In this document: in pieces, positions 1 to 64,000 of the stretch
Numbering within the stretch: the stretch's first letter is position 1
How the letters are laid out: each line of letters starts with the position of its first letter
NCBI RefSeq assembly: GCF_000299395.1
Contig: NC_018656.1
Coordinates: forward strand, 992,001-1,056,000
Source of the DNA: Candidatus Nitrosopumilus sediminis
GTDB taxonomy: Archaea; Thermoproteota; Nitrososphaeria; Nitrososphaerales; Nitrosopumilaceae
Length of the DNA stretch: 64,000 bases
Direction: 5' to 3'
The notes under the pieces: model-generated
Database searches by the model: none
Told to the model about the DNA's origin: nothing
What the model saw: the letters and a program-made list of their open reading frames with translations, nothing else
Program-made: the position numbers and the translations under genes

Positions 1-1088
1 GTTTTTTTGAGTTCATATTCATCAGTTCGTTTTAATGCATTTTCAATTAGTTTAACATTTAGTGGGGATTCAATGATTTCTTGTAGAATTTCACCTGTTT
101 CTATTTGATCTAATAGATTTTTATTATTTGATTTCATACAATACTGTTTAGCTTTTTTAAGATAATCTAATGTTAAAGAAGAATCTATTTTTTTAGTTGT
201 TTTTGCACATTCTAATAAATAAATAGAAATTTTTTCTGGGTCAGTTGTATTTTGAGATAAATTTTCATAGTTAATCAATTTCATTGCTTCATAGGTAGAT
301 AGCTCATGCATATTCATTATTTTTTCATGAAATTGTTTTATTCCAGATTCATTTTTTTCTATAACTAAATTTGCAATATATTGAAAATCCAATATTGGAA
401 AATTCAATTTTTTCTTATATCCAATGATATTTTTTATTGGTATTATTGTCCATTTTTTGCTAAATTCAATATCAGGTGGGGATTGAATTATGTCATATTC
501 ATTCTGACGTTTAGGTTCAAATACATGAGAAGAAAAAGAAACTAATCGTAAAGATTCAGGCAAAACCATCAAAATATTCTGAATTAAATCATAGTGATCA
601 AATCCGATTATTGCTGTTTTTTTTGCTTGTGTAATTGAATTCAACAGATGAGATAAAATATTTTCATCAAGATTACTAAAGACATCGAAATTAATTTTTT
701 TAGAACTTGGTTTAAGTTGAATTTTATCTAAAATTCCATGTGATTTTACATTTAAAGTAAAATAATCATCTAAATTTCTTGAATCAAATCCTAATTTTTC
801 AAATTCATCTTGATTTAAAATAAATGTATGATTATAGAGAGTTCCTCGTCTTCCATCATAACCAACTCCTATATTCTTTACGATACTATACGCAATTTTG
901 TGATTATCAAGTAATACTAAGCTTCTAGATTCTTCAAATTTTTCAATATTCGTACCTATTGGATAAAGATAGCCAGCTAGTTGAGAAACTATTTGTGGTG
1001 TTATACCTTCACTTTGTGCAATTATTTGATAGCCTTCTTTTTCAGGCGTCTTAGCTGCAGTGTAGATAAATTGTTCACATTCTAACAA
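1..1088 (-). CDS. GTPase-associated protein 1 (GAP1)-like protein, 3' end cut by window edge
   Basis: Open minus-strand frame with about 362 codons visible; the C-terminus lies outside the window. The N-terminus, with the run QFIYTAAK at residues 6-13, an SEGI at 26-29 and GVGYDGRRGTLYNHTF near residues 74-89, resembles the N-terminal domain of GTPase-associated protein 1 (GAP1-N). That family is known from NTP-dependent conflict systems, where it sits beside a dedicated GTPase. No ATG is available; a TTG at 1088 lies only two codons after the stop of the upstream GTPase, in the same frame, so tight translational coupling is likely. The rest of the protein is helical and unrecognised. The family call rests on remembered motifs, and the biochemical role of GAP1 is not known to me. 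Confidence 0.6.
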   Translation of the reverse strand, partial: MLECEQFIYTAAKTPEKEGYQIIAQSEGITPQIVSQLAGYLYPIGTNIEKFEESRSLVLLDNHKIAYSIVKNIGVGYDGRRGTLYNHTFILNQDEFEKLGFDSRNLDDYFTLNVKSHGILDKIQLKPSSKKINFDVFSNLDENILSHLLNSITQAKKTAIIGFDHYDLIQNILMVLPESLRLVSFSSHVFEPKRQNEYDIIQSPPDIEFSKKWTIIPIKNIIGYKKKLNFPILDFQYIANLVIEKNESGIKQFHEKIMNMHELSTYEAMKLINYENLSQNTTDPEKISIYLLECAKTTKKIDSSLTLDYLKKAKQYCMKSNNKNLLDQIETGEILQEIIESPLNVKLIENALKRTDEYELKK

Positions 1089-1091
1089 GAG

Positions 1092-1880
1092 TTACTCTTT
1101 TAATTTTTGATCTAACCAAGAAATAAAGTTAACATATTCATCCTCACTATACGATAATGGGACTTTAACTTGGAATGTTTTTTGTATATCAGTAGTTGTA
1201 GTTTCTGATGTAGTTTTTGGTGTAGCTTCTGGTGTAGCTTCTGGTGTAGCTTCTGGTGTAGCTTCTGGTGTAGCTTCTAAATTTGAGGAATTTGGTTCTA
1301 TAGTAATTTCTACTGGTTTGTTATCTGCTCCTCGTTCAACATCAAGAAATACTTTGAAATATGCTATGTTGCCAGAAATGGATTTTATTTGACTGTGTAA
1401 AGCAGGCATGTGTTCATTTAATAATTCTTCAGGGTTTTTAACACGATTACTTTCATCTAATAAATCACATTTTGTAAACATGATTGAAATTGGATTTGTA
1501 ATTTTGTTATTATTTGCTTCACCTGTTAATTCTTTAAGTTTCAGTAAATTATTTAGAAGTTGCATGTAATCAAATGATAATTCTTCCCAATTTTTAAAAT
1601 CTTCACAATCAATTAGTATTGCATAGGCTTTTGAAAAAATCAGAAAGCTAAACGGCCCATACAGATAACCTTTTTGTTTTTCATGATTTAATATTCTATC
1701 TCTTAATCCATCAGAGGATAATTCTTTTGATAACAAATATTTTTGTAATTCTCCAGATATGTCATTAAATTTTAATGAAATTGTACCACCACTTGGTTGT
1801 TGGGTGAGTAACATTTCCACACGATCAATATCGGATTCTTCAGTTCTAGAAGGAAATTTACCATTTTTTAATGAAAGCAT
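1092..1880 (-). CDS. GTPase, C-terminal piece (frameshifted from the 1868-2083 piece)
   Basis: This 262-residue frame carries the GTPase motifs missing from the piece upstream. These are a switch-like FPSRT at residues 9-13, the G3 motif DISG at 40-43, and the G4 motif TKCD at 136-139 after a hydrophobic strand. Residues 202-221 are a pure (EATP) repeat linker before a C-terminal segment of about 40 residues. It overlaps the Walker A piece by 13 bases, and adding one A to the A7 run at 1882-1888 joins the two into one protein of about 330 residues. The intact product would be a GAP1-associated (double-GTPase-like) GTPase. The printed ATG is probably internal to the original gene. GAP1 follows directly downstream. 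Confidence 0.65.
   Translation of the reverse strand: MLSLKNGKFPSRTEESDIDRVEMLLTQQPSGGTISLKFNDISGELQKYLLSKELSSDGLRDRILNHEKQKGYLYGPFSFLIFSKAYAILIDCEDFKNWEELSFDYMQLLNNLLKLKELTGEANNNKITNPISIMFTKCDLLDESNRVKNPEELLNEHMPALHSQIKSISGNIAYFKVFLDVERGADNKPVEITIEPNSSNLEATPEATPEATPEATPEATPKTTSETTTTDIQKTFQVKVPLSYSEDEYVNFISWLDQKLKE
1219..1278 (-). repeat. Five perfect tandem 12-bp units inside the GTPase gene
   Basis: The 12-base unit ggtgtagcttct (plus strand) is repeated five times without a mismatch. It encodes the (EATP)5 linker of the GTPase. Because the unit is a multiple of three, copy-number change would alter linker length without breaking the frame. Confidence 0.9.
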
Positions 1881-2083
1881 ATTTTTTTCATAAATTGAAT
1901 GCCTTTGTTTACTCTAAATTCATAATCCTTATGCTCTGGAAGAAACTTGTTAACTAATGCTTCCAATAATAATGATGCAACCACTGTTTTTCCTGAACCT
2001 GAAGAACCTAAAATTGTCAATAATTTTTGGGATTCATACTGTTTCTTAGCAGAATCAAAAGCAGATTGAGGATCTTTACTCAT
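1868..2083 (-). CDS. GTPase, N-terminal P-loop piece
   Basis: This 71-residue frame carries the Walker A/G1 motif GSSGSGKT at residues 26-33, preceded by a hydrophobic strand, as in the first strand and P-loop of a small GTPase. It ends abruptly after an A7 run. The downstream frame supplies G3 and G4, so the two pieces are parts of one gene interrupted by a -1 discontinuity. Sequencing error, slippage on the A-tract or genuine inactivation are all possible. It starts 37 bases after the RelA/SpoT-like gene and is probably in the same operon. As printed it is too short to fold as a GTPase. Confidence 0.6.
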   Translation of the reverse strand: MSKDPQSAFDSAKKQYESQKLLTILGSSGSGKTVVASLLLEALVNKFLPEHKDYEFRVNKGIQFMKKICFH

Positions 2084-2120
2084 ATGTAATCACTATCATA
2101 ACTTCCAACTGATATTAATG

Positions 2121-3107
2121 TTAATCATTGATAAATTCCCTATATTTCTGAATGTCTTTAACATAGAAACTTGAGCTGTCTTTATTTTGATAATCAGCAA
2201 GAGCAACACAAATCCTTAGAGCACCCACTCCATCTAATTTGATAGCAGTTTGAGTACGAATTGGATTATCTTTTTCATATATTTCCAATACAGATTTTGA
2301 TTTTTCTACGATTAAATCAATGTCTTTAAGAGTAGCATACCCAAGTGCAGATAATTGTTCTATCATTTCAATTAACGATGAGTCATCAGCTTCAGGTCTT
2401 TCGTCAAATTTGTAGTTAATATAGGCGGATAAGGAATCGGCATTTAACGGTTGTTCTAAATTTGGTATTTGTTTTTCTTTTTTAGTTTGAGCCTTTTTAA
2501 TTTTCATATATCTATCAAATTGATGATCTGCAAAAAAGAATAAACTACTTAATGCATACATTTCTCGTTCAAAATCAGATTCAACTAATTTTTTCTTGTA
2601 AAAAAGATCATGTGAAACAGAGGACCAAGAATGCATTAGTGCAGTTCTGACTTGAATTTCACATAAACAATTACCTATATCACTATGAAGAAATTTGTCA
2701 GCATTTGTAACCGACTCTTTTTTTAATTTAACAATATAATGATCTGATTGATATCCAGTTTTGTCTACACGATTATCAAAATTAAGATGTTTTTCACGAA
2801 TAATTTGAAAGTTTTTTTGGATAATATTTCTAATTTTTTCCATTTCCTCCAAATACACACATACAATTCTTACTCCAGCTAAATCATCAATTTTTACAAA
2901 ATAATCTCCCTCAATTTCATATCGAAAAATTTTTTTGTAAAATGAATCAAATTTTTTTTCTCTAGCAGTTAATGAGATTATCTTTATTTCTTTAGTTAAT
3001 AGATCTTCATTCAATAATGTTTTAATTTTTGAGATTAGATATTGATAAGTTCCTATTTTTTTAGCGTATTCAGATTTTAGAGAGGCGGTGTTTGGAGGTA
3101 TGAACAT
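2121..3107 (-). CDS. RelA/SpoT-domain nucleotidyltransferase (small alarmone synthetase-like)
   Basis: This 328-residue protein has the RelA/SpoT synthetase core in order. R49/K51-K52 form the basic ATP-binding stretch, DDLAGVRIV at 74-82 carries the metal-binding Asp, and GYQSDH at 118-123 includes the Tyr that stacks on the guanine base. CEIQVRTALMHSW at 149-161 carries the catalytic Glu. The key residues I know from this family appear to be present, with GYQS in place of the usual GYRS. No HD hydrolase domain is present. The C-terminal 150 residues are an unrecognised helical extension. Known relatives pyrophosphorylate GDP/GTP, ATP or tRNA, and some are toxins. It is the first gene of the set leading to the GTPase and GAP1. 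Such a protein is unusual in Archaea. Confidence 0.85.
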   Translation of the reverse strand: MFIPPNTASLKSEYAKKIGTYQYLISKIKTLLNEDLLTKEIKIISLTAREKKFDSFYKKIFRYEIEGDYFVKIDDLAGVRIVCVYLEEMEKIRNIIQKNFQIIREKHLNFDNRVDKTGYQSDHYIVKLKKESVTNADKFLHSDIGNCLCEIQVRTALMHSWSSVSHDLFYKKKLVESDFEREMYALSSLFFFADHQFDRYMKIKKAQTKKEKQIPNLEQPLNADSLSAYINYKFDERPEADDSSLIEMIEQLSALGYATLKDIDLIVEKSKSVLEIYEKDNPIRTQTAIKLDGVGALRICVALADYQNKDSSSFYVKDIQKYREFIND

Positions 3108-3137
3108 ATTCTACTATGATTCTTCATTATTCTATGA

Positions 3138-3147
3138 CATTTAAAAT
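3138..3147 (-). promoter_or_regulatory. Candidate TATA box for the RelA/GTPase/GAP1 operon
   Basis: Read on the minus strand this is ATTTTAAATG, an A/T-rich archaeal TATA-like element centred about 35 bases upstream of the RelA-like ATG. That would give a leader of roughly 10 bases. Assigned by position and composition only. Confidence 0.4.
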
Positions 3148-3327
3148 AATCATTTTTCATAAATTTAGGTTCATAAACAAGAAACTTTTTGAATATATTT
3201 ACTAAAATAGTAAATTTAGATTAAAAAAATGTGCTCCATATAGAGCAAGAAAAATAGTGAATGGAATAGAGATAAGATAGCTTGTTTCTCTGAAACTTTA
3301 ATCTTAGCTAATTTTGGATAAATGAAT

Positions 3328-3517
3328 TTATGATATAATTCCACAAATATTGCACATGTGACCTACAGATTTGCTTTTGTTATAGAATTTCTCAACAAAT
3401 TCTTCTTTGGTGAAGGTAGTTCTAAGAGACTTTTGAAGGGTTTTCAAGCTGATTTGGAAGTATTTTTCAATTTAATAAGAACAATTTTGTTTACTAAAGA
3501 AATTTAGTTCTTGACAT
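3328..3517 (-). pseudogene. Possible decayed small zinc-binding gene
   Basis: A minus-strand stretch of 47 codons (3328-3471) reads like protein, including FTKEEFVEKFYNK and a final HMCNICGIIS, but has no start codon. If one T is added near 3502-3504 and one A in the run at 3463-3467, an ATG at 3517 joins it into a 63-residue protein with a CNIC pair. It may be a gene remnant within the island or two base errors; functional only if the frame is restored. The rest of the 480-base gap between 3108 and 3589 shows no convincing gene. Confidence 0.3.
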
Positions 3518-3589
3518 AAACATATCCATATTTTTTGTTGTAGGGGATAGTTCCTTGAAGAGATAATAACACGCTAGTGATAGGAGGTT

Positions 3590-4459
3590 CTAATTGTAAA
3601 GAACTTTAATAATTGCCTGACCCAGCGGGGTTCGAGGACATTCGACTTTTTCTGCCCTTATGGTATTTCCAACAGGCAATTTTTTTGCATAAAATCTCAT
3701 AAAACCACAACATACCTCATTAACTGAGAGGTGGAATTGAGGAGCGTTCAACTCCAAAGAACCATCTTTGTTCAGATGATAATGTGTGATAATCCATTCA
3801 TGTACAGGAGGTAGTTGTACTTTGGATATTCCAAAAATATGATAAGAAATTTTGGACAGATGTTCCAATAATATAAAAAATCCCTGCATGTCATATACAA
3901 GGGGTTTGAAAGAGCATCCGATATCAATCTGAATCGTTTTTGGATAGACTAGAATTTTGGTGACGATGTTGTTATCATTTGATTCAAATTTGAGCGAGAT
4001 GCACTTGTTGTGCGGATTTACAGAAGATCCATTTTTGACAAGTGTTTCATATACTAAGGAATTGGGAATTTTTATTTTCAGATCATGCATCATCAAGGGC
4101 TCATTAATCAGGACTTCAACCAGATTGAGAAAATCATGACCCGCCGTAGGCTTTTGTGTTATTTTATGAGAATCGCCAGTCATCGGCATGCCTTTAATTT
4201 TGTAGGAAACAGGTCGGGAATTGATAAAGACTTCCAAATAATCTTTCAATTTTAAGATATATTGGCTTGCATTGCTTGCCGACATATTAAAATCACCGCG
4301 TGTAAACCCACGATGATAATCACGATTGATTTTAAATGCATGTTGAAGAAATGATTCTTGTTTAGGTGTAAAACCGTTAGTGATTAGTGTTAGTAATCCG
4401 TTATTTTCGTGTATTTTGAAAACTCTGTTACTTACAGTCATCGGAATTTTCCATGTCAA
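3590..4459 (-). CDS. Uncharacterised island protein overlapping the RHH gene
   Basis: I do not recognise this 289-residue protein. It has no signal peptide or membrane segment and no clear catalytic motif; alternating strands and helices suggest a soluble alpha/beta protein. Its start overlaps the end of the upstream RHH gene (ATG at 4459, or ATG at 4441 giving a shorter overlap), so the two are translated together. Downstream, a second frame continues in protein-like sequence (LEPPITSV, PYNKKYGYVYVKN) to a stop at 3504. One extra A in the AAA run at 3605-3607 would extend the protein by about 30 residues. Its pairing with a DNA-binding RHH protein and an integrase suggests an element maintenance or regulatory role; this is inference. 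Confidence 0.6.
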   Translation of the reverse strand: MTWKIPMTVSNRVFKIHENNGLLTLITNGFTPKQESFLQHAFKINRDYHRGFTRGDFNMSASNASQYILKLKDYLEVFINSRPVSYKIKGMPMTGDSHKITQKPTAGHDFLNLVEVLINEPLMMHDLKIKIPNSLVYETLVKNGSSVNPHNKCISLKFESNDNNIVTKILVYPKTIQIDIGCSFKPLVYDMQGFFILLEHLSKISYHIFGISKVQLPPVHEWIITHYHLNKDGSLELNAPQFHLSVNEVCCGFMRFYAKKLPVGNTIRAEKVECPRTPLGQAIIKVLYN

Positions 4460-4658
4460 ATGACTGCTGAGATATATTGTTTGGCGGTGATCTAATCATG
4501 ATTTTGTGGATTAGTTCGGAATTTGAGAGAATTAGGTTTAAAGATTCAGTGATAAAACCGCTTCTGGAGATTATCGGGATGTTTGTACCGCGAAATAATT
4601 CTAATTTTTCAAAAGTGTTTTTGTTAACTGTGATGTTTATTCTGTGAACGTTTTTCAT
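4428..4658 (-). CDS. Ribbon-helix-helix DNA-binding protein
   Basis: A 76-residue protein with the ribbon-helix-helix layout: an N-terminal strand RINITVN at 6-12, a helix near 14-22, then a second helix SRSGFITESLNLIL at about 31-44. RHH proteins dimerise through the strand and bind palindromic operators. A perfect 18-bp palindrome lies just upstream of its own TATA element, so autoregulation is likely. The tail is polar and overlaps the start of the next gene. Typical small repressor of a plasmid, virus or integrated element. Confidence 0.7.
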   Translation of the reverse strand: MKNVHRINITVNKNTFEKLELFRGTNIPIISRSGFITESLNLILSNSELIHKIMIRSPPNNISQQSFDMENSDDCK

Positions 4659-4683
4659 TCAATACACACTTACACATCGGTCC

Positions 4684-4692
4684 TTTATAAAA
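4684..4692 (-). promoter_or_regulatory. TATA box of the RHH gene
   Basis: TTTATAAAA reads TTTTATAAA on the minus strand and is centred about 30 bases upstream of the RHH start codon, the expected archaeal spacing for a very short leader. Confidence 0.5.
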
Positions 4693-4706
4693 CGAAATTA
4701 CGCGTC

Positions 4707-4731
4707 GTAAGACAATTGTCTTACAATTGTA
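4707..4731. promoter_or_regulatory. Two overlapping palindromic operators
   Basis: Positions 4707-4724 (GTAAGACAATTGTCTTAC) form a perfect 18-bp palindrome. A second, TACAATTGTA at 4722-4731, is perfect over 10 bp and extends imperfectly outward as GTCTTAC...GTATGAC. The two dyad centres are 11 bp apart, about one helical turn, as in tandem RHH repressor sites. The site lies just upstream of the RHH gene's TATA box, in the divergent region shared with the gene at 4814. Confidence 0.75.
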
Positions 4732-4783
4732 TGACATGATAATAATGGTACCAAAATTTCTTCTTTAATCATAAAGATTAACC

Positions 4784-4795
4784 TATATTATTATA
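4784..4795 (+). promoter_or_regulatory. TATA box for the lysine-rich protein gene
   Basis: TATATTATTATA is centred about 25 bases upstream of the ATG at 4814. That spacing predicts a leaderless transcript. Confidence 0.45.
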
Positions 4796-4813
4796 CATAG
4801 AATACAACTACGT

Positions 4814-5083
4814 ATGGGCTTAACACTTGAAGAAAAAAGAAAACTAGTCAAAAATATGAAAAATAAAAAATTTTACAGCATCCCTGAAAACAGGGATAGA
4901 CACAATAAGCAAATGCAGGAATACTATCGATTAAACAAAGAGAAATTAATTAAAAAAGCAAAAAAATACAAAAAAGAACATGCAGATAAAGTCAGAGAGC
5001 AAAATAGAATATACTATGAAAAAAACAAAGAAAAGTTAAAGGAAAGAGCTAGAATCCTTGCAAGAAAGAAATCTAAAAAATAA
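4814..5083 (+). CDS. Short lysine-rich protein with repeated YYxxNKEK-type motifs
   Basis: An 89-residue, very basic and helical protein. Related units recur (EYYRLNKEKLIKKAKKY near residues 35-51, then IYYEKNKEKLKERAR near 66-80). This pattern is familiar from N-terminal regions of phage and viral proteins, often ahead of HNH nuclease or DNA-binding domains, but no such domain follows here. It may bind DNA or RNA through its basic helix. It is divergent from the RHH gene and may share the palindromic operator. I cannot name a function. Confidence 0.6.
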   Translation: MGLTLEEKRKLVKNMKNKKFYSIPENRDRHNKQMQEYYRLNKEKLIKKAKKYKKEHADKVREQNRIYYEKNKEKLKERARILARKKSKK

Positions 5084-5890
5084 AACCACATCACAGGTTT
5101 ACACAACATTAAATTCGGGATTAATCAGATTTTGGTGATTTTATAGAAGGCATCTCATTTGCAAGTGACATCATGAAGAGCAATTATTGTTTTACAAACT
5201 ACGATAAAATCAAATATTCAAAAAAATAAACTGATTGTACGTGACAATAGATGTGGATAACGGCATATCAATACTACATACCACAATTGAGAATCATTGA
5301 TCAATATTTGATTACAAATAATTAATTATGTATTATAGTAGTAGTATCTAAAACAATGGAATTTTTTCAAAAGTATCTCTAAACAATATAATTTGCCACA
5401 TCAATTGGAATTTTTAGATTATTTTTATAAAAATCAGGCATGATTTGCAGCAATATCGAGACATTATCATGTTATTTCTGCCTCTAGTATCACACTAGAA
5501 TTGTGCGATTGATTGTAGATTACAAAATTAAATTTAAAAACAAAGTATCAAATTTCCAACATCTAGGCATGCTTGTTGTGATAGCTGTCCCCTAGAGGAC
5601 AAAATTACAGTTTCTCGTGGTTCTTTTGGAAAAATTTGAGAAGATTTCAAGGGGGTTTAAAGGGATTATTTCAACAGGTTTAATTTGAAGATTATTCAGT
5701 ATTTTTCTTCTTTCTTCTTTTCTTCTTTCATTTGAATTAATAGATAATAGACAAGGCATTGATTGTAATTACAAACTTTTTTCAATATGTCATTACTAGT
5801 TTTACATATACCGTATACAAATATGGAAATTCCTATGCTCGACAATCATCACTATTCATTAGTCAACAAACTGCTATGCCCTTCTTACGC
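5084..5890. other. Noncoding stretch of the element
   Basis: About 800 bases without a convincing gene on either strand. It holds an imperfect dyad around 5587-5600 (GTCC then GGAC, six bases apart) and a T/C-rich tract around 5700-5740. No tRNA, CRISPR or iteron array was found by eye. It could contain the element's origin or a regulatory RNA, but nothing in the sequence proves it. Confidence 0.4.
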
Positions 5891-5949
5891 CACTTTCGTA
5901 ACGCAATGCAATACAAAAAAAGAGTGTATTAGAAAGTGACTGCGTTACG
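5891..5949. repeat. Cluster of inverted repeats at the integrase 3' end, possible attachment site
   Basis: Three inverted pairs interleave here: CGTAACGCA (5897-5905) with TGCGTTACG (5941-5949), CACTTTC (5891-5897) with GAAAGTG (5932-5938), and AATACA (5910-5915) with TGTATT (5925-5930) across nine bases. They straddle the integrase stop codon. Tyrosine recombinases bind inverted arms around a short spacer, often next to their own gene, so this may be an att core or a recombinase binding region. A matching second site was not found in the window. Confidence 0.4.
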
Positions 5950-7116
5950 GTGTAACTCTAACTCACGTTCTATACGCTCCATCTTTTGTTTCATGTCAAT
6001 GACCTCTTTGGTGAGCATCACCTCATCACGAACTGATCTGCTTTTCAACTCGTCTATGATGGCTTTCTGCCTGTTCTTCTCCAAGAGTGTCAGGTTTGGT
6101 ATTGCCTTTTTGTATTCTTCAAACAAATTTGGGATTTCTGCATCATTGTATCCTCCCTTCAATCCATTCTTGTGTCCCATCATCTTTTCGATGGCGTTAT
6201 GATCAACATGAGCAATGTTGAGTTGGGTATTGAAGAACTTTCTAAATCCATGTGCCATGGAAATATTGTATCTGTTCTTACCGACCCGTTCTTTCTTGAT
6301 GCCTGCTTTTCTTAACAGCATGAACAACGCATGGGCTATTATTTGATCCCTACCTGCATTTGGGCCAGTTCTTGGTGTGGTGCTGTCCATTTGTAACAGC
6401 ATGCTTTCAGGGGTGATAACTTCACCACCATCCTTTCTCCATTCAAAGTATTGATCTATTACGGTTCTGGTTTCAGGTGTACAGAATGTAATATACTCTT
6501 CTATCTCACCGTTGTAAACCTTAATGGCATAACAGTTTTCGATGGGTACCAAATCACCCACCTTCAAGTGAGCAAGGCCACCTTTTCTGACACCACTGCA
6601 AGCAGAAAGCATCACAATGACTTTCATTCTAAGGATAGATGTACTATCCAGCATTGCCTGTATTTGCTCTAGTTTGTAGGCGTTCTTGCCTGCCAGTTTT
6701 TGCCGTGGCGGTAGCAAACGCTTGATCTTTTTTTCAGAGTAAGAAACCTCATGAAAAATCAAAAAGCTCTCAATACCTGCCATGTACAACTTTACAGTGT
6801 TTCGTGACAGTCCTCGTTTCTTTAGATACACCATGTAATCTTCCAGTATTTCGTTGAGGATTTCCTTTGGATGCTCTATGAGTTCATTAATCATCCCGAT
6901 CGGATGTTTGGTGGATTGTGACCAGTTTACAAAATACCCCATATTTTCAGTGTAAGTACGCTGTGTGTTTGGGTTAACTGTGCCTATCCATATCTCGAAT
7001 TCTCTGCATTCGTTCCATTTTTTCAGTTTCATATACTGATAACCATTAGAGGCTTTACTTAAGGCTATCGATTCAGGTTCGGTCGAACTATTTGTGTTTG
7101 GATTAGTGTTTTCCAT
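5929..7116 (-). CDS. Tyrosine recombinase/integrase
   Basis: A 395-residue protein with an N-terminal SAM-like core-binding domain (about 35-125) and a C-terminal catalytic domain. Catalytic residues are visible: Arg177 in SGVRKGG, His289-x-x-Arg292 in AHGFRKF, His315 in MMGHK and the likely nucleophile Tyr323 in GGYND. A helical, charged tail of about 60 residues follows. It lies at the border between the accessory block (1-7116) and conserved genes beginning with the TPR gene 38 bases away, divergently oriented. It is likely the integrase of the element or an archaeal Xer-type recombinase. Inverted repeats at its 3' end may be its substrate. Confidence 0.9.
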   Translation of the reverse strand: MENTNPNTNSSTEPESIALSKASNGYQYMKLKKWNECREFEIWIGTVNPNTQRTYTENMGYFVNWSQSTKHPIGMINELIEHPKEILNEILEDYMVYLKKRGLSRNTVKLYMAGIESFLIFHEVSYSEKKIKRLLPPRQKLAGKNAYKLEQIQAMLDSTSILRMKVIVMLSACSGVRKGGLAHLKVGDLVPIENCYAIKVYNGEIEEYITFCTPETRTVIDQYFEWRKDGGEVITPESMLLQMDSTTPRTGPNAGRDQIIAHALFMLLRKAGIKKERVGKNRYNISMAHGFRKFFNTQLNIAHVDHNAIEKMMGHKNGLKGGYNDAEIPNLFEEYKKAIPNLTLLEKNRQKAIIDELKSRSVRDEVMLTKEVIDMKQKMERIERELELHRNAVTF

Positions 7117-7154
7117 ACCCTAACTTTCATTAGCAATATCATTTTTGAGAAATT

Positions 7155-7976
7155 ATGGGATTGTTCGGATCTAAAGATAACATCGAAGATTTAATGTATA
7201 ATGCAATGTCACTGATGGAAAAGAACCAGCCAAAAGGAGCAATATCACTTTTTAACAAAATTCTAAAACAAGAATCTAAAAACACTTCAGCGTTATTTAA
7301 CAAAGGTCTTGCATTAAATCAAATAAAAAAATATAGTGACGCTATCACATGTTTTGATATTTTATTAGAAATCAATCCAAAAGATGCCCAAGCTTGGAAC
7401 AATAGAGGCATAGCAATGGCAGAAAACGGCAACATTCAGGCAGCTGCTGAATGTTATGACAAAGCAATTGAATCAGACCCAAAGAATGCATCATCTTATT
7501 TTAACAAAGGTGTTTTACTTGACAAACTGCAGGAGCACGAGGAGGCATTAGAATCATTAGAAAAGGCAATATCAATGGATCCAAGAAAACCAAATGCAAT
7601 GATCTACAAAGGGATCATACTAGGAAAAATGAAAAGACATGAAGAGGCATTAAATTGTTTTTCAAATGTTTGTAAAAAATACCCAAACAATCAGGACGCA
7701 TTTTTCCAAAAAGGCGTCCAGCTAGCAGAACTAGGACATCATGAAAAAGCATTAGATGTGTTTGATGAGATTTTAAAGAAATTCAAAGACAATGTAAATG
7801 TCATTTATGCAAAATCAAGAAGCAAGGCAGCACTTGGGCAACATCCTGAATCCCTAGAATTGTTAAAACAAGCAGTATCTAAAAACCCCAAAGTGATTCG
7901 GTCGTGGGCAAAAGAAGAACCAATATTTGTTAAATTACATTCAAATGATCAATTCAGAAAACTAGTAAAGCTATAG
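7155..7976 (+). CDS. TPR-repeat protein
   Basis: A 273-residue protein made almost wholly of tetratricopeptide repeats, about six to seven units of 34 residues. Typical positions are visible, for example AWNNRGIAMAENGNIQAAAE followed by a DPKNA turn. There is no signal peptide or membrane segment, so it is a cytosolic scaffold for protein-protein contacts. The final 25 residues (EPIFVKLHSNDQFRKLV) form a non-TPR cap. It converges with the next gene, overlapping it by six bases. The partner cannot be inferred. Confidence 0.85.
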   Translation: MGLFGSKDNIEDLMYNAMSLMEKNQPKGAISLFNKILKQESKNTSALFNKGLALNQIKKYSDAITCFDILLEINPKDAQAWNNRGIAMAENGNIQAAAECYDKAIESDPKNASSYFNKGVLLDKLQEHEEALESLEKAISMDPRKPNAMIYKGIILGKMKRHEEALNCFSNVCKKYPNNQDAFFQKGVQLAELGHHEKALDVFDEILKKFKDNVNVIYAKSRSKAALGQHPESLELLKQAVSKNPKVIRSWAKEEPIFVKLHSNDQFRKLVKL

Positions 7977-8678
7977 AATTTTCTTTCTAACTGCGTCTAT
8001 TCTAAGTAATCCGACTTTCTTTTTTGGGCCAATCAATCTTGCCTCAAATATAGGAACGTAGATTTCTGAAATATCATGTAAAATGAATTCTTCATTTAGA
8101 TTTCTAACATCTGCTTCCATTGGTTTTTTTAAGAGAGTCTGAAGATTGTCAATGGCAGTATCATGAGCTATTTCAGGTTTTTTCACAGTAGAAGAATTTT
8201 CTTTTAGTAATTCCTCAGGATAGTTTTCTACAGTCTTTGAATTGATTTTAAATGGAAATTCTATTTCCCTGCCATGATGATCAAAAGTTAATTCATCTTC
8301 TTCTTCAACAAAAACATGTTCTTCTAGTTCCATGTCGACCTTGTTTTTTCCACGTTTTCCAACAAATGCCTTTTCAAGTTTAGATTTTGAGCGTACAGGA
8401 AATATGCCATCTCCTAGCACTACCTCATGCACATTAGAATCAACTGAAATGGTATGAGTTGCTTTTCTAAAATAATCGGCAACGTATTTTCCTGAAACCT
8501 TCAACATGCATTCATAGTATAATTTAAGAGAATGAAAATGAACTTCCTCTTTTTTTGGCCTAGATAACAAAGACTTGAAAGGAGTGGTCTTTTTTTCCTC
8601 CACCATCTCTGACGCATCTTCTTCTTCAATGCTCTTTTTCAAGACAACTGTTTTTACATCATAATTTGATTGAGTCAA
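7971..8678 (-). CDS. Conserved-looking uncharacterised protein
   Basis: An uncharacterised acidic soluble protein of about 235 residues. Charged linkers surround a central segment with SLKLYYECMLKVSGKY, and the C-terminus is IFEARLIGPKKKVGLLRID. The frame is open to 8834, but an ATG there would run well into the divergent SHOCT gene. ATG at 8759 shares bases with the SHOCT start codon, whereas TTG at 8678 leaves room for both promoters, so I prefer 8678. No catalytic motif is seen. Confidence 0.55.
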   Translation of the reverse strand: MTQSNYDVKTVVLKKSIEEEDASEMVEEKKTTPFKSLLSRPKKEEVHFHSLKLYYECMLKVSGKYVADYFRKATHTISVDSNVHEVVLGDGIFPVRSKSKLEKAFVGKRGKNKVDMELEEHVFVEEEDELTFDHHGREIEFPFKINSKTVENYPEELLKENSSTVKKPEIAHDTAIDNLQTLLKKPMEADVRNLNEEFILHDISEIYVPIFEARLIGPKKKVGLLRIDAVRKKIL

Positions 8679-8728
8679 CGATACAGCAAGGTATACACTT
8701 GTGCCTATTAAACGAATTCTACTAGAGA

Positions 8729-8738
8729 TTAAATAATA
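8729..8738 (+). promoter_or_regulatory. TATA box of the SHOCT gene
   Basis: TTAAATAATA lies about 25 bases upstream of the ATG at 8758, predicting a leaderless transcript. It falls inside the longer versions of the opposite gene and so argues for a shorter start of that gene. Confidence 0.45.
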
Positions 8739-8757
8739 GAATTTGTAACCAGATGAC

Positions 8758-9123
8758 ATGGCAACAAAAAAGAAAACAGGATACATTGAACGATTTTTAA
8801 AAAAAGCAGACAAAGCGATTGACGAAGGAATCAAAAGAGCTGATGAAGCATTAGAAGACGCAGTAGAATTTGGTGAAATGGCAGCATCTCAAGCAAAAAA
8901 AGCAAGTGAGGAGTTAACAAAAAAAGCATTAAAAGAAAAAGAGCAAATAAAATTAAAAGGAGTAAAAAAAATCAATGAAGGAATTACGGCTGCAAAAAAT
9001 GCAACAAGTAAATCTGAAGAAGACCTAATAACGCTTGAAAAACTTGGAAAACTAAGAAAAGCAGGAGTTTTAACTGAAAAAGAGTTTCAGGAAAAGAAAA
9101 AGAAAATACTCTCCAGGATTTAA
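8758..9123 (+). CDS. SHOCT-domain protein
   Basis: A 121-residue protein. The last 35 residues match the short C-terminal SHOCT domain: a helix with LEKLGKLRKAGVLTEKEFQ, then a basic KKKKIL end. Residues 1-80 are a long amphipathic Ala/Lys/Glu helix. SHOCT domains are thought to mediate oligomerisation or tether larger assemblies, often at membranes. The next gene starts one base after its stop codon, so it heads a SHOCT-cupin-cupin run. Confidence 0.75.
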   Translation: MATKKKTGYIERFLKKADKAIDEGIKRADEALEDAVEFGEMAASQAKKASEELTKKALKEKEQIKLKGVKKINEGITAAKNATSKSEEDLITLEKLGKLRKAGVLTEKEFQEKKKKILSRI

Positions 9124-9124
9124 A

Positions 9125-9580
9125 ATGAAAAAGTCAAACATTCATGGTACTAATGACAAAAGAAATGTAAATCCAGAATGGTTTACTGCAAAGACATGGA
9201 TGAAGGTATTGTCAGAGAAAATCAAATCAAAAGATCAAGATATCTATCATGTTCATTTTGAGAAAGGATCCAGAACTAAACTGCATCAACATAATGGAAA
9301 TCAAGTTCTAATCGGAGTAAAGGGAAAAGGCAGTTTAGAAATTTTTAAAAAATATGGAACAAGCAAAAATAATTTTAAAATTAAGAAAATTCAAAAAATT
9401 GGCCTAAATGAAGGAGATATCGTACACATTCCAGCAAAAACCCTTCACACGCATGGCTCCATAGACAAGAAAAAAGAATTTTCCCACATTGCAATCAACA
9501 TTTTGCCAAAAAAAAAATCAACATACAAAACAGAATGGTATGAATCAGATTTTAAAACAAAAGTTTCAAAAATAATTTAG
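9125..9580 (+). CDS. Cupin-domain protein
   Basis: A 151-residue single cupin. Motif 1 is visible as KLHQHNGNQVLIGVKGKG around residues 57-74 and motif 2 as GDIVHIPAKTLHTHGS around 98-113, with His residues fit to bind a metal. The N-terminus is basic. The substrate is unknown; small cupins include dioxygenases, isomerases and sensors. It starts one base after the SHOCT gene and is followed by a second cupin, so all three are probably one transcript. Confidence 0.8.
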   Translation: MKKSNIHGTNDKRNVNPEWFTAKTWMKVLSEKIKSKDQDIYHVHFEKGSRTKLHQHNGNQVLIGVKGKGSLEIFKKYGTSKNNFKIKKIQKIGLNEGDIVHIPAKTLHTHGSIDKKKEFSHIAINILPKKKSTYKTEWYESDFKTKVSKII

Positions 9581-9585
9581 ACGAA

Positions 9586-9948
9586 ATGTCATTACGTAAA
9601 AATTCTGAAATAAACTATATTGAAGGTAACGAAGGAACAAAAATTAAACAATATTTTCACCCACATAACACACTAAATGGAATCAACTATAGTTTAGCTC
9701 AATTTACATTAGAGCCGGGAAAAAAATCTAAACTTCATAAAATAAAATCTTCTGAAATTTACTATATTTTAGAAGGTACAGGAAACATAATGATCGAAGG
9801 AGAAAAGCATGTTTTACAAAAAGATGATTCAGTATATGTGCCACCAAACGCCAAACAATTCATCGAGAATTTAGGAACAGAAAATCTACGATTTTTGTGT
9901 ATTGTAGAACCAGCATGGAAATCTGATGATGAAATGCTATTAGAATAA
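9586..9948 (+). CDS. Cupin-domain protein
   Basis: A 120-residue cupin. Motif 1 (SKLHKIKSSEIYYILEGTG) and motif 2 (DDSVYVPPNAKQFIENLG) are recognisable. The first motif keeps a His but replaces the second His of the usual pair with Lys, so metal binding may be weaker or absent. It lies six bases after the preceding cupin, and the two products may act together. The reaction is unknown. Confidence 0.8.
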   Translation: MSLRKNSEINYIEGNEGTKIKQYFHPHNTLNGINYSLAQFTLEPGKKSKLHKIKSSEIYYILEGTGNIMIEGEKHVLQKDDSVYVPPNAKQFIENLGTENLRFLCIVEPAWKSDDEMLLE

Positions 9949-9967
9949 CCAAAAATGTTCAAAAAAT

Positions 9968-10684
9968 ATGCAATTATTTTTAACGTATAACAAACCCCTA
10001 TTGCTAGTGAATACATACCAAGCACTCAGGGTACTTAATGTTGATTCAAGTTCATCGCAAGAGGAGATTAAAACAGCATATAGAAAGCTGGCACTAGAGC
10101 ACCATCCAGATAAAAATCAAGGCAAAACAGAAGATGGGGAATTTAAGAAAATCACAGAAGCATATAATCACCTAAAGAAAAATCACAATCAGCATTCTTC
10201 ACCATACCATAATGTAACTAGAACACAGCAAAAGCCAAAAGAAGATTTTAAAAGAAAACCACAGTGGGGGGCACCAGATGATGGAGGCATCCCAGAACAA
10301 GATTGGAGTAAATATACACGGGAATTTGAGGAAGGAGATCCAGACTTTTGGAAAGAATATGAAAAAAAATTTTGGGAAGATTACAATGCAAGAGTACGCC
10401 CAGATGGAAGGAATGGAGAGTATGAAAAAGCACAAGAACCTAAAAAGCAACCTGATCTTTTTGTAGATGTTGACAAAAGCTTGTGTATAGGATGTTGTAG
10501 TTGTGAAACTATTGCACCAGAAGTTTTTGAAATCAATAAAACAAGTAAATCAAACCCCAAATCATCAGTGATTAATCAAAAAGGGGCAGGAATTAACAAA
10601 ATAATGAATGCTGCAGAAACATGTCCAACAAAAGCAATCAAGGTAGAAAACAAAAATACAAAAGAAAAATTATTCCCATATTAG
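9968..10684 (+). CDS. DnaJ-ferredoxin fusion (DnaJ-Fer)
   Basis: A 238-residue protein with an N-terminal J domain (NTYQALRVLNV at about 15-25, HPD at 46-48), which stimulates DnaK-type ATPases. A charged Trp-rich linker follows, then a C-terminal ferredoxin-like domain with C173IGCCSC179 and a later CPTKAI, enough cysteines for one [4Fe-4S] cluster. This fusion is known from Thaumarchaeota and from plant and algal chloroplasts, and a published phylogeny proposes transfer from the plant lineage to Thaumarchaeota. The J domain begins right after an in-frame GTG at 10007, so that codon or a TTG at 10001 may be the true start. It converges with the HIT gene, overlapping by four bases. Confidence 0.9.
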   Translation: MQLFLTYNKPLLLVNTYQALRVLNVDSSSSQEEIKTAYRKLALEHHPDKNQGKTEDGEFKKITEAYNHLKKNHNQHSSPYHNVTRTQQKPKEDFKRKPQWGAPDDGGIPEQDWSKYTREFEEGDPDFWKEYEKKFWEDYNARVRPDGRNGEYEKAQEPKKQPDLFVDVDKSLCIGCCSCETIAPEVFEINKTSKSNPKSSVINQKGAGINKIMNAAETCPTKAIKVENKNTKEKLFPY

Positions 10685-11088
10685 ATTTTTAGCTTGTTGT
10701 ATAGCTCATTCATTTCAGATTCAGATAAATTTACTTTTGAATTAAACATACTATGAATTGCTCCAGCAGAATCATCATTGCTGCGTGGAACTAAATGTAC
10801 ATGAACATGAGGGATTTCCTGACCAGCATCTTTGCCATTATGTATTGCAACTAATGTAGAACCAGTAATTTTATCCACATTGGATATAATTTTATGAACT
10901 AGCGAAAATAAGTCGGCATTTTCTTGAGTGCTCATATCTTGAATTTTTTGATGATGTTTTTTTGGAATAACAAGCACATGTCCAGCTGCAAGAGGAAATG
11001 CATCAAGAAAAGATACAGAGTATTCAGTCTCTTTTAAAAATTTAGATTTAATTTCACCAGAAACAATTTTACAAAATATACAATCCAT
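10681..11088 (-). CDS. HIT-family nucleotide hydrolase/transferase
   Basis: A 135-residue histidine-triad protein with the signature HVHVHLVPR at residues 94-102, where His96 is the likely nucleophile by family analogy. It opens with CIFCKIVSGEI, typical of Hint-type members, and carries GHVLVIPKKHH near 36-46. Such enzymes cleave nucleoside phosphoramidates or adenylates, for example AMP-lysine. Length and motifs are normal. It is cytosolic and convergent with DnaJ-Fer. Confidence 0.9.
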   Translation of the reverse strand: MDCIFCKIVSGEIKSKFLKETEYSVSFLDAFPLAAGHVLVIPKKHHQKIQDMSTQENADLFSLVHKIISNVDKITGSTLVAIHNGKDAGQEIPHVHVHLVPRSNDDSAGAIHSMFNSKVNLSESEMNELYNKLKI

Positions 11089-11126
11089 ATCAAAGTATCA
11101 AACGTTTTAAAATATTAAATCATCGA

Positions 11127-11405
11127 TTAAGGTTCAACAATAGTTGCCCATGCTAAATCTTTTCCAAATTTGATAGTAGCCGCATCACCTGATTTTAGTG
11201 TGCAATTTTCAATAATTTTTGGAATAGTGTCTCTAGTCTCCACATAACAAACCCCATCATCATTTGTCAATATGATCACTTCCTCATAGACATCTTCTCG
11301 AATTAGATTCCAGAACGGGAAAACTATAGTAGATAAAACAATCCCAGCAGTAAGAAAAGCACCTAGAAAAACAAGACTAGTCTTTTGAGCAGAACTGAGC
11401 TCCAA
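11127..11405 (-). CDS. Small membrane-anchored hypothetical protein
   Basis: A 92-residue protein with one N-terminal hydrophobic helix (SLVFLGAFLTAGIVLSTIVF) followed by a mostly extracellular domain containing two cysteines (GVCYVET and ENCTLKSG). It starts with TTG immediately after the stop of the upstream zinc-finger gene and in the same frame, so the two are co-translated. No family is recognised. Confidence 0.6.
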   Translation of the reverse strand: MELSSAQKTSLVFLGAFLTAGIVLSTIVFPFWNLIREDVYEEVIILTNDDGVCYVETRDTIPKIIENCTLKSGDAATIKFGKDLAWATIVEP

Positions 11406-11573
11406 TTACCAAGTACCACCATCTCCTGCATTTGGATCCATTTTTTTAGCAGGTACATTCCCATGTGCTTTTTTCATATGTTTTTTTAATCGTTCAGGAT
11501 CATGCAGTTCTGTTCCACAAACATCACATTTTGTTTTGTTTTCATCGTCCTTCTTACGTTTGAACAAGCCCAT
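11406..11573 (-). CDS. Tiny C2H2 zinc-finger protein
   Basis: A 55-residue protein starting MGLFKRKK. It has one clear C2H2 finger, CDVCGTELHDPERLKKHMKK followed by AH, in its middle third. The tail is Gly/Pro-rich. Single-finger proteins of this kind may bind nucleic acid or protein. Its stop abuts the TTG start of the membrane protein downstream. Confidence 0.7.
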   Translation of the reverse strand: MGLFKRKKDDENKTKCDVCGTELHDPERLKKHMKKAHGNVPAKKMDPNAGDGGTW

Positions 11574-11771
11574 AATTTGATAAAATTTCGAAATACATTA
11601 TAAAACATGCGAAACATCCTTTATAATCTTCAACATTTTTGCAAGGTTCAACTCCACATGGATTCAGGTATCTAACCATGGTAATAATTCCGTACTTAGG
11701 ACTTCCTGACTAAACTTAGCAAGTAAATAATTACTAATGATGTTAAATATCATAGAGAGAGGTAAAAAATT

Positions 11772-12347
11772 ATGAAACCAAAAATTCTTGCGTTTGCTGG
11801 AAGCACTAGGACTGATTCATTTAACAAAAAACTAATCCGGATTGCTGTATCAGGTGCATCAGATGCTGGTGCAGATGTTACAACAATCGATCTACGTGAT
11901 TTTCAGATGCCACTTTATGATGGAGACTTGGAACAAAATGAGGGTCTTCCTCAAAACGTACAAAAACTAAAGGAATTGATGTTATCACATCAAGGCTTTC
12001 TAATTTCTGCACCAGAGTACAATAGCTCCATAACAGGAGTGCTAAAAAACACCATAGACTGGACGTCTCGTCAATCTGAAAATGAAACTCCTTTAGCTTG
12101 TTACAAAGGAAAGGTTGCAGGAATAATGAGTGCGTCACCTGGTGGATTAGGAGGACTTAGAGGATTGGTACATGTTCGTGCCATTCTTGAAAATATGGGG
12201 GTACTGGTTATCCCAGAACAGATTGCTGTTTCTGCAGCCCATGAAGCTTTTGATGTTGATAATTTACTTAAAGACAAAAAACAAGAAGAAAAAGTAAAAA
12301 AAATTGGTGCCAATCTTACAAAAATATTGGCAAAATTATCCAATTAA
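11772..12347 (+). CDS. NADPH-dependent FMN reductase family protein
   Basis: A 191-residue flavodoxin-like reductase. The FMN phosphate-binding loop is AGSTRTDSFNKKL (9-21), and the second conserved motif is APEYNSSITGVLKNTIDW (79-96). An SPGGLGGLRG loop follows. The family transfers electrons from NAD(P)H to quinones, azo compounds or free flavin. Length is normal and no membrane segment is present. It stands alone, preceded by a noncoding stretch of about 200 bases. Confidence 0.85.
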   Translation: MKPKILAFAGSTRTDSFNKKLIRIAVSGASDAGADVTTIDLRDFQMPLYDGDLEQNEGLPQNVQKLKELMLSHQGFLISAPEYNSSITGVLKNTIDWTSRQSENETPLACYKGKVAGIMSASPGGLGGLRGLVHVRAILENMGVLVIPEQIAVSAAHEAFDVDNLLKDKKQEEKVKKIGANLTKILAKLSN

Positions 12348-12365
12348 GATCATAGTTACTTTCTA

Positions 12366-12394
12366 ACACACAAAATTGTTGAACAAATGTGTGT
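12366..12394. repeat. Inverted repeat downstream of the FMN reductase
   Basis: ACACACA (12366-12372) pairs with TGTGTGT (12388-12394), and inside it TTGTT pairs with AACAA around a single G. The result is a long near-continuous hairpin 18 bases after the reductase stop. It may act in transcript processing or termination, although archaeal terminators usually rely on T-tracts. Confidence 0.45.
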
Positions 12395-12483
12395 AATGCT
12401 ATGCAGATAATCATCAGATGGTGAGCCCAAAGGCTTGAACCATTCTTGGAAATAAAATTAGATGCAGTAAGTATAAAGAGAAA

Positions 12484-13494
12484 TTAAGGATTTTCCGGAA
12501 TTGCTAACCAAAAGGGAGTTTCTCCAACAGACAATCTGTCAATAATTCTTAGACTAGTGATATCAATTACCACAATTTCATTGGTTTGTGTTACTCCAAC
12601 ATACAAATTATTAGAATTCTGATCAGATCTTAATCCATGAGGTCCTTTTCCTACTTGAATTTGTTTAATTAATTCAAGAGAGGCAGCATCAATCACATTT
12701 ACCTTATCATCACCTATTCCAGAAACAAAAATTTTGTTTCCAAAAGGTGGAATATCGATTCCATGATGTCCCGTGCTAACAGAAATTCTTTTGATTATTT
12801 TATTATCAATCAAATCAATTACTGCAACATCATTTGTTCCGATATTTGTCACAAACAGATGTTTTCCATCAGAAATAATATCCAGATTATGTGGCAATGT
12901 GCCCACTGGAATTGAATCTATTTTAGTCAAGGATGAAACATCAATTATTGCAATCTCATCACCCCCTTGAATTGTAACATATGCAGTAATTCCATTAGGA
13001 TGAAAAACAATATTGTGAGGTATCTTGCCAACAGGTATTTCTTTGGTTAATTCCCATGTTTCAAGATCAATAACACTAATGGTACCAGAATTTTCATTTG
13101 CTACAAAAGCAATGTCTTTGGTTGGATGAATCTTTACACCTTTTGGTGTTTTTCCAACTGCAATTTCTGATAATTTGTTTCCTTGATAGTCATATACAAA
13201 AACAATATCACTTGCACTGCTTGTGGCTAAAATCAAATCTCTATCCTTTGAAACAGAAACATATGTCATCTTAGACCCTGCTTCAAATACATCACCACCA
13301 ATATTTCCTACAGAATTATCACCTTGAAGTGTAAAGAAAACATCTTCTGAAGAATTTTGAGAGATGTCTTGATAATCATTAGAAATTGATTGTACCGGGG
13401 AATATAATCCAAAAGATGCAAATGCCACTCCTATTGCAACAATTCCTATAGACCAGAAAATTGCAGCCTTGTCAATTGTAGTCATTTTTTCCAA
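12484..13494 (-). CDS. Membrane-anchored YVTN/YncE-type beta-propeller protein
   Basis: A 336-residue protein with an N-terminal hydrophobic helix (residues 12-32), followed by about six beta-propeller blades of the YVTN type. Blades repeat a pattern like SIPVGTLPHNL then LFVTNIGTNDVAVID. The propeller is predicted outside the cell. Related surface-layer proteins bind proteins or metals, but the ligand is unknown here. The spacing and repeat length (about 42 residues) are typical. Confidence 0.85.
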   Translation of the reverse strand: MEKMTTIDKAAIFWSIGIVAIGVAFASFGLYSPVQSISNDYQDISQNSSEDVFFTLQGDNSVGNIGGDVFEAGSKMTYVSVSKDRDLILATSSASDIVFVYDYQGNKLSEIAVGKTPKGVKIHPTKDIAFVANENSGTISVIDLETWELTKEIPVGKIPHNIVFHPNGITAYVTIQGGDEIAIIDVSSLTKIDSIPVGTLPHNLDIISDGKHLFVTNIGTNDVAVIDLIDNKIIKRISVSTGHHGIDIPPFGNKIFVSGIGDDKVNVIDAASLELIKQIQVGKGPHGLRSDQNSNNLYVGVTQTNEIVVIDITSLRIIDRLSVGETPFWLAIPENP

Positions 13495-13612
13495 TCAACA
13501 TATTTTCAATATATTTCTAGATTCAATTTTAGGATTAATTTTGATTCAGTATTTATTGAAATTGTAAAGGACGTGAAATACATTATAAAGGATACTCGAT
13601 TTTTCTTTAATT

Positions 13613-14752
13613 GTGAAAGTAAAGAACATCACAGTTTTAGGATCAGGAGTAATGGGACATGGAATTGCACAGGTTTCAGCAACTGCAGGGTATAATGTAG
13701 TTTTACGAGACATTAAACAAGAATTTCTAGATAAAGCAATGGAGAAAATAAAATGGAGTCTAGACAAGCTAGTCTCCAAAGAAAAGATTTCAAAAGATGA
13801 AGGCGATGCAATTTTTGGAAGGATTACACCAATTGTGGACTTGAATGAAGCTGTTAAGAATGCAGAACTAGTGATCGAAGTAGTTCCAGAAATAATGGAT
13901 TTAAAAAAATCAGTTTATGCGGAATTGGATAAAGCAGCAGGACCCGAAGTAATATTTGCATCAAACACAAGTACTTTGCCAATTACAGAAATTGCAAATA
14001 CAACATCACGTCCTGAAAAATTCATAGGAATTCATTTTTTCAATCCACCACAATTAATGAAATTGGTAGAAATAATTCCAGGAGAAAAAACAGCACCAGA
14101 AATTACAGCCTTGACTCAAGAATATGTGAAATCAGTTAACAAGCAAGCAGTACTTTGCAGAAAAGATGTGCCAGGATTCATCATAAATAGACTCTTTATT
14201 CCAATGGTTCATGAAGCATGTTTTGTTAAAGACAGAACAGGGGCATCACTAGAGGAAATTGATTCAGCAGTGAAATTCAAACTAGGTTTTCCAATGGGAA
14301 TTTTTGAATTAGCAGATTTTACTGGAATGGATGTAATACACAAAGCAACAGTTGAAATGCATTTACGAGACAAAAAAGTAATCAACCCACACCCACTTGT
14401 TGAAAAAATGTTTGATGAGAAAAAACTCGGGCAAAAATCAGGGGAAGGATATTACAAATATTCTGATGACAAATACGAACGTGTTGCACTGTCAGAGGAA
14501 CTTGCAGAAAAATGTGATCCAATTCAACTTGTGGCAAATATTCTAAACAATGCAGCATGGCTTGTTACAAATGGTGCAAGTGACATTGAAGAGATTGAGA
14601 AAGCAGCGCAATTAGGACTGGGTCTTAAAAAACCATTATTTGAAACTGCAAAAGAGATAGGCATCAAGAGAATTGTAGATGAGTTAAACAAACTAGCTGA
14701 TGAACACGGAGAGTTTTACAGACCAGATCCACTTTTAGTATCTATGCAGTAA
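13613..14752 (+). CDS. 3-hydroxyacyl-CoA (3-hydroxybutyryl-CoA) dehydrogenase
   Basis: A 379-residue NAD-dependent dehydrogenase. The Rossmann motif is LGSGVMGHGIA (9-19), the catalytic region is GIHFFNPPQLM, and a duplicated C-terminal helical domain contains DVPGFIINRLF and GQKSGEGYYKY. In autotrophic Thaumarchaeota this enzyme oxidises 3-hydroxybutyryl-CoA in the 3-hydroxypropionate/4-hydroxybutyrate cycle, and no separate beta-oxidation genes are visible nearby. A GTG start at 13613 fits the family's N-terminus. It overlaps the end of the next, convergent gene. Confidence 0.9.
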   Translation: MKVKNITVLGSGVMGHGIAQVSATAGYNVVLRDIKQEFLDKAMEKIKWSLDKLVSKEKISKDEGDAIFGRITPIVDLNEAVKNAELVIEVVPEIMDLKKSVYAELDKAAGPEVIFASNTSTLPITEIANTTSRPEKFIGIHFFNPPQLMKLVEIIPGEKTAPEITALTQEYVKSVNKQAVLCRKDVPGFIINRLFIPMVHEACFVKDRTGASLEEIDSAVKFKLGFPMGIFELADFTGMDVIHKATVEMHLRDKKVINPHPLVEKMFDEKKLGQKSGEGYYKYSDDKYERVALSEELAEKCDPIQLVANILNNAAWLVTNGASDIEEIEKAAQLGLGLKKPLFETAKEIGIKRIVDELNKLADEHGEFYRPDPLLVSMQ

Positions 14753-15257
14753 TTAATTCCAAAATTGTTTTTACGGCTTCTTTTGCATCATCAACGCCTA
14801 TAATTTTGACATTTTTTCTATGATCAATAAATCCATCAATGTATTTTTCTATAGGTCCATTTTGATTTCTGATTGCAACCATCGGTTTTTTGTTCATATA
14901 TGCAGCACATGTTTCAGAAAGAGTGCCTGAACCACCACCTACAATGATTACACCGTCAGCAGTTAATGCATTCAAAAAATCACGAGTCAACCCCATTCCA
15001 GTTGGAATTACAATATCACAATATTCATTGGCCTCAGAAGCATCCGCTTGAGGGATAATCCCAACAGTTAGCCCACCAGCATCTTTTGCACCATGAGCAG
15101 CGGCAGTCATCACTCCACCCAAACCACCCGTAATTAAGACAGAGTCAGATTTTGCAATCTCCACCCCTACATCATATGCAACTTTTTCATGTTCGGGGGT
15201 ACAACCATTTGTATTGTGACCGATTACCAAGATCTGCCTTTTCTTTGCCATAGTCAA
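14742..15257 (-). CDS. LOG/SLOG-family (lysine decarboxylase-like) nucleotide-binding protein
   Basis: A 171-residue Rossmann-like protein with GGLGGVMTAAAHGAKDAGG near 44-62 and the phosphate-binding IIVGGGSGTLSE near 104-115. This matches the TIGR00725-type subgroup of the LOG/SLOG superfamily. Relatives cleave nucleotide 5'-monophosphates to ribose 5-phosphate and base, or bind nucleotides. Lysine decarboxylase activity, often given as the name, is unlikely. ATG at 15257 or 15251 may be used. Confidence 0.8.
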   Translation of the reverse strand: MTMAKKRQILVIGHNTNGCTPEHEKVAYDVGVEIAKSDSVLITGGLGGVMTAAAHGAKDAGGLTVGIIPQADASEANEYCDIVIPTGMGLTRDFLNALTADGVIIVGGGSGTLSETCAAYMNKKPMVAIRNQNGPIEKYIDGFIDHRKNVKIIGVDDAKEAVKTILELITA

Positions 15258-15326
15258 AGTAGAGAAAATGGTTTCAAATATCTTTCCAAGAGAAAAGGAT
15301 ATTAGTAAAAAATGTAAACGTACAAC

Positions 15327-15449
15327 ATGGAAAGACGTTCAATGCCAGTATGTTTCACAGAGAAACAATACAAAATGATCGAAGAATTTGCCAGGAGAAA
15401 CGGCATGCTAAATGCAAGTCAAGCTCTTGAGAAGATCCTAAGCCAATAA
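15327..15449 (+). CDS. 40-residue RHH-like micro-protein
   Basis: A 40-residue protein: a short strand (MPVCFTEKQ) then a helix-turn-helix segment (IEEFARRNG, NASQALEKIL). This resembles the second half of a ribbon-helix-helix fold and could bind DNA as a dimer. The start is an ATG with an A/T-rich region upstream. The evidence is protein-like composition and fold pattern only. Confidence 0.5.
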   Translation: MERRSMPVCFTEKQYKMIEEFARRNGMLNASQALEKILSQ

Positions 15450-15516
15450 ACGCTTTTTTGTTATTTTTATTTTGTTTACATTTATAGAATATATCATACA
15501 ACAATGATCAAAGAAA

Positions 15517-15927
15517 ATGGGATTATTTAGTAAAAAACCATCATTTTGTAGTGTTTGCAATAAAGAATTAACTCACAAACACAAACCAAAAAGAGAATGG
15601 AACATCAAAGGTCCACTTTGCGGAGATTGTCATTTTGAGAAACAAAAAGAATACTATGAAGGCAAAGTCAGACAGCCATGTGTAGTTTGTGGAACAACTC
15701 AGAAAATTACAGATTTGTGGGAACCCAGATGGCAATGGGATATGGAAGGATTATTGTGCAAGAAATGCTTTGATCAAAAAGAAGAAGATCAGGGTAAAAA
15801 GAAAAATTTCTGTTCATTATGTCAAGGCAAAATGGGATTAATCAGATATAATCCAAAAGGCAGTTGGAAAATTGAAGGTCAGTTATGTAGAAAATGCTGG
15901 GATGAAAAAAAAGCAGAGTTCGGATAA
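15517..15927 (+). CDS. Three-module zinc-ribbon-like protein
   Basis: A 136-residue protein made of three related units, each with two CxxC pairs about 28 residues apart: CSVCNKEL...CGDC, CVVCGTTQ...CKKC and CSLCQGKM...CRKC. Each unit has a W(N/D/K)I(K/E)G-like core before the second pair. Three bound zinc ions are expected. It is likely a protein- or RNA-binding scaffold, with the exact role unknown. It is followed two bases later by a C2H2 protein. Confidence 0.7.
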   Translation: MGLFSKKPSFCSVCNKELTHKHKPKREWNIKGPLCGDCHFEKQKEYYEGKVRQPCVVCGTTQKITDLWEPRWQWDMEGLLCKKCFDQKEEDQGKKKNFCSLCQGKMGLIRYNPKGSWKIEGQLCRKCWDEKKAEFG

Positions 15928-15929
15928 AC

Positions 15930-16127
15930 GTGAAATTATTTAAGAAAATTAAATGTGAGCTGTGTGACAAAAAATTTTCAAAAGAAGAAGAACTAATGAA
16001 TCATAAACAAATCATCCACGGAAAAGATTTACAGTATGATTGTAAAAAATGTGAAAAATATTTTTCAAACATGGAAGATATGAGAACTCATTTACAAAGA
16101 GAGCACAGTTACAAAAAAGACAGATAA
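15930..16127 (+). CDS. Two-finger C2H2 protein
   Basis: A 65-residue protein with two C2H2 fingers: CELCDKKFSKEEELMNHKQ then H, and CKKCEKYFSNMEDMRTHLQ then EH. It starts at GTG, two bases after the preceding zinc-ribbon gene, so the two are co-transcribed. Classical C2H2 fingers are rare in Archaea generally but recurrent in this window. Nucleic-acid binding is likely; no target is inferred. Confidence 0.75.
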   Translation: MKLFKKIKCELCDKKFSKEEELMNHKQIIHGKDLQYDCKKCEKYFSNMEDMRTHLQREHSYKKDR

Positions 16128-16334
16128 CTAAATTGCTTTTACTGTTTTAACTACAGGTGGTCTTACTTTAGTAAATACTCTGAATCCACAAATACATTTG
16201 ATTTCAGGTAATCGAGATAATTCAGTGTTTGAGACAGTAGTTCCACATCTCAAACAAGCATAATTTACCTCAAAAGTCTCAACAGGAGTTTCTTCTACTT
16301 CATCTAATTCTTCATCAACCATGTTTATCATCAA
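16128..16334 (-). CDS. rpo12: DNA-directed RNA polymerase subunit P (Rpo12)
   Basis: A 68-residue protein with the small Rpo12/RpoP zinc ribbon: YACLRCGTTV, then IKCICGFRVFTKVRPPVV. It is the archaeal counterpart of eukaryotic Rpb12 and helps hold the polymerase assembly platform together. The second zinc knuckle reads CIC rather than the usual CxxC. A 20-residue acidic N-terminal extension precedes the core, and later Met codons could be used. It follows the S10 gene on the same strand. Confidence 0.85.
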   Translation of the reverse strand: MMINMVDEELDEVEETPVETFEVNYACLRCGTTVSNTELSRLPEIKCICGFRVFTKVRPPVVKTVKAI

Positions 16335-16360
16335 AATTTCTATAATTTAAGGCTACCAGA

Positions 16361-16669
16361 TTATGTCAGAGATAATTCAATGTAAACATCGTCAGGAATT
16401 TTTAGTCTCATTAGTTGCCTAATTGCCTTATCATCAGCGTTGATATTGATTATTCTTCTATGCATTTTCATCTCCCATTTTTCATAAGTTTCAGTTCCAC
16501 TACCACATGGCGACTTTCTAGTTGCAACATGTAGTCTTTTTACAGGAAGTGGAGTTGGACCTTTAACTTTGACACCGGTTTTTTTACCAATCCCCATGAT
16601 TTCACCGCATACACCATCTAATTTTGGAAGACTGGTAGAAGTGAGTTTAACACGGGCGGTTTGTGTCAT
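16361..16669 (-). CDS. rps10: 30S ribosomal protein S10 (uS10)
   Basis: A 102-residue protein matching archaeal S10: TARVKLTSTSLPKLD at the N-terminus, then GPTPLPVKRLHVATRKSPCG in the centre and a C-terminal DVYIELSL strand. It is part of the small-subunit head. It lies 10 bases after EF-1A, the conserved archaeal gene order, and ahead of rpo12. Confidence 0.95.
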   Translation of the reverse strand: MTQTARVKLTSTSLPKLDGVCGEIMGIGKKTGVKVKGPTPLPVKRLHVATRKSPCGSGTETYEKWEMKMHRRIININADDKAIRQLMRLKIPDDVYIELSLT

Positions 16670-16679
16670 AAAAATACGC

Positions 16680-17978
16680 CTATGGTTTGTACTCTTCGGT
16701 AATTTCCTTTACAATACCTGCTGCGATAGTTGCACCCATATCTCTTAGAGCGAACCTACCCATTTCAGGGAAATCTTGGAAAGTTTCGATACATGTTGGT
16801 CTCACCGGTCTAATTTTGACAATTGCAGAATCTCCAACTTTGAGGAATTTTGGATTTTCTTCTTCAACTGCACCAGATGCGGGGTTAATCTTTTGGAGGA
16901 ACTCAGTAACAGTTGCTGCAACTTGTGTAGTGTGTGCATGCATAACTGGTGTATAGCCAGGAGCAATTGCTGTTGGGTGGTGAATTACAATAATTTGTGC
17001 TTTGAATTCTTTTGCAACGTTTGGTGGAGCGTCTGGAGTACCAAGAACATCTCCTCTCTTGATATCTTTCTTTTCAATACCTCTTAGGTTAAAACCAATG
17101 TTGTCACCTGCTTCTGCAGATGGCATTTCAGTGTGGTGTGTTTCAATAGATTTGATTTCACCAAGGGCACCAGAAGGCATTACAATAATTTTTTGTCCTG
17201 CTTTCATGACACCAGTTTCTACTCTACCTACAGGCACAGTACCTACACCAGTAATTGTGTAAACGTCTTGGATTGGAACACGTAGTGGCTTACCTGTTGG
17301 TTTTTCAGTAACGGTAAAGTCATCAAATGCTTCTAACAAAGTTTTACCTTTGTACCAAGCCATGTTCTCAGATCTTTTAACTAAGTTATCGCCTTTCCAT
17401 CCAGAAACTGGAATGAATGGGACATTTTCTAGTTTATAACCAACAGATTTTACTAGTTTTTCACCTTTCTCTTTGGCTGCATTGTATGCATCTTCTTTGT
17501 ATTCAACTGCATCCATTTTGTTGATTGCAACAATGAGTTGGCTTACACCGAGTGTTTTGAGCAAGAATGCGTGTTCTCTTGCTTGTCCACCTGCTGCAAT
17601 AGCAGTGTCAGTTTCACCTTCTTTTGCTGAAAGTACTAAAATGGCGGCATCTGCTTCAGAAGCACCAGTAATCATGTTTTTAATAAAGTCCCTGTGACCA
17701 GGAGCGTCAATCAAAGTAAAGAAGTACTTTGGTGACTCAAATTTTTGGAAAGCTAGATCGATTGTAATACCTCTCTCTCTTTCGTCTTTAATGTTATCCA
17801 TAACCCATGCATACTTGAAAGTATCACCTTTTCCGGTCTTCTCGGATTCTGCTCCGTGAGCTGCAATAGTTCTTTCATCTACAACTCCAAGATCCATCAA
17901 AAAATGACCCATAGTAGTTGATTTTCCATTATCAATATGTCCTGTAACAATCAGGTTCAAGTGTGGTTTATCTGCCAT
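16680..17978 (-). CDS. tuf: Translation elongation factor 1-alpha
   Basis: A 432-residue EF-1A that delivers aminoacyl-tRNA to the ribosome in a GTP-dependent way. G1 is GHIDNGKS (13-20), G3 is DAPGH, and G4 is NKMD. Domains II and III follow with normal archaeal length. The minus-strand operon runs EF-1A, S10, Rpo12. A TATA-like AGTAATAAATG lies about 20-35 bases upstream of the ATG on the coding strand. No oddities. Confidence 0.97.
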   Translation of the reverse strand: MADKPHLNLIVTGHIDNGKSTTMGHFLMDLGVVDERTIAAHGAESEKTGKGDTFKYAWVMDNIKDERERGITIDLAFQKFESPKYFFTLIDAPGHRDFIKNMITGASEADAAILVLSAKEGETDTAIAAGGQAREHAFLLKTLGVSQLIVAINKMDAVEYKEDAYNAAKEKGEKLVKSVGYKLENVPFIPVSGWKGDNLVKRSENMAWYKGKTLLEAFDDFTVTEKPTGKPLRVPIQDVYTITGVGTVPVGRVETGVMKAGQKIIVMPSGALGEIKSIETHHTEMPSAEAGDNIGFNLRGIEKKDIKRGDVLGTPDAPPNVAKEFKAQIIVIHHPTAIAPGYTPVMHAHTTQVAATVTEFLQKINPASGAVEEENPKFLKVGDSAIVKIRPVRPTCIETFQDFPEMGRFALRDMGATIAAGIVKEITEEYKP

Positions 17979-18099
17979 ATGAAATGCCTAATCGAGGGCA
18001 TTTATTACTGTTATGAATTTTTGAAGAAAAATTAGAAAATATTCAATTAATTACAGATCACAAAACTTTGCTAAAAGCACATAAATCAAAGGGACAAAA

Positions 18100-19242
18100 A
18101 TGAAATTTATGAAAATTACAGTTTCAGTTATCAAAGCAGATGTCGGCGGAGTTGGCGGACATACAAAACCAAGTGATGGACTAATAGAAGCAATTAGAAA
18201 CACCGTCAAAAATTCAGCAGATTTACTCATTGATTATTACATAGGATATTGTGGGGATGATACCCATATTGTAATGACACATACTCATGGTGTAGACAAT
18301 CAACAAATTCACAAATTAGCATGGGATGCATTCATGGCAGGAACTCAAGTAGCAAAAGATGAAGGATTGTATGGTGCAGGACAAGATTTGTTAAAAGATT
18401 CTTTTTCAGGAAATGTAAAAGGAATGGGACCAGGAGTTGCAGAAATGGAATTTGAGGAAAGACCAAACGAAGCATTCACAGTATTTGCAGCTGACAAAAC
18501 AGAACCAGGTGCATTCAACTATCCAATCTACAGAATGTTTGTCGATGCACTAAGCAACACAGGTCTTATTGTAAACAAAAGTCTTGCAGCAGGAGTAACA
18601 ATGCACATCATGGATGTAGAGAAAGCACAAATTGCAGAATTGCATTTATGGGAAGACAAGCCAACTATCGAAGCTGCATTAATGTATCCAGGAAGATATG
18701 TGGTAGATTCAGTGTATACAAAAGACGGAGAACCAATACTAGATGCATCAACTGACAGATTACATAACATTGCAGGAACATATGTTGGAAAAGACGATCC
18801 AATTTGTCTAGTAAGAACTCAAAAGAACTTTCCAGCAACAGAAGAAGTAGGAAGTGTATTTAACAATCCCCATTATGTTGCAGGAAACACAAGAGGTAGT
18901 CACAACATGCCATTAATGCCTGTAAAACTAAATTCAGCAGCTACAATCAACTTTTGTATTCCAATTGTTGAAGCATTAGTGTTCAGCATGCATAATGGAA
19001 AACTTACAGGTCCATTTGATGGATTCTCAACACCAGACTGGGATTACATCAGAGAAATTGCAACAAAGAAAGCCATGGCAATTAGAAGTCAAGGATTTAT
19101 TCATCCAGCAACACTCGTTCCATCCGAATTAGAATATGCTGAAGGATACAGAGCAAGAATGGATGTTCTTGAAACAAAGATGAAACCAATGGAAGGAACA
19201 TCCAGCGGCGAAAAGAAAGAAAACTACGAAGATCCAGATTAG
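18100..19242 (+). CDS. fbp: Bifunctional fructose-1,6-bisphosphate aldolase/phosphatase
   Basis: A 380-residue type V FBP aldolase/phosphatase, the archaeal gluconeogenic enzyme that condenses triose phosphates and dephosphorylates the product. The N-terminal KITVSVIKADVGGVGGHTKPS carries metal-binding residues, followed by DDTHIVMTHTHG and the conserved central ADKTEPGAFNYPIYRMF. GNTRGSHNMPLMPV is also typical. An ATG nine bases downstream (18109) fits the family N-terminus slightly better. It commits fixed carbon to sugar synthesis in an autotroph. Monocistronic by spacing. Confidence 0.95.
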   Translation: MKFMKITVSVIKADVGGVGGHTKPSDGLIEAIRNTVKNSADLLIDYYIGYCGDDTHIVMTHTHGVDNQQIHKLAWDAFMAGTQVAKDEGLYGAGQDLLKDSFSGNVKGMGPGVAEMEFEERPNEAFTVFAADKTEPGAFNYPIYRMFVDALSNTGLIVNKSLAAGVTMHIMDVEKAQIAELHLWEDKPTIEAALMYPGRYVVDSVYTKDGEPILDASTDRLHNIAGTYVGKDDPICLVRTQKNFPATEEVGSVFNNPHYVAGNTRGSHNMPLMPVKLNSAATINFCIPIVEALVFSMHNGKLTGPFDGFSTPDWDYIREIATKKAMAIRSQGFIHPATLVPSELEYAEGYRARMDVLETKMKPMEGTSSGEKKENYEDPD

Positions 19243-19308
19243 TAATTTCGGAGATTGCAAATCATAGGAAATAGTTAAATCAAAAAACGTTGTAGTTGAA
19301 TTATAGTC

Positions 19309-19719
19309 ATGAATGCTTTTCAGAAGGTGTTTGATTGGAAGACGTACATTTTCACAGCATTAGCAGTGATATCTTTTTCAAGTTTTGTAGCAGTACTATT
19401 TGGGCAAACAATTCCAGGAATCATTTTAGCGTTTTTTAAAATTGCTGGAGAATATGTAATTTTAGGAGCTGTGTTTATTTTTGCACTTGCATGGCTTTTA
19501 AAAGCAAAACCACATAATCGCCCAAAAGAATATTTCGTCATACCATTTGACGTATTTGGAAAAAAAAGTGTGATTGATGGAATTAGAACACAATTCAAAA
19601 CACATGATGTTGCATGGAGTTTCATGAAACAATACAAAGAATCTTATCCATTTTACAACTTTGCACTAGTTTCAGATCTTCCAAAGTCTGACAAACCAAC
19701 AATTTTCAGATACATCTAA
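19309..19719 (+). CDS. Two-helix membrane protein, uncharacterised
   Basis: A 136-residue protein with two transmembrane helices (about residues 13-33 and 43-63). A cytosolic domain with KPHNRPKEYFVIPFDVFGKK follows and ends in DKPTIFRYI. The soluble part is not recognised. It lies between FBP aldolase/phosphatase and DNA ligase on the same strand, 37 bases before the ligase. Confidence 0.65.
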   Translation: MNAFQKVFDWKTYIFTALAVISFSSFVAVLFGQTIPGIILAFFKIAGEYVILGAVFIFALAWLLKAKPHNRPKEYFVIPFDVFGKKSVIDGIRTQFKTHDVAWSFMKQYKESYPFYNFALVSDLPKSDKPTIFRYI

Positions 19720-19756
19720 TTCAGACTTTTATTCAGGATTACGTAGAGGAAGGAGA

Positions 19757-21523
19757 ATGGAATATTCAATATTAGCTGAATCATTAAACAAAATGGAATC
19801 AACTACGAAAAGATTAGAGTTAACACAGCATTTAGTAGAATTATTTGAAAAAACACCTCATGATGTTATTTCCAAAATAGTGTATTTGATTCAAGGCAAA
19901 TTAAGACCAGACTTTGAAGGAATAGAATTAGGTGTTGCTGAAAAACTTGCAATAAGGGCAATTTCAAAATCATCAGGGATTCCAATAAAAAAAATTGAAG
20001 ATGAATATAGAAAAGGTGGAGACCTAGGTCATGCATCGACGGTGATTTTAGAACAAAAAACTCAAACTACATTTCTTGTAGAAGACATCACAGTTGAAAG
20101 AGTGTATGACACGTTATTCAAAATTGCAAAACTAGGAGGAACTAGATCACAGGATATGAAAATGAAATACATTTCAAGTCTGCTAAACGATGCAACTCCA
20201 CTTGAAGCAAGCTACATTTTGAAAATTTTGTTAGGAACTCTGAGATTAGGAATTGCTGAAAATACAGTAATGGATGCACTAGCAATAGCATTTTCAGGCA
20301 ATAAGGAAAATAGAAAAAAATTACAATACGCATACAACGTTTCCAGCGATTTAGGCAAAGTTGCTGAAACAATTGCAACAAAAGGACTAGAAGGCATAGA
20401 AGAATTTGAAATAATTTTGTTTAATCCCATCAGACCCATGCTAGCTGACAGAGTAAAAAGCGAAGAAGAAGCAATAGAAAAAATGGGAAATGAGTTTGCA
20501 GCAGAATACAAGCTAGATGGAGAAAGAGTTCAACTTCACATTGAAGGAGATAAAGTTGAATTGTTTTCTAGAAGTTTAGAAAGAATCGAAAGCTATTATC
20601 CAGACATAATAGAGAAAATTCCTAAAAACATTCAAGCAGATAATATTATTTTAGAGGCTGAAGCAGTTGCAATCAACGAGAACACAGGAGAGTTTTTACC
20701 ATTTCAAGAATTAATGCACAGAAGAAGAAAATACAAAATAGAAAAAGCAGTGACAGAGTATCCAATTACGGTAAACTTTTTTGACATTTTGTACTGCAAT
20801 GGAAAAAGTTGTATAGATCTAAGTTACAAAGAAAGAAGAGAAAAACTTGAAAAACACGTCAAGGAAGATGAATTTGCAAAATACATTCCCATGAAAATAG
20901 TGAAAAATCAAAGCGAGATTGAAGACTTTATGGAAAACAGCATCAATGCAGGGAGCGAAGGGCTAATGCTAAAAATGCTAGACAAACCATATCAGGCAGG
21001 ATCTAGAGGAAGTCATTGGTTAAAACTAAAACGAGAATACAGAAACGAGTTAGGAGATAGTTTAGATCTTGTTGTAATAGGAGGATTTTTTGGTAAAGGT
21101 AGAAGAACTGGAAATTATGGGACACTGCTCTTAGCAACTTATGATGAAGATGAAGATACATTCCCCAGTATTTGTAAAGTGGGAACAGGTTTTTCAGATG
21201 AATCTTTAGACCAATTATACCAAATACTTCATCCAAAAGTATCAATTAAAAAAAATCCACGCATCATAAGTGATATGGAGGCAGACGTATGGTTTGAACC
21301 AGAGTTAGTTATTGAAGTAGTTGCATCAGAAATAACCCTTAGCCCAATTCATAAAGCAGCATTTAATGAAATTCGAAAAGATGCAGGTTTAGCCTTGAGA
21401 TTTCCAAAATTTACAGGAAAGATCAGAGTTGAGAAAGCAGCAGAAGATGCGTCCACAAATGAAGAAGTAATCACACTATACAAAGGACAGAAAAAAGTAG
21501 CACATGACAAAAATTTGATGTAA
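19757..21523 (+). CDS. lig: ATP-dependent DNA ligase
   Basis: A 588-residue archaeal replicative ligase. An N-terminal helical DNA-binding domain (to about 220) is followed by the nucleotidyltransferase core with the adenylation motif EYKLDGER, in which Lys252 receives AMP. Further motifs include LEAEAVAIN, NFFDILYCNG, SEGLMLKMLD and SHWLKLKREY, then the OB-fold domain (KVGTGFSDE onward). Length is standard for the family. It seals nicks in replication and repair. Confidence 0.96.
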   Translation: MEYSILAESLNKMESTTKRLELTQHLVELFEKTPHDVISKIVYLIQGKLRPDFEGIELGVAEKLAIRAISKSSGIPIKKIEDEYRKGGDLGHASTVILEQKTQTTFLVEDITVERVYDTLFKIAKLGGTRSQDMKMKYISSLLNDATPLEASYILKILLGTLRLGIAENTVMDALAIAFSGNKENRKKLQYAYNVSSDLGKVAETIATKGLEGIEEFEIILFNPIRPMLADRVKSEEEAIEKMGNEFAAEYKLDGERVQLHIEGDKVELFSRSLERIESYYPDIIEKIPKNIQADNIILEAEAVAINENTGEFLPFQELMHRRRKYKIEKAVTEYPITVNFFDILYCNGKSCIDLSYKERREKLEKHVKEDEFAKYIPMKIVKNQSEIEDFMENSINAGSEGLMLKMLDKPYQAGSRGSHWLKLKREYRNELGDSLDLVVIGGFFGKGRRTGNYGTLLLATYDEDEDTFPSICKVGTGFSDESLDQLYQILHPKVSIKKNPRIISDMEADVWFEPELVIEVVASEITLSPIHKAAFNEIRKDAGLALRFPKFTGKIRVEKAAEDASTNEEVITLYKGQKKVAHDKNLM

Positions 21524-21590
21524 TCCGTGCTCAAATAAGTTCAAAAATCATAGAGGATTTAAATTACCTCGAGGTTTTTTCATTTATGTT

Positions 21591-22244
21591 ATGTATAGCG
21601 GAGAGCTTGAAGTTCAAGCAAAAAGAAAGGCTATAGCAGTTTTACAAGACGAAATCAACAGAATTCTAAATGCATCCAGAGAACTTGCAACACTACCTGA
21701 ATTGATGATGAAAAAAGACAAAGCAGGAATCAAAAACACATTAGAGCAAATTTCAACAATCGAAGAAGAAGTAGAAAACTTGAGAAGAAAAATTACACGT
21801 GAAGTTGCAGATGTGGGAGGATTGATCATGAATAGAGAAAATCTTCTAAACACAGCATACACAATGGACGAAATTGCAGGTTACATCACAGGCATTTCAT
21901 TCAAACTCTCAAATGTTAAAATTACAACATTGAAAAGTGCAAAACTGGACCAAGACATTACAAAACTGATTGAGTTAGTGGTAGACGAAGTTTACAAACT
22001 AAATGAAATCATTCGAAGTCTTAACACGAACACTGCTAATGCAATTGAGTTAGCTCAAGAAACTCAAACAATTGAAAGAGAGATAGACATCAAATACAGA
22101 GCAGCAACAATAAAACTTCTAAGCGAAGTCACGAACACAAAAGAACTGTTATTGATTAAAGATGTAATAGAAGGAATTGAAGAAATGTCAGACAAATGTC
22201 AAAGAGTGTCAGATTCATTTATTCTATTAGCATTAAGCCTATAA
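21591..22244 (+). CDS. DUF47/PhoU-like helical protein
   Basis: A 217-residue all-helical protein with long amphipathic helices and conserved-looking acidic stretches (TIEEEVENLRRKITRE, DVIEGIEEMSDKCQRVSDSF). The pattern matches the DUF47/PhoU-like superfamily, whose members bind metal clusters and accompany phosphate transporters. No transporter lies next to it here. Cytosolic. Confidence 0.65.
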   Translation: MYSGELEVQAKRKAIAVLQDEINRILNASRELATLPELMMKKDKAGIKNTLEQISTIEEEVENLRRKITREVADVGGLIMNRENLLNTAYTMDEIAGYITGISFKLSNVKITTLKSAKLDQDITKLIELVVDEVYKLNEIIRSLNTNTANAIELAQETQTIEREIDIKYRAATIKLLSEVTNTKELLLIKDVIEGIEEMSDKCQRVSDSFILLALSL

Positions 22245-22340
22245 TCAACCAATATTCTCACATTTTTACTTTATTTTCATATTCTAAAAACCCCATAATT
22301 TACTAGTGAATTCATATACAGAGAATTGTTTATGTTGTTA

Positions 22341-22877
22341 ATGAAGAGTGAGTTAATTGAAAACAGGATAATAGTATGGGATATTGAAGATTCAAAAGAA
22401 CTTTTCAGCCAAGGATATTATGGAAAACCAATAGGAATACCAAAACCAAAAATTGAAGAAATAGACGCTCCATTAATTTTGGATCTCATTGAAGGATTAT
22501 ATCTTTTAGAAAATAAAAAAATCACAATTACAAAATCAAAACAAAAAATTTCAGTAGAGCAATTAATTGAAATTTGTAAAAAAGAAGTTCATGAATTTGA
22601 CAAAAAATATCTAGTATACAAAAATTTCAGAGATAAAGGATACATCATTAATCCCGGAATCAAATTCGGATGTGACTTTGCAGTATATGAGAAAGGTCCC
22701 GGAATTGATCACGCACCATTTTTGGTTCAAGTTTATACAAGAAGTGAACCAATAAAATCAACAGGAATTGTTTTAGCAGGAAGACTTGCATCATCAGTCA
22801 AGAAACAATTCATTTTGGCAATTCCAAAAGATAAAGATAAAGTAGATTTCTTGGCTTTGGATTGGTGGAAAGCCTAG
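22341..22877 (+). CDS. endA: tRNA-intron (splicing) endonuclease
   Basis: An archaeal EndA of about 178 residues from ATG 22341; TTG 22326 and ATG 22332 are alternative starts. The start MKSELIENRIIVWD suits the family. The catalytic triad is visible near the C-terminus: Tyr116 in FAVYEKGPG, His124 in GIDHAPF and Lys154/155 in SSVKKQF. It cuts introns at bulge-helix-bulge sites in pre-tRNA and rRNA. The length fits the short homomeric or dimeric subunit type. Confidence 0.9.
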   Translation: MKSELIENRIIVWDIEDSKELFSQGYYGKPIGIPKPKIEEIDAPLILDLIEGLYLLENKKITITKSKQKISVEQLIEICKKEVHEFDKKYLVYKNFRDKGYIINPGIKFGCDFAVYEKGPGIDHAPFLVQVYTRSEPIKSTGIVLAGRLASSVKKQFILAIPKDKDKVDFLALDWWKA

Positions 22878-23251
22878 ACTGATTTAATGTGACCTGCTAT
22901 GCGATCATAGATTTCAAAGAGTTCTTTTGTAATTCCAAAAGCAATATGATTATCCCACTTGCTTCTAATTCTAACTGCTTTGTTAGTAGGTTCAACATAG
23001 ATAGTTGCATCTTTGACAGATTGTTTTGCTATCATTTCATTTAGCTCAGTATCATCATTTAATTTCGATGATAGGCTGCCAGAACCAATCCATTCAACCT
23101 TTACTACAGATTTTGAGGCAAAATGGCCTTTTGTAGTAAGTTTAGTTTTTGCAACATAATTATTGTAATTACGACCAGTTTCTTTCTTCACTATGAATTG
23201 GGCTTGAAATCTATCTAATGCGCCCCATGGAAGTGGATTTGGATCTTGCAT
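22874..23251 (-). CDS. Uncharacterised soluble protein
   Basis: A 125-residue protein, not recognised. It is strand-rich, with TGRNYNNYVAKTKLTTKGHF in the first half and TIYVEPTNKAVRIRSKWDNH in the second, and has no cysteines or membrane segment. It overlaps the endA stop by four bases, convergent. It lies two bases after the small gene at 23254, so the pair is an operon. Confidence 0.6.
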   Translation of the reverse strand: MQDPNPLPWGALDRFQAQFIVKKETGRNYNNYVAKTKLTTKGHFASKSVVKVEWIGSGSLSSKLNDDTELNEMIAKQSVKDATIYVEPTNKAVRIRSKWDNHIAFGITKELFEIYDRIAGHIKSV

Positions 23252-23253
23252 GA

Positions 23254-23490
23254 TTATCCCTTTTGAATTATTTGTACAACATCAATGTTAGAATTCTTGA
23301 TATCAATACATCCACGATTAGTTACCATTCTAGGTGTTTGAGCAAAATATCTACTATAGTAATCATCTTTTTCAACTTCATCAGTTCCAATTTCTTTTGG
23401 TTCGGAATCAACACCGATCTTTTTTAACATATCAGCAAATTTTTCAGGCCATGATTGATAGACAAATGTGTCAGACTCTGTATCATGCAT
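23254..23490 (-). CDS. Small uncharacterised acidic protein
   Basis: A 78-residue acidic protein (SWPEKFADMLKKIGVDSEPKE early, DDYYSRYFAQTPRMVTNRGC later). Not recognised. It is translationally linked to the downstream 125-residue protein by a two-base gap, and together they may form a small complex. Likely cytosolic. Confidence 0.6.
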   Translation of the reverse strand: MHDTESDTFVYQSWPEKFADMLKKIGVDSEPKEIGTDEVEKDDYYSRYFAQTPRMVTNRGCIDIKNSNIDVVQIIQKG

Positions 23491-23589
23491 TAATCACCAT
23501 GAATCATACCCACAAATAAAGATATCAAGAAAAAATTTAAAATTGAGATCAATCAAAATAAATATCACAGAAGTTCTGTCAGTTTATCT

Positions 23590-25362
23590 ATGTTAAAATT
23601 CCAAAATAAACTTGCACTAATTACAGGTAGTGGCACAGGTATCGGTCAAGCCATTGCCAAACGATTTGTTGAGAATGGTGCCAGTGTAATAATTCTTGGT
23701 AGAAGAAGAGAACCATTAGATGAAACAGCCAAAATGCTAGAAGGGATTATTTCTGAGAAAAATAGCGGAGCGTCGGTTAGAATATTTTCAGGAGTAGACG
23801 TTGCTGATGAAGCAGCTATGAATGGCATGTTTGAATCACTTGTTAAAGATAATGTTACAATAGATTTCATAATTAACAATGCGGGAGTTTCAGGTCCTGT
23901 TACATGTTTTGCAAATGCATCAATGGATGATTTCAAAAGTACAATTGCAATTCACCTAACAGGAACATTCTGGGGCTCTGTTCAAGCACTAAAAGTAATG
24001 AAGCCAGGTGGAAAAATCATTACAATTTCAACGTTCTTTACTGAAGAACGTCCATTAGAACAAAGACCATATAGATTTAGAAGTCCATATACTGCATCTC
24101 AAGGTGCTAAAAACAGACTAGCAGAACTAATGTCTTGGGAATTAACAGATAAAGGAATAATTTCGATTGCAACAAATCCTGGCCCAGTACATTCAGATAG
24201 AATTTACAAAACAGTATATCCAAAAGCTGCAGCAGAATTTATGAGAGTCAGTGGTTTTGAAGATCTTAACCCTGTAGAAGTTGATGCTGCAAATAAAGAA
24301 TTACTCCCATTACTAGGAGAAGATGAAAGGGTTATCAAAGACGGTATTGCAAAAGCAGCAGAAAAATTAGCAAACGGCAAAGATATTGCTAAACTTACGG
24401 AGACATTAACAAATTTGCTAAACAAAATTCAAACCATAGCAGAAAAAGTACAAAACAATACATCACATATGATTGCAAATCAGGAATTTCTTTCACAAGG
24501 TCAGGTTTCAGAGTCTGTTCTCAACTTGTGTGATGATGAGATTGCAAAAATTCTAAACGGCAAAGTCATACCAGGAGACAGAGTATTTTATCCAGTAAAA
24601 CCACATATTGGAACCACAACCCCAGGAGTTCATCAACCGGATTTCGCAGGAAAGGCTATAGTATTTACAATTGATGCAACAGACAAAACAGATGCTGAAA
24701 GAGTAGAATTTTTGGCACAACATGTTGAAAAGAACGGAGGAAAAGTAGCATGCTTTATTTCACAATCAACACCAGCTGATCTTCAAGAATACATTAGCAG
24801 CAAATTCCATTCCCATGTTGTAGATATCAAAAATCCAGAGGAAGTAGAAAGATGGCTAAACACTGCAAAAACAAACATTGGAGAGATTTTAGGAATTATT
24901 CACATTACAGGAAAATTATCAGATGGGTTGAAATTAACTGAATTATCACGCGCGGCATGGGAAGAATTAACTGAGAAATTCATCTCAACCCCAGCAAACG
25001 TTGCACAAAGAGCATTGGAGCAATTTGTGCCAGGTGGAAGTAAAGATCCTCGCCTTTACAAAGATGCAAAGGGGGCAATAATGATCATAGGACCAGATTT
25101 GCCGATTGGAAGAAAAGTCACAGGAACACAAAGAGCACAAGTAGAAGTATTCAGAGGAGCACTAAGGCCATTTACAACAACTGTAAATCAAGAACTAAGC
25201 GATGTGTTAAATTCAAAAATCAGAATATTCACAATTTTCCCAGGTTCAGTTACAGGGTCAGAACCAAATAATCAAAGAATTGCAGATGCATTTAATTTCC
25301 TAGTATCAGATAGTTCTGCTTCATCATCAGAAGTAACCTTCTGTGTAGATGAATTAAGATAG
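23590..25362 (+). CDS. Tandem short-chain dehydrogenase/reductase protein
   Basis: A 590-residue protein with two SDR-like halves. The first has TGSGTGIG (12-19), NNAG (96-99), Ser147 and Tyr167, but the YxxxK lysine is Gln171 (YTASQ). A helical insert of about 100 residues (240-340) separates it from a degenerate second SDR that lacks an obvious Tyr/Lys site. This double-SDR layout resembles the N-terminal half of Chloroflexus malonyl-CoA reductase (malonate semialdehyde reductase part). In ammonia-oxidising archaea those steps have been assigned to other gene families, so the role is open. A MaoC-like gene follows after two bases. Confidence 0.75.
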   Translation: MLKFQNKLALITGSGTGIGQAIAKRFVENGASVIILGRRREPLDETAKMLEGIISEKNSGASVRIFSGVDVADEAAMNGMFESLVKDNVTIDFIINNAGVSGPVTCFANASMDDFKSTIAIHLTGTFWGSVQALKVMKPGGKIITISTFFTEERPLEQRPYRFRSPYTASQGAKNRLAELMSWELTDKGIISIATNPGPVHSDRIYKTVYPKAAAEFMRVSGFEDLNPVEVDAANKELLPLLGEDERVIKDGIAKAAEKLANGKDIAKLTETLTNLLNKIQTIAEKVQNNTSHMIANQEFLSQGQVSESVLNLCDDEIAKILNGKVIPGDRVFYPVKPHIGTTTPGVHQPDFAGKAIVFTIDATDKTDAERVEFLAQHVEKNGGKVACFISQSTPADLQEYISSKFHSHVVDIKNPEEVERWLNTAKTNIGEILGIIHITGKLSDGLKLTELSRAAWEELTEKFISTPANVAQRALEQFVPGGSKDPRLYKDAKGAIMIIGPDLPIGRKVTGTQRAQVEVFRGALRPFTTTVNQELSDVLNSKIRIFTIFPGSVTGSEPNNQRIADAFNFLVSDSSASSSEVTFCVDELR

Positions 25363-25364
25363 GA

Positions 25365-25817
25365 ATGAAAAAATTTTCTGAATTCAGAGTAGGAGATTCA
25401 TTTTATTCTACATGTAGCATTTCAGACAAAGAACTAGAAGAATATCTAAAATTTTCCAGAGTCAAAAATGCATTCTTGGAAGATAAAAGGAAAGGAGAAC
25501 AACATCTAGTTTCAGGAAGAGCAGCTCTATCAAGAATGGAAGGGGAATTTACAAGATTAAGTCAGATTTATGGAAATGATATAATTTTGGTCGGCACTGA
25601 CGGGGATTCTGAATGGGGAAATAGAAGCACTAGATTTCTTAAACCACTATACACAGATCAAGTATTAAAATTAAAATTTACAGTATCTCAAAAGGAAGAC
25701 GTTGACGAAGAGTATGGGAAAATTTTTGTAGATTATGAAGGAATGAATCAAGAAGATGAAACAGTTCTAATATCAAAAAAGAATATTTATCGAATCAAAA
25801 AAGAACCACCAAGATAA
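25365..25817 (+). CDS. MaoC-like hot-dog-fold protein
   Basis: A 150-residue protein opening FRVGDSFYSTCSISDKELEEYL, the beginning typical of MaoC-like (R)-enoyl-CoA hydratases, and continuing with hot-dog strands (NRSTRFLKPLYTDQVLKLKF). The usual catalytic D-x-x-x-H motif after the first helix is not visible, since the region reads SRVKNAFLED. It may be a non-catalytic or divergent member. It is translationally coupled to the tandem SDR, suggesting that both act on the same acyl thioester. Confidence 0.6.
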   Translation: MKKFSEFRVGDSFYSTCSISDKELEEYLKFSRVKNAFLEDKRKGEQHLVSGRAALSRMEGEFTRLSQIYGNDIILVGTDGDSEWGNRSTRFLKPLYTDQVLKLKFTVSQKEDVDEEYGKIFVDYEGMNQEDETVLISKKNIYRIKKEPPR

Positions 25818-25963
25818 AAATCAAAACTCAAACAGGAAAACAGACTAATCCAAGAGATTATTTTTGCATATATCAAAGACAACATATAGAATGTTTCAAA
25901 ATTATGATGAGTTTAATTGATACCCTACATCATTGGAAAAAGAATTATTTTAATTATAATACA

Positions 25964-25986
25964 GGAGAGCCGACTAGTCTCCCCCG
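25964..25986. repeat. Hairpin with motif AGTCTCCCCCG
   Basis: GGAGA (25964-25968) pairs with TCTCC (25978-25982), enclosing the palindrome GACTAGTC. The 11-base string AGTCTCCCCCG (25976-25986) occurs again at 42409-42419 in another gene-free stretch. Function is unknown; it resembles neither a tRNA nor a usual archaeal T-tract terminator. Confidence 0.4.
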
Positions 25987-26057
25987 CCTCTAGATCATAA
26001 GACCTAGCGAACAATATACATTACAAAATTAGTATAAAAAGATAAAAAATACCAAGA

Positions 26058-26825
26058 CTAAAATCCGAATACATTACCAGATAAAGAATCATAGAATAAT
26101 TTTGCAGATGCAATTAGAATAACTACAGAAACCAGAATTTGCAAATAGCGTTCTTTGATATCAATGGATAATCTCGCGCCAACTAATCCCCCGATAAAAG
26201 AACCAATAGCAAGCAGTCCTGCTTGAAAGAAATCAGGGTGTCCCAACAAACTGTGTACAACAACTCCAGAAAATGATGCAAACAAGAGAATCATTTGGGA
26301 TGTGGGTGCAGCTTTTTTCATGGCCATTCCCATGCCAACTACCATTAAAGGAACAAAGATTATTCCCCCTCCAATACCAAAAAAAGAAGAGATAATTCCT
26401 GCAAAAAAGCTTGCGCCAATTGCAAAGACCGTCATTTGTTTTGAAATTGTTTTTTCTCTAGTTTCAATTTTTTTTCTCAAAAATATGTATGCAGCAGATG
26501 CAATTAATACAAATCCAAACAGTATTTTAAAAACATCAGGTGCAACATCGCTAGAAATCAATGCACCCAAAACGGTTCCAGGAATTGAAAGCAAACCTAG
26601 TTTAAGACCTAAAGGATATTCGATTCGTTTTTGTTTTGAATAAGAAATCGTAGATGCAATTGCATTGCTTAATGCAGCAAACAAACTGTTACTTGCAGCA
26701 GCAGTTGGAGGAAATCCCAGAAAAGTCAAGACTGGGACAACAATTACTCCACCACCAAGACCAATCATAGAACCTAAAATTCCAGCTGCAAACCCCAGAG
26801 GAATTAGCCATAATTGATCAATCAT
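26058..26825 (-). CDS. TauE/SafE-family anion exporter
   Basis: A 255-residue membrane protein with seven to eight hydrophobic helices and the duplicated family signature: GSMIGLGGGVIVVPVLTF near the N-terminus and SSFFGIGGGIIFVPLMVVG in the second half. TauE/SafE members carry sulfite, sulfoacetate or other small organic anions. The substrate here is unknown and no sulfur genes lie nearby. Length is normal. Confidence 0.9.
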   Translation of the reverse strand: MIDQLWLIPLGFAAGILGSMIGLGGGVIVVPVLTFLGFPPTAAASNSLFAALSNAIASTISYSKQKRIEYPLGLKLGLLSIPGTVLGALISSDVAPDVFKILFGFVLIASAAYIFLRKKIETREKTISKQMTVFAIGASFFAGIISSFFGIGGGIIFVPLMVVGMGMAMKKAAPTSQMILLFASFSGVVVHSLLGHPDFFQAGLLAIGSFIGGLVGARLSIDIKERYLQILVSVVILIASAKLFYDSLSGNVFGF

Positions 26826-26864
26826 TGTAATGTCAATCAGAGAATTTTCTATTATATAATTAAA

Positions 26865-27497
26865 CTACTTTAGAATAATTAATGTCTGTAAGACCGAATT
26901 TTCTTTAGACGTGATTTCTAAAAAGATTTCAGAATTGCTCAAATTATCAATTTTTGATTTAATATTCCGGCCATTAGAATCACTATAGAATTTCTGAGCA
27001 GCCAAAATCCAGGCAGAAATTGATTCATAATCTTTGGATTCCTCATCCTCCCAGCAGTCGCAAACAAGAGTTTCAATCATGGTCTCAAATATTGCAACAA
27101 CATCGTCTTGGTTAGATTCCAAAGTTTTAGTTTCAAGATTAGCTACTGCCATAACAGGAGATTGAATACTGCCTCCAATGTTGATATTTCCTAGCGTAGT
27201 TTCTTCAGAATCCAATACAGCGGTTGTGGTACAATATTCCACAGTCATAGGCAGACCATTTTCAAAATATGCACAGTATTGACTGATTGTATGATCAGTG
27301 ATCGGAGTAGGTGCAGACACCACAATATTTTTTTCAGCTAGAGTGTCTTGAATTTTTTCAATGTCATAATAGGTAAAACCAGATTCATAAATTGATGTAG
27401 TGTCAGGAGTTTTATTTATCGACATAGAGGATATCAAAATAACTGCTACAATCCCAAGAATGACAGGAATCACAATGAATTTATTCATAATTTGCAA
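26865..27497 (-). CDS. Membrane-anchored extracellular protein, uncharacterised
   Basis: A 210-residue protein with one N-terminal hydrophobic helix (about 5-25) and an extracellular domain. It has four cysteines, including QYCAYFENG, EYCTTTAV and VCDCWEDEE, suggesting disulfides or metal binding. No family is recognised. A second Met at 27488 could be the start. It lies just downstream of another anchored protein (DUF192) on the same strand. Confidence 0.6.
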   Translation of the reverse strand: MQIMNKFIVIPVILGIVAVILISSMSINKTPDTTSIYESGFTYYDIEKIQDTLAEKNIVVSAPTPITDHTISQYCAYFENGLPMTVEYCTTTAVLDSEETTLGNINIGGSIQSPVMAVANLETKTLESNQDDVVAIFETMIETLVCDCWEDEESKDYESISAWILAAQKFYSDSNGRNIKSKIDNLSNSEIFLEITSKENSVLQTLIILK

Positions 27498-27528
27498 ATT
27501 TTTTATTCAAAGATAAGGCTTTGCAATA

Positions 27529-28020
27529 TCAAATGGATATAATTGTCAATTTGGAATCTTCAGTAATGTTATTTTGTTCAACAAAGCCAGATGTGACTTC
27601 AAGAACATACGTTGCTTCGTTATCAGGTACAACACTTTGACAACCAGTAATTTCTACTACAGTTTTACATGGAGGAACATCTTTTTCAATATGTACAACA
27701 TTTCCATCAGCATCAAACCAAATCATATCTAAAGAGAATTGCATGTTTAGCATCCATAAAGAATACAATCCAGGTTCATCAAATACAAAGATCATTCCCT
27801 GATCAAAAGGCAATTGCTCTTGAAACATCAATCCTCTAACACGTCGTGGTTCAGAATCTGCGATTTGTACTTCAAGTGCTATGTCGTCTACTAAGATAGC
27901 ACCTCTAGGAAATTCAACAGATTCTAATTTACTGTCACTTGGAAGCGTAAGCATTCCAATAACCCCAATGATTACGGCAGCTATTGTAATAGGAATTAAT
28001 GCTTGAGCACGAGTAGTCAT
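27529..28020 (-). CDS. DUF192-family anchored extracellular protein
   Basis: A 163-residue protein with an N-terminal transmembrane helix (about 8-26). The DUF192 core follows: RRVRGLMFQEQLPFDQGMIF, then LWMLNMQFSLDMIWFDADG and a late YVLEVTSGF. DUF192 proteins are small extracytoplasmic beta-barrels of unknown function. Length is normal. Confidence 0.85.
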   Translation of the reverse strand: MTTRAQALIPITIAAVIIGVIGMLTLPSDSKLESVEFPRGAILVDDIALEVQIADSEPRRVRGLMFQEQLPFDQGMIFVFDEPGLYSLWMLNMQFSLDMIWFDADGNVVHIEKDVPPCKTVVEITGCQSVVPDNEATYVLEVTSGFVEQNNITEDSKLTIISI

Positions 28021-28057
28021 GAATAGATTTGTCTCAATCCTTTTAAAAACTAGGGGA

Positions 28058-28408
28058 TTACATTACTGAATTCTTAAAATCACTAATTGAAGACATTGTA
28101 TGTTTTGTAGTATGCCCAACGTCATGAATTGTTGAACCATTGTATTTCTTGTCAAGATATCGTCCTGCAACAATCATTGGCCCTCCAATAGCACAAGTAA
28201 CTCCAGTAGGTTCAGGAACCCATAACATTAAAAATCCAATTTTTTGCAGTTTTTTGCCAGGAGCTGGAGCTTTTTGAAGAGCACCTAATGACCGGGCAGT
28301 ATGCTTGTCATCTATACTAGTAACTTCAGCATACAAATTCGCCCTACGTTTTGCAGAGTCAGAGAATTTTTTTAATTTATCTAGACGTTCCTTTAGAGGA
28401 TCAACCAT
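28058..28408 (-). CDS. Uncharacterised small protein
   Basis: A 116-residue protein with a basic helical N-terminus and a hydrophobic Gly/Pro-rich centre (GFLMLWVPEPTGVTCAIGGP, then MIVAGRYLDKKY). The centre could be a membrane-embedded hairpin or a buried core. The C-terminus is His-rich (HDVGHTTKH). Not recognised. Confidence 0.55.
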   Translation of the reverse strand: MVDPLKERLDKLKKFSDSAKRRANLYAEVTSIDDKHTARSLGALQKAPAPGKKLQKIGFLMLWVPEPTGVTCAIGGPMIVAGRYLDKKYNGSTIHDVGHTTKHTMSSISDFKNSVM

Positions 28409-28542
28409 TCCAACCTTGATTTAGAAGAAATTAGTTAAGAAACTAAGATCAACTCCCGTCACATTCGAGTCAACAAAGAGTAACTAAATTCAACTCAAAA
28501 GACACTCAATTATACTAGATTTTATTTAGATACAAAGACCAC

Positions 28543-29007
28543 ATGAAATCTAAAAATTCTAAAAGATTGGATTCAATCAAAGCTGCACACCAATCAGAGA
28601 GAGCACGTTCTAGTACAAGAATGGAAGATTATTTGGAAATCATTTCAGAACTAGTGGAATTAAAAGGATATGCCACAACATTGGATATTTCAAGATACAT
28701 GAATGTCAGTGCTCCAAGTGTAACCAAAATGCTGCAAAGACTTGATGAGAATGGATTTTTAGAATATGAGAAATATCATGGAATTAATCTAACTGAAAAA
28801 GGCATAGAGATTGCAGAAGGAATAAGACAAAAACATGGGATATTGTTAGAGTTCTTTGAAATCTTAGGGGTAGGATATGACACTGCAAATCAAGATACAG
28901 AGGGAATTGAGCATCACTTGAATCCTAAAACAATCAAACAGTTAAGAAAGTTCATAACGTTTTTGAAAGCAAATCCAAAGATTATTGAGAATTTTAAAAA
29001 TCTTTAA
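28543..29007 (+). CDS. DtxR/MntR-family metal-dependent regulator
   Basis: A 154-residue protein with a winged helix (MEDYLEIISELVELKGYATT, then DISRYMNVSAPSVTKMLQRL), followed by a dimerisation helix containing the metal-site style HGILLEFFEILG. A second HH pair occurs in GIEHHLNPK. This is the short DtxR/MntR type without an SH3-like domain. It should bind DNA when loaded with Mn(II) or Fe(II). It overlaps the 3' end of the convergent PIN-ATPase gene by 14 bases. Confidence 0.85.
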   Translation: MKSKNSKRLDSIKAAHQSERARSSTRMEDYLEIISELVELKGYATTLDISRYMNVSAPSVTKMLQRLDENGFLEYEKYHGINLTEKGIEIAEGIRQKHGILLEFFEILGVGYDTANQDTEGIEHHLNPKTIKQLRKFITFLKANPKIIENFKNL

Positions 29008-30826
29008 GGAAGATTTTGATATCACTTTGGGACCTAGAAAAATCCATCAAGGTTCTTGCAACATCAGAACGCTTTGGAATTTTTATTTGTCCTTTTTTAC
29101 CAATTCTAACAGATGCAATAAATTTCTCATTTGCATAGATGTCAGCATGCATTGAGCTAAAATCTCTATTTACAGTTAGCAGTAATGCAGTTTTTGATTC
29201 TGAAAAACTAAATGGTAAATCATTAGTGGTCAGTGAGATATCATCAGATGTTTTTTGAACAACGTCAATATGTACACGGAGTAATTTTTCGATTTCATTA
29301 ATGTTTGAGCCACCTCTGCCAATAATAGATGGAATGTATTGTTCATCGACCATGACTTTGACTCTATTGTCAGATAAAATTTCAACTTCAGCGCGAGGGT
29401 CATAACGCTTGAATGTTTCTTTAATTTTGTCTTCAGCTAGTTTTTCAATTCCAACTTTATCTGCCTTTTTTCCTACAGGAACGATGACATTTTCTTCACC
29501 AAATGTGTAAATTTCATGTTCCAAAACATTATCTTCAAAATTTCTAATTTCAATTACAGGTCGAGCCAAATCGGATTCAGTCATACCAGTTGGGACTTTA
29601 ACTTTTAATTCCAAATCATACACTTTTTGAATTCCACCATCTTTTACAAAAACTACAGTATCCAAAACATTTGGAATTATTCCAAGCTCAATTTTCCCAA
29701 TAAAACGTTGAATTGCATCCAATGGGGAATTTGCATGAACGACTCCCACCATACCAACCCCAGTTAATCTCAAGTCAGCAAAAGTTCCAAAATCTTCGCG
29801 TCTTCTTACTTCATCAAAAATTGTATAATCTGGTCTTACAAGTAATAAAATATCTGCAGAATTGTCAAAACTTCCATCAAGTTTACTGTATTGGGTAACT
29901 CCAGGATCAACTTGTAAATCACGTGGAGACTCGAATGTTTTTACAATCTTTCCTTTTTTATGATAGAAATTTGCAAGACCAGAGGCAAGAGTGCTTTTTC
30001 CAGACCCAGGAGCTCCTGAAATCACAATGCCTTCCGCACTGTCAGAAAAACGCTCCATTAATTTTTCAGAAATTGTGTAATCATCAAGGGATAACTTCAC
30101 AATAGGATGCACTATTGTAATCTCAAAAGATTCTGAAAAAGGAGGATATGTAATAGCTATTCTATAATCGCCATGTTGAACTACAGAAGCACCATTTTTG
30201 GATATCTCCAAGGTGCTAGAATCATACACATTTACTACATCTAAAATTTGTGATGAGATCATTTCCAAATAATCCTTTGAAAGAATCTCATCACTTAGTT
30301 TTGTCAGCACAAATTCCCCAGGCTTGCCTTTTTTTGCCAAAGGACACTGATTTTCTTTAAGATGTATGCTCATAGTTTCAGAATCAAAAAATTTTAGAAA
30401 TTCCAAAGATTCATTTTTTATTTCAGATTTTAAAAATACTGTTTCGACGCCTTCAGCACGCGCAACCAAATGCTGTACATTATCAGAAGTGTACAATATA
30501 GCATTATTTTGCTTTGCCATGTCGACAATTAGAGCATCTATCCTGCCACTGCTGGCAAGTTTGATATCATCAGAAGAAGGGTGAGAACCACTAACAACAA
30601 CATTTAACCCATGACTCCCAGATAAGGATTTGAGTTTTTGAATTCTTTCCAGCCCAATGAATCCTTGTTCTTTGTTCTTTGATGCTTGAGATTGAAGTTC
30701 ATCAAAAACAGCTTGTGGAATAATGATATCAGAATTTCTAATACTGCCAGATTCAATTTGAGCAGTAAGCTGACCATTAATTATTACACTAGTATCAGAA
30801 ACAATTTTTGTCAAGGCGTTAATCAT
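28994..30826 (-). CDS. PIN domain/secretion-type ATPase/KH domain protein
   Basis: A 610-residue protein with three parts. An N-terminal PIN domain (1-135; Asp11, ALIVDMAK and LYTSDN carry acidic residues) is followed by a VirB11/PilT-like ATPase with Walker A GAPGSGKS at 271-278 and a Walker-B-like DEVRRREDFG. A KH-type RNA-binding unit with IIGRGG at 501-506 comes last. This is a known conserved archaeal architecture, probably an RNA-processing or ribosome-linked ATPase/nuclease. It is cytosolic and its substrate is unknown. Confidence 0.9.
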   Translation of the reverse strand: MINALTKIVSDTSVIINGQLTAQIESGSIRNSDIIIPQAVFDELQSQASKNKEQGFIGLERIQKLKSLSGSHGLNVVVSGSHPSSDDIKLASSGRIDALIVDMAKQNNAILYTSDNVQHLVARAEGVETVFLKSEIKNESLEFLKFFDSETMSIHLKENQCPLAKKGKPGEFVLTKLSDEILSKDYLEMISSQILDVVNVYDSSTLEISKNGASVVQHGDYRIAITYPPFSESFEITIVHPIVKLSLDDYTISEKLMERFSDSAEGIVISGAPGSGKSTLASGLANFYHKKGKIVKTFESPRDLQVDPGVTQYSKLDGSFDNSADILLLVRPDYTIFDEVRRREDFGTFADLRLTGVGMVGVVHANSPLDAIQRFIGKIELGIIPNVLDTVVFVKDGGIQKVYDLELKVKVPTGMTESDLARPVIEIRNFEDNVLEHEIYTFGEENVIVPVGKKADKVGIEKLAEDKIKETFKRYDPRAEVEILSDNRVKVMVDEQYIPSIIGRGGSNINEIEKLLRVHIDVVQKTSDDISLTTNDLPFSFSESKTALLLTVNRDFSSMHADIYANEKFIASVRIGKKGQIKIPKRSDVARTLMDFSRSQSDIKIFLKDF

Positions 30827-30850
30827 TTAGAATTATTGCAATACCCTAAA

Positions 30851-31213
30851 TTACTTTGCTAAAACGTCGTCAATCCCTTTTAAGACAACTTTGAAATCAA
30901 ACGGTTTTGAGATATAGGACAATGCACCATGAGACATGCATTCTTGGATAATTTTTTGATCATCACTAGCAGTGATGAGAATTATCTTGGCATTAGAATC
31001 AAATGAAATTATTTCCTTAACAACTGACAACCCATCCTTTTTGGGCATTGCCAAATCCAATAAAATCAAATCAGGCTTTACCTCCTTATACAAATCAATA
31101 GATTCTTCACCATCGATGGCTTCAGCAACTACATCATGATTTCCAATAGAAATAATATCTTTTAAAACGAGTCGGATTGCATCAGAGTCATCAGCAATCA
31201 GGATCTTTGCCAT
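30851..31213 (-). CDS. CheY-like single-domain response regulator
   Basis: A 120-residue receiver domain with an acidic pocket ADDSD (7-11), a phospho-acceptor Asp53 in LILLDLAMPKKDG, a Thr in ILITAS and Lys in YISKPF. There is no output domain, so it passes phosphate or acts by protein contact. It sits between the PIN-ATPase gene and the Hpt-like gene, and is likely part of one signalling set with the adjacent histidine kinase. Confidence 0.92.
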   Translation of the reverse strand: MAKILIADDSDAIRLVLKDIISIGNHDVVAEAIDGEESIDLYKEVKPDLILLDLAMPKKDGLSVVKEIISFDSNAKIILITASDDQKIIQECMSHGALSYISKPFDFKVVLKGIDDVLAK

Positions 31214-31249
31214 TATAAAATAGACTCAACTGTATTTTAAATAGATTAA

Positions 31250-31606
31250 CTAGTTTGACAAATTCTCAATTTTGGAAATTTTTTCATTAACTTTCACAGA
31301 ATCATAATCAGGCTCAATCATTAAAGATCTCATGAAAGGCAATATTTCAGACAGTAAAGAAAAGATGCCAACAGCATCAACATCTGTAAATTTTTTCAAT
31401 AATGAATCAAGGGATTTAGCCACTTCACCAAGAGAAGCATTTCCCATCATTGGGGCCAGCCCCATAATCTTGTGGGTGTGTTTCTGAAATTTAGACGCAA
31501 TTTCAACAACGTCATGATCATCTTTACATCTATCCAGAAGAGATTCTAACCCACAGATTTCCTCACCGATTTCCCTTTTAGCAACATCCAAAAACTCATC
31601 GCTCAT
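31250..31606 (-). CDS. Histidine phosphotransfer (Hpt)-like protein
   Basis: A 118-residue helical protein with HTHKIMGLAPMMG at residues 43-55. His45 lies where Hpt domains carry the phosphorylated His in HxxKG; the Lys of that motif is Met48 here. It is 36 bases upstream of the response regulator on the same strand and divergent from the histidine kinase, so an Hpt to receiver transfer is likely. No other domain is present. Confidence 0.75.
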   Translation of the reverse strand: MSDEFLDVAKREIGEEICGLESLLDRCKDDHDVVEIASKFQKHTHKIMGLAPMMGNASLGEVAKSLDSLLKKFTDVDAVGIFSLLSEILPFMRSLMIEPDYDSVKVNEKISKIENLSN

Positions 31607-31664
31607 ATCAAATAATTTAAAGTCGTACCATTATTTTTATACTCTGTGGTAAGAAAATCTAGTT

Positions 31665-33542
31665 GTGAAACTAATTAGTAAGACATACTTTTTGGTATCG
31701 ATATTAATTTTTGTAGCAGTGTTAAACTTATTCTTATTTTATCAAGATACCAGTAGTGATTCAAATCAGTCAATCTCAATCCTCAAAATAGCAGATGTAA
31801 AGGTAAATTCCGAAGTTATTGCGACATCAGCAATATCAGTAGCTAATGGAAACATGGAAGACAAAGAAATTCTAGAACAAAAAATTCAGAGTGTTGAAAA
31901 CACAATTAAAGCAATCAAGTCTGGAGGAGTAGTTGATGGGCAAACAATAGAAAAAATTCCTTATTCGTTAAATTCGGAATATGAAAAAATTACAATTTCT
32001 TGGAAGAATTTTAAAGATTCAACACGCCAAATTGAAAAAATAACAGTTTTTGATCAAGAAGCATTAAGTGCAATTAATTATATTTTAAGAAAAAACAATG
32101 ACTTGGTTTTAACAGCAAATGAACTCAATAAAGAAATAGAAGGTTTAGACAGGGATTATTCTAGACACAAAGAGATAGTCAAAGATCTACTCGAATGCAG
32201 TAAGATCATAGGACAACAGACATTATTGATTTCAATTGGAGAAGGCACCAATACTCAAGAAGAATTAAAAAATAAGAGGTTACAATTTGATATAGGTCTT
32301 AGAAAGCTATTGCAGATATCCACTTTAGATTTGGATGTTCAAAGTGTAGGAGCAGAACACGAAGAGTTAATTCCATTGCCAAGAGAAAAATCCAATTCAT
32401 TACGAGAACTAGACCCATTGTGGGAATCAATGCAGCCGAAAATCATGATTTTAGAAGAGCGTGTATTACTTTCCCCAGAGTTCAATATAGCTAAGAATGA
32501 AATGATTGAAAACAAAGAAGTGTTTTATTCAGACATTGACAGTGTTCTTCAAAAATGGAGTACGCAAATTGTTGAACATAAATCTGATGATTTGATAGTT
32601 GTTCAAACCATTCTAGCAGTAGACATAGGTATTTTCTTCATAGTTCTATTTATGATCAGAAAATCATTAAATCCATTTGAAGCAATCATTCAAGCCATAT
32701 CAAAGATTAAGGAGGGAATGTATGGAGAAACGATACAATATTCAGGAAAAGACGAAGTAGGGCAATTAGTTGAGAATTTCAACATCATGTCAAAAACAAT
32801 TAAAGAAAAAGAAGAAGAAGCAAAAAAAACAGATATTGCAAAAGATGAATTCTTAGCTATGATTACTCACGAATTAAAAACACCTTTGGTTCCAATTCAG
32901 GGATATTCAGATATTTTACTTAGTGAGCATTTAGGAAAATTGACGTCAAAACAAAAAGAAAGAATACGCATCATCAAATCAAGCTCTGAAACGCTACTCT
33001 CAATGATTTCAGATTTACTGGATGCACAAAAATTAGAATTAGGACAATTGAAAATGACAAAAACAATTAGCGGAATTAGAGATACGGTAGATAAAGCTAT
33101 AAAACCATTCAAAATAGAAGCAGAATCAAAAAACATAAAAATTTTTTCAGAAGGGGAAAATATTCAGATAGTGCACGATTCAGATAGAATCTCTCAAGTG
33201 ATAGCAAATTTGATCAGAAACAGCATCAATGCAATTCAATCAGACAAAGGAGAGATAAAGATCAGCATAGAAGATAATCCAAAAGAAGTAATAGTGCATG
33301 TCAAAGATGATGGAATAGGAATACCACAAGACAAACAAAATGATCTATTTAAAAAATTCTACCAAGTAGATGCCACGCTGACCAGAGAGCGTGGGGGTAG
33401 TGGGTTAGGATTAGCCATTTGTAAAGGAATTATAGATTATCACTCTGGAAAAATATGGGTCAGCAGCACACCCAATCAGGGAGCCACATTTTCATTCTCA
33501 CTCCCAAAAGAAATCCCAGACAAAAACAAAACTCCACTATAA
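31665..33542 (+). CDS. Membrane sensor histidine kinase
   Basis: A 625-residue kinase starting at GTG. A transmembrane helix at about 7-25, a long extracellular helical sensor domain of about 280 residues and a second helix at about 312-330 come first. A HAMP-like linker follows, then HisKA with phosphorylated His402 in MITHELKTP and an HATPase domain with N box NLIRNSINAI and G boxes DDGIGIP and GGSGLGLAI. It is not a hybrid kinase. Divergent to the Hpt and CheY-like genes with 58 bases between; together they could form a His-Asp-His relay. Signal unknown. Confidence 0.92.
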   Translation: MKLISKTYFLVSILIFVAVLNLFLFYQDTSSDSNQSISILKIADVKVNSEVIATSAISVANGNMEDKEILEQKIQSVENTIKAIKSGGVVDGQTIEKIPYSLNSEYEKITISWKNFKDSTRQIEKITVFDQEALSAINYILRKNNDLVLTANELNKEIEGLDRDYSRHKEIVKDLLECSKIIGQQTLLISIGEGTNTQEELKNKRLQFDIGLRKLLQISTLDLDVQSVGAEHEELIPLPREKSNSLRELDPLWESMQPKIMILEERVLLSPEFNIAKNEMIENKEVFYSDIDSVLQKWSTQIVEHKSDDLIVVQTILAVDIGIFFIVLFMIRKSLNPFEAIIQAISKIKEGMYGETIQYSGKDEVGQLVENFNIMSKTIKEKEEEAKKTDIAKDEFLAMITHELKTPLVPIQGYSDILLSEHLGKLTSKQKERIRIIKSSSETLLSMISDLLDAQKLELGQLKMTKTISGIRDTVDKAIKPFKIEAESKNIKIFSEGENIQIVHDSDRISQVIANLIRNSINAIQSDKGEIKISIEDNPKEVIVHVKDDGIGIPQDKQNDLFKKFYQVDATLTRERGGSGLGLAICKGIIDYHSGKIWVSSTPNQGATFSFSLPKEIPDKNKTPL

Positions 33543-33619
33543 TCTACTTAAAGAAAACATACTTTCAGAACTAAAATCTCTCACACTCTTGACAAAATGG
33601 ATATTTTGATAATCAAAGC

Positions 33620-33760
33620 ATGAGTGAAATTAAGAGTAAAAATACAGAGTTTTACAATAATTGCACTCAATATTTTGAATTTTTACGTAAAAAAGGTACT
33701 ACAGATTATGATTTTGAGGATGAATACTATTTCACCATGCCTGCAATTTCAAATCATTAG
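33620..33760 (+). CDS. 46-residue hypothetical protein
   Basis: A 46-residue frame with an ATG start and protein-like composition (FYNNCTQYFEFLRKKGTTDY followed by acidic and aromatic residues). Not recognised. It fills much of the gap between the kinase and tldD, 40 bases before the latter. Weak evidence. Confidence 0.35.
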   Translation: MSEIKSKNTEFYNNCTQYFEFLRKKGTTDYDFEDEYYFTMPAISNH

Positions 33761-33800
33761 ATAGCAGAAGACTTACGAGTCACTCAGAATTGTAGATAAT

Positions 33801-35222
33801 GTGGATTCAAGATTACTAAATTTAGCAGATAAGGCAATCAAATATTCAGAAAAGTTAGGACTCCAGTACTGTGATGCCAGGGCAGAACAGCAAAAACGAA
33901 AGTCGGCATTAATAGAAAATAATGAGACAGAGCACGTCAGAATAAACGACGATGTTGGAATAGGCATAAGAATAATCAAAGACGGAATGTGGGGATTTTT
34001 TTCAATTACAAATCCAAAATCATTTGAACAAATCAAAGAAAGCATGGATTATTCAATTAAAAATATCAGCAACAGATCAAAAAGTCAAAAAAATAAAGTT
34101 GATCTTTATCCAAACATTCCAAAAAAAGTAAAAATAGATTTTCCAGTTTTAAAAAAACCATCATTAGATAAAATAATTAGTTTAGGAATTGAATGTAATA
34201 AAATCATTTTAGAAACACCCAAAATCATAAAGTCAGTTATCAATCCATGGTATACAGTTAATTCAAAATATTTTGTAAATACAGAAGGTTCTGAAATTCA
34301 ACAAAATTTTACTGATGTGGTAATAGAAATGACAGCAACAGCTCATGAACAGGGAATTACACAATCAATAAACATTACTGAAGGGGGAAGAGGAGGATTA
34401 GAACAAATAACTAATAAAAATAAAGTTCAACACAGTGCAAAAGAGATTGGTGTTAAAGCAGCGCAATTAACAAGTGCAAAGCCAATCAAAGAAGAAAAAA
34501 CAACCGTTATCATGAATCCAGATTTTGTGTCATTGCTCACACATGAAATACTAGGACATCCATCAGAAGCAGACAGAGTGTTAGGAAAAGAGATGGCATG
34601 GGCAGGAGGAGCATGGTGGAAAAACAAACTTGGAACCAAAATAGCTTCAGAGAATCTAAATGTCTTTGATGATCCCACAATAAAAGAAAGTTTAGGATGG
34701 TATTACTTTGATGATGAAGGAGTAGAGACTAAAAAAACTACCCTAGTCGAGAAAGGAATTTTAAAAAACCACATGCAAAATAGAGAGACATCAAAAATAT
34801 TCAATTCTATACCTACTGGCAACATGAGAGCAACAAATTATCGATTTATGCCTCTAATTCGCATGGCATGTACATGCATAGGTAATGGAGATTGGGAAGT
34901 AAATGAAATGATCAAAGGAGTCAAGCATGGATATTTGATTTCGAATATGAAAATTCCTTCAATAGATATGAAACGATACAATTGGAGCATATCTTGCCAA
35001 TATGCACAAAAAATCGAAAATGGAGAAATCACAGACATGTTAAAAGATGTCATAGTCATGGGTACAGCCCCTGAATTTTTTGAATCAATTGATGCATGCG
35101 GTAATGATTTTACTATAAGACCAATAACTAATTGTGGAAAAGGAGATCCAATGCAATCAATGATAATGGGTAATGGAGGTCCAACAATAAGAGGAACTGC
35201 AACAGTGAAAAGTGTGAATTAG
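33801..35222 (+). CDS. tldD: TldD-type metalloprotease
   Basis: A 473-residue TldD/PmbA-family protease with the zinc motif HEILGH at 248-253 and the following EADRVLG. The C-terminal region carries the family's TGNMRATNYRF. TldD normally works with the inactive partner PmbA/TldE on unfolded peptides. No partner is next to it, so it may pair with a distant gene or act alone. Start is GTG or a nearby codon. The UDG gene follows after three bases. Confidence 0.9.
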   Translation: MDSRLLNLADKAIKYSEKLGLQYCDARAEQQKRKSALIENNETEHVRINDDVGIGIRIIKDGMWGFFSITNPKSFEQIKESMDYSIKNISNRSKSQKNKVDLYPNIPKKVKIDFPVLKKPSLDKIISLGIECNKIILETPKIIKSVINPWYTVNSKYFVNTEGSEIQQNFTDVVIEMTATAHEQGITQSINITEGGRGGLEQITNKNKVQHSAKEIGVKAAQLTSAKPIKEEKTTVIMNPDFVSLLTHEILGHPSEADRVLGKEMAWAGGAWWKNKLGTKIASENLNVFDDPTIKESLGWYYFDDEGVETKKTTLVEKGILKNHMQNRETSKIFNSIPTGNMRATNYRFMPLIRMACTCIGNGDWEVNEMIKGVKHGYLISNMKIPSIDMKRYNWSISCQYAQKIENGEITDMLKDVIVMGTAPEFFESIDACGNDFTIRPITNCGKGDPMQSMIMGNGGPTIRGTATVKSVN

Positions 35223-35225
35223 AAA

Positions 35226-35819
35226 ATGAGTCAAAAATTACAAGTTATCAAACAAGAGGTCATAGGATGTGAAAAATGTGATCTATGTAAAACTAGAACA
35301 AATTCAGTTCCAGGCAAAGGGAATTTTAAATCAAATGTAATTTTTGTGGGAGAGGCACCAGGGAGGAATGAGGATAAAAATGGAGAGCCATTTGTAGGAG
35401 TTGCTGGAAAAAAACTCTCAGCGGCATTAGATGAGGCAGGGGTTTCAAGAGAAGACGTATACATTACAAACATTGTAAAATGCAGGCCTCCAAATAACAG
35501 AGTTCCAACCTCAACTGAAAGAGAAACATGCCAAGAATATTTGAAACAGGAAATAGCAATCATCAAACCCAAAATAATTTGTGTTTTGGGAAACACAGCA
35601 TTTAATTCACTTTTAGGAGGATCAGAGATTACTAAATTTAGAGGAAAACTCGTTTTAAAAGAAAATCAATTGTATTTTTTAACGGTTCATCCAGCAGCTA
35701 CGATTTACAATCAAGAACTAATCAAAGTGTTAAACAAAGATATTTTAAAATTATTTCATTTAATAACAGAGTTAAAAAATAACAAAAAAGTTAAGATAGA
35801 TATTGACTATACTTCCTAG
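35226..35819 (+). CDS. udg: Family 4 uracil-DNA glycosylase
   Basis: A 197-residue [4Fe-4S] uracil-DNA glycosylase. Iron-sulfur cysteines are C15, C18, C86 and C102. The active-site loop GEAPGRNEDKNGEPFVGVAG (43-62) and the late HPAA (near 154) are typical. It removes uracil from DNA in base-excision repair. It is preceded by tldD and overlaps the next glycosylase by 17 bases, making a small repair operon. Confidence 0.93.
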   Translation: MSQKLQVIKQEVIGCEKCDLCKTRTNSVPGKGNFKSNVIFVGEAPGRNEDKNGEPFVGVAGKKLSAALDEAGVSREDVYITNIVKCRPPNNRVPTSTERETCQEYLKQEIAIIKPKIICVLGNTAFNSLLGGSEITKFRGKLVLKENQLYFLTVHPAATIYNQELIKVLNKDILKLFHLITELKNNKKVKIDIDYTS

Positions 35820-36360
35820 AGAATTTTATTCAAAAGATACAGTTACTGTAGCAAAGAATCTTTTAGGGAAAAAAATTGTCAGAAAAATTGGCAAGGATAA
35901 AATTTCGGGAATAATTACAGAGACAGAAGCATATAGACACAGAGATGACCCTGCAAGTCATGCATTTACAAAAATTACAGAAAGAAACAAGGTAATGTTC
36001 GAAGAGGTAGGAACAGCGTACGTATATTTTACATATGGAATGTATTTTTGCTTTAATGTTGTAGCCCGAGCACCAAAAACAGAGGCAGGTGCAGTACTTA
36101 TTCGGGCAATTGAGCCCGAAAAGGGAGTAGACATTATGCAAAAAAATAGAAGCAGGGCAGATTTGAAAAATCTTACCAATGGTCCAGGAAAACTAGCACA
36201 AGCACTTAGGATTACAAAAGAAGATTATGGGGTAGATTTAACAAAAAGATCAAAATTATACATTACAGAGGGTGTAAAGCCAAATAAAATAATTGCATCA
36301 CCAAGAATCGGAATCACTAAGGCAGTAGAAAAGTTATGGAATTTTAAAATAGAAATTTAA
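35803..36360 (+). CDS. 3-methyladenine DNA glycosylase (AAG/MPG type)
   Basis: A 185-residue alkyladenine glycosylase. The core reads LPREFYSKDTVTVAKNLLGK, then ITETEAYRHRDDPASHAF, GTAYVYFTYGMYFCFNVV and NGPGKLAQAL, all typical of the family. It flips out and removes alkylated or deaminated purines. The start is TTG inside the upstream udg gene, so translation is coupled. It converges with the VTT-family gene. Confidence 0.92.
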   Translation: MTILPREFYSKDTVTVAKNLLGKKIVRKIGKDKISGIITETEAYRHRDDPASHAFTKITERNKVMFEEVGTAYVYFTYGMYFCFNVVARAPKTEAGAVLIRAIEPEKGVDIMQKNRSRADLKNLTNGPGKLAQALRITKEDYGVDLTKRSKLYITEGVKPNKIIASPRIGITKAVEKLWNFKIEI

Positions 36361-36989
36361 TCTTTGTTGTTTTCATCTAATGTCCAAGGGGCAAACTTTC
36401 CAAGAATCTTTGCCCAATCTAGTCTCAATAGTAATATAATCACACTAGTCATCATGACGCCAAAAATAATTATACCAATGTAAACAGGAGTTGCATCATC
36501 AACATTTTCAAGGAATGGTTCTACCAAAGACAACCCCAAATGATGAGAGATAAATACAATTGAATAACTTAGAACAATTTTACCAGTCAGTGTCGCAACA
36601 AAGAATCTTTTAGGATTGTATTTGGCTAATCCAAGAGGAACATAAACTAAATCGTCAGGAATAGGAGTTGCAGCAGCAAAAAATGCAGCTCCTGCACCAT
36701 ATCTTTTGATCAATCTTTCAAATGGACGCATTCTTTTTCGAGTTTTTTCATTAATTATTTTTCGTCCTCCATAGCTAACATAGAAAATGATTTGTTTGGC
36801 AACAGTTGCAGTAATTGCAGATACCAGTGCCAAAATATGTAGATCATATTGATCCCCTACAGACATAGTTGCCAGAAGTAAAAATCCAGGTAATGGTACA
36901 AAAGGTATCAAAGAACCAAAGAAATTCACAAGAGCTAAAAGAGAATAACCTACATCAGGTGCAAAAGGAAATAAATCAACAAAATCCAC
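36357..36989 (-). CDS. DedA/VTT-family membrane protein
   Basis: A 210-residue protein with four to five membrane segments and the VTT-domain features: re-entrant hydrophobic loops around FGSLIPFVPLPGFLLLA, and the AAFFAAATPIPDDLVYVPLG stretch that is the second conserved loop. DedA relatives flip lipids such as polyprenyl phosphates. Overlaps the preceding gene's end by four bases. Confidence 0.85.
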   Translation of the reverse strand: MDFVDLFPFAPDVGYSLLALVNFFGSLIPFVPLPGFLLLATMSVGDQYDLHILALVSAITATVAKQIIFYVSYGGRKIINEKTRKRMRPFERLIKRYGAGAAFFAAATPIPDDLVYVPLGLAKYNPKRFFVATLTGKIVLSYSIVFISHHLGLSLVEPFLENVDDATPVYIGIIIFGVMMTSVIILLLRLDWAKILGKFAPWTLDENNKD

Positions 36990-37079
36990 AAATCAGACTA
37001 TTTTCGGGCGTTATTTAATTAAATCTGGAATCAATCACTTACCATTCATTAAAATATCATCTTTTTAGAACACTATCAA

Positions 37080-37454
37080 ATGTCAAAAAAAGATTTTGAG
37101 AAAATTTGTGATACCATAGCAGGAATTAGCCCATTCATTAGATTTGTAGGCGTAATTGGAGAGAGTGGAAATTTGCTGGCCTATAAAAGAAGACCAGACT
37201 TGCTTCCGCTTTTAAATGAAAAAGATACCCAGTATCAATTCTCACATATTGCAATAAAGACAGATTTGGAAGGATTCTTTGATAAGAATTTGGGAGAAAT
37301 TGAATTTGTTTGGGAAGAGAGAAAAAAGGTTCAAACTATTTCGTTTGCAATCAAAAAGAATAGAGTGTGGATTTCAATTGATAAAAAAGTCATCAGATCG
37401 GAAATGCTAAGAATTATCGATTCATGCTTGCCAATTGTAAAAAAATTCTCATAA
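37080..37454 (+). CDS. Uncharacterised DUF6659-like protein
   Basis: A 124-residue cytosolic protein of alternating helix and strand: FIRFVGVIGESGNLLAYKRR, then HIAIKTDLEGFFD, EIEFVWEERKKVQTISFAIK and a helical end. It resembles a family common in Thaumarchaeota (DUF6659), possibly a roadblock/profilin-like sensory fold. Function unknown. A tiny zinc-binding frame follows immediately. Confidence 0.6.
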   Translation: MSKKDFEKICDTIAGISPFIRFVGVIGESGNLLAYKRRPDLLPLLNEKDTQYQFSHIAIKTDLEGFFDKNLGEIEFVWEERKKVQTISFAIKKNRVWISIDKKVIRSEMLRIIDSCLPIVKKFS

Positions 37455-37458
37455 TACA

Positions 37459-37554
37459 TTGAAGTGTCCTTATTGCGAAATTGATTTGGATTCATTAAGC
37501 ATGACAGACGGGTTAAAGCACATACTTGAACATAAAAAGAAAATACAAAATTAA
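37459..37554 (+). CDS. 31-residue zinc-finger-like micro-protein
   Basis: A 31-residue frame, TTG start, reading MKCPYCEIDLDSLSMTDGLK then HILEHKKK. The CxxC and HxxxH spacing fits one C2H2 finger. It begins four bases after the preceding stop. Short, but the motif makes coding plausible. Confidence 0.5.
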   Translation: MKCPYCEIDLDSLSMTDGLKHILEHKKKIQN

Positions 37555-37582
37555 CTTATTTGAGTAATTTTTAATTAAAAAT

Positions 37583-37870
37583 ATGGAAGAATCAGATGAG
37601 ATTCAAAAATTAATTGACGAGATAAGTTTTAGAAAATCAAATTCCAAAAATTATGAAAAAATGAAAGCGATAGAAATCAGTAAAGAGTTAAGGGACATTA
37701 TGAAATTTGAGCAAGAATCAAACAAAAAAATCGAAGAGTTTGGAAAAACTCATGAAAATCAAGAACTGGTAGAATATGCAAAAATAATTTCTAGAAATAC
37801 AACAGCAAGAGAAATTGCAGAATTACAGGAAACATATTTGAAAAAAATTGATGAAGAATTTTTAAAATGA
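37583..37870 (+). CDS. Helical hypothetical protein
   Basis: A 95-residue charged, fully helical protein, likely a coiled coil (EIQKLIDEISFRK to ETYLKKIDEEF). No conserved motif, cysteine or membrane segment. It converges with the ABC ATPase gene one base away. Confidence 0.5.
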   Translation: MEESDEIQKLIDEISFRKSNSKNYEKMKAIEISKELRDIMKFEQESNKKIEEFGKTHENQELVEYAKIISRNTTAREIAELQETYLKKIDEEFLK

Positions 37871-37871
37871 A

Positions 37872-38810
37872 TTATTTTTCATCTTCATATAACCAGCATC
37901 GGACATAACCAGTTTCAGTTTTAAATTTGGGTGGGAGTTCTTTACATTTTTCAACAGATAACGGACATCTTTCAAGGAATCTACATTGTGTAGGAGAATC
38001 AAGTAAGCTGGGAGGGATTCCTTTGATGTATTTTGGAGTATTGCCATTTAATGTTGGGATAGACTCCAAAAGTCCTTGCGTGTAAGGGTGTTTTGGATTT
38101 TTGTAAATTTCCTCCGAAGAGCCAAATTCTACCATTTGTCCACCATACATAATACCAATTTTGTCGGCAATTTCAGATAAAACTGCCAAATCATGCGTAA
38201 TTAACATAAATGACATGCCATCTTTTTTCAGGGATTTTAGTAAATTGATAATCTGAGCTTGGATTAAGACATCTAATGCAGTAGTAGGTTCATCTGCAAT
38301 TACAAATTTTGGTTTTAGCAGTAAGGCCATAGCAATGATTACTCTTTGTTTCATCCCACCACTTAGTTCATGAGGATATTTTTTTAAGACATTTTCATCA
38401 AGGGAGACTGAATTCATTGCGTCTGAAATAATTTTTTTTGAATCGCCTTCATATCCATATTGTTTGAGAATCTCTAAAAATTGTTCACTTATTGTAAATA
38501 CAGGATCCAAAGAATTCATCGCACCCTGAAATACCATAGAGATTTTTTTCCATCTGAATGAATCATCAAAGTCGGACTCACTCATATCCAATATAGAATG
38601 ACCATCAAAGATGATCTTTCCTTGTGTAATTCCACCCGAAAGCATTCGAATTAAGGACAAGCCCAAAGTACTTTTTCCACATGCACTTTCACCAGCAATG
38701 CCAATTGATTCACCGCGATTTAATTCGAAATCGACATCATCTACGGCATAAACTGGTCCTTTTGATGAGGAATATGTGGATGATAATCCATCAACTTTTA
38801 GAAGTGCCAT
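37872..38810 (-). CDS. Oligopeptide/dipeptide ABC transporter ATP-binding protein (OppD/DppD type)
   Basis: A 312-residue ATPase with Walker A GESACGKS at 40-47, Q-loop VFQGAMNSLDP, signature LSGGMKQR, Walker B VIADEPTTALD and the late ITHDLAVLSEIAD. The C-terminal CRFLERCPLSVEKCKELPP is the extension seen in oligopeptide transporters, where it may bind a metal or an iron-sulfur centre. No permease or solute-binding gene is near, so partners must be encoded outside the immediate neighbourhood. Substrate undetermined. Confidence 0.9.
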   Translation of the reverse strand: MALLKVDGLSSTYSSSKGPVYAVDDVDFELNRGESIGIAGESACGKSTLGLSLIRMLSGGITQGKIIFDGHSILDMSESDFDDSFRWKKISMVFQGAMNSLDPVFTISEQFLEILKQYGYEGDSKKIISDAMNSVSLDENVLKKYPHELSGGMKQRVIIAMALLLKPKFVIADEPTTALDVLIQAQIINLLKSLKKDGMSFMLITHDLAVLSEIADKIGIMYGGQMVEFGSSEEIYKNPKHPYTQGLLESIPTLNGNTPKYIKGIPPSLLDSPTQCRFLERCPLSVEKCKELPPKFKTETGYVRCWLYEDEK

Positions 38811-38874
38811 AATAATCTCAGAACCGAACTATGATTTTTGTTTTGCACTAAGGGATATAAACAACATTATCAGA

Positions 38875-39405
38875 ATGAAAAAGTCGATTCAAATGAAATT
38901 ACCAATTTGTGGCTTTGATGCAAAAAATGCAATTCTTTGCCCTCAGTGTGAAAGCAAGGTAGAATCAGGAAAATTGACAAAAGCAGATGTAGATGCATCA
39001 ATGAATCTTGCAAATATTGCAAAGTCAAACAAAGAAATTGAAAATTTTACACTATATTCATGCAAAGAATTTGATGGGAATTTTGTATTATCATTGGCAA
39101 AAAATGACATAATGATAATCAGACAAAGCCGTACACTATATCGAACCCTACAGGAGCGTTTTAATGGAAAAATTTGGCTTGTGGAGGCAGATGAGACAGA
39201 TAAGCGATTTATCGAAGATTTGTTCTTTCCAACTAAAATTTTATCAATAAATGCGGTTTGGGCGCCAGGAGGGATTCAAAAAACCAAGGCAGTAGTTTCA
39301 GGCAAATGGACTCCAAAATTTCCAATAGATACAGAAAAAGTGGTTCAGATAGTCAAGAATGCCCGAAACCTTGACATTGAGATAGAATTTGAGGATAAAA
39401 GATAG
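38875..39405 (+). CDS. Zinc-ribbon protein upstream of aspS, possibly RNA-binding
   Basis: A protein of about 176 residues from ATG 38875; the frame is open to 38776, but that would cross the divergent ABC gene. The N-terminus has CGFDAKNAILCPQCESKVES, a zinc-ribbon-like cluster. A helical hairpin follows, then a C-terminal region with LFFPTKILSINAVWAPGG reminiscent of archaeal NusA/KH-type RNA-binding proteins. It lies two bases before aspS, and linked genes of this kind are often translation-related. Exact function unknown. Confidence 0.6.
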   Translation: MKKSIQMKLPICGFDAKNAILCPQCESKVESGKLTKADVDASMNLANIAKSNKEIENFTLYSCKEFDGNFVLSLAKNDIMIIRQSRTLYRTLQERFNGKIWLVEADETDKRFIEDLFFPTKILSINAVWAPGGIQKTKAVVSGKWTPKFPIDTEKVVQIVKNARNLDIEIEFEDKR

Positions 39406-39407
39406 AC

Positions 39408-40694
39408 ATGGTTTTTGTAAAAACCCACGACATTTCGGAATTAAATGAGGAATTGATTGGAAAGCAAGTTGTGTTAGGGGGATGGATTGAAGATTTAAGA
39501 AAATTAGGAAAAATGTCATTTATCACATTGCGTGATGTTTCAGGTATTTCACAAGTAATTGTCAAAGGGGAATTAAATGACAATCTTGGAGAGATTAATC
39601 GCCAGAGTGTTGTAAGTATTAGAGGGATTGTACAAGAGACTAAAGCTAGAGATTTTGCATTTGAGGTAAAAGCAGAAGAAATTGAAGTGTTGGGAAAAGC
39701 AATTCATCCATTACCAGTAGATCCAATAGGAAGGGTGGAAAGCAACATCGATACAAGATTAAATCATCGTGCATTAGATATGAGAAATCAAAAAACGGCA
39801 TCAATTTTCAAATTACGCCATCATGTTTTGCAATCACTTAGAAAAACTTTGGCCGAAAAAAAATTCATAGAAATTACTACACCAAAAATAATTGGTAGTG
39901 CCAGTGAAGGCGGTGCAGATTTATTTTCATTAGATTACTTTGGAAAGACAGCATATCTTGCTCAGAGTCCACAATTATACAAAGAACAGATGACAATTGG
40001 ATTAGAAAGAGTATTTGAGATTTCAAATTTTTATAGAGCAGAAAATTCCCACACGGGAAGACACTTGACAGAATTTACCAGTATCGATATCGAAGCTGCA
40101 TTTATGGACTATGAGGACGTCATGAATGTTTTAGAATCACTTGTACTTGCAGTATACAAAGATGTTTCAGAAAAATGTAAAAAAGAACAAGAGACAATTG
40201 AACATACAATAGAAGTTCCATCTTCACCATTTGAGAGAATAACATACACTCAATGTATAGAAGAACTGAAAAAAGAAGGTGAAAAAGTGGAATTTGGAGA
40301 CGACTTGCTGGATTCTCATCTTAGAATTATAGGCAAAAACCATCCAGGATTTTACTTTTTAACAGACTGGCCAATGAAACTAAAACCGTTTTACATCAGA
40401 GAGAAAGATGAAGATGCAACACTTTCACGTTCATTTGATTTGCAATATGGATTTTTAGAATTATCATCAGGAGGAACAAGACTTCATAATCCCGAGATGT
40501 TAAAAGATAGATTGAAAGAGCAAGGATTAGATCCAACACAATTTGCAGATCATCTTAAAACATTTGACTGGGGAATGCCACCACATTCAGGATGGGGAAT
40601 GGGCTTGGACAGATTGATGACCACACTTATCGGAATTGATAATGTTCGTGAAGTTGTATTATACCCAAGAGATCCGGATAGATTAAGCCCATAG
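39408..40694 (+). CDS. aspS: Aspartyl-tRNA synthetase (archaeal, probably non-discriminating)
   Basis: A 428-residue class IIb synthetase. The N-terminal OB-fold anticodon domain has VVLGGWIEDLRKLGKMSFI, motif 2 is FYRAENSHTGRHLTEFTSID, and motif 3 is GWGMGLDRLMTTLIGIDNVR. The short archaeal form without the bacterial insertion is evident. It charges tRNA-Asp, and many archaeal members also mischarge tRNA-Asn for amidation. It follows the zinc-ribbon gene, probably one transcript. Confidence 0.95.
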   Translation: MVFVKTHDISELNEELIGKQVVLGGWIEDLRKLGKMSFITLRDVSGISQVIVKGELNDNLGEINRQSVVSIRGIVQETKARDFAFEVKAEEIEVLGKAIHPLPVDPIGRVESNIDTRLNHRALDMRNQKTASIFKLRHHVLQSLRKTLAEKKFIEITTPKIIGSASEGGADLFSLDYFGKTAYLAQSPQLYKEQMTIGLERVFEISNFYRAENSHTGRHLTEFTSIDIEAAFMDYEDVMNVLESLVLAVYKDVSEKCKKEQETIEHTIEVPSSPFERITYTQCIEELKKEGEKVEFGDDLLDSHLRIIGKNHPGFYFLTDWPMKLKPFYIREKDEDATLSRSFDLQYGFLELSSGGTRLHNPEMLKDRLKEQGLDPTQFADHLKTFDWGMPPHSGWGMGLDRLMTTLIGIDNVREVVLYPRDPDRLSP

Positions 40695-40746
40695 ACATCC
40701 AAAGATCATACAACTAAAGTTATCATTGCTGCAATAATTAATGATG

Positions 40747-40902
40747 TCAGTACATGGTTTTCATTCTTTTTCTTTTTCTAGAATCTTTTTCATGATTTGA
40801 CGACTCTAATGCATAGTTGTAGTCAGGATACAAGTTCTCAAATCTTGCTTCAACAGAATCTTCATGATCTTCTGAATCATTGGTCGAATTATTATTTGAC
40901 AT
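40747..40902 (-). CDS. 51-residue charged micro-protein
   Basis: A 51-residue frame: acidic N-terminus (NDSEDHEDSVEARFENLYPD) and basic end (DSRKRKRMKTMY). The change in charge and the ATG start suggest a real small gene, but no family is recognised. The rest of the 550-base gap between aspS and 41244 holds only one more weak frame. Confidence 0.4.
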   Translation of the reverse strand: MSNNNSTNDSEDHEDSVEARFENLYPDYNYALESSNHEKDSRKRKRMKTMY

Positions 40903-41001
40903 AGGGATTACTTCACTTGGTTTTGGGCTTTATCGAGTTGGGATTGTTTGTAATGTAGTGAAACAAACACAACTTGTCTGTGCTACACTGGCATTTCATA
41001 T

Positions 41002-41088
41002 TTAATCCTCAAAATCATAATGATACTCCGAATCAACATCATCGTTGAAACCGTCATAATCATCCTGATCTTTTTGATTGTAACTCAA
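41002..41088 (-). CDS. Possible 28-residue acidic peptide
   Basis: A short frame from TTG (41088), extremely acidic (QKDQDDYDGFNDDVDSEYHY then DFED). It may be a peptide or the tail of a lost gene. Evidence is composition only. Confidence 0.2.
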   Translation of the reverse strand: MSYNQKDQDDYDGFNDDVDSEYHYDFED

Positions 41089-41243
41089 TTCAAAAGTGTG
41101 TTATAATTCTAGGATATAAACAATATGTACGATTAATTCTAAAGACCATACAGGCAGATCTTACGGATTCATCTTGGCTTCAGATCTATTTTCATGGTTT
41201 GAAACTCCAATACGCTTAAGTTCATTATTCTTTAAGAAAATTC

Positions 41244-41492
41244 ATGATAGAGCAAACAGATGCGAAAAAAGTCGTCGAAGTGATTGGAAATAATCTCATA
41301 GGGGTTTCACATGATTCAAGTAGCTTTGCAAAATTGCCTGACTCCTTTTGGGGATACTTTGCAAGAGGCCATGACAAAAAAGGAACGTTTGGAGTAATTG
41401 TAACCTATTCTGAGGAGGGAAAAGATGTGGATGAATTAATCAAAATGTACGAAGAATGGGCTGCAAAAAACAAAACCAAAAATTCAGAATGA
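41244..41492 (+). CDS. Small uncharacterised protein
   Basis: An 82-residue protein: a helix (DAKKVVEVIGNNLIGVS), an aromatic centre (PDSFWGYFARGHDKKGTFGV) and an acidic helix. Soluble, not recognised. It converges with the tiny zinc protein gene two bases away. Confidence 0.5.
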   Translation: MIEQTDAKKVVEVIGNNLIGVSHDSSSFAKLPDSFWGYFARGHDKKGTFGVIVTYSEEGKDVDELIKMYEEWAAKNKTKNSE

Positions 41493-41493
41493 T

Positions 41494-41625
41494 CTATTTT
41501 GTTTCTTTGAGTAGTTTGCGATATCCTTGACATTCTTTACAAATGGGCTTTCCTTTGTATTTCGGATTACCATCAGTAATTTTTAGTGTGCCCGGCACAG
41601 CTTTGCAAATACAGCAATCTACCAT
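41494..41625 (-). CDS. 43-residue zinc-ribbon micro-protein
   Basis: A 43-residue protein with two CxxC knuckles 24 residues apart (CCICK near the start and CKECQGYRKLL near the end), a typical zinc ribbon. ATG start. It converges with the gene at 41244. Likely a small nucleic-acid or protein-binding factor. Confidence 0.6.
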   Translation of the reverse strand: MVDCCICKAVPGTLKITDGNPKYKGKPICKECQGYRKLLKETK

Positions 41626-41705
41626 ACTGTTGGAACATAATGCCCAATTAATAAAAATTGATATTCTCTGAAAATAAATAAATTCAAAGAAAATAATTTA
41701 GTATA

Positions 41706-42062
41706 GTGTACAAATGTGATTATTGCGGATCATCTTTTGGAGACAGAATTTGTTATTTTTGTGAAAAAAGTTGTTGTACAAACTGTATGACTGATGACAG
41801 AACCCGTTGTAAAGACTGCTACATTCAAAAAAGAAAATTAAGCCCAAAACAAATCATCAAAAAAAATAAACCGTTACTAATTTTCATCGGATTGTTATGG
41901 TTGTATGCAGTATTTCCAGGACCATTCATTCCAGGACTAGATCCCAATTTTTATTTAATTTCGGCAGTAGCAGCAGTGTTAATCATGATTCCAGTAGGAT
42001 TTGCCATGTTCTTTTGGTCGTTAAATCCCCCTAAATCAGACGTAAAGAAAAGAAAAGACTAG
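41706..42062 (+). CDS. B-box-like zinc finger plus two membrane helices
   Basis: A 118-residue protein starting at GTG. The first 40 residues hold eight or more cysteines (CDYCGSSFGDRICYFCEK, then CCTNCMTDD and CKDC), an AN1/B-box-like zinc module. Two transmembrane helices (about 57-75 and 82-105) follow, then a basic tail. A zinc finger tethered to the membrane is common among small proteins of this phylum; role unknown. Confidence 0.65.
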   Translation: MYKCDYCGSSFGDRICYFCEKSCCTNCMTDDRTRCKDCYIQKRKLSPKQIIKKNKPLLIFIGLLWLYAVFPGPFIPGLDPNFYLISAVAAVLIMIPVGFAMFFWSLNPPKSDVKKRKD

Positions 42063-42545
42063 CAAAAAATCAAGTTTTTTACACTTTTTGATCTTTAACA
42101 TAAATTCAAAACAAAAAATCATGAATGCAAACTATGAAGTGTTTTTGTGGATAGTCCAAAACCAGAAAAAAACACATGACGAGTACATTCAAAGAATTTC
42201 CTAGATCTCACAGACATTATTGTCACTAGATGGCAATTTGGATCATTGTTAAATATGATTTTGACGTAATAGTATTGACGAGAAGCCGTTGTTCTGCGTA
42301 GTAGAATGATAGGTCTGGAAAACACATCATGTTAGGAAATACGTCCTGGATTCAGCGTGTTTTCCATGTATCTCGTTGTTTTCAATTATAGATTATATGT
42401 AAAAAGGCAGTCTCCCCCGTTTACGAACAAAAATCTGCGTTGCACCATAGTAGAACGATGGTGAGAATTGTTGGAAATTTCTTTTTATCTAGATTTTAAA
42501 AATCAAAATCATGATAGTCTAATCTAATAAAAATAAAAAAGGGGT
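42063..42545. other. Gene-free stretch
   Basis: About 480 bases with no convincing gene; short frames here lack protein-like composition. It contains a hairpin (CACCAT 42443-42448 with ATGGTG 42458-42463) and the string AGTCTCCCCCG (42409-42419) also seen at 25976. Possibly untranslated or regulatory. Confidence 0.4.
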
Positions 42546-43304
42546 TTAAGCTATACAGAGTTCTATTACTTTGTGGATAGCTATTGTTCCTGAATTTGTA
42601 ATTGAACCACTACACAAGTTGAGTATGTTTCCCCAGTTAGTGATTGTGTTACTATTAGAAAACAATCCGTCATTTAGAATTGTATCAAAATTCATAACTG
42701 GACCACTGTTGGTGAATGTGCCTGATGTCATGATGGTGCCGCTGTTGACTAAGTTCAAAGAGTTGGTAAATGTACCGCTACTAATTAGTACGCCATCTAC
42801 ACCTACTTTGATAGCTCCAGATGTTGTAATTACACCAGTGCTTGTCAAGTAACCTTCATTTTTTATAACACCTGTTGGGCCGTTAGTAATTGTTCCAGAG
42901 GATGTTAGTTCACCAATGTTCTTGAAAGGACCGCTATTTGTTATTGTACCTTTAGTGCTATCAATAACACCATTATTGGTAAATTCACCAGATGTTGTAA
43001 TTACACCACCACTTGCAATGTGGATTGTTCCACGGTTTACTATAACACCACTACTAGTGACGCTACCAATGCTAAAAGTGGTATCTGAACCGATAATTAG
43101 TTTATCAGTTGGGCCAATTACAAGAGTTCCAACTACACATGTTGAAGTAACAGAGTTCCATGCTCCACCTATAGCTGGAGCATTACAAGATATTTTATCA
43201 TCGACGGTAGAAACTAATGCCGATGCGTCTTGACCAGTAAAGGCTAAAACAGAAACTAATGCAACTAATACAGGAAGTATTAGAATTTGCTTTGTATTTG
43301 TCAT
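42546..43304 (-). CDS. Secreted beta-helix-like repeat protein
   Basis: A 252-residue protein with an N-terminal signal peptide (about 1-28, LPVLVALVSVLAFTGQDASA). About ten imperfect repeats rich in Ser, Thr, Asn and Gly follow, of the form (I/F)TNSG(T/P)(I/F)xN. Repeats of this kind stack into a beta-helix or beta-roll and are common in surface adhesins. The C-terminus ends in two Cys-containing strands. It is probably exported and surface-bound; ligand unknown. Confidence 0.75.
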   Translation of the reverse strand: MTNTKQILILPVLVALVSVLAFTGQDASALVSTVDDKISCNAPAIGGAWNSVTSTCVVGTLVIGPTDKLIIGSDTTFSIGSVTSSGVIVNRGTIHIASGGVITTSGEFTNNGVIDSTKGTITNSGPFKNIGELTSSGTITNGPTGVIKNEGYLTSTGVITTSGAIKVGVDGVLISSGTFTNSLNLVNSGTIMTSGTFTNSGPVMNFDTILNDGLFSNSNTITNWGNILNLCSGSITNSGTIAIHKVIELCIA

Positions 43305-43446
43305 TATACGTCTTATGAAATTTACTGTATTAACTCACGCTGACATGAATGTTGGTTTGAGGCACATGTTTGATAGTATAGTAGACAAATATGTCAATAT
43401 ATTGAACGTTAGATAATTGTTGAATGGTTTTTCTATCCTTTCAGTG

Positions 43447-43830
43447 TCAATTCAGAGATTCATTGATTTTCTCAGTATCTGTAAATTGTCGGAATTGAAC
43501 TATTTTTTCATCTTTGATATGATAGACATGTGAAAAGGATACCTCAAATGATTTGTCTTTTTTTGAAATTCCCCGATATTTGCCAGTTACCATGATATGA
43601 TCTTTCATGTCTCTGATGCTCTCTGGAATAGCGTGAAATTCTTTAAAGTTTGATAGCATTTTTGGAAAGTATTCTTTGAAAACTACATCTTTTCCTACAA
43701 ACACTCCGCCATTTGGCATTCCTTCTGATAACTGCCATTCAATGTCATCATCACACAACTCAAGATAGGTTTCTTGGTCTTTGTTTTTGAAAGCATGATA
43801 GAATTTTTTTATCAATTCCACATTTGTCAT
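43447..43830 (-). CDS. SnoaL-like/NTF2-fold protein
   Basis: A 127-residue protein with the NTF2/SnoaL layout: an N-terminal helix (VELIKKFYHAFKNKDQETYL), DDIEWQLS, then strands ending in SHVYHIKDEKIVQFRQFTDT. This cone-shaped fold serves as an isomerase or binding pocket. The active site cannot be told by eye. Monocistronic. Confidence 0.8.
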   Translation of the reverse strand: MTNVELIKKFYHAFKNKDQETYLELCDDDIEWQLSEGMPNGGVFVGKDVVFKEYFPKMLSNFKEFHAIPESIRDMKDHIMVTGKYRGISKKDKSFEVSFSHVYHIKDEKIVQFRQFTDTEKINESLN

Positions 43831-43927
43831 AAACCAAATTTGAATAATCCACTAATAATTAATTTCCAACAAACAAACTCACGTCATAATCCTAGTTATT
43901 ACCAACTATTCAGGCACAAAAGAGGTG

Positions 43928-44071
43928 TTATTTTACAACCTTTTTAAGTTCGTCATTAATTACACTTGAAAAACTTACAGATTCTGTAGATTTGCTAATC
44001 TTTTTTGATTGAATCATTCTTAATTTTTTTATTAGATCATCATCTAAAACAATTGTTATTCTTTTTCCCAT
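43928..44071 (-). CDS. 47-residue ribbon-helix-helix protein
   Basis: A 47-residue protein: strand KRITIVLDDDLIKKLRMIQ then a loop and a second helix SVSFSSVINDELKKVV, the RHH/CopG pattern. It begins with ATG at 44071 and is probably a DNA-binding repressor or lone antitoxin; no partner gene is adjacent. The flanking stretches between 43831 and 44247 contain no other gene. Confidence 0.65.
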   Translation of the reverse strand: MGKRITIVLDDDLIKKLRMIQSKKISKSTESVSFSSVINDELKKVVK

Positions 44072-44247
44072 GTTAATTAGATTGAGCATTTAAAATTAGT
44101 ATTTATTTGACGCGGTTATGAATGCAATTTCATAATCGATTCAAATATGAATTGATTCATTTTCAAATTAAATTCCCATCAAACAAACTCACATCATAAC
44201 TCTAGTTATATCGCACAATTCGTGACTGCAAGGGGGGGATTCCCTTT

Positions 44248-45261
44248 TTACAGATTATCTGTAATCTGTTTAGTAAATTCTGTAGTACTACTAGTTCCGC
44301 CAATGTCTTTTGTTTTCACACCAGATTTTACTAGATCAAATATGACAGATTCCAGTTTTTCTCCAACTTCAATACATTTGGAATCATTGTGTTTGTTTCC
44401 CAACCAGTCAAGCATCATCTTAATTGATAACAAAAAGGATGAAGGATTTGCAATGTTTTGTCCTGCAATATCAAAAGCAGCACCATGAACGGGTTCAAAC
44501 AATGCAAAATTATCTCCAATGTTAGCAGCTGGAGCCATCCCCAATCCACCTACTACTTGTGAAGATTCATCAGATAAAATATCACCAAACAAGTTAGTAG
44601 TTACAACAACATCAAACTGCTCTGGTTGTCGAATCAAATTCATGGCACATGCATCAACATACATCTCCTCAAATGCAATATCAGGATAATCTTTAGAAAC
44701 ATCAGTGCAAGCTTTTGCAAACATACCATCTGTAACTCGCATCACGTTTGATTTGTGAACACATGTGACTTTTCTCATAGAGTCACGTTGTTTGGCAGTT
44801 TCAAAAGCATATCTTGCTATTCTCTTAGAAGCAGCTTCAGAAATTATTCTTAGAGCTACAGAAGAATCACCTAAGCTAAATTCTTTGCCAGTGTAAAGAT
44901 CCTCAGTATTCTCTCGAACTATGACCATATCAATATCATCACGTAATGCAGGCATGTGTGGATATGACTTTGCAGGTCGAATATTGGCATAAAGATCAAG
45001 CATCCTCCTTAAAACAACAATTACATCAGCTGCACTTTCACCAACAGGGGCCTTCATACAAGCATCTGATTGTTTTATAGCAGCAACTGTTTCATCTGGA
45101 AGTGCTTTTCCAGTTTCAGATAAGGCCTTGTCCCCTGCAGATAATGTTGTAATATCAAATTTCAAATCGAGATTATCATGAATGGTATTCAAAACAGAAA
45201 CTACAGATTCAGATAATTCAGGACCTATCCCATCACCAGTAATCAATGAAATTTTGTACAT
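44248..45261 (-). CDS. leuB: 3-isopropylmalate dehydrogenase
   Basis: A 337-residue NAD-dependent beta-decarboxylating dehydrogenase. It opens with ISLITGDGIGPEL and continues with VIVRENTEDLYTG, VTCVHKSNVMRVTDGMF (the KxN motif) and TNLFGDILSDESSQVVGGLG. Its position after leuA and the ilv genes favours isopropylmalate over isocitrate as substrate. It is last in the ilvB-ilvN-leuA-leuB operon, 32 bases after leuA. Confidence 0.88.
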   Translation of the reverse strand: MYKISLITGDGIGPELSESVVSVLNTIHDNLDLKFDITTLSAGDKALSETGKALPDETVAAIKQSDACMKAPVGESAADVIVVLRRMLDLYANIRPAKSYPHMPALRDDIDMVIVRENTEDLYTGKEFSLGDSSVALRIISEAASKRIARYAFETAKQRDSMRKVTCVHKSNVMRVTDGMFAKACTDVSKDYPDIAFEEMYVDACAMNLIRQPEQFDVVVTTNLFGDILSDESSQVVGGLGMAPAANIGDNFALFEPVHGAAFDIAGQNIANPSSFLLSIKMMLDWLGNKHNDSKCIEVGEKLESVIFDLVKSGVKTKDIGGTSSTTEFTKQITDNL

Positions 45262-45293
45262 AACAGTATATCACATCAAGATAATTTTAGGAT

Positions 45294-46808
45294 TTATCGT
45301 ACCTGTTTTTCATGTAACAATTTTTTGAGCATGATATGATTAATGGCATCAATTACTGCTTTAACTGATGTAGTTACAATGTCTTCACCAACAGATTTTG
45401 CAGAGACTTTGTTTCCTAATGCATCTTCAACCTTTACTGTAACCTCACATAATGCACTAGAACCGCCAGAAATTGATGCTAATCCATAATCCTTAATTCT
45501 GATTTCAGAAAGCTTTCCAGTAATTTTTTGAATTGCATTTAGTGCTGCATCCACAGGTCCTACCCCATAATCAGTTCCGACATGGTCCTGACCATCAATG
45601 TTTAGTTTTACAAATGCATAAGGCATAGTTCCAATTCCAGTGGATACTGAGAATCCAGTTAGTTGAACAATTTTTTTGAGGTCTTTTTCTCCCAAGACGT
45701 CACTTGCAATAGAGAGCAACTCCACATCAGTGATCTGTTTTCCTTGGTCACCTAACACTTTGACTTTGTCTAAGATTTGCTGGGATTGTTCTTCAGTAGG
45801 TTTTACTCCATATTCAGAAAGCATTGCATTCATACCATGAACCCCTGCATGTTTTCCAACTTGAAGCCATCTTTTTCGTCCTACTAATTCCGGGCTAATC
45901 GGCTCGTATGTTAGCGGATTACTCAATACACCATGTGTATGAATTCCTGATTCATGGCCAAATGCGTTTGCTCCAACTATGGCCTTGTTAGGCTGAACAA
46001 TAATACCCACAGTTTTAGAGATAAATCTTGAGGCATCGTAAATTAATTCAGATTTGATGTTCGTCTCATATTTTTGATCATATGGTAAACACTTCAATGC
46101 CATAGAAAGTTCTTCTAATGAAGCATTACCAGCTCGTTCACCAATTCCATTTATTGTAACATGTGCACATGCAGCTCCTGCATGAATTCCTGCCAAAGAA
46201 TTTGCAACTGCCAATCCAAAATCATTATGACAATGAACACTTACTGGAAGTTTTGTAGCTTCTACTGTATCTTTAGTGATTTTTGCCATGTATTCAGGAG
46301 TAGAGTACCCCACAGTATCAGGAATGTTTACACGGTCTGCTCCGGCTTTTGCAACCTCGCCAAATACTTTTTTTAAAAATTCTCTATCAGTTCTAGAAGC
46401 ATCTTCAGCTGAAAATTCAACTTGCAATCCACGAGATTTTCCATACTCTACTGCTTCAATTGCTTTCTCAAGAGCTTGATCTCGAGTCATTTTGAGTTTA
46501 TGTTCTAAATGAATATCAGAAGTTGCAATGAATGTGTGGATGTAGTTTAATCCAGCGTCAACTGCAGCATCAATGTCTTTTTTAATAGTTCTTGTTAATC
46601 CTGCAATTTCACATGACAATCCTTCACTAGTAATCATTTTTACTGCTTTTAACTCACCTTCAGAGATTACTGGAAAACCAGCTTCAATTGCATCAACACC
46701 AAGTTCATCGAGTTTTTTGGCAATGGATAATTTTTGATCTGGAGATAAAGAAACACCAATTGTTTGTTCCCCATCTCTTAATGTTGTATCAAATATTCTA
46801 ATTTTCAT
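45294..46808 (-). CDS. leuA: 2-isopropylmalate synthase
   Basis: A 504-residue enzyme with the catalytic barrel (DTTLRDGEQTIGVSLS near residues 7-22, HCHNDFGLAVANSLAG and the later HESGIHTHG). A C-terminal LeuA dimer domain (GTDYGVGPVDAALNAIQ) binds leucine for feedback control. It condenses acetyl-CoA with 2-oxoisovalerate. Citramalate or homocitrate synthase is possible but less likely in this context. Start overlaps the ilvN stop by four bases. Confidence 0.9.
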   Translation of the reverse strand: MKIRIFDTTLRDGEQTIGVSLSPDQKLSIAKKLDELGVDAIEAGFPVISEGELKAVKMITSEGLSCEIAGLTRTIKKDIDAAVDAGLNYIHTFIATSDIHLEHKLKMTRDQALEKAIEAVEYGKSRGLQVEFSAEDASRTDREFLKKVFGEVAKAGADRVNIPDTVGYSTPEYMAKITKDTVEATKLPVSVHCHNDFGLAVANSLAGIHAGAACAHVTINGIGERAGNASLEELSMALKCLPYDQKYETNIKSELIYDASRFISKTVGIIVQPNKAIVGANAFGHESGIHTHGVLSNPLTYEPISPELVGRKRWLQVGKHAGVHGMNAMLSEYGVKPTEEQSQQILDKVKVLGDQGKQITDVELLSIASDVLGEKDLKKIVQLTGFSVSTGIGTMPYAFVKLNIDGQDHVGTDYGVGPVDAALNAIQKITGKLSEIRIKDYGLASISGGSSALCEVTVKVEDALGNKVSAKSVGEDIVTTSVKAVIDAINHIMLKKLLHEKQVR

Positions 46809-47293
46809 GCTCCGCTCCTTTGCAAAGCAGCAACACCTGTTCGTGCAACATCAAGAATTCCAAACGGTTTTGCTAATTCCTCAAATGCTTTAATTTGATC
46901 AGGAGTAGCTGTTAATTCTACCATGATAGAGTCTTTTTTCACATCATGAACTTTGCCACCATATGCATTTGCCAATTTGTTAACTTCCATGCTATCATTA
47001 GCATTACTGAGTTTTATCTTAAAAAGGCTAAGTTCACGAAATACTGTTTTGTGCTCATCTAAATGCTCGACTTTTACAGTGTCAATCATTTTATCAAGTT
47101 GCTTTACAATCTGATCAATTCGCTTTTCATCGCCATATGTAGTGATAGTCATTTTAGAATAATCAGGATTTTCAGTTGTTCCAACTGAAATGCTATCAAT
47201 GTTGAAGTTTCGAGATCTGAAAAGATGAGTCACCTTAAACAAGATACCAGGTTTGTTTTCAACTAAAATAGAAAGAATTGCCCACATAATCAA
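46805..47293 (-). CDS. ilvN: Acetolactate synthase small (regulatory) subunit
   Basis: A 162-residue regulatory subunit: N-terminal ACT domain (LSILVENKPGILFKVTHLF, then RSRNFNIDSISVG) and a C-terminal ACT-like half. It activates the large subunit and mediates valine inhibition. It lies three bases after ilvB and overlaps leuA by four, so the operon is translationally coupled. Confidence 0.93.
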   Translation of the reverse strand: MIMWAILSILVENKPGILFKVTHLFRSRNFNIDSISVGTTENPDYSKMTITTYGDEKRIDQIVKQLDKMIDTVKVEHLDEHKTVFRELSLFKIKLSNANDSMEVNKLANAYGGKVHDVKKDSIMVELTATPDQIKAFEELAKPFGILDVARTGVAALQRSGA

Positions 47294-47296
47294 TCA

Positions 47297-49009
47297 CTAA
47301 GAGGGCAAGATCATTTCTTCAAGCGAAGTTCCAGGAGCTACAAATGGCAATACATCTTCTTCAGGATCAATTGGAATATCAATTACTGTTGCAACATCGC
47401 TGCTTAATGCAGTTTTAATTGCCTTGTCAAGTTCATCCATTGATTGAGCTCTGATTCCTTGAGCACCATAAGACTCTGCTAATTTAACATAATCAGGACA
47501 GCTTTGTTGGTCCACACCTATCATTCTTCTATCATAGAAAGTTCTCTGCCATTGAGCTACCATTCCCAATGTAGAATTGTTTAAGAGAAATACGATTACA
47601 GGAATATCTTCCAACACTGCAGTTGCAAGTGAATTTTCAGTCATAGCAAAGCTTCCATCACCTGCAATGTCAACTACAGGCACATCAGGTCTTGCAACTT
47701 TGGCACCAATTGCTGCAGGAAATCCCCATCCCATTGTACCAAGTCCAGTGGAGCTAAAGAAAGTTCCAGGTTGAATTACATCATAAAATAATGAGGCCCA
47801 CATTTGATGTTGGCCTACTTCTGTAGTCACAACAGATTCTTTTGGTAACAATTCACGGAGTTTACGTAAAATTTTAGCAGCACCCATTTCGCCTGGATGA
47901 AGTTTCAAGTTTTCTTTCCAGTAAGCTTTGGTCTCTTTGACATGTTTAATCCAAGGAGTCTCTTCAGATTTTTTGACAGCTCGCTGTAAAAGCAATTTTA
48001 CCATTACTCTAAGATTTACACGTACATCTCCAATTACAGCAATTTGTGCAGTTTGGTTCTTACCAATCTCTGCAGGATCAACATCCATATGGATAATTTT
48101 TAATCTCTTTTCAAATGCCTCAAACGTACCAACAGACCTGTCAGAAAATCTAGTACCAATTGCCAATACACAATCAGCTTCGGACATCATTTTGTTTGCC
48201 TCTGCATGTCCATGCATTCCAATTGGCCCTAAGGACAAAGGGTGATTTTCAGGAAATGCACCTTTTCCTTTGAAAGTAGTTACAACAGGAAGCATAAGAG
48301 TTTCAGCAATAGCTTGCAATTCAGCAAATGCAGATGATATTATAGTTCCACCACCAGCTAATATGATTGGTTTTTCTGCATGAAGTAGCATATCAATTGC
48401 TTTCTCAACATTGGCAATATCAGGATCTGCCCAAGGATGATATCCTTGAATTTTAAATTCGTCTGGAAAATTCATTGGCTCTTCATTTGTTTGTACGTCT
48501 TTTGGGATGTCAATTAACACAGGTCCAGGTCTCCCTGATTCAGCAATGAAGAATCCTTTTTTTACAACTTCTGGAATTTCACCAGCAGTTCTTGGTTGAA
48601 AAGCATATTTTACAACAGGGTTTGCCATTCCAATAATATCACTTTCTTGAAAAGCATCTTTGCCTATCATTCCAACAGGTACTTGTCCAGTTACTGCAAT
48701 CATCGGAGCAGAATCAGCTTGTGCAGTTGCAATTCCAGTTAAAATATTGGTAGCACCAGGACCAGATGTTGCAAAACACACACCTGGCTTTCTACTAACT
48801 CTGCCAAATCCATCAGCCATGTGGGCTGCGGACTGTTCATGTCTTGTTAAGATGTGTCTAATATTACAACGAGCAAATTCATCATACATCGGAAGATTTG
48901 CACCTCCAGGCAAGCCAAATACTTGTTTGACGCCTTCTTTTTCCATAGCCACCATCAAGGCTTTTGCACCTGTCATACTTTCCATTTTATTCATCAAATC
49001 AGCTTCCAT
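47297..49009 (-). CDS. ilvB: Acetolactate synthase large (catalytic) subunit
   Basis: A 570-residue thiamine-diphosphate enzyme. The catalytic Glu region is RHEQSAAHMADGFGRVS, the FAD-linked central domain has the PVVTTFKGKGAFPE stretch, and the diphosphate/Mg motif is GDGSFAMTENSLATAV ending in NNS. It makes acetolactate and acetohydroxybutyrate for branched-chain amino acids. First gene of the operon; ilvC, ilvD and leuCD are not in the window. Confidence 0.95.
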   Translation of the reverse strand: MEADLMNKMESMTGAKALMVAMEKEGVKQVFGLPGGANLPMYDEFARCNIRHILTRHEQSAAHMADGFGRVSRKPGVCFATSGPGATNILTGIATAQADSAPMIAVTGQVPVGMIGKDAFQESDIIGMANPVVKYAFQPRTAGEIPEVVKKGFFIAESGRPGPVLIDIPKDVQTNEEPMNFPDEFKIQGYHPWADPDIANVEKAIDMLLHAEKPIILAGGGTIISSAFAELQAIAETLMLPVVTTFKGKGAFPENHPLSLGPIGMHGHAEANKMMSEADCVLAIGTRFSDRSVGTFEAFEKRLKIIHMDVDPAEIGKNQTAQIAVIGDVRVNLRVMVKLLLQRAVKKSEETPWIKHVKETKAYWKENLKLHPGEMGAAKILRKLRELLPKESVVTTEVGQHQMWASLFYDVIQPGTFFSSTGLGTMGWGFPAAIGAKVARPDVPVVDIAGDGSFAMTENSLATAVLEDIPVIVFLLNNSTLGMVAQWQRTFYDRRMIGVDQQSCPDYVKLAESYGAQGIRAQSMDELDKAIKTALSSDVATVIDIPIDPEEDVLPFVAPGTSLEEMILPS

Positions 49010-49220
49010 AATTTTAATCTAGTAAATTTTAAGCACACTTTACAGTTGAACAATAAGAGGCAAACAATTGCCAAATATTCCTGTTAATGTAGTGTTCATT
49101 GAAATCAAAAAAATAATCAATTGATAATTAATAAAGATTCTCTGAATAATAATCGAGTTTTTGCGTATTTTGCTACAGAAGACTTAAACTCAGAATTTTC
49201 TTATCCGAAATTGAGCTGTT

Positions 49221-49619
49221 TTGACAGATAATGAAGAAATCATCAATGTTATTGAGACATTGTTTCAAGCAGGAATCACAAAAGAGCTATCAGTGCTAAA
49301 AGACATTCATCTGAATGATCCTAAATTTTCCAGTTTCAGCGATTTGCCCCCATATGATCTAAAAGACTATCAAAATACAATTGAACTTGAAGAATTAAAA
49401 TTTGTCAGCATCTCAGATTATTCTTATGAAATAAAGAATCCGAAGATCAGTATATTTGGAGAAACAGCAGTTGTGGCATTAGAATTAATTCAAAAAGGAA
49501 TGTTGGTAGATACAAAAGCATACACAGGTGAGCATATGGAAATTAGTGGACGTGCAACGTTTGTACTGGTAAAGCAACCAACATGGAAAATTGCACATAT
49601 CCACCTATCAAAAATTTAG
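49221..49619 (+). CDS. NTF2-fold (SnoaL/ketosteroid-isomerase-like) protein
   Basis: A 132-residue protein starting at TTG. It has an N-terminal acidic helix, a DPKFSSFSDLPPYDLK loop, and strands ISIFGETAVVALELIQKG then ATFVLVKQPTWKIAHIHLS. The final strand with WKIAHIH is typical of the DUF4440-type NTF2 fold. It converges with the LsrF-like gene four bases away. Role unknown. Confidence 0.7.
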   Translation: MTDNEEIINVIETLFQAGITKELSVLKDIHLNDPKFSSFSDLPPYDLKDYQNTIELEELKFVSISDYSYEIKNPKISIFGETAVVALELIQKGMLVDTKAYTGEHMEISGRATFVLVKQPTWKIAHIHLSKI

Positions 49620-49622
49620 TAA

Positions 49623-50573
49623 TTATTTCTGATTAAGATTTGGTTTGTTTTGATTAGGGTTGTTTGGTTTGTTTGGTTTGTTTGGTTTGTTTGATTTCTT
49701 TTGATTAGGGTTGTTTGGTTTGTTTGATTTCTTTTGATTAGGGTTGTTTGGTTTGTTTGATTTCTTTTGATTAGGTTTTTTCTTTGATTCCTCACTAACT
49801 AATTTTTTGTATAGTTTGAATGCTTGATCAACGTTTTGATTGTTGTGGACAATTGCTCTAACAGCCCTTATCATTGAAACGGGATGTTCTGATTGCCAGA
49901 TGTTTCTGCCCATATCAACACCAACTGCGCCTCCTTTGATTGCATTGTATGTTAATTGTAAGGCATCACGTTCTGGAATCTTTTTCCCACCTGCAACAAT
50001 TATTGGAACAGGACATGATTGGACAACTTTTTCAAAATTATCACAATAGTAAGTTTTGACAATATGAGCTCCTTGTTCAGCAGCTACTCTACATGCCAAT
50101 GACAGATATCGGGCATCTTTACCAAGCTCTTTTCCTACTGCAGTTACTGCCAATACAGGCAAGCCATATTTTGCAGCTTCACTAACTAGTTTTCCCAGAT
50201 TGACAATTGTTTGGTATTCATATTTTGAGCCTACAAAGATTGACATTGCTAGAGCACTAGCATTTAGTCTAATTGCATCTTCAATAGACACGGTTATGTC
50301 TTCTTGAGACAAATCCTCTCCAATAATACTTGACCCACCAGATACTCTCAACACCATTGGAGTATCAGTGGTTGCTGGCACAGATGCTCTTTGAACACCT
50401 CTAGTAAGCATAAGAGAATCACAATGTTTCAAAAGAGGTGCGATGACTTTTTTTGGGTCTTCTAATTTTTCAGTAGGGCCAAGAAAATATCCATGGTCTA
50501 CTGCTAACATTAATGCGCGATTATTTTGCGGTTTAATTATACTGGAAATTCTATTTTTTAATCCCCAATCCAT
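49623..50573 (-). CDS. LsrF-like class I aldolase/thiolase with a repetitive basic tail
   Basis: About 316 residues from ATG 50573 (TTG 50594 is also in frame). The body closely recalls E. coli LsrF: DWGLKNRISSI, VDHGYFLGPT, LMLTRGVQRASVPATTDTP, KTYYCDNF with the Schiff-base Lys, VAGGKKIPERDALQ and GVDMGRNIWQSEHPV. LsrF acts as a thiolase on the phosphorylated AI-2 product; DhnA-type aldolases are relatives. After residue 264 the chain becomes an Asn/Lys/Pro-rich repeat of about 50 residues. An alcohol dehydrogenase gene lies upstream on the same strand. Confidence 0.8.
   Translation of the reverse strand: MDWGLKNRISSIIKPQNNRALMLAVDHGYFLGPTEKLEDPKKVIAPLLKHCDSLMLTRGVQRASVPATTDTPMVLRVSGGSSIIGEDLSQEDITVSIEDAIRLNASALAMSIFVGSKYEYQTIVNLGKLVSEAAKYGLPVLAVTAVGKELGKDARYLSLACRVAAEQGAHIVKTYYCDNFEKVVQSCPVPIIVAGGKKIPERDALQLTYNAIKGGAVGVDMGRNIWQSEHPVSMIRAVRAIVHNNQNVDQAFKLYKKLVSEESKKKPNQKKSNKPNNPNQKKSNKPNNPNQKKSNKPNKPNKPNNPNQNKPNLNQK
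49647..49775 (-). repeat. 33-bp tandem repeats encoding the NPNQKKSNKPN tail
   Basis: Three to four units of a 33-base repeat (in one block, ttttgattagggttgtttgg then a shared remainder) encode the 11-residue unit NPNQKKSNKPN. One unit contains extra 9-base insertions giving KPNKPN. Since 33 and 9 are multiples of three, the frame is kept while the copy number may vary. Confidence 0.8.
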
Positions 50574-50618
50574 ATCTCTTCGATTTTGAAGCAATAAAAA
50601 TCCCTTCTTAAGCGTTTC

Positions 50619-51647
50619 TTATTTTGTAATAATTATTTTCATAGCATTTTCACCAGTACGTGCATGATCAAATGCTTTTTGAGAATCAGAAATAGTGTAA
50701 GTATGAGTGATTAATTGTTTCACATCAATTTGAGAAGACTCGATTAAATCTAGTGCTTCTTTAGTATCAAAATCAGATGCAGCATAACTTGTAACAAGGG
50801 TAATCTCTTTTGAATAAATTTTACTCATGTCTAAATCAAGTTTTGCACCTTTAGATGGAACACCGAACATCATTACAGTACCGCCTTTTCTTACCAAGTC
50901 TATTGCATCATCTAACGCTTTGAGACTACTGGTAGCAACTATTGCCAAATCTACACCTCTACCATCTGTATCATCGTGAATCTTTTGCTTTCTATTTTCA
51001 TCCATAGAATTTATTGACTCAGTGATGTTGAATTTTTTTGCAAAACCCAATCGAAAATCATTTACATCAAAACAGAAAATTTTTGAGAATTTTTTGGCAT
51101 GAGCAAGCATTACATGCATCATTCCAGTTGGACCAACACCGAAAATTGCGGCAGAGTCACCTTCACGATAAGAACACTTTGACCAAGCCCTAACACAACA
51201 TGCCAAAGGTTCAATCATTGCAGCTTCTTCAAAACTAAGAGAATCAGAAATTTTTAAAACACCACCATGGGAAACATTCCAAGATGGGACAACATATTCT
51301 TCAGATAGACCACATGGAGAGAGATTTGTTTCATAGTATTTTTGACACATTGTTTCATATCCATGATTACAAAAATGACAATCATAGCATGGAACATGAT
51401 GATGAGTAAATACTCTGTCACCTTTTTTGAAATCAGTTACATCAGAACTTGCATCCAATACAATACCAGCAGGTTCATGTCCCAAACGCATAGATGGTTG
51501 CCCATATTGACCAAAAACTTTTTCCAGATCAGAACCACAAATCCCACAAGCTTGCATCTGAACTAAAATTTCACCAGACTTTAACTGAGGTTTTTCTGTT
51601 TCATCAACAGAAATTACAGATGGCTCTTTAACAGATGCAGTTTTCAT
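50619..51647 (-). CDS. Zinc-dependent medium-chain alcohol dehydrogenase
   Basis: A 342-residue MDR enzyme of the sorbitol/threonine dehydrogenase type. Catalytic zinc ligands are C37, H57 and E58; structural zinc cysteines are C87, C90, C93 and C101. The NAD(P) site reads AIFGVGPTGMMHVMLAH. It lies 45 bases upstream of the LsrF-like gene on the same strand, so both may act in one short pathway on a polyol or sugar-phosphate-like substrate. The actual substrate is not known. Confidence 0.88.
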   Translation of the reverse strand: MKTASVKEPSVISVDETEKPQLKSGEILVQMQACGICGSDLEKVFGQYGQPSMRLGHEPAGIVLDASSDVTDFKKGDRVFTHHHVPCYDCHFCNHGYETMCQKYYETNLSPCGLSEEYVVPSWNVSHGGVLKISDSLSFEEAAMIEPLACCVRAWSKCSYREGDSAAIFGVGPTGMMHVMLAHAKKFSKIFCFDVNDFRLGFAKKFNITESINSMDENRKQKIHDDTDGRGVDLAIVATSSLKALDDAIDLVRKGGTVMMFGVPSKGAKLDLDMSKIYSKEITLVTSYAASDFDTKEALDLIESSQIDVKQLITHTYTISDSQKAFDHARTGENAMKIIITK

Positions 51648-51679
51648 GGTAGAACTTTGAAAAATTGATTATAAGTAGA

Positions 51680-51973
51680 TTATACGCCAAGTATCTTCTT
51701 TAGCATCACTCTGTAATCAACTTCAGTTTTTTCACTTCCAGTTGCAGGTAATGCAAACACCAAAGTTGATTTTTCAGCTCGAAGTGCAGTTAATTCATCG
51801 TTAATAGATTCTGTAATATCATCACTTACTAAAACAAGACCAACGTCAGAATCATCAGTTAATGTTTTAATTTCCTCTAATGCTTTTTGAGGATTTTCAG
51901 AAATTTTACCTGGAATTCCAGCTAATTGGAAGCTAGTTACAAAAGATTTGCTTCCGACAGTAAAGATTTTCAC
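51680..51973 (-). CDS. atpF: A-type ATP synthase subunit F
   Basis: A protein of about 97 residues from GTG 51973. It opens KIFTVGSKSFVTSFQLAGIPG and contains DSDVGLVLVSDD, then ends in DYRVMLKKILGV, the A/V-type ATPase F-subunit pattern. The frame is open to 52078, but those extra residues overlap the divergent gene and are not family-like. Subunit F sits on the central stalk. No other atp genes are nearby, so it is separated from the main cluster. Confidence 0.75.
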   Translation of the reverse strand: MKIFTVGSKSFVTSFQLAGIPGKISENPQKALEEIKTLTDDSDVGLVLVSDDITESINDELTALRAEKSTLVFALPATGSEKTEVDYRVMLKKILGV

Positions 51974-52061
51974 AGTTGAGAATTTTGTCCGTTCTAATTT
52001 AACCCTTTTTGGCGATAATAGATCAGGAAAGGTTGATTTAGTTTGAAAAACCAGTGAATTT

Positions 52062-52361
52062 ATGGCAGAAATTGACACTCAGAAAGACGTCTATTTGTTC
52101 CTGCATGGAAGAATGGATCTTAAAGAAAAAGCAACAAATGCATTGACTGCAAAAGGATTTGCAGCAGATAAAATCATCATGGCCTTGCCAACTAAAGTTG
52201 GAGAGGTAGGAGATTACATGGCAATGTTATGGATGCCTCCAAATCCAGATCATATCAAGATTCAACAAATCACCAAAGTTGAAGAAGTAAAACCGGAAGG
52301 AATGATAGGTCTGTGGAAAGGAGCTTCAAAAGAAGACATAGACTCTATTCCATTAGAGTAG
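52062..52361 (+). CDS. Uncharacterised small protein
   Basis: A 99-residue protein, not recognised. It begins MAEIDTQKDVYLFLHGRMDL and contains GFAADKIIMALPTKVGEVGD, a compact alpha/beta look. No cysteine or membrane segment. Divergent to atpF and convergent with the gene at 52363. Confidence 0.6.
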   Translation: MAEIDTQKDVYLFLHGRMDLKEKATNALTAKGFAADKIIMALPTKVGEVGDYMAMLWMPPNPDHIKIQQITKVEEVKPEGMIGLWKGASKEDIDSIPLE

Positions 52362-52362
52362 G

Positions 52363-52614
52363 TCAGCTAAATCCAGCACCAAACTCATTACCTTTTTCTA
52401 AAACATCACTTGAGTCAGAATGTTTTAATTTTCTATAAAGTAATGCCTCGTAAACCATCTTCAAGGCGTTCTCGTCATCAAGATCACAATCTTCTTTGAT
52501 CTGATTTTTGTATTTTTCTAGTTTAGCAACATCTTGCTCATCAGGAGAAATATCATCATGAACCATAAGATTGGCAATTTTTTCTATTTCAGAATTTTGT
52601 TGGTCATCATCCAT
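52363..52614 (-). CDS. Small acidic protein
   Basis: An 83-residue acidic helical protein (MDDDQQNSEIEKIANLMVHD to LLYRKLKHSDSSDVLEKG). Not recognised. Cytosolic. It lies 48 bases downstream of the SWIM-finger gene and may share its transcript. Confidence 0.5.
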   Translation of the reverse strand: MDDDQQNSEIEKIANLMVHDDISPDEQDVAKLEKYKNQIKEDCDLDDENALKMVYEALLYRKLKHSDSSDVLEKGNEFGAGFS

Positions 52615-52662
52615 AATTTAACAATGATTTTCCAGTTATTAATAAGTTCGAATAATTGATCA

Positions 52663-52965
52663 TTACAGATCATCAATTAGACCTGAAAGAAAATCAGAAA
52701 ATTCATCATCAGAAAAAACAATCTCTTCCACTTGGTTTTGGTGTCTAGCAAGATGAGCAGACTCCAAATGATAGCAAATAGTTTTTCCAATTAGTTTTCC
52801 AAAGTAAAATCCAGGACAAGAGCAGTAATTAGAATCAGGATCAATCCAATGTTCTTGGCCTTTTCCAACAACAGTCCAAATCTTTCTTTGTGTGGGCTTG
52901 AAAACATGCAACTTTACACGTTTTTCAGAAACAATAGATTGGATTCGGTCCAGATCTTTGTTCAT
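52663..52965 (-). CDS. SWIM zinc-finger protein
   Basis: A 100-residue protein with the SWIM motif CxC...CxH: C48-S-C50, then GKTICYHLESAH with C64 and H66. Before it are basic strands (VKLHVFKPTQRKIWTVVGKG) suited to nucleic-acid contact. SWIM proteins occur in DNA repair and chromatin contexts; relatives assist recombinases. Partner unknown. An acidic tail closes the protein. Confidence 0.8.
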   Translation of the reverse strand: MNKDLDRIQSIVSEKRVKLHVFKPTQRKIWTVVGKGQEHWIDPDSNYCSCPGFYFGKLIGKTICYHLESAHLARHQNQVEEIVFSDDEFSDFLSGLIDDL

Positions 52966-52999
52966 AAGGGTTTAATCAGATATCTACAGTATAACTTTG

Positions 53000-53749
53000 A
53001 TGTTACAAACTAGAATCGTTCCATCAAAACCTGCACTGATTTTAGAAGGTAAAAAAAAGAATCTGGTTATTACAGATATCCACATTGGGTTTGAAAATAG
53101 CATGGCATCAAACCAAATATTCATAGGCAAAAATTCAACAATTAATGAATCAATTCAAGAATTATCTCAAATTATTGATTTAGAAAAACCAGACTCAGTT
53201 ATTTTGTTGGGAGATATCAAATCAAGCATCAAGAACATATCAAGAAATGAATGGGATGAAGTCCCATTATTTTTTAAAAAAATAAGAGAAAAGTGCGATG
53301 TAACTCTAATTCCAGGCAACCATGATGCGAATATTCAGAGGTTAGTGCCAGACAATATTTCGATGATTAGTTCAACAGGGATGGTTGAAGAAAATGTTTT
53401 GTTAACACATGGACATACAATGCCATCAGAGAACTTTTCTCACGTAGATAAGATCATTATGGGTCATGTTCATCCAGTTTTTTTCCAAGAAGATTCAATC
53501 ATGAACGGGCAAAGAGTGTGGGTTTCAATCAAGACAGAAAAAGAAAATATCTTCCCCAATAAACCAGGGGAGATCGAAATAACAATAGTTCCATCATTTA
53601 ACAAATATTTTTACGCAACACATAGGAAACAATACAAAAAATCTATTTCTCCAATTATTAATAAAATAAAAGAGATATCAAAAGCAAAAATCATAACGTT
53701 GGATGGGACAATAATTGGAACCGAGTCAGACATCAAGCAAGTGATTTGA
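53000..53749 (+). CDS. Metallophosphoesterase (archaeal ICC-like)
   Basis: About 249 residues from ATG 53000. Calcineurin-like metal motifs are in order: TDIHIGFEN, LLGDIKS, GNHDANI, THGHTMPS and GHVHP. The architecture matches the archaeal MPE group fused to no helicase. It may be a nuclease or phosphatase; its substrate is unknown. The C-terminus ends in a basic strand and helix. It converges with the wHTH/zinc gene. Confidence 0.85.
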   Translation: MLQTRIVPSKPALILEGKKKNLVITDIHIGFENSMASNQIFIGKNSTINESIQELSQIIDLEKPDSVILLGDIKSSIKNISRNEWDEVPLFFKKIREKCDVTLIPGNHDANIQRLVPDNISMISSTGMVEENVLLTHGHTMPSENFSHVDKIIMGHVHPVFFQEDSIMNGQRVWVSIKTEKENIFPNKPGEIEITIVPSFNKYFYATHRKQYKKSISPIINKIKEISKAKIITLDGTIIGTESDIKQVI

Positions 53750-54202
53750 TCAGATAAATTTAGTAACAAACATTCCTTTGAAAGCACAGTTAGGACATCT
53801 TTGTGATTTTGCCCATGTTTTGACAGTTTCAGAATATGCAACACGCATTTCATAAGAGTTACCACAATTTTGACATGAGACATTTGATAGATAGCTGTTC
53901 TTGTTCCAATCATCATTTGGTTCACGAGTAAATTTAGCAATCAAATCTCTTCCTTTCTCAGAAATGCGGTAAAGAGTCAAATCATGAAAACCAGGTTTAT
54001 CATCAAACGGAATTCTTTGGACGAGTCCATTTTCATCAAGAAAGACCAAAATATCTTTAAGCTTAAATTCTGCAATCTTTATTTTTACAAAATTCTTCTT
54101 TACACTATTTTTTAAATGAATAAATCTAATTCCATCAGCATCAAATTTCTCAATTTTACTTAGAACTTCATCAAGTTCATCATCAGAGAATTTTTTTGCC
54201 AT
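53750..54202 (-). CDS. Winged-helix and zinc-ribbon protein
   Basis: A 150-residue protein. The N-terminal 90 residues look like a winged helix (FIHLKNSVKKNFVKIKIAEF, then LVQRIPFDDKPGFHDLTLYR). A C-terminal zinc ribbon follows with SCQNCGNSYEMRV and QRCPNCAFKGMFV. Likely a transcription or RNA-related factor. Its stop abuts the phosphoesterase stop, with no base between them. Confidence 0.65.
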   Translation of the reverse strand: MAKKFSDDELDEVLSKIEKFDADGIRFIHLKNSVKKNFVKIKIAEFKLKDILVFLDENGLVQRIPFDDKPGFHDLTLYRISEKGRDLIAKFTREPNDDWNKNSYLSNVSCQNCGNSYEMRVAYSETVKTWAKSQRCPNCAFKGMFVTKFI

Positions 54203-54242
54203 AATCCTTTTTTTGAAATACTTGTGTTTATGTTTTTAAAAA

Positions 54243-56111
54243 TTATTCATAATTATCATAAGGCTCGATAGGATCTTTTGTGGTTTCATTATTTCTTAAC
54301 CACTCTAATGTTTTTACAAAAGAATCGGCCATCTCCATAGTAGTAAGTACAGGAATTCCCAATTCAAGTGATTTGCGTCTAATCTGATATTCATCTTCAA
54401 GCATTCCAACATATTTTTCCAGTGTAGAGGTACTTGGAATGTTTATAATGAAATCAATTTTTCGCTCATATAACAAATCAGAAATGTTTGGTTTTCTTTC
54501 AGGTTCTGAAATTTTGTGCACAATCTCAACCTGACCGATTTTTTCCTCAAAGAATTCGGCAGTATGCTCTGTTGATAAAATTTTGAATCCTAGTTGTTTG
54601 AGTTTTGCAATTGTTGGAAGCAATTTTTCTTTGTTTTGTGCACCGCCAACTGTAACTAGTGCAGACCCCTTATCAGGCAAATTATACCCGACAGACGTCA
54701 ATCCCTTAGATAGTGCATCATAGAAACTATTTCCAAAACACGCAGCCTCACCAGTAGATTGCATCTCAACACCTAACGCAATGTCTGCGCCTTCTAATTG
54801 CATGAATGAAAATTGTGGGACTTTGATTCCATAGTTGGTTATTTTTTGCCATTTATTTTCAGGGATTTTAGGCAGAGGTTTGTCCAAAATGGCTTTGGCG
54901 GCAAGAGAAATCAGGTTAATTTTTACTAATTTTGAAACAAAGGGCATGGAGCGAGAGGCTCGTATGTTTAGCTCTATCACATACACGTGGTCATCATGAA
55001 CCAAAAATTGCAGATTAAATGGTCCTTTGATATTAAATGTCAGAGCAATCTTTTTTGTATATTCATTTATGGTTTCAATAATTTTATTGCTTAAACGCCA
55101 TGGCGGAATTACCATCATAGCATCCCCAGAATGAACACCTGCACTATCAATGTGTTCAACAATTGCACCAATTACAACTTCCTTACCATTGCTAATTCCA
55201 TCTACATCTACTTCAAGTGAATTTAACATAAATTTTGAAATCACAACAGGATGATCAGGGGATACATCAGTTGCTTCTTTGACATATGTTTTGAGTTCTT
55301 CTTGAGACCAAACGACTTTCATTGCAGCACCTGACAAAACATAAGATGGTCTAACGATTACAGGAAATTCAACTTCCTGAGCAAAAGATTTTGCTTCGTT
55401 AAGATTGGAAAAGGCTTGCCATAATGGTTGTTGAATGTGTAGTTTATCAAGTTCTGCACTAAACTTGGAACGGTCTTCTGCTCTATCAACATCTTGTGCA
55501 CTTGTACCTAAAATATTCACACCGTGTTGTGCAAGGCCTGGAGTTAAGTTATTAGCAGTTTGTCCACCAACACATGTGATTATCCCTTTAGGGTTTTCAA
55601 ATTCTACAATGTCCAGAATTCTTTCCTGAGTTAGTTCTTCAAAATACAATCGCGTGCAAATATCATAGTCAGTTGAAACTGTTTCAGGATTACAATTAAC
55701 TACTGAAACATTTTTTTCCCCATTCTCTTGAAGACCCCAAACCATGTTAACAGTACCCCAATCAAATTCAACACTACTGCCAATTCTGTAGGGACCTGCC
55801 CCAAGTACTATGATTCCTTGCTGATCTTTTGGAACCTCTATATCATTAGAATGCCCACCATATGTCAGATACAGATAGTTAGTTACTGCAGGCCATTCAG
55901 CAGCCAATGTATCAATCTGTTTGACAGAAGGAATTACGCCTAATTTCTTTCTCAAACCACGTATTTCATCAGGAGTGGTGTCTTTGGCACGAGCTATTTG
56001 TTTATCAGAAAATCCAGTTTTTTTAGCCTCCCAAAGTAGATATTCATCAAGTTCTAATTTTTTGAGTTTTTCTTCAATATCTACAATATTTTTTATTTTT
56101 CTATAAACCAA
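54243..56111 (-). CDS. carB: Carbamoyl-phosphate synthase large subunit, C-terminal part
   Basis: A 622-residue piece: the oligomerisation domain (EEKLKKLELDEYLLWEAKKT), the second ATP-grasp carbamate-phosphorylating domain (LGAGPYRIGSSVEFDWGTVN, VRPSYVLSGAAMKVVW, GVHSGDAMMVIPPW) and the C-terminal allosteric MGS-like domain. The start is TTG at 56111, overlapping the end of the N-terminal part by 19 bases. Together they total about 1085 residues, the length of a whole CarB. One extra A in the run at 56101-56105 fuses them exactly (DPWFIEK-IKNIVDI). See findings. Confidence 0.92.
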   Translation of the reverse strand: MVYRKIKNIVDIEEKLKKLELDEYLLWEAKKTGFSDKQIARAKDTTPDEIRGLRKKLGVIPSVKQIDTLAAEWPAVTNYLYLTYGGHSNDIEVPKDQQGIIVLGAGPYRIGSSVEFDWGTVNMVWGLQENGEKNVSVVNCNPETVSTDYDICTRLYFEELTQERILDIVEFENPKGIITCVGGQTANNLTPGLAQHGVNILGTSAQDVDRAEDRSKFSAELDKLHIQQPLWQAFSNLNEAKSFAQEVEFPVIVRPSYVLSGAAMKVVWSQEELKTYVKEATDVSPDHPVVISKFMLNSLEVDVDGISNGKEVVIGAIVEHIDSAGVHSGDAMMVIPPWRLSNKIIETINEYTKKIALTFNIKGPFNLQFLVHDDHVYVIELNIRASRSMPFVSKLVKINLISLAAKAILDKPLPKIPENKWQKITNYGIKVPQFSFMQLEGADIALGVEMQSTGEAACFGNSFYDALSKGLTSVGYNLPDKGSALVTVGGAQNKEKLLPTIAKLKQLGFKILSTEHTAEFFEEKIGQVEIVHKISEPERKPNISDLLYERKIDFIINIPSTSTLEKYVGMLEDEYQIRRKSLELGIPVLTTMEMADSFVKTLEWLRNNETTKDPIEPYDNYE

Positions 56112-57484
56112 GGATCAATAGTAGATAGTTTGTAAATTCGTTCAACTGAAATTCCCATCTTCAACGCAATTGCAACATGATAAAGAATGTGATCATCATG
56201 ATGAGATAACTTGTAATCGATATCTTCTTCAGTATATTTTTGGCCATTTGTACGATTCAGAACTAATCCATCATTTCCAATATCTAACATTCGAATTGCT
56301 TTTTGGAATGATTCTTCAAAGGTTCTACCAACTGCCATAACTTCTCCGACAGATTTCATGGTAGGCCCAAGTCGTCTATTTACTAATTCAAATTTGTCAA
56401 AGTCCCATCTAGGATGCTTACATACAATATAATCAAGAGAGGGTTCAAAGCAAGCTGTTGTGCTTTTTGTAATTCTATTGACTAGTTCAGATAAATTGTA
56501 ACCCAAACCAATTTTTGCAGACATGTATGCCAAGGGATATCCTGTTGCTTTACTTGCTAATGCAGATGAACGTGAAAGTCTTGGATTAATTTCAATTGCA
56601 ACATATCTATCAGAAACAGAGTCGAGGGCATACTGAATGTTGCATTCACCTACAATTCCAACATGTTTTGTTGCACGCAATGCTGCAGAACGCAACATAT
56701 GATATTCATGGTTATCAATTGTTTGCGATGGTGCAACTACAATGTTATCACCAGTGTGGGCTTTCATTGAAAGAACATTTTCCATGTTACAAACAATTAC
56801 ATTATTTCCGTCATAGTCTTGCATTACCTCATATTCAATTTGCTTCCAATGGCCAATGTATTCTTCAACTAGAACTTGCTTGACAAGACTAGCTTTGAGA
56901 CCGCGCTCTACAATTTCGTGTAATTCAATTTCATTGTAAGCTACACCACCACCTCGGCCTCCCAGAGTATACGCCACTCGAATGATTACAGGATAGGATA
57001 GTTCTTCGGCGGCTTTTTTAGCATCTTCAAAATTATTTACAGTCTTACTTTTCAGTACCGGTACACGGCATTCCTTCATGGAATCCTTGAAAAGCTGCCT
57101 ATCTTCGGTTTTCTGAATCCCAGGAATCTGGGTCCCAAGCACATTTACGCCATATTTTTTGAGAATGCCAGCCTCATCCAGATTTACTCCACAATTCAGG
57201 GCAGTTTGTCCCCCATATGCCAACATAATCCCATCAGGTCTTTCTTTTTCGATAATTGATTCAACATATTCAGCATTTACAGGAAGTAGATACACTTGAT
57301 CAGCAAATCTTGTGTCGGTCTGAATGGTTGCAATGTTCGGATTAATCAAAACACTGTTTATGCCATCTTCATGAATTGCCTTGAGACACTGACTTCCAGA
57401 ATAATCAAATTCACCAGCTTCTCCGATTTTGATAGCCCCACTTCCCAGTACAAGAATTTTCTTCAAGGATTCATTTTTAGGCAT
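56093..57484 (-). CDS. carB: Carbamoyl-phosphate synthase large subunit, N-terminal part
   Basis: A 463-residue piece: preATP-grasp and first ATP-grasp domain, which phosphorylates bicarbonate. LGSGAIKIGEAGEFDYSGSQ, VRVAYTLGGRGGG and EINPRLSRSSALASKATGYP are typical. It ends at DPWFIEK, where continuous CarB proteins proceed into IEE. The split lies where some archaea, such as Methanocaldococcus, are known to encode two separate chains, so it may be natural. It starts three bases after carA, forming the pyrimidine/arginine operon. Confidence 0.93.
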   Translation of the reverse strand: MPKNESLKKILVLGSGAIKIGEAGEFDYSGSQCLKAIHEDGINSVLINPNIATIQTDTRFADQVYLLPVNAEYVESIIEKERPDGIMLAYGGQTALNCGVNLDEAGILKKYGVNVLGTQIPGIQKTEDRQLFKDSMKECRVPVLKSKTVNNFEDAKKAAEELSYPVIIRVAYTLGGRGGGVAYNEIELHEIVERGLKASLVKQVLVEEYIGHWKQIEYEVMQDYDGNNVIVCNMENVLSMKAHTGDNIVVAPSQTIDNHEYHMLRSAALRATKHVGIVGECNIQYALDSVSDRYVAIEINPRLSRSSALASKATGYPLAYMSAKIGLGYNLSELVNRITKSTTACFEPSLDYIVCKHPRWDFDKFELVNRRLGPTMKSVGEVMAVGRTFEESFQKAIRMLDIGNDGLVLNRTNGQKYTEEDIDYKLSHHDDHILYHVAIALKMGISVERIYKLSTIDPWFIEK

Positions 57485-57487
57485 TTT

Positions 57488-58627
57488 TTATTTCTCCATG
57501 AGTTTTTTTAATTCTTCAAAGACAAATTTACAGTCAAAGGGGCCAGGAGCAGCTTCAGGATGAAACTGTACTGCAATACAATTTTGTTTTTTGTGTTTAA
57601 TACCTTCTACTGTTTTATCATCAGCATTTGTAAACCATAACTTAAAATCAGATTTTTCAATAGATTCAGGGGTGATTCCATACCCATGATTCTGACTTGT
57701 AACATATACTTGATTATTTTCTAAGTTGATGCAAGGTTTGTTTTGTCCTCGATGTCCATACTTTAGTTTGTAAGTTTCAGTATTTCCTGCAATCCCGATT
57801 ATTTGTGCACCTAAACAAATACCCAATGTAGGAACATTATTTTCAATTAATTTTCTAGCAGTATCAATTGTATTGGGACATTTTTGCGGATCACCTGGAC
57901 CGCTACTTAGAACTACACCATTAGGATTGTAAGACATGATTTTTTCATACGAAGTATCCCATGGAACTAAAATTGCCTTGTAACCTAGTTCACGAACATT
58001 TCTTAAAATTGCATTTTTTGCACCAGTGTCAACTACAACAATGGATTTTTCATCATTGCCAAATACTTGTTCCTTCTTTGTAGATACTACATCCATGAAC
58101 TGTTCAGAATCATAATGCTTTGCAGACGCAAGTTGCTTTTTTATTGACTCGACATCAATCTCAGTATCAGATACAGCAAGGGCTGCCATCATGACACCAC
58201 TAGTTCGAAGTTTTTTTGTCAATTCCCTAGTATCAATACCTGAAATTCCAGGTACCCTTTCATTGTTCATCCATTCGTCCAAAGTCATCTTAAGATTCCA
58301 ATGGCTTGCAGTTAACGATAATTCATGAACCACTAGACCGCGAATTTGTATTTTATTAGATTCAAAGAATTTTGGTATTCCGTCATTATCTTTGATTGAT
58401 GGATCGGGAACTCCATAATTTCCAACTAAAGGATATGTCAATGTGAGAATTTGGCCATTATAAGACGGATCAGTGAGAGCCTCAGTATAGCCGACCATTC
58501 CAGTATTAAAGACGATCTCGCCAAAAACAGTTGTAGAATAACCAAAACCTTGGCCATTAAGAACAGTACCATCGTCAAAAATCAGTTTTCCAAACTTGTT
58601 TGCGTGGTTTGATTTCTTTGTAGTAAT
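57488..58627 (-). CDS. carA: Carbamoyl-phosphate synthase small subunit (glutaminase)
   Basis: A glutamine amidotransferase of about 379 residues with the class I triad: LGICLGAQI carrying the nucleophile Cys and a late HPEAAPGP. The first ATG at 58498 would delete the conserved N-terminal strand region; family-like sequence (KFGKLIFDDGTVLNGQGFGY and onward) continues in frame to an ATT at 58627. That ATT has a GAGGG ribosome-binding-like motif five bases upstream. No ATG, GTG or TTG exists between 58498 and 58627 in frame. Alternatively an ATG at 58653 joins if one T is added to the TTT at 58640-58642. Confidence 0.85.
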   Translation of the reverse strand: MTTKKSNHANKFGKLIFDDGTVLNGQGFGYSTTVFGEIVFNTGMVGYTEALTDPSYNGQILTLTYPLVGNYGVPDPSIKDNDGIPKFFESNKIQIRGLVVHELSLTASHWNLKMTLDEWMNNERVPGISGIDTRELTKKLRTSGVMMAALAVSDTEIDVESIKKQLASAKHYDSEQFMDVVSTKKEQVFGNDEKSIVVVDTGAKNAILRNVRELGYKAILVPWDTSYEKIMSYNPNGVVLSSGPGDPQKCPNTIDTARKLIENNVPTLGICLGAQIIGIAGNTETYKLKYGHRGQNKPCINLENNQVYVTSQNHGYGITPESIEKSDFKLWFTNADDKTVEGIKHKKQNCIAVQFHPEAAPGPFDCKFVFEELKKLMEK

Positions 58628-58657
58628 TGTGACCCTCGTAAAGTCCGAGTCATTAAG

Positions 58658-58664
58658 AATTTAA
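58658..58664 (-). promoter_or_regulatory. Candidate carA TATA element
   Basis: Minus-strand TTAAATT, about 34 bases upstream of the ATT start at 58627 and only 8 from the ATG at 58653. Its position fits translation from 58627 better. Assigned by eye. Confidence 0.35.
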
Positions 58665-58716
58665 GTTTTGTGCGTAATGAAGATTCGAAAATTTGATCGC
58701 AAAAAATAAAATTTGA

Positions 58717-59910
58717 TCAGAGGGCTTGGAACTCTTCGCTCCACTTGTGATAAGCACGAATCATTTCAGTGGAGACACTAGGCTTTCTTCTTGACATAAT
58801 ATTTTTGAAATCAGCAGTTACTAGTTCTCGTGGTTGAACAGGTTCCTCTCCTTCAACTGGTTCATGGTAATCAGGTGCATTGAAAATTTCATGAACTGTT
58901 TTAATTTGTGCAGCTTGGCAAATATCTTTAATATCACTTGCACTGTATCCATCAAACAATTTTGCCAATTCAGCGTTATTGACTCTATAATTTTTATTTA
59001 ATTTAGCAGTGTATTGCTTAAAGAGATTTTCTCTTGCTTCTTGTGTAGGCAAGGAAACGTAAATTCTCTTTTGAAATCTTCTAAGAAATGGCCAATCAAG
59101 GCTCCATGGTTTGTTTGTTGCACCAATTACATACAACATCAAGTCTTTACCTTTACCATTAACACCGTCCATTTCTGTTAAGAATTGATTTTTGGTTCTT
59201 ACTTCTCCACCCACTTCACTATTTCTAGAACCCAACAGGGAATCCACTTCATCTACAAATAAAATTACAGGTTTGCCTTCTTTTTCAGCATACTGTCTTG
59301 CCATAGCAAATAATTTTGAAACATTCTTTTCTGCTTCACCTAACCATTTACTCATCATAGATGATGCATCCACATTTATGAAATAACCATCCATTTCATT
59401 TGCAGTTGCTGCTGCAAGCATAGTTTTTCCTGTTCCTGGTGGACCATACAACAACATTCCCTTTGGCCATCCAAGAGGAAACAAATCAGGTCTTTTAGTT
59501 GGATATACAATTGATTCACGCAATGCACTTTTTGCATCATCTAAACCAATTACTTGATCCCAAGTAACATCAGGTTTTTCTTTCATGATTAATTCTTCAA
59601 AATCATTTTCATTTTCTTGTCGCTGAACAGATTTCTTTTGTTCTGCCTCAGAAGCTTTAGGGTCAACTGCAGGCTCAACACCATGGGCCTGTTGTAACGC
59701 ATTAATTCTACCATGGTAAGAGTTACATCGTTCTTTGTAGATTTGATTCAATTTGCTGGTTGGATAAAGTTGTAATAATTTTACGAGAGCATCAATTGCA
59801 TGTTGATAATTAGTAATTGCCATCCCGCGGGCACCTTGTGAATCAAATTTGATAGCTTCAGAAGCATATTTGCTTGCTGTGTTTTCTAATTCTTGGGGGG
59901 CTAAACTCAT
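58717..59910 (-). CDS. cdvC: CdvC, Vps4-type AAA ATPase of the ESCRT cell-division system
   Basis: A 397-residue protein with an N-terminal MIT domain (about 1-75, SKYASEAIKFDSQGARGMAI) that binds ESCRT-III tails. A linker and a Vps4/katanin-like AAA core follow with Walker A GPPGTGKT at 156-163, Walker B ILFVDEVDS at 216-224, GATNKPWSLDWPFLRRF and a C-terminal helical lid. It disassembles CdvB polymers during division in Thaumarchaeota and Sulfolobales. Two upstream genes on the same strand (59920, 60407) form an operon with it; carA lies downstream. Confidence 0.95.
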   Translation of the reverse strand: MSLAPQELENTASKYASEAIKFDSQGARGMAITNYQHAIDALVKLLQLYPTSKLNQIYKERCNSYHGRINALQQAHGVEPAVDPKASEAEQKKSVQRQENENDFEELIMKEKPDVTWDQVIGLDDAKSALRESIVYPTKRPDLFPLGWPKGMLLYGPPGTGKTMLAAATANEMDGYFINVDASSMMSKWLGEAEKNVSKLFAMARQYAEKEGKPVILFVDEVDSLLGSRNSEVGGEVRTKNQFLTEMDGVNGKGKDLMLYVIGATNKPWSLDWPFLRRFQKRIYVSLPTQEARENLFKQYTAKLNKNYRVNNAELAKLFDGYSASDIKDICQAAQIKTVHEIFNAPDYHEPVEGEEPVQPRELVTADFKNIMSRRKPSVSTEMIRAYHKWSEEFQAL

Positions 59911-59919
59911 TCTAATTAC

Positions 59920-60405
59920 CTACGCAGTGTCTCTTTGAGAATTTTGTTGGTATCCTACGGTGTGAATCTCTGTAGCAAAATTGGTTAAATTAATTGCACT
60001 TGTTTCACATTCATTATAATCGGGTCCATCATCATATTTTTTTTTAAAATCAGATTTTTCAGAGATATGAGTATGCATGTCTTTAACCTTGTTTATAGAG
60101 TCCTCAGCAGATAAAATCAATTCAGATACTTCATCATCCAAATCACCTAATGAACTTGCAGTTTCGTTGATTATAGAAGTAAAATACTTCAGGATAGAAC
60201 GCATCTCTTTTTTATCTGCATATTTACACATCATAAAATCAGCAATTCCAACAATTTTATCTAAATCCTGTAACTCATCTAAAGAAAGCTTGTCAATTTT
60301 CACATCATCAGAAGATTTTACCTGAGACAGTTTTTTGTCAATTTTAGAAGAAATGGCCCTTATGCGCTCTACATCTTTTGAAAAATCTCGTTTTGGAGTT
60401 AACAT
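59920..60405 (-). CDS. Helical protein in the cdvC operon
   Basis: About 161 residues from ATG 60405, one base after the preceding stop; an ATG at 60435 is also in frame. It is almost all helix, with acidic and Leu-rich stretches (DKLSLDELQDLDKIVGIADF, SSLGDLDDEVSELILSAEDS). The first part resembles an ESCRT-III-like helical hairpin but the match is weak. It ends in a disordered Gln/Ser tail. It precedes cdvC by nine bases. Function inferred only from context. Confidence 0.55.
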   Translation of the reverse strand: MLTPKRDFSKDVERIRAISSKIDKKLSQVKSSDDVKIDKLSLDELQDLDKIVGIADFMMCKYADKKEMRSILKYFTSIINETASSLGDLDDEVSELILSAEDSINKVKDMHTHISEKSDFKKKYDDGPDYNECETSAINLTNFATEIHTVGYQQNSQRDTA

Positions 60406-60406
60406 G

Positions 60407-61015
60407 TCAAGTATTGCATAATTTGAAAAAATCAAGATTAGGGTACTGCTTACTTAATTTAGAGCCGACCATCAATTTTACTTCATTAAGTATAGCAGCA
60501 GACTCTGTATTGGACTGACTAAAATCAAATTTTGCCATAGTTAGAGCAGCAGAGTCAAGCACAATGCTACCTAAATGAACAGATATTTCAGATAATTTTT
60601 GACTGCAATTTGGAATGATGCCAAATAATTGTGCACTGACTGTCCTAATCATTGGAATTGACGAAGGTAAAACTTCAGGAATAGTACCGACATTAGAAAT
60701 TCGATTCATGTTATTTTTTACTTGAAGTAAAATCTCTAGAGAATATATCACAAGATGTTCGATATTTAATGCATTGATGTGAGTTTTATCAGATTCATCA
60801 AAATCATGAACCAAATCTTTGTTTAGTTCTTTTAATTCAGATTGCTTGTCATCTAGAACATCAATTATTTCATTCAGCAAATTCATAGAATATTCTAACC
60901 TAGGGACAAGTGTTACAGAATGAGAAATGTTTTCAATTTCTAATGGATTAACACTACATTTTACCAACATACCAGTTTGCATTTCTAGATTTTGTATATC
61001 AGGACAGTGTATCAA
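60407..61015 (-). CDS. ESCRT-III/CdvB-like protein
   Basis: A 202-residue helical protein starting at TTG (an ATG lies 33 bases inside). The central helix IYSLEILLQVKNNMNRISNV, then IPEVLPSSIPMIRTVSAQLF and CSQKLSEISVHLGSI, matches the helices of archaeal ESCRT-III proteins, whose cores read like xQxxLRLxTV followed by an LxPxxxVI segment. The N-terminal RLEYSMNLLNEIIDVLDDKQ fits helices 1-2. No clear CdvA-binding broken wing or MIM tail is seen. Its place at the head of the cdvC operon supports a division or membrane role. The call is moderately firm. Confidence 0.55.
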   Translation of the reverse strand: MIHCPDIQNLEMQTGMLVKCSVNPLEIENISHSVTLVPRLEYSMNLLNEIIDVLDDKQSELKELNKDLVHDFDESDKTHINALNIEHLVIYSLEILLQVKNNMNRISNVGTIPEVLPSSIPMIRTVSAQLFGIIPNCSQKLSEISVHLGSIVLDSAALTMAKFDFSQSNTESAAILNEVKLMVGSKLSKQYPNLDFFKLCNT

Positions 61016-61129
61016 ATTATTTAGTAACCACAGTTACACCCATCAGCAGATACAATTTTGATTTTTTTTGAGTATTTGTGTAAAGGAATTTAGCTCTCGA
61101 TTTTACCTAATAACAAATCAAGCAGAATC

Positions 61130-62290
61130 ATGGTAAATGAGCACGTTTTAACAGTTAGCCTAGAAGAATTTGGATTAAGTAAATATGAAGCACAGGCATA
61201 TGTGGCCCTGATAGCAAGAGGAACAATTTCTGCTAGTGAGTTGGCATATTATTCAGAAATTCCAAGAACAAAAATTTACCCGACTTTACTAAAATTAGAA
61301 AATAAGAAACTAGTCATTATTTCAAAAAGCAAACCCATTATGTGTACAGCGATTGCTCCAGAAGACGCTTTTGATGGAATAATTCATGAGCAGATCAACA
61401 AAGTTAATGCAATGAATTCATTGATTTCAAATTTGAAAAAGGCAAGCGAAGAGAGCAGAAAATCAAGAGGGTCAGAGGAAAGAAGATATTTTCATTTGAG
61501 CGCAAACAATGTTTTGTCTCAACTCCAAACAATGATTGAAGGTTCAAAATCATCAATTAAAATAATGACAGATCAGTGGGGTTTTGGATTATTAGCTGAA
61601 TGTAAAGAACAACTATTATCAGTTTTGAGAAGAAATTTGGATGTCAAAGTTCTGGCATCACCAGCACAAATTTGTTCAGAATCATATAGATCCATTCCAG
61701 ATGGAGTTGAAATCAGAGCATCAGAGATTACACAAAATTGTTTCATTTTCGATGAAACAGAATTACTAATGATAAACAATGATAATGGAAAAGGAGCTGT
61801 TTTCTCATCTACAGAAATTTTAGGGATTAATCAAGAGAAAGTATTTTCAAACATTTGGAAAAATGCAACTAAAACCAAAGCTCTTGCAGACATGACAAAA
61901 ACAGAAGCACAGGAGATTTACAAAATAATTAAAACAGTAAATGATGCAGGTTTGATGTATATCCTAAACTCTACAATGATATCTAAAAAAACAGATGCAG
62001 ATATGCTCAAACTATTAGAGAAGAACGGAATTTCTCTCAAATCTAAAACACTTGATGACATAATTGAGATAATGGATGCAGTAATGCAAATCACGTGTTC
62101 AGGCCATGTTAATTTTGAAGCAAACACCAAAAACATTACTGTAGAATCAAAATTGAATAGTGGGCATTCATTACCATGGGTATCAATTTTGGATGGATGT
62201 CTTCAAAAACAAGGGTACAAGACAAGAACAATATATCAAAACAATTCAAACAAGGGTGAAAAAGTACTCATAAAAATAAGCAAAAATTAA
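61130..62290 (+). CDS. TrmB-family transcriptional regulator
   Basis: A 386-residue regulator. The N-terminal winged helix has LEEFGLSKYEAQAYVALIARG and SELAYYSEIPRTKIYPTLLKLENKKLV (split here as two motifs). A central coiled segment and a phospholipase-D-like TrmB C-terminal domain (IKIMTDQWGFGLLAE) follow, with an additional C-terminal region. TrmB proteins sense sugars or other metabolites in Archaea. It is divergent to the cdvC operon with about 115 bases between them and might regulate that operon; this is inference. Confidence 0.85.
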   Translation: MVNEHVLTVSLEEFGLSKYEAQAYVALIARGTISASELAYYSEIPRTKIYPTLLKLENKKLVIISKSKPIMCTAIAPEDAFDGIIHEQINKVNAMNSLISNLKKASEESRKSRGSEERRYFHLSANNVLSQLQTMIEGSKSSIKIMTDQWGFGLLAECKEQLLSVLRRNLDVKVLASPAQICSESYRSIPDGVEIRASEITQNCFIFDETELLMINNDNGKGAVFSSTEILGINQEKVFSNIWKNATKTKALADMTKTEAQEIYKIIKTVNDAGLMYILNSTMISKKTDADMLKLLEKNGISLKSKTLDDIIEIMDAVMQITCSGHVNFEANTKNITVESKLNSGHSLPWVSILDGCLQKQGYKTRTIYQNNSNKGEKVLIKISKN

Positions 62291-62319
62291 GATTTTTCAA
62301 AATTTAGAAACCCAAATGA

Positions 62320-62469
62320 TTATTCAGATGCATCATCAAATTTTTTCTGCTGTTCTTTGTATGCAATATATGAAATAAAGTCCGAAGTGCTTTGGAAGGG
62401 AGTTTTTCCTTTAAGATTTTTCTGAATATAAGCAGATACTTTTTTTGCTAATCTTTCACTGTCAGTCAT
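62320..62469 (-). CDS. 49-residue hypothetical protein
   Basis: A 49-residue protein (DSERLAKKVSAYIQKNLKGK, then STSDFISYIAYKEQQKKFDD). Helical, with an RHH-like second half. It starts with ATG inside the end of the upstream micro-gene, so the two are co-translated. Unrecognised. Confidence 0.5.
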   Translation of the reverse strand: MTDSERLAKKVSAYIQKNLKGKTPFQSTSDFISYIAYKEQQKKFDDASE

Positions 62470-62569
62470 TTCTGTATTCCTGTTGAATTAATTCAAGAGT
62501 TTTAGGATCCAATTTTTCAAAACATTTGGTCAATTCTTCCTCGTCTAGTTCTTCATCATGAAATAACAT
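62462..62569 (-). CDS. 35-residue acidic micro-protein
   Basis: A 35-residue acidic frame from ATG (LFHDEELDEEELTKCFEKLD, then PKTLELIQQEY). It overlaps the next small gene by eight bases. Overlap and helical composition suggest a tiny operon of two peptides. The remaining 62570-62741 holds no gene. Confidence 0.4.
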   Translation of the reverse strand: MLFHDEELDEEELTKCFEKLDPKTLELIQQEYRND

Positions 62570-62741
62570 ATTCTAATTATAGATTAAACACTCATTAGAT
62601 TACCAGATAAGAAACATGTACAAAATGCTCAAAATTCGAGAGGTTTAGAGGACAAAATGGAATTTAGATTAAAATAAGAATAAAAAGACGCCCAAGAATT
62701 CAGTTCACCACCAATAAATAATTCCAGATAAAAGACTGTCC

Positions 62742-63347
62742 ATGCAGATGATTTCAATAGAATATATTTTAGAATGTATGAATGATGAAAAAAATTATTT
62801 TGGAGATATTTGGAAAAACTGTTTGAATAATAAAAAACGATTCAATAGAACCAAATTAAAAGAAATACTAAAAAAAATGGAAGAATTAGGACACATTAAA
62901 AAACACGGTTACAAAAACGAGGCATATTATGAAAAATATTATCACTATTCACTTGAAGAACATATTGGTTTTATCAATAATTTAATTTTTACATATGAAT
63001 CTAAGATAAATTCTGCATTAAAAAAATTAGAAAGTAAGAAAATATTTTTAGACATATCCAAAGATCTTACATCTTATAAATTCAGCAAGTACACAAAAAC
63101 AGATTATGAATCAATAGTAACAGGCATGACCAGCATGTTTGAATTAGCATCATCAATTCTATGGACAATAGAAACAAGTGACGACAGCGAATTAAAAAAA
63201 GAGTTAAAAAATTGTTTCAAACAAATCAATGAATTCATGGATGAGACAAATCAGAGATTGCTTGAGGGTAGAAAAACAAACGAGCGAATATTATTGCAAA
63301 GGGACTTTAGTAGTAAAATTCCAAAAGCAGGCCATCTTAAGATTTAA
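62742..63347 (+). CDS. Winged-helix-like uncharacterised protein
   Basis: A 201-residue helical protein with a winged-helix-like N-terminus (FNRTKLKEILKKMEELGHIK, then KHGYKNEAYYEKYYHYS) and a long C-terminal helical domain (ALKKLESKKIFLDISKDLTS). It is probably a DNA-binding regulator of unknown target. No cysteine or membrane segment. Monocistronic. Confidence 0.55.
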   Translation: MQMISIEYILECMNDEKNYFGDIWKNCLNNKKRFNRTKLKEILKKMEELGHIKKHGYKNEAYYEKYYHYSLEEHIGFINNLIFTYESKINSALKKLESKKIFLDISKDLTSYKFSKYTKTDYESIVTGMTSMFELASSILWTIETSDDSELKKELKNCFKQINEFMDETNQRLLEGRKTNERILLQRDFSSKIPKAGHLKI

Positions 63348-63522
63348 AAAATACAGTGTTACTAGAGACATTCACTAGATCCTCATCATAAAATGCCCCT
63401 AGCAACACGAGTAATCAAAATATTTCACATATACAGTAATGCACAATTATTTTAAAAACATGCAATAAATTCACAAGATAATTGTAAAAACTAAAATCAG
63501 ACAAAAATTTATCAACATAGTC

Positions 63523-63978
63523 ATGATTGAAGAAAAACTTGAATTGCTAGGAATTAAACTTCCAAACCCTCCAACACCAGCAGGATCATACATTCCAGCA
63601 GTAAAGACTGGAAATTTGCTATTCATCTCAGGTCAAATCCCAATGGAGGAAGGAAAAGTACTATTCACAGGAAAAGTTACAGACGACAATCTAGAAACTG
63701 CTCAAAAATCGGCAAGAATGTGTGCAATCAATCTTTTAGCACAAATCAAAAGGGAATTAGGCAGTTTGGATAAAGTAACAAGAATTGTAAGACTATCAGG
63801 ATTTGTAAATTCAGATGCAGAGTTTTACCAACATCCCAAAGTAATCAATCCGGCATCAGATTTGTTCTTTGAAGTATTTGGAGATAAAGGAAAACATTCG
63901 CGAATTGCAGTGGGTGTTGCATGTTTACCGCTAAATTCAATGACAGAAATTGATGCAATTGTGGAATTTTCAGAATGA
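63523..63978 (+). CDS. Rid-family (YjgF/YER057c/UK114) protein
   Basis: A 151-residue Rid-family protein: LPNPPTPAGSYIPAVKTGNL near the start, LLFISGQIPMEEG and the late HSRIAVGVACLPLNS with the Arg that binds the substrate carboxylate. RidA-type members hydrolyse reactive enamine/imine intermediates. The longer N-terminus with LPNPPTP is seen in the YjgH/Rid2-like subgroups, where deaminase activity is less certain. Single gene. Confidence 0.88.
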   Translation: MIEEKLELLGIKLPNPPTPAGSYIPAVKTGNLLFISGQIPMEEGKVLFTGKVTDDNLETAQKSARMCAINLLAQIKRELGSLDKVTRIVRLSGFVNSDAEFYQHPKVINPASDLFFEVFGDKGKHSRIAVGVACLPLNSMTEIDAIVEFSE

Positions 63979-64000
63979 AAAAATCAAAGATTACAAATGT

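Follow-up and report, generated by a model that had tools for sequence, protein, structure and literature searches.

A tandem SDR protein with glutamine at the catalytic lysine position is a candidate malonyl-CoA reductase of ammonia-oxidizing archaea

The malonyl-CoA reductase of the Sulfolobales is related to Asd and comes from a family unrelated to the tandem SDR protein described here, for which the same step is proposed. The malonyl-CoA reductase (MCR) of Chloroflexus and Roseiflexus consists of four fused SDR domains and catalyzes two reactions. Its N-terminal half (MCR-N; SDR1-SDR2) is a malonic semialdehyde reductase, and its C-terminal half (MCR-C) is arranged as SDR3-ED-SDR4. According to the accessible text on the Roseiflexus enzyme, simulations of MCR-C put Tyr743, Arg746, and Tyr749 on the malonyl moiety of malonyl-CoA, and Tyr172, Arg175, Tyr178, and Thr165 were found on malonate semialdehyde in a crystal structure of MCR-N (PMC10470521). 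The triad Lys is Lys753 in the C half and Lys182 in the N half. The same text reports that activity was lowered by mutating Tyr172 or Arg175 in the N half and Arg746 or Arg785 in the C half, that Lys753 is essential since its mutation abolished overall activity, and that Arg1164 was the main CoA-binding residue in the simulations (PMC10470521).

Ammonia-oxidizing archaea (AOA) fix CO2 through the HP/HB cycle, described in the available part of PMC4510362 as the most energy-efficient aerobic one. In the accessible sections of PMC6038301, malonyl-CoA reductase is one of four N. maritimus enzymes that had no identified gene, yet were active in extracts, and genome searches likewise gave no AOA malonyl-CoA reductase gene in those of PMC6964070. 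The available part of a 2026 marker list holds no malonyl-CoA reductase entry for the AOA variant (PMC12894919). Unproven steps of the cycle are marked in the accessible part of PMC12542715, where GabD, Asd, and PhaA are named as candidates that fit proteome patterns. One of the proposed candidates that increase when carbon is limiting is Asd, which we read as being meant for malonyl-CoA reduction. Malonic semialdehyde reduction is assigned to Nmar_1110 in the available parts of PMC4510362 and PMC5797428. The latter reports that Nitrosocaldus lacks an Nmar_1110 homologue and suggests that SDRs about 30% identical to Chloroflexus MCR are possible malonic semialdehyde reductases there, which is the nearest prior proposal that we found. 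The first-pass annotation of the gene studied here had cautioned that other enzymes are assigned to this step in these archaea; as far as these sources go, that applies to malonic semialdehyde reduction and not to malonyl-CoA reduction. Nmar_1608 is discussed as a succinyl-CoA reductase in the available part of PMC4510362. KEGG Nmar_1608 was considered for that reason; the gene studied here was not linkable to any Nmar number. No named AOA malonyl-CoA reductase gene was found in the open-licence literature, preprints excluded, and a subscription paper or preprint may name one.

The window, meaning the whole stretch of 64,000 nucleotides that was analysed, comes from a 1.69-Mb genome on a single contig. 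Archaeal amoA is present in this genome and, therefore, its source is an AOA. The protein is encoded by a single ORF running from ATG to stop (Table 1). Pfam adh_short matched two stretches of it, giving two SDR-type halves and confirming the tandem SDR called by the first-pass annotation. In NCBIfam, 228 families matched the protein, and the best 25 of the 228 were all far under their own cut-offs. The predicted structure had a pLDDT of 89.1 and a pTM of 0.89. In this model the insertion holds three helices (residues 228-241, 246-260, and 266-293), and residues 278-303 align by profile with the MCR-C extra domain, at its end only.

Table 1. Features of the tandem SDR locus, in window coordinates
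Feature	Position	Strand	Evidence or remark
590-aa tandem SDR, candidate malonyl-CoA reductase	23590..25362	+	ORF, distribution, predicted fold, tree
Catalytic SDR domain, residues 1-222	23590..24255	+	Pfam adh_short, invariant residues, clade with both MCR halves
Catalytic-domain motifs: TGSGTGIG, NNAG, T148, Y161-xx-R164-xx-Y167-xxx-Q171, PGPVHSDR	within 23590..24255	+	
Thr148 codon, catalytic Ser position	24031..24033	+	Equivalent to Thr165 of MCR-N and Ser731 of MCR-C
Tyr161-xx-Arg164-xx-Tyr167-xxx-Gln171 motif	24070..24102	+	Equivalent to Tyr743-Arg746-Tyr749-Lys753 of Roseiflexus MCR-C, but Gln for Lys
Lys174, invariant, seven residues past Tyr167	24109..24111	+	60/60 orthologues
Arg204 of PGPVHSDR	24199..24201	+	Equivalent to Arg215 in MCR-N and Arg785 in MCR-C
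Helical insertion, residues 223-300	24256..24489	+	Occupies the position of the MCR-C extra domain but is shorter; predicted model
Second, degenerate SDR domain, residues 345-590, auxiliary	24622..25359	+	Nucleotide motif absent in 60/60; structural match to MCR second domain
MaoC-like hotdog protein, 150 aa, adjacent	25365..25817	+	Neighbour in family f1 loci only

When the predicted model was searched against the PDB with Foldseek, ranks 1-24 were all MCR entries. The MCR-C halves came first (E 3.8e-27), the MCR-N halves appeared from rank 20 (3.0e-24), and the first match outside MCR was 2et6 (E 1.8e-18). With VIA-align, the top 13 rows were all MCR-C, with Z scores of 37.4-35.5 and the best of these covering 518 residues. 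The predicted fold matched MCR-C along its whole length, over more than 500 residues. The best MCR-N row reached 34.7 (all MCR-N rows, Z 32.9-34.7), and MCR rows other than this one and the top 13 lay at 29.8-34.6. A single SDR reached Z 27.9 over 257 residues, and the tandem SDR 2et6 reached 26.8 over 437 residues, which is under all MCR rows (29.8-37.4).

The 2et6 entry is the Candida multifunctional enzyme type 2, a (3R)-hydroxyacyl-CoA dehydrogenase that is also a tandem SDR, and in some AOA loci a MaoC-like protein is found near the tandem SDR gene. In the window this neighbour has no Pfam match, and its predicted fold is that of a MaoC-like hotdog protein (pLDDT 83.7; Foldseek E 7.2e-8 to 4ffu). 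One possible explanation is that the tandem SDR acts as a (3R)-hydroxyacyl-CoA dehydrogenase together with the adjacent protein, in the manner of the peroxisomal multifunctional enzyme type 2. We give this very little credence, even with 2et6 as the first Foldseek match outside MCR, given the lower Z score of 2et6 and a Tyr-Arg carboxylate motif, described below, that would be left unexplained. Of the 60 tandem SDR loci, 30 showed the hotdog neighbour, all belonging to family f1, and therefore it is not apparently needed for tandem SDR function and is probably not part of it. Synteny was rejected as a functional link, since neither the hotdog neighbour nor a tRNA endonuclease gene is retained in all AOA. 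Beside the tandem SDR, no gene of the HP/HB cycle was noticed. On the reverse strand, a small ORF of 78 aa lies upstream at 23254-23490, with similar ones seen by eye in loci L037, L049, and L051. A 125-aa protein at 22874-23251, also on the reverse strand and without a Pfam match, is conserved close to the tandem SDR across many AOA loci, some f3 loci and the f5 locus among them.

A sequence search of the PDB placed two full-length MCR chains at the top with both halves matched, and the AOA profile gave the same result. This top rank is partly inflated because two stretches are summed, and single ordinary SDRs equal each MCR stretch. For the relation to MCR, the predicted structure decides more than the sequence rank. 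At domain level, profile comparison gave an E of 4.7e-39 with the ordinary SDR profile and of 1.8e-26 and 7.6e-25 with the MCR profiles; this advantage was set aside because the ordinary SDR profile was made from 64 diverse sequences and those of MCR from 10-13 near-copies. The second domain showed no clear relation to MCR SDR2 or SDR4 by profile (E about 1e-3). However, the SDR2 and SDR4 profiles of MCR also miss each other (E 0.027), so the failed match is not evidence against kinship with MCR.

A tree of the catalytic domain was built from 15 of the 60 AOA sequences, 10 MCR-N and 12 MCR-C sequences from 16 MCR loci, and 32 of the 74 ordinary SDRs, these being the first ones to pass length and motif filters. 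The AOA, MCR-N, and MCR-C sequences formed one clade against the 32 ordinary SDRs (95/92, with long branches flagged). Within it the AOA sequences stood beside MCR-N (92/71, unstarred), and the AU tests rejected neither AOA with MCR-C (p 0.31) nor MCR-N with MCR-C (p 0.33). An origin from MCR-N or from MCR-C, therefore, could not be separated by the tree. Three of the MCR-type sequences (L071, L078, and L081) lie in MAGs named Gracilibacteria, Gemmatimonadaceae, and Actinomycetota; they are 64-75% identical to the Chloroflexus query and could be gene transfers or binning errors.

The first-pass annotation had likened the layout to the N-terminal half of Chloroflexus MCR. The likeness to MCR was borne out by the Foldseek ranks and the clade, and on the choice of the N half the evidence is divided: the structure slightly favours the C half (Z 35.5-37.4 versus 34.7), and the tree and two residues lean weakly to the N half. 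These residues are Thr148 and Ser202, which follow MCR-N (Thr165 and Ser213), whereas MCR-C has Ser and Gly there. Loop length and the helical insertion follow MCR-C. Like MCR-C, the AOA protein pairs an active with a degenerate SDR, carries the Tyr-xx-Arg-xx-Tyr motif and PGPV..[DE]R, places its insertion ahead of the last part of the catalytic SDR, and has a nearly equal spacing from Thr/Ser to Tyr (19 and 18). It differs from MCR-C, its best structural match, in having only about 20% identity, Gln for the essential Lys, Thr for Ser, a much shorter insertion, and no Arg1164. With MCR-N it shares the Tyr-xx-Arg-xx-Tyr motif, a Thr where Ser would stand, PGP..S[DE]RI, a similar length (590 aa versus the 549-aa chain in 8aew), and a weak sister position in the tree. 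It departs from MCR-N in having Gln for Lys, a slightly lower structural match than with MCR-C, and an insertion with no counterpart in the MCR-N profile alignment. In contrast to the fused bacterial enzyme, the AOA protein stands alone with two SDR domains. It is a third branch of the MCR clade, half the size of bacterial MCR. Because one defining feature, the triad Lys, is missing, we do not count it as an MCR but as a related protein that probably functions in the manner of one MCR half.

The position beside MCR-N and the match of Thr148 and Ser202 raise the possibility that the protein performs the MCR-N reaction, as a malonic semialdehyde reductase that the AOA ancestor already had and that the Fe-ADH type enzyme Nmar_1110 later supplemented or displaced in most lineages. 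We consider this unlikely, as the global fold is nearer to MCR-C and the helical insertion resembles the MCR-C extra domain. The distribution of the Fe-ADH, which bears on it from both sides, is given below.

Active-site residues were read in 60 orthologues from 60 loci (215 of the 300 class genomes gave a match), and alignment A1 holds 36 sequences, namely P0001 and those of 35 loci. In the first SDR, the nucleotide motif TGSGTGIG spans residues 12-19, and its pattern was matched by 59 of the 60. Thr148, Tyr161, Arg164, Tyr167, Gln171, and Lys174 did not vary in any of them. The sequence Tyr167-TAS-Gln171 places Gln four residues past Tyr, where classical SDRs have YxxxK. Among 74 ordinary SDRs, 71 had Tyr at the catalytic position in the alignment and all 71 had Lys at +4; Gln occurred there in none. 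For motif counting, 58 of the 74 could be parsed by regular expression and 71 of the 74 by alignment, and the latter was used. Since Tyr167 and Gln171 are invariant in the AOA, YxxxQ is neither chance nor error. The first-pass annotation was, thus, right about the exchange and about the degenerate second SDR, whose TGxxxG[IL]G motif is absent from all 60 orthologues (in 38 of them this domain contains YxxxK at some point, counted only as an unaligned string). It had also listed the nucleotide motif, Ser, and Tyr as kept. The motif and Tyr are, and the Ser position is the invariant Thr148; the adjoining Ser147 varies (51 S, 7 A, and 2 T). Thr was found at the catalytic Ser position in all 10 MCR-N rows as well. 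The Ser/Thr-Tyr-Lys triad is, therefore, incomplete in the AOA, with Thr148 and Tyr167 kept and Gln171 in place of Lys.

The Tyr-xx-Arg-xx-Tyr motif was present in all 60 AOA sequences and in 12 MCR-N and 14 MCR-C stretches from 15 of the 16 MCR loci; it was not seen in the ORF taken from locus L078. Its Tyr and Arg occurred together in none of the 71 ordinary SDRs with an aligned Tyr. The motif was scored by its distance from the catalytic Tyr because the alignment had failed to pair Tyr161 with the MCR Tyr, and Roseiflexus residue numbers were placed on the sequence of locus L073. An equivalent of Arg204 was found in every aligned AOA and MCR row versus 1 of the 74 ordinary SDRs. When the helix is aligned by hand, Arg1164 of SDR4 comes to lie over Asp538, in a second domain that aligns weakly, and the invariant AOA Arg219 lies near Arg799 of the MCR-C extra domain with uncertain equivalence. 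A Lys seven residues past the catalytic Tyr, the place of Lys174, was found in no MCR or ordinary SDR row of the alignment. The FabI-like motif is Tyr-x6-Lys, and a FabI-like use of Lys174 is a guess from the sequence.

Another possible explanation is that loss of the Lys turned the protein into a catalytically silent regulator that binds nucleotide or malonyl-CoA, and that Asd or another enzyme reduces malonyl-CoA. The essential role of the Lys in MCR, in the accessible text of PMC10470521, and the Asd candidate rising under carbon limitation, in that of PMC12542715, would both fit. However, the invariance of five active-site residues (Thr148, Tyr161, Arg164, Tyr167, and Gln171) and the near-universal nucleotide motif are unlike a decaying active site, and we regard a silent role as highly improbable. 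The window genome has two PF02774 genes, one Asd and one of ArgC/LysY type, named by eye from sequence and neighbours; the latter adjoins a LysX-like ligase and a kinase. With only these two, no spare Asd or Sulfolobales-type paralogue is apparent, which also argues against a silent role.

Among the 300 class genomes, the tandem SDR was found in 215 (E 1e-30 or better) and archaeal amoA in 201. Both were present in 198, the tandem SDR only in 17, amoA only in 3, and neither in 82. The two genes occupy the same 34 of 69 genera. The genera of the discordant genomes have both genes in other members, so assembly gaps are the likely cause. Among 398 phylum genomes, 75 had a match at E 1e-25 or better, of which 73 were AOA with the tandem protein (one, in G100, is partial, consisting of the second half at a contig end). 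The two other matches cover the first SDR only, and all matches that reach the second domain are in AOA families. PF11794, a family that includes 4-hydroxybutyryl-CoA dehydratase as well as other enzymes, was found in 43 genera of the class, namely the 34 AOA genera and 9 without amoA. The tandem SDR was present in none of these 9 and, therefore, tracks the HP part of the cycle and not the HB part. This distribution fits the part of the cycle from malonyl-CoA to propionyl-CoA. It tracks AOA ancestry equally, and any AOA-specific core function would match too.

The same absence argues against a role in the 4-hydroxybutyrate part, in which the protein would reduce succinyl-CoA or succinic semialdehyde as its sole or a promiscuous second activity. 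A different short carboxylate could fit the Tyr-Arg pair, and the accessible parts of PMC6038301 and PMC12542715 leave those AOA steps, too, without a proven gene. Since the motif is the one that MCR uses for malonyl-CoA and malonic semialdehyde, we think such a role very unlikely.

A strong match to the Fe-ADH of the Nmar_1110 type (E 1.7e-24 or better) was found in all f1 (11 of 11) and f3 (7 of 7) genomes tested. It was missing from six f2 genomes, with weaker or no matches, and from one f5 genome, with none (L051/G111); all seven have the tandem SDR. A tandem SDR without a strong Fe-ADH match in f2 and f5 would suit a malonic semialdehyde reductase and recalls Nitrosocaldus without an Nmar_1110 homologue in the available part of PMC5797428. 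On the other hand, f1 and f3 would then be left with duplicate enzymes for this step and lack one for malonyl-CoA. In the f2 and f5 lineages, more than a single step may fall to the tandem SDR, or a different enzyme may act.

The best reading, to which we give about an even chance, is that the tandem SDR is the missing malonyl-CoA reductase of AOA, a half-MCR in which Lys has become Gln. That it acts on either malonyl-CoA or malonic semialdehyde seems fairly likely to us. The more specific proposal, that a stand-alone half-size MCR relative without the SDR Lys reduces malonyl-CoA in AOA by means of Gln171 and perhaps Lys174, is possible at slightly less than even chance. The predicted fold, the clade, the invariant motif, and the distribution were observed directly; the substrate, direction, cofactor, and roles of Gln171 and Lys174 are what we infer from them. 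In such a malonyl-CoA reductase, the first SDR would bind NADPH through TGSGTGIG, and Tyr161 and Arg164 would hold the malonyl carboxylate. Thr148 and Tyr167 would polarise the thioester carbonyl for hydride transfer, after which CoA would leave. Gln171 would replace Lys in the ribose contact, with the invariant Lys174, located a helical turn beyond it, perhaps supplying positive charge. The acyl-CoA pocket would be closed off by the helical insertion together with the degenerate second SDR. Reduction of a thioester to an aldehyde ends with a thiolate leaving group and not an alcohol; a strongly acidified Tyr may, therefore, matter less, and Gln171 could maintain the contact to the ribose.

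Several observations weigh against a malonyl-CoA reductase. Gln stands at the position of Lys753, whose mutation abolishes MCR-C activity in the accessible text of PMC10470521. The Arg1164 site is not kept, Thr148, Ser202, and the tree (92/71) lean to MCR-N, and sequence comparison does not link the second domain to its counterparts in MCR. Asd has already been proposed and fits the proteome pattern in the available part of PMC12542715. In its favour, the tandem SDR is kept in f2 and f5, which lack a strong Fe-ADH match.

The first reductive step of the AOA cycle is without a reported gene, and the tandem SDR offers one universal candidate with a precise active-site prediction that makes it testable. 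If the proposal is true, homologous enzymes would carry out this step in the AOA HP/HB cycle and in the 3-hydroxypropionate bi-cycle of Chloroflexota, and an archaeal cousin of the fused bacterial MCR would exist as a free-standing protein. The SDR Lys would be replaceable in an enzyme of CO2 fixation, and the tandem SDR would serve as a genomic marker for the AOA cycle.
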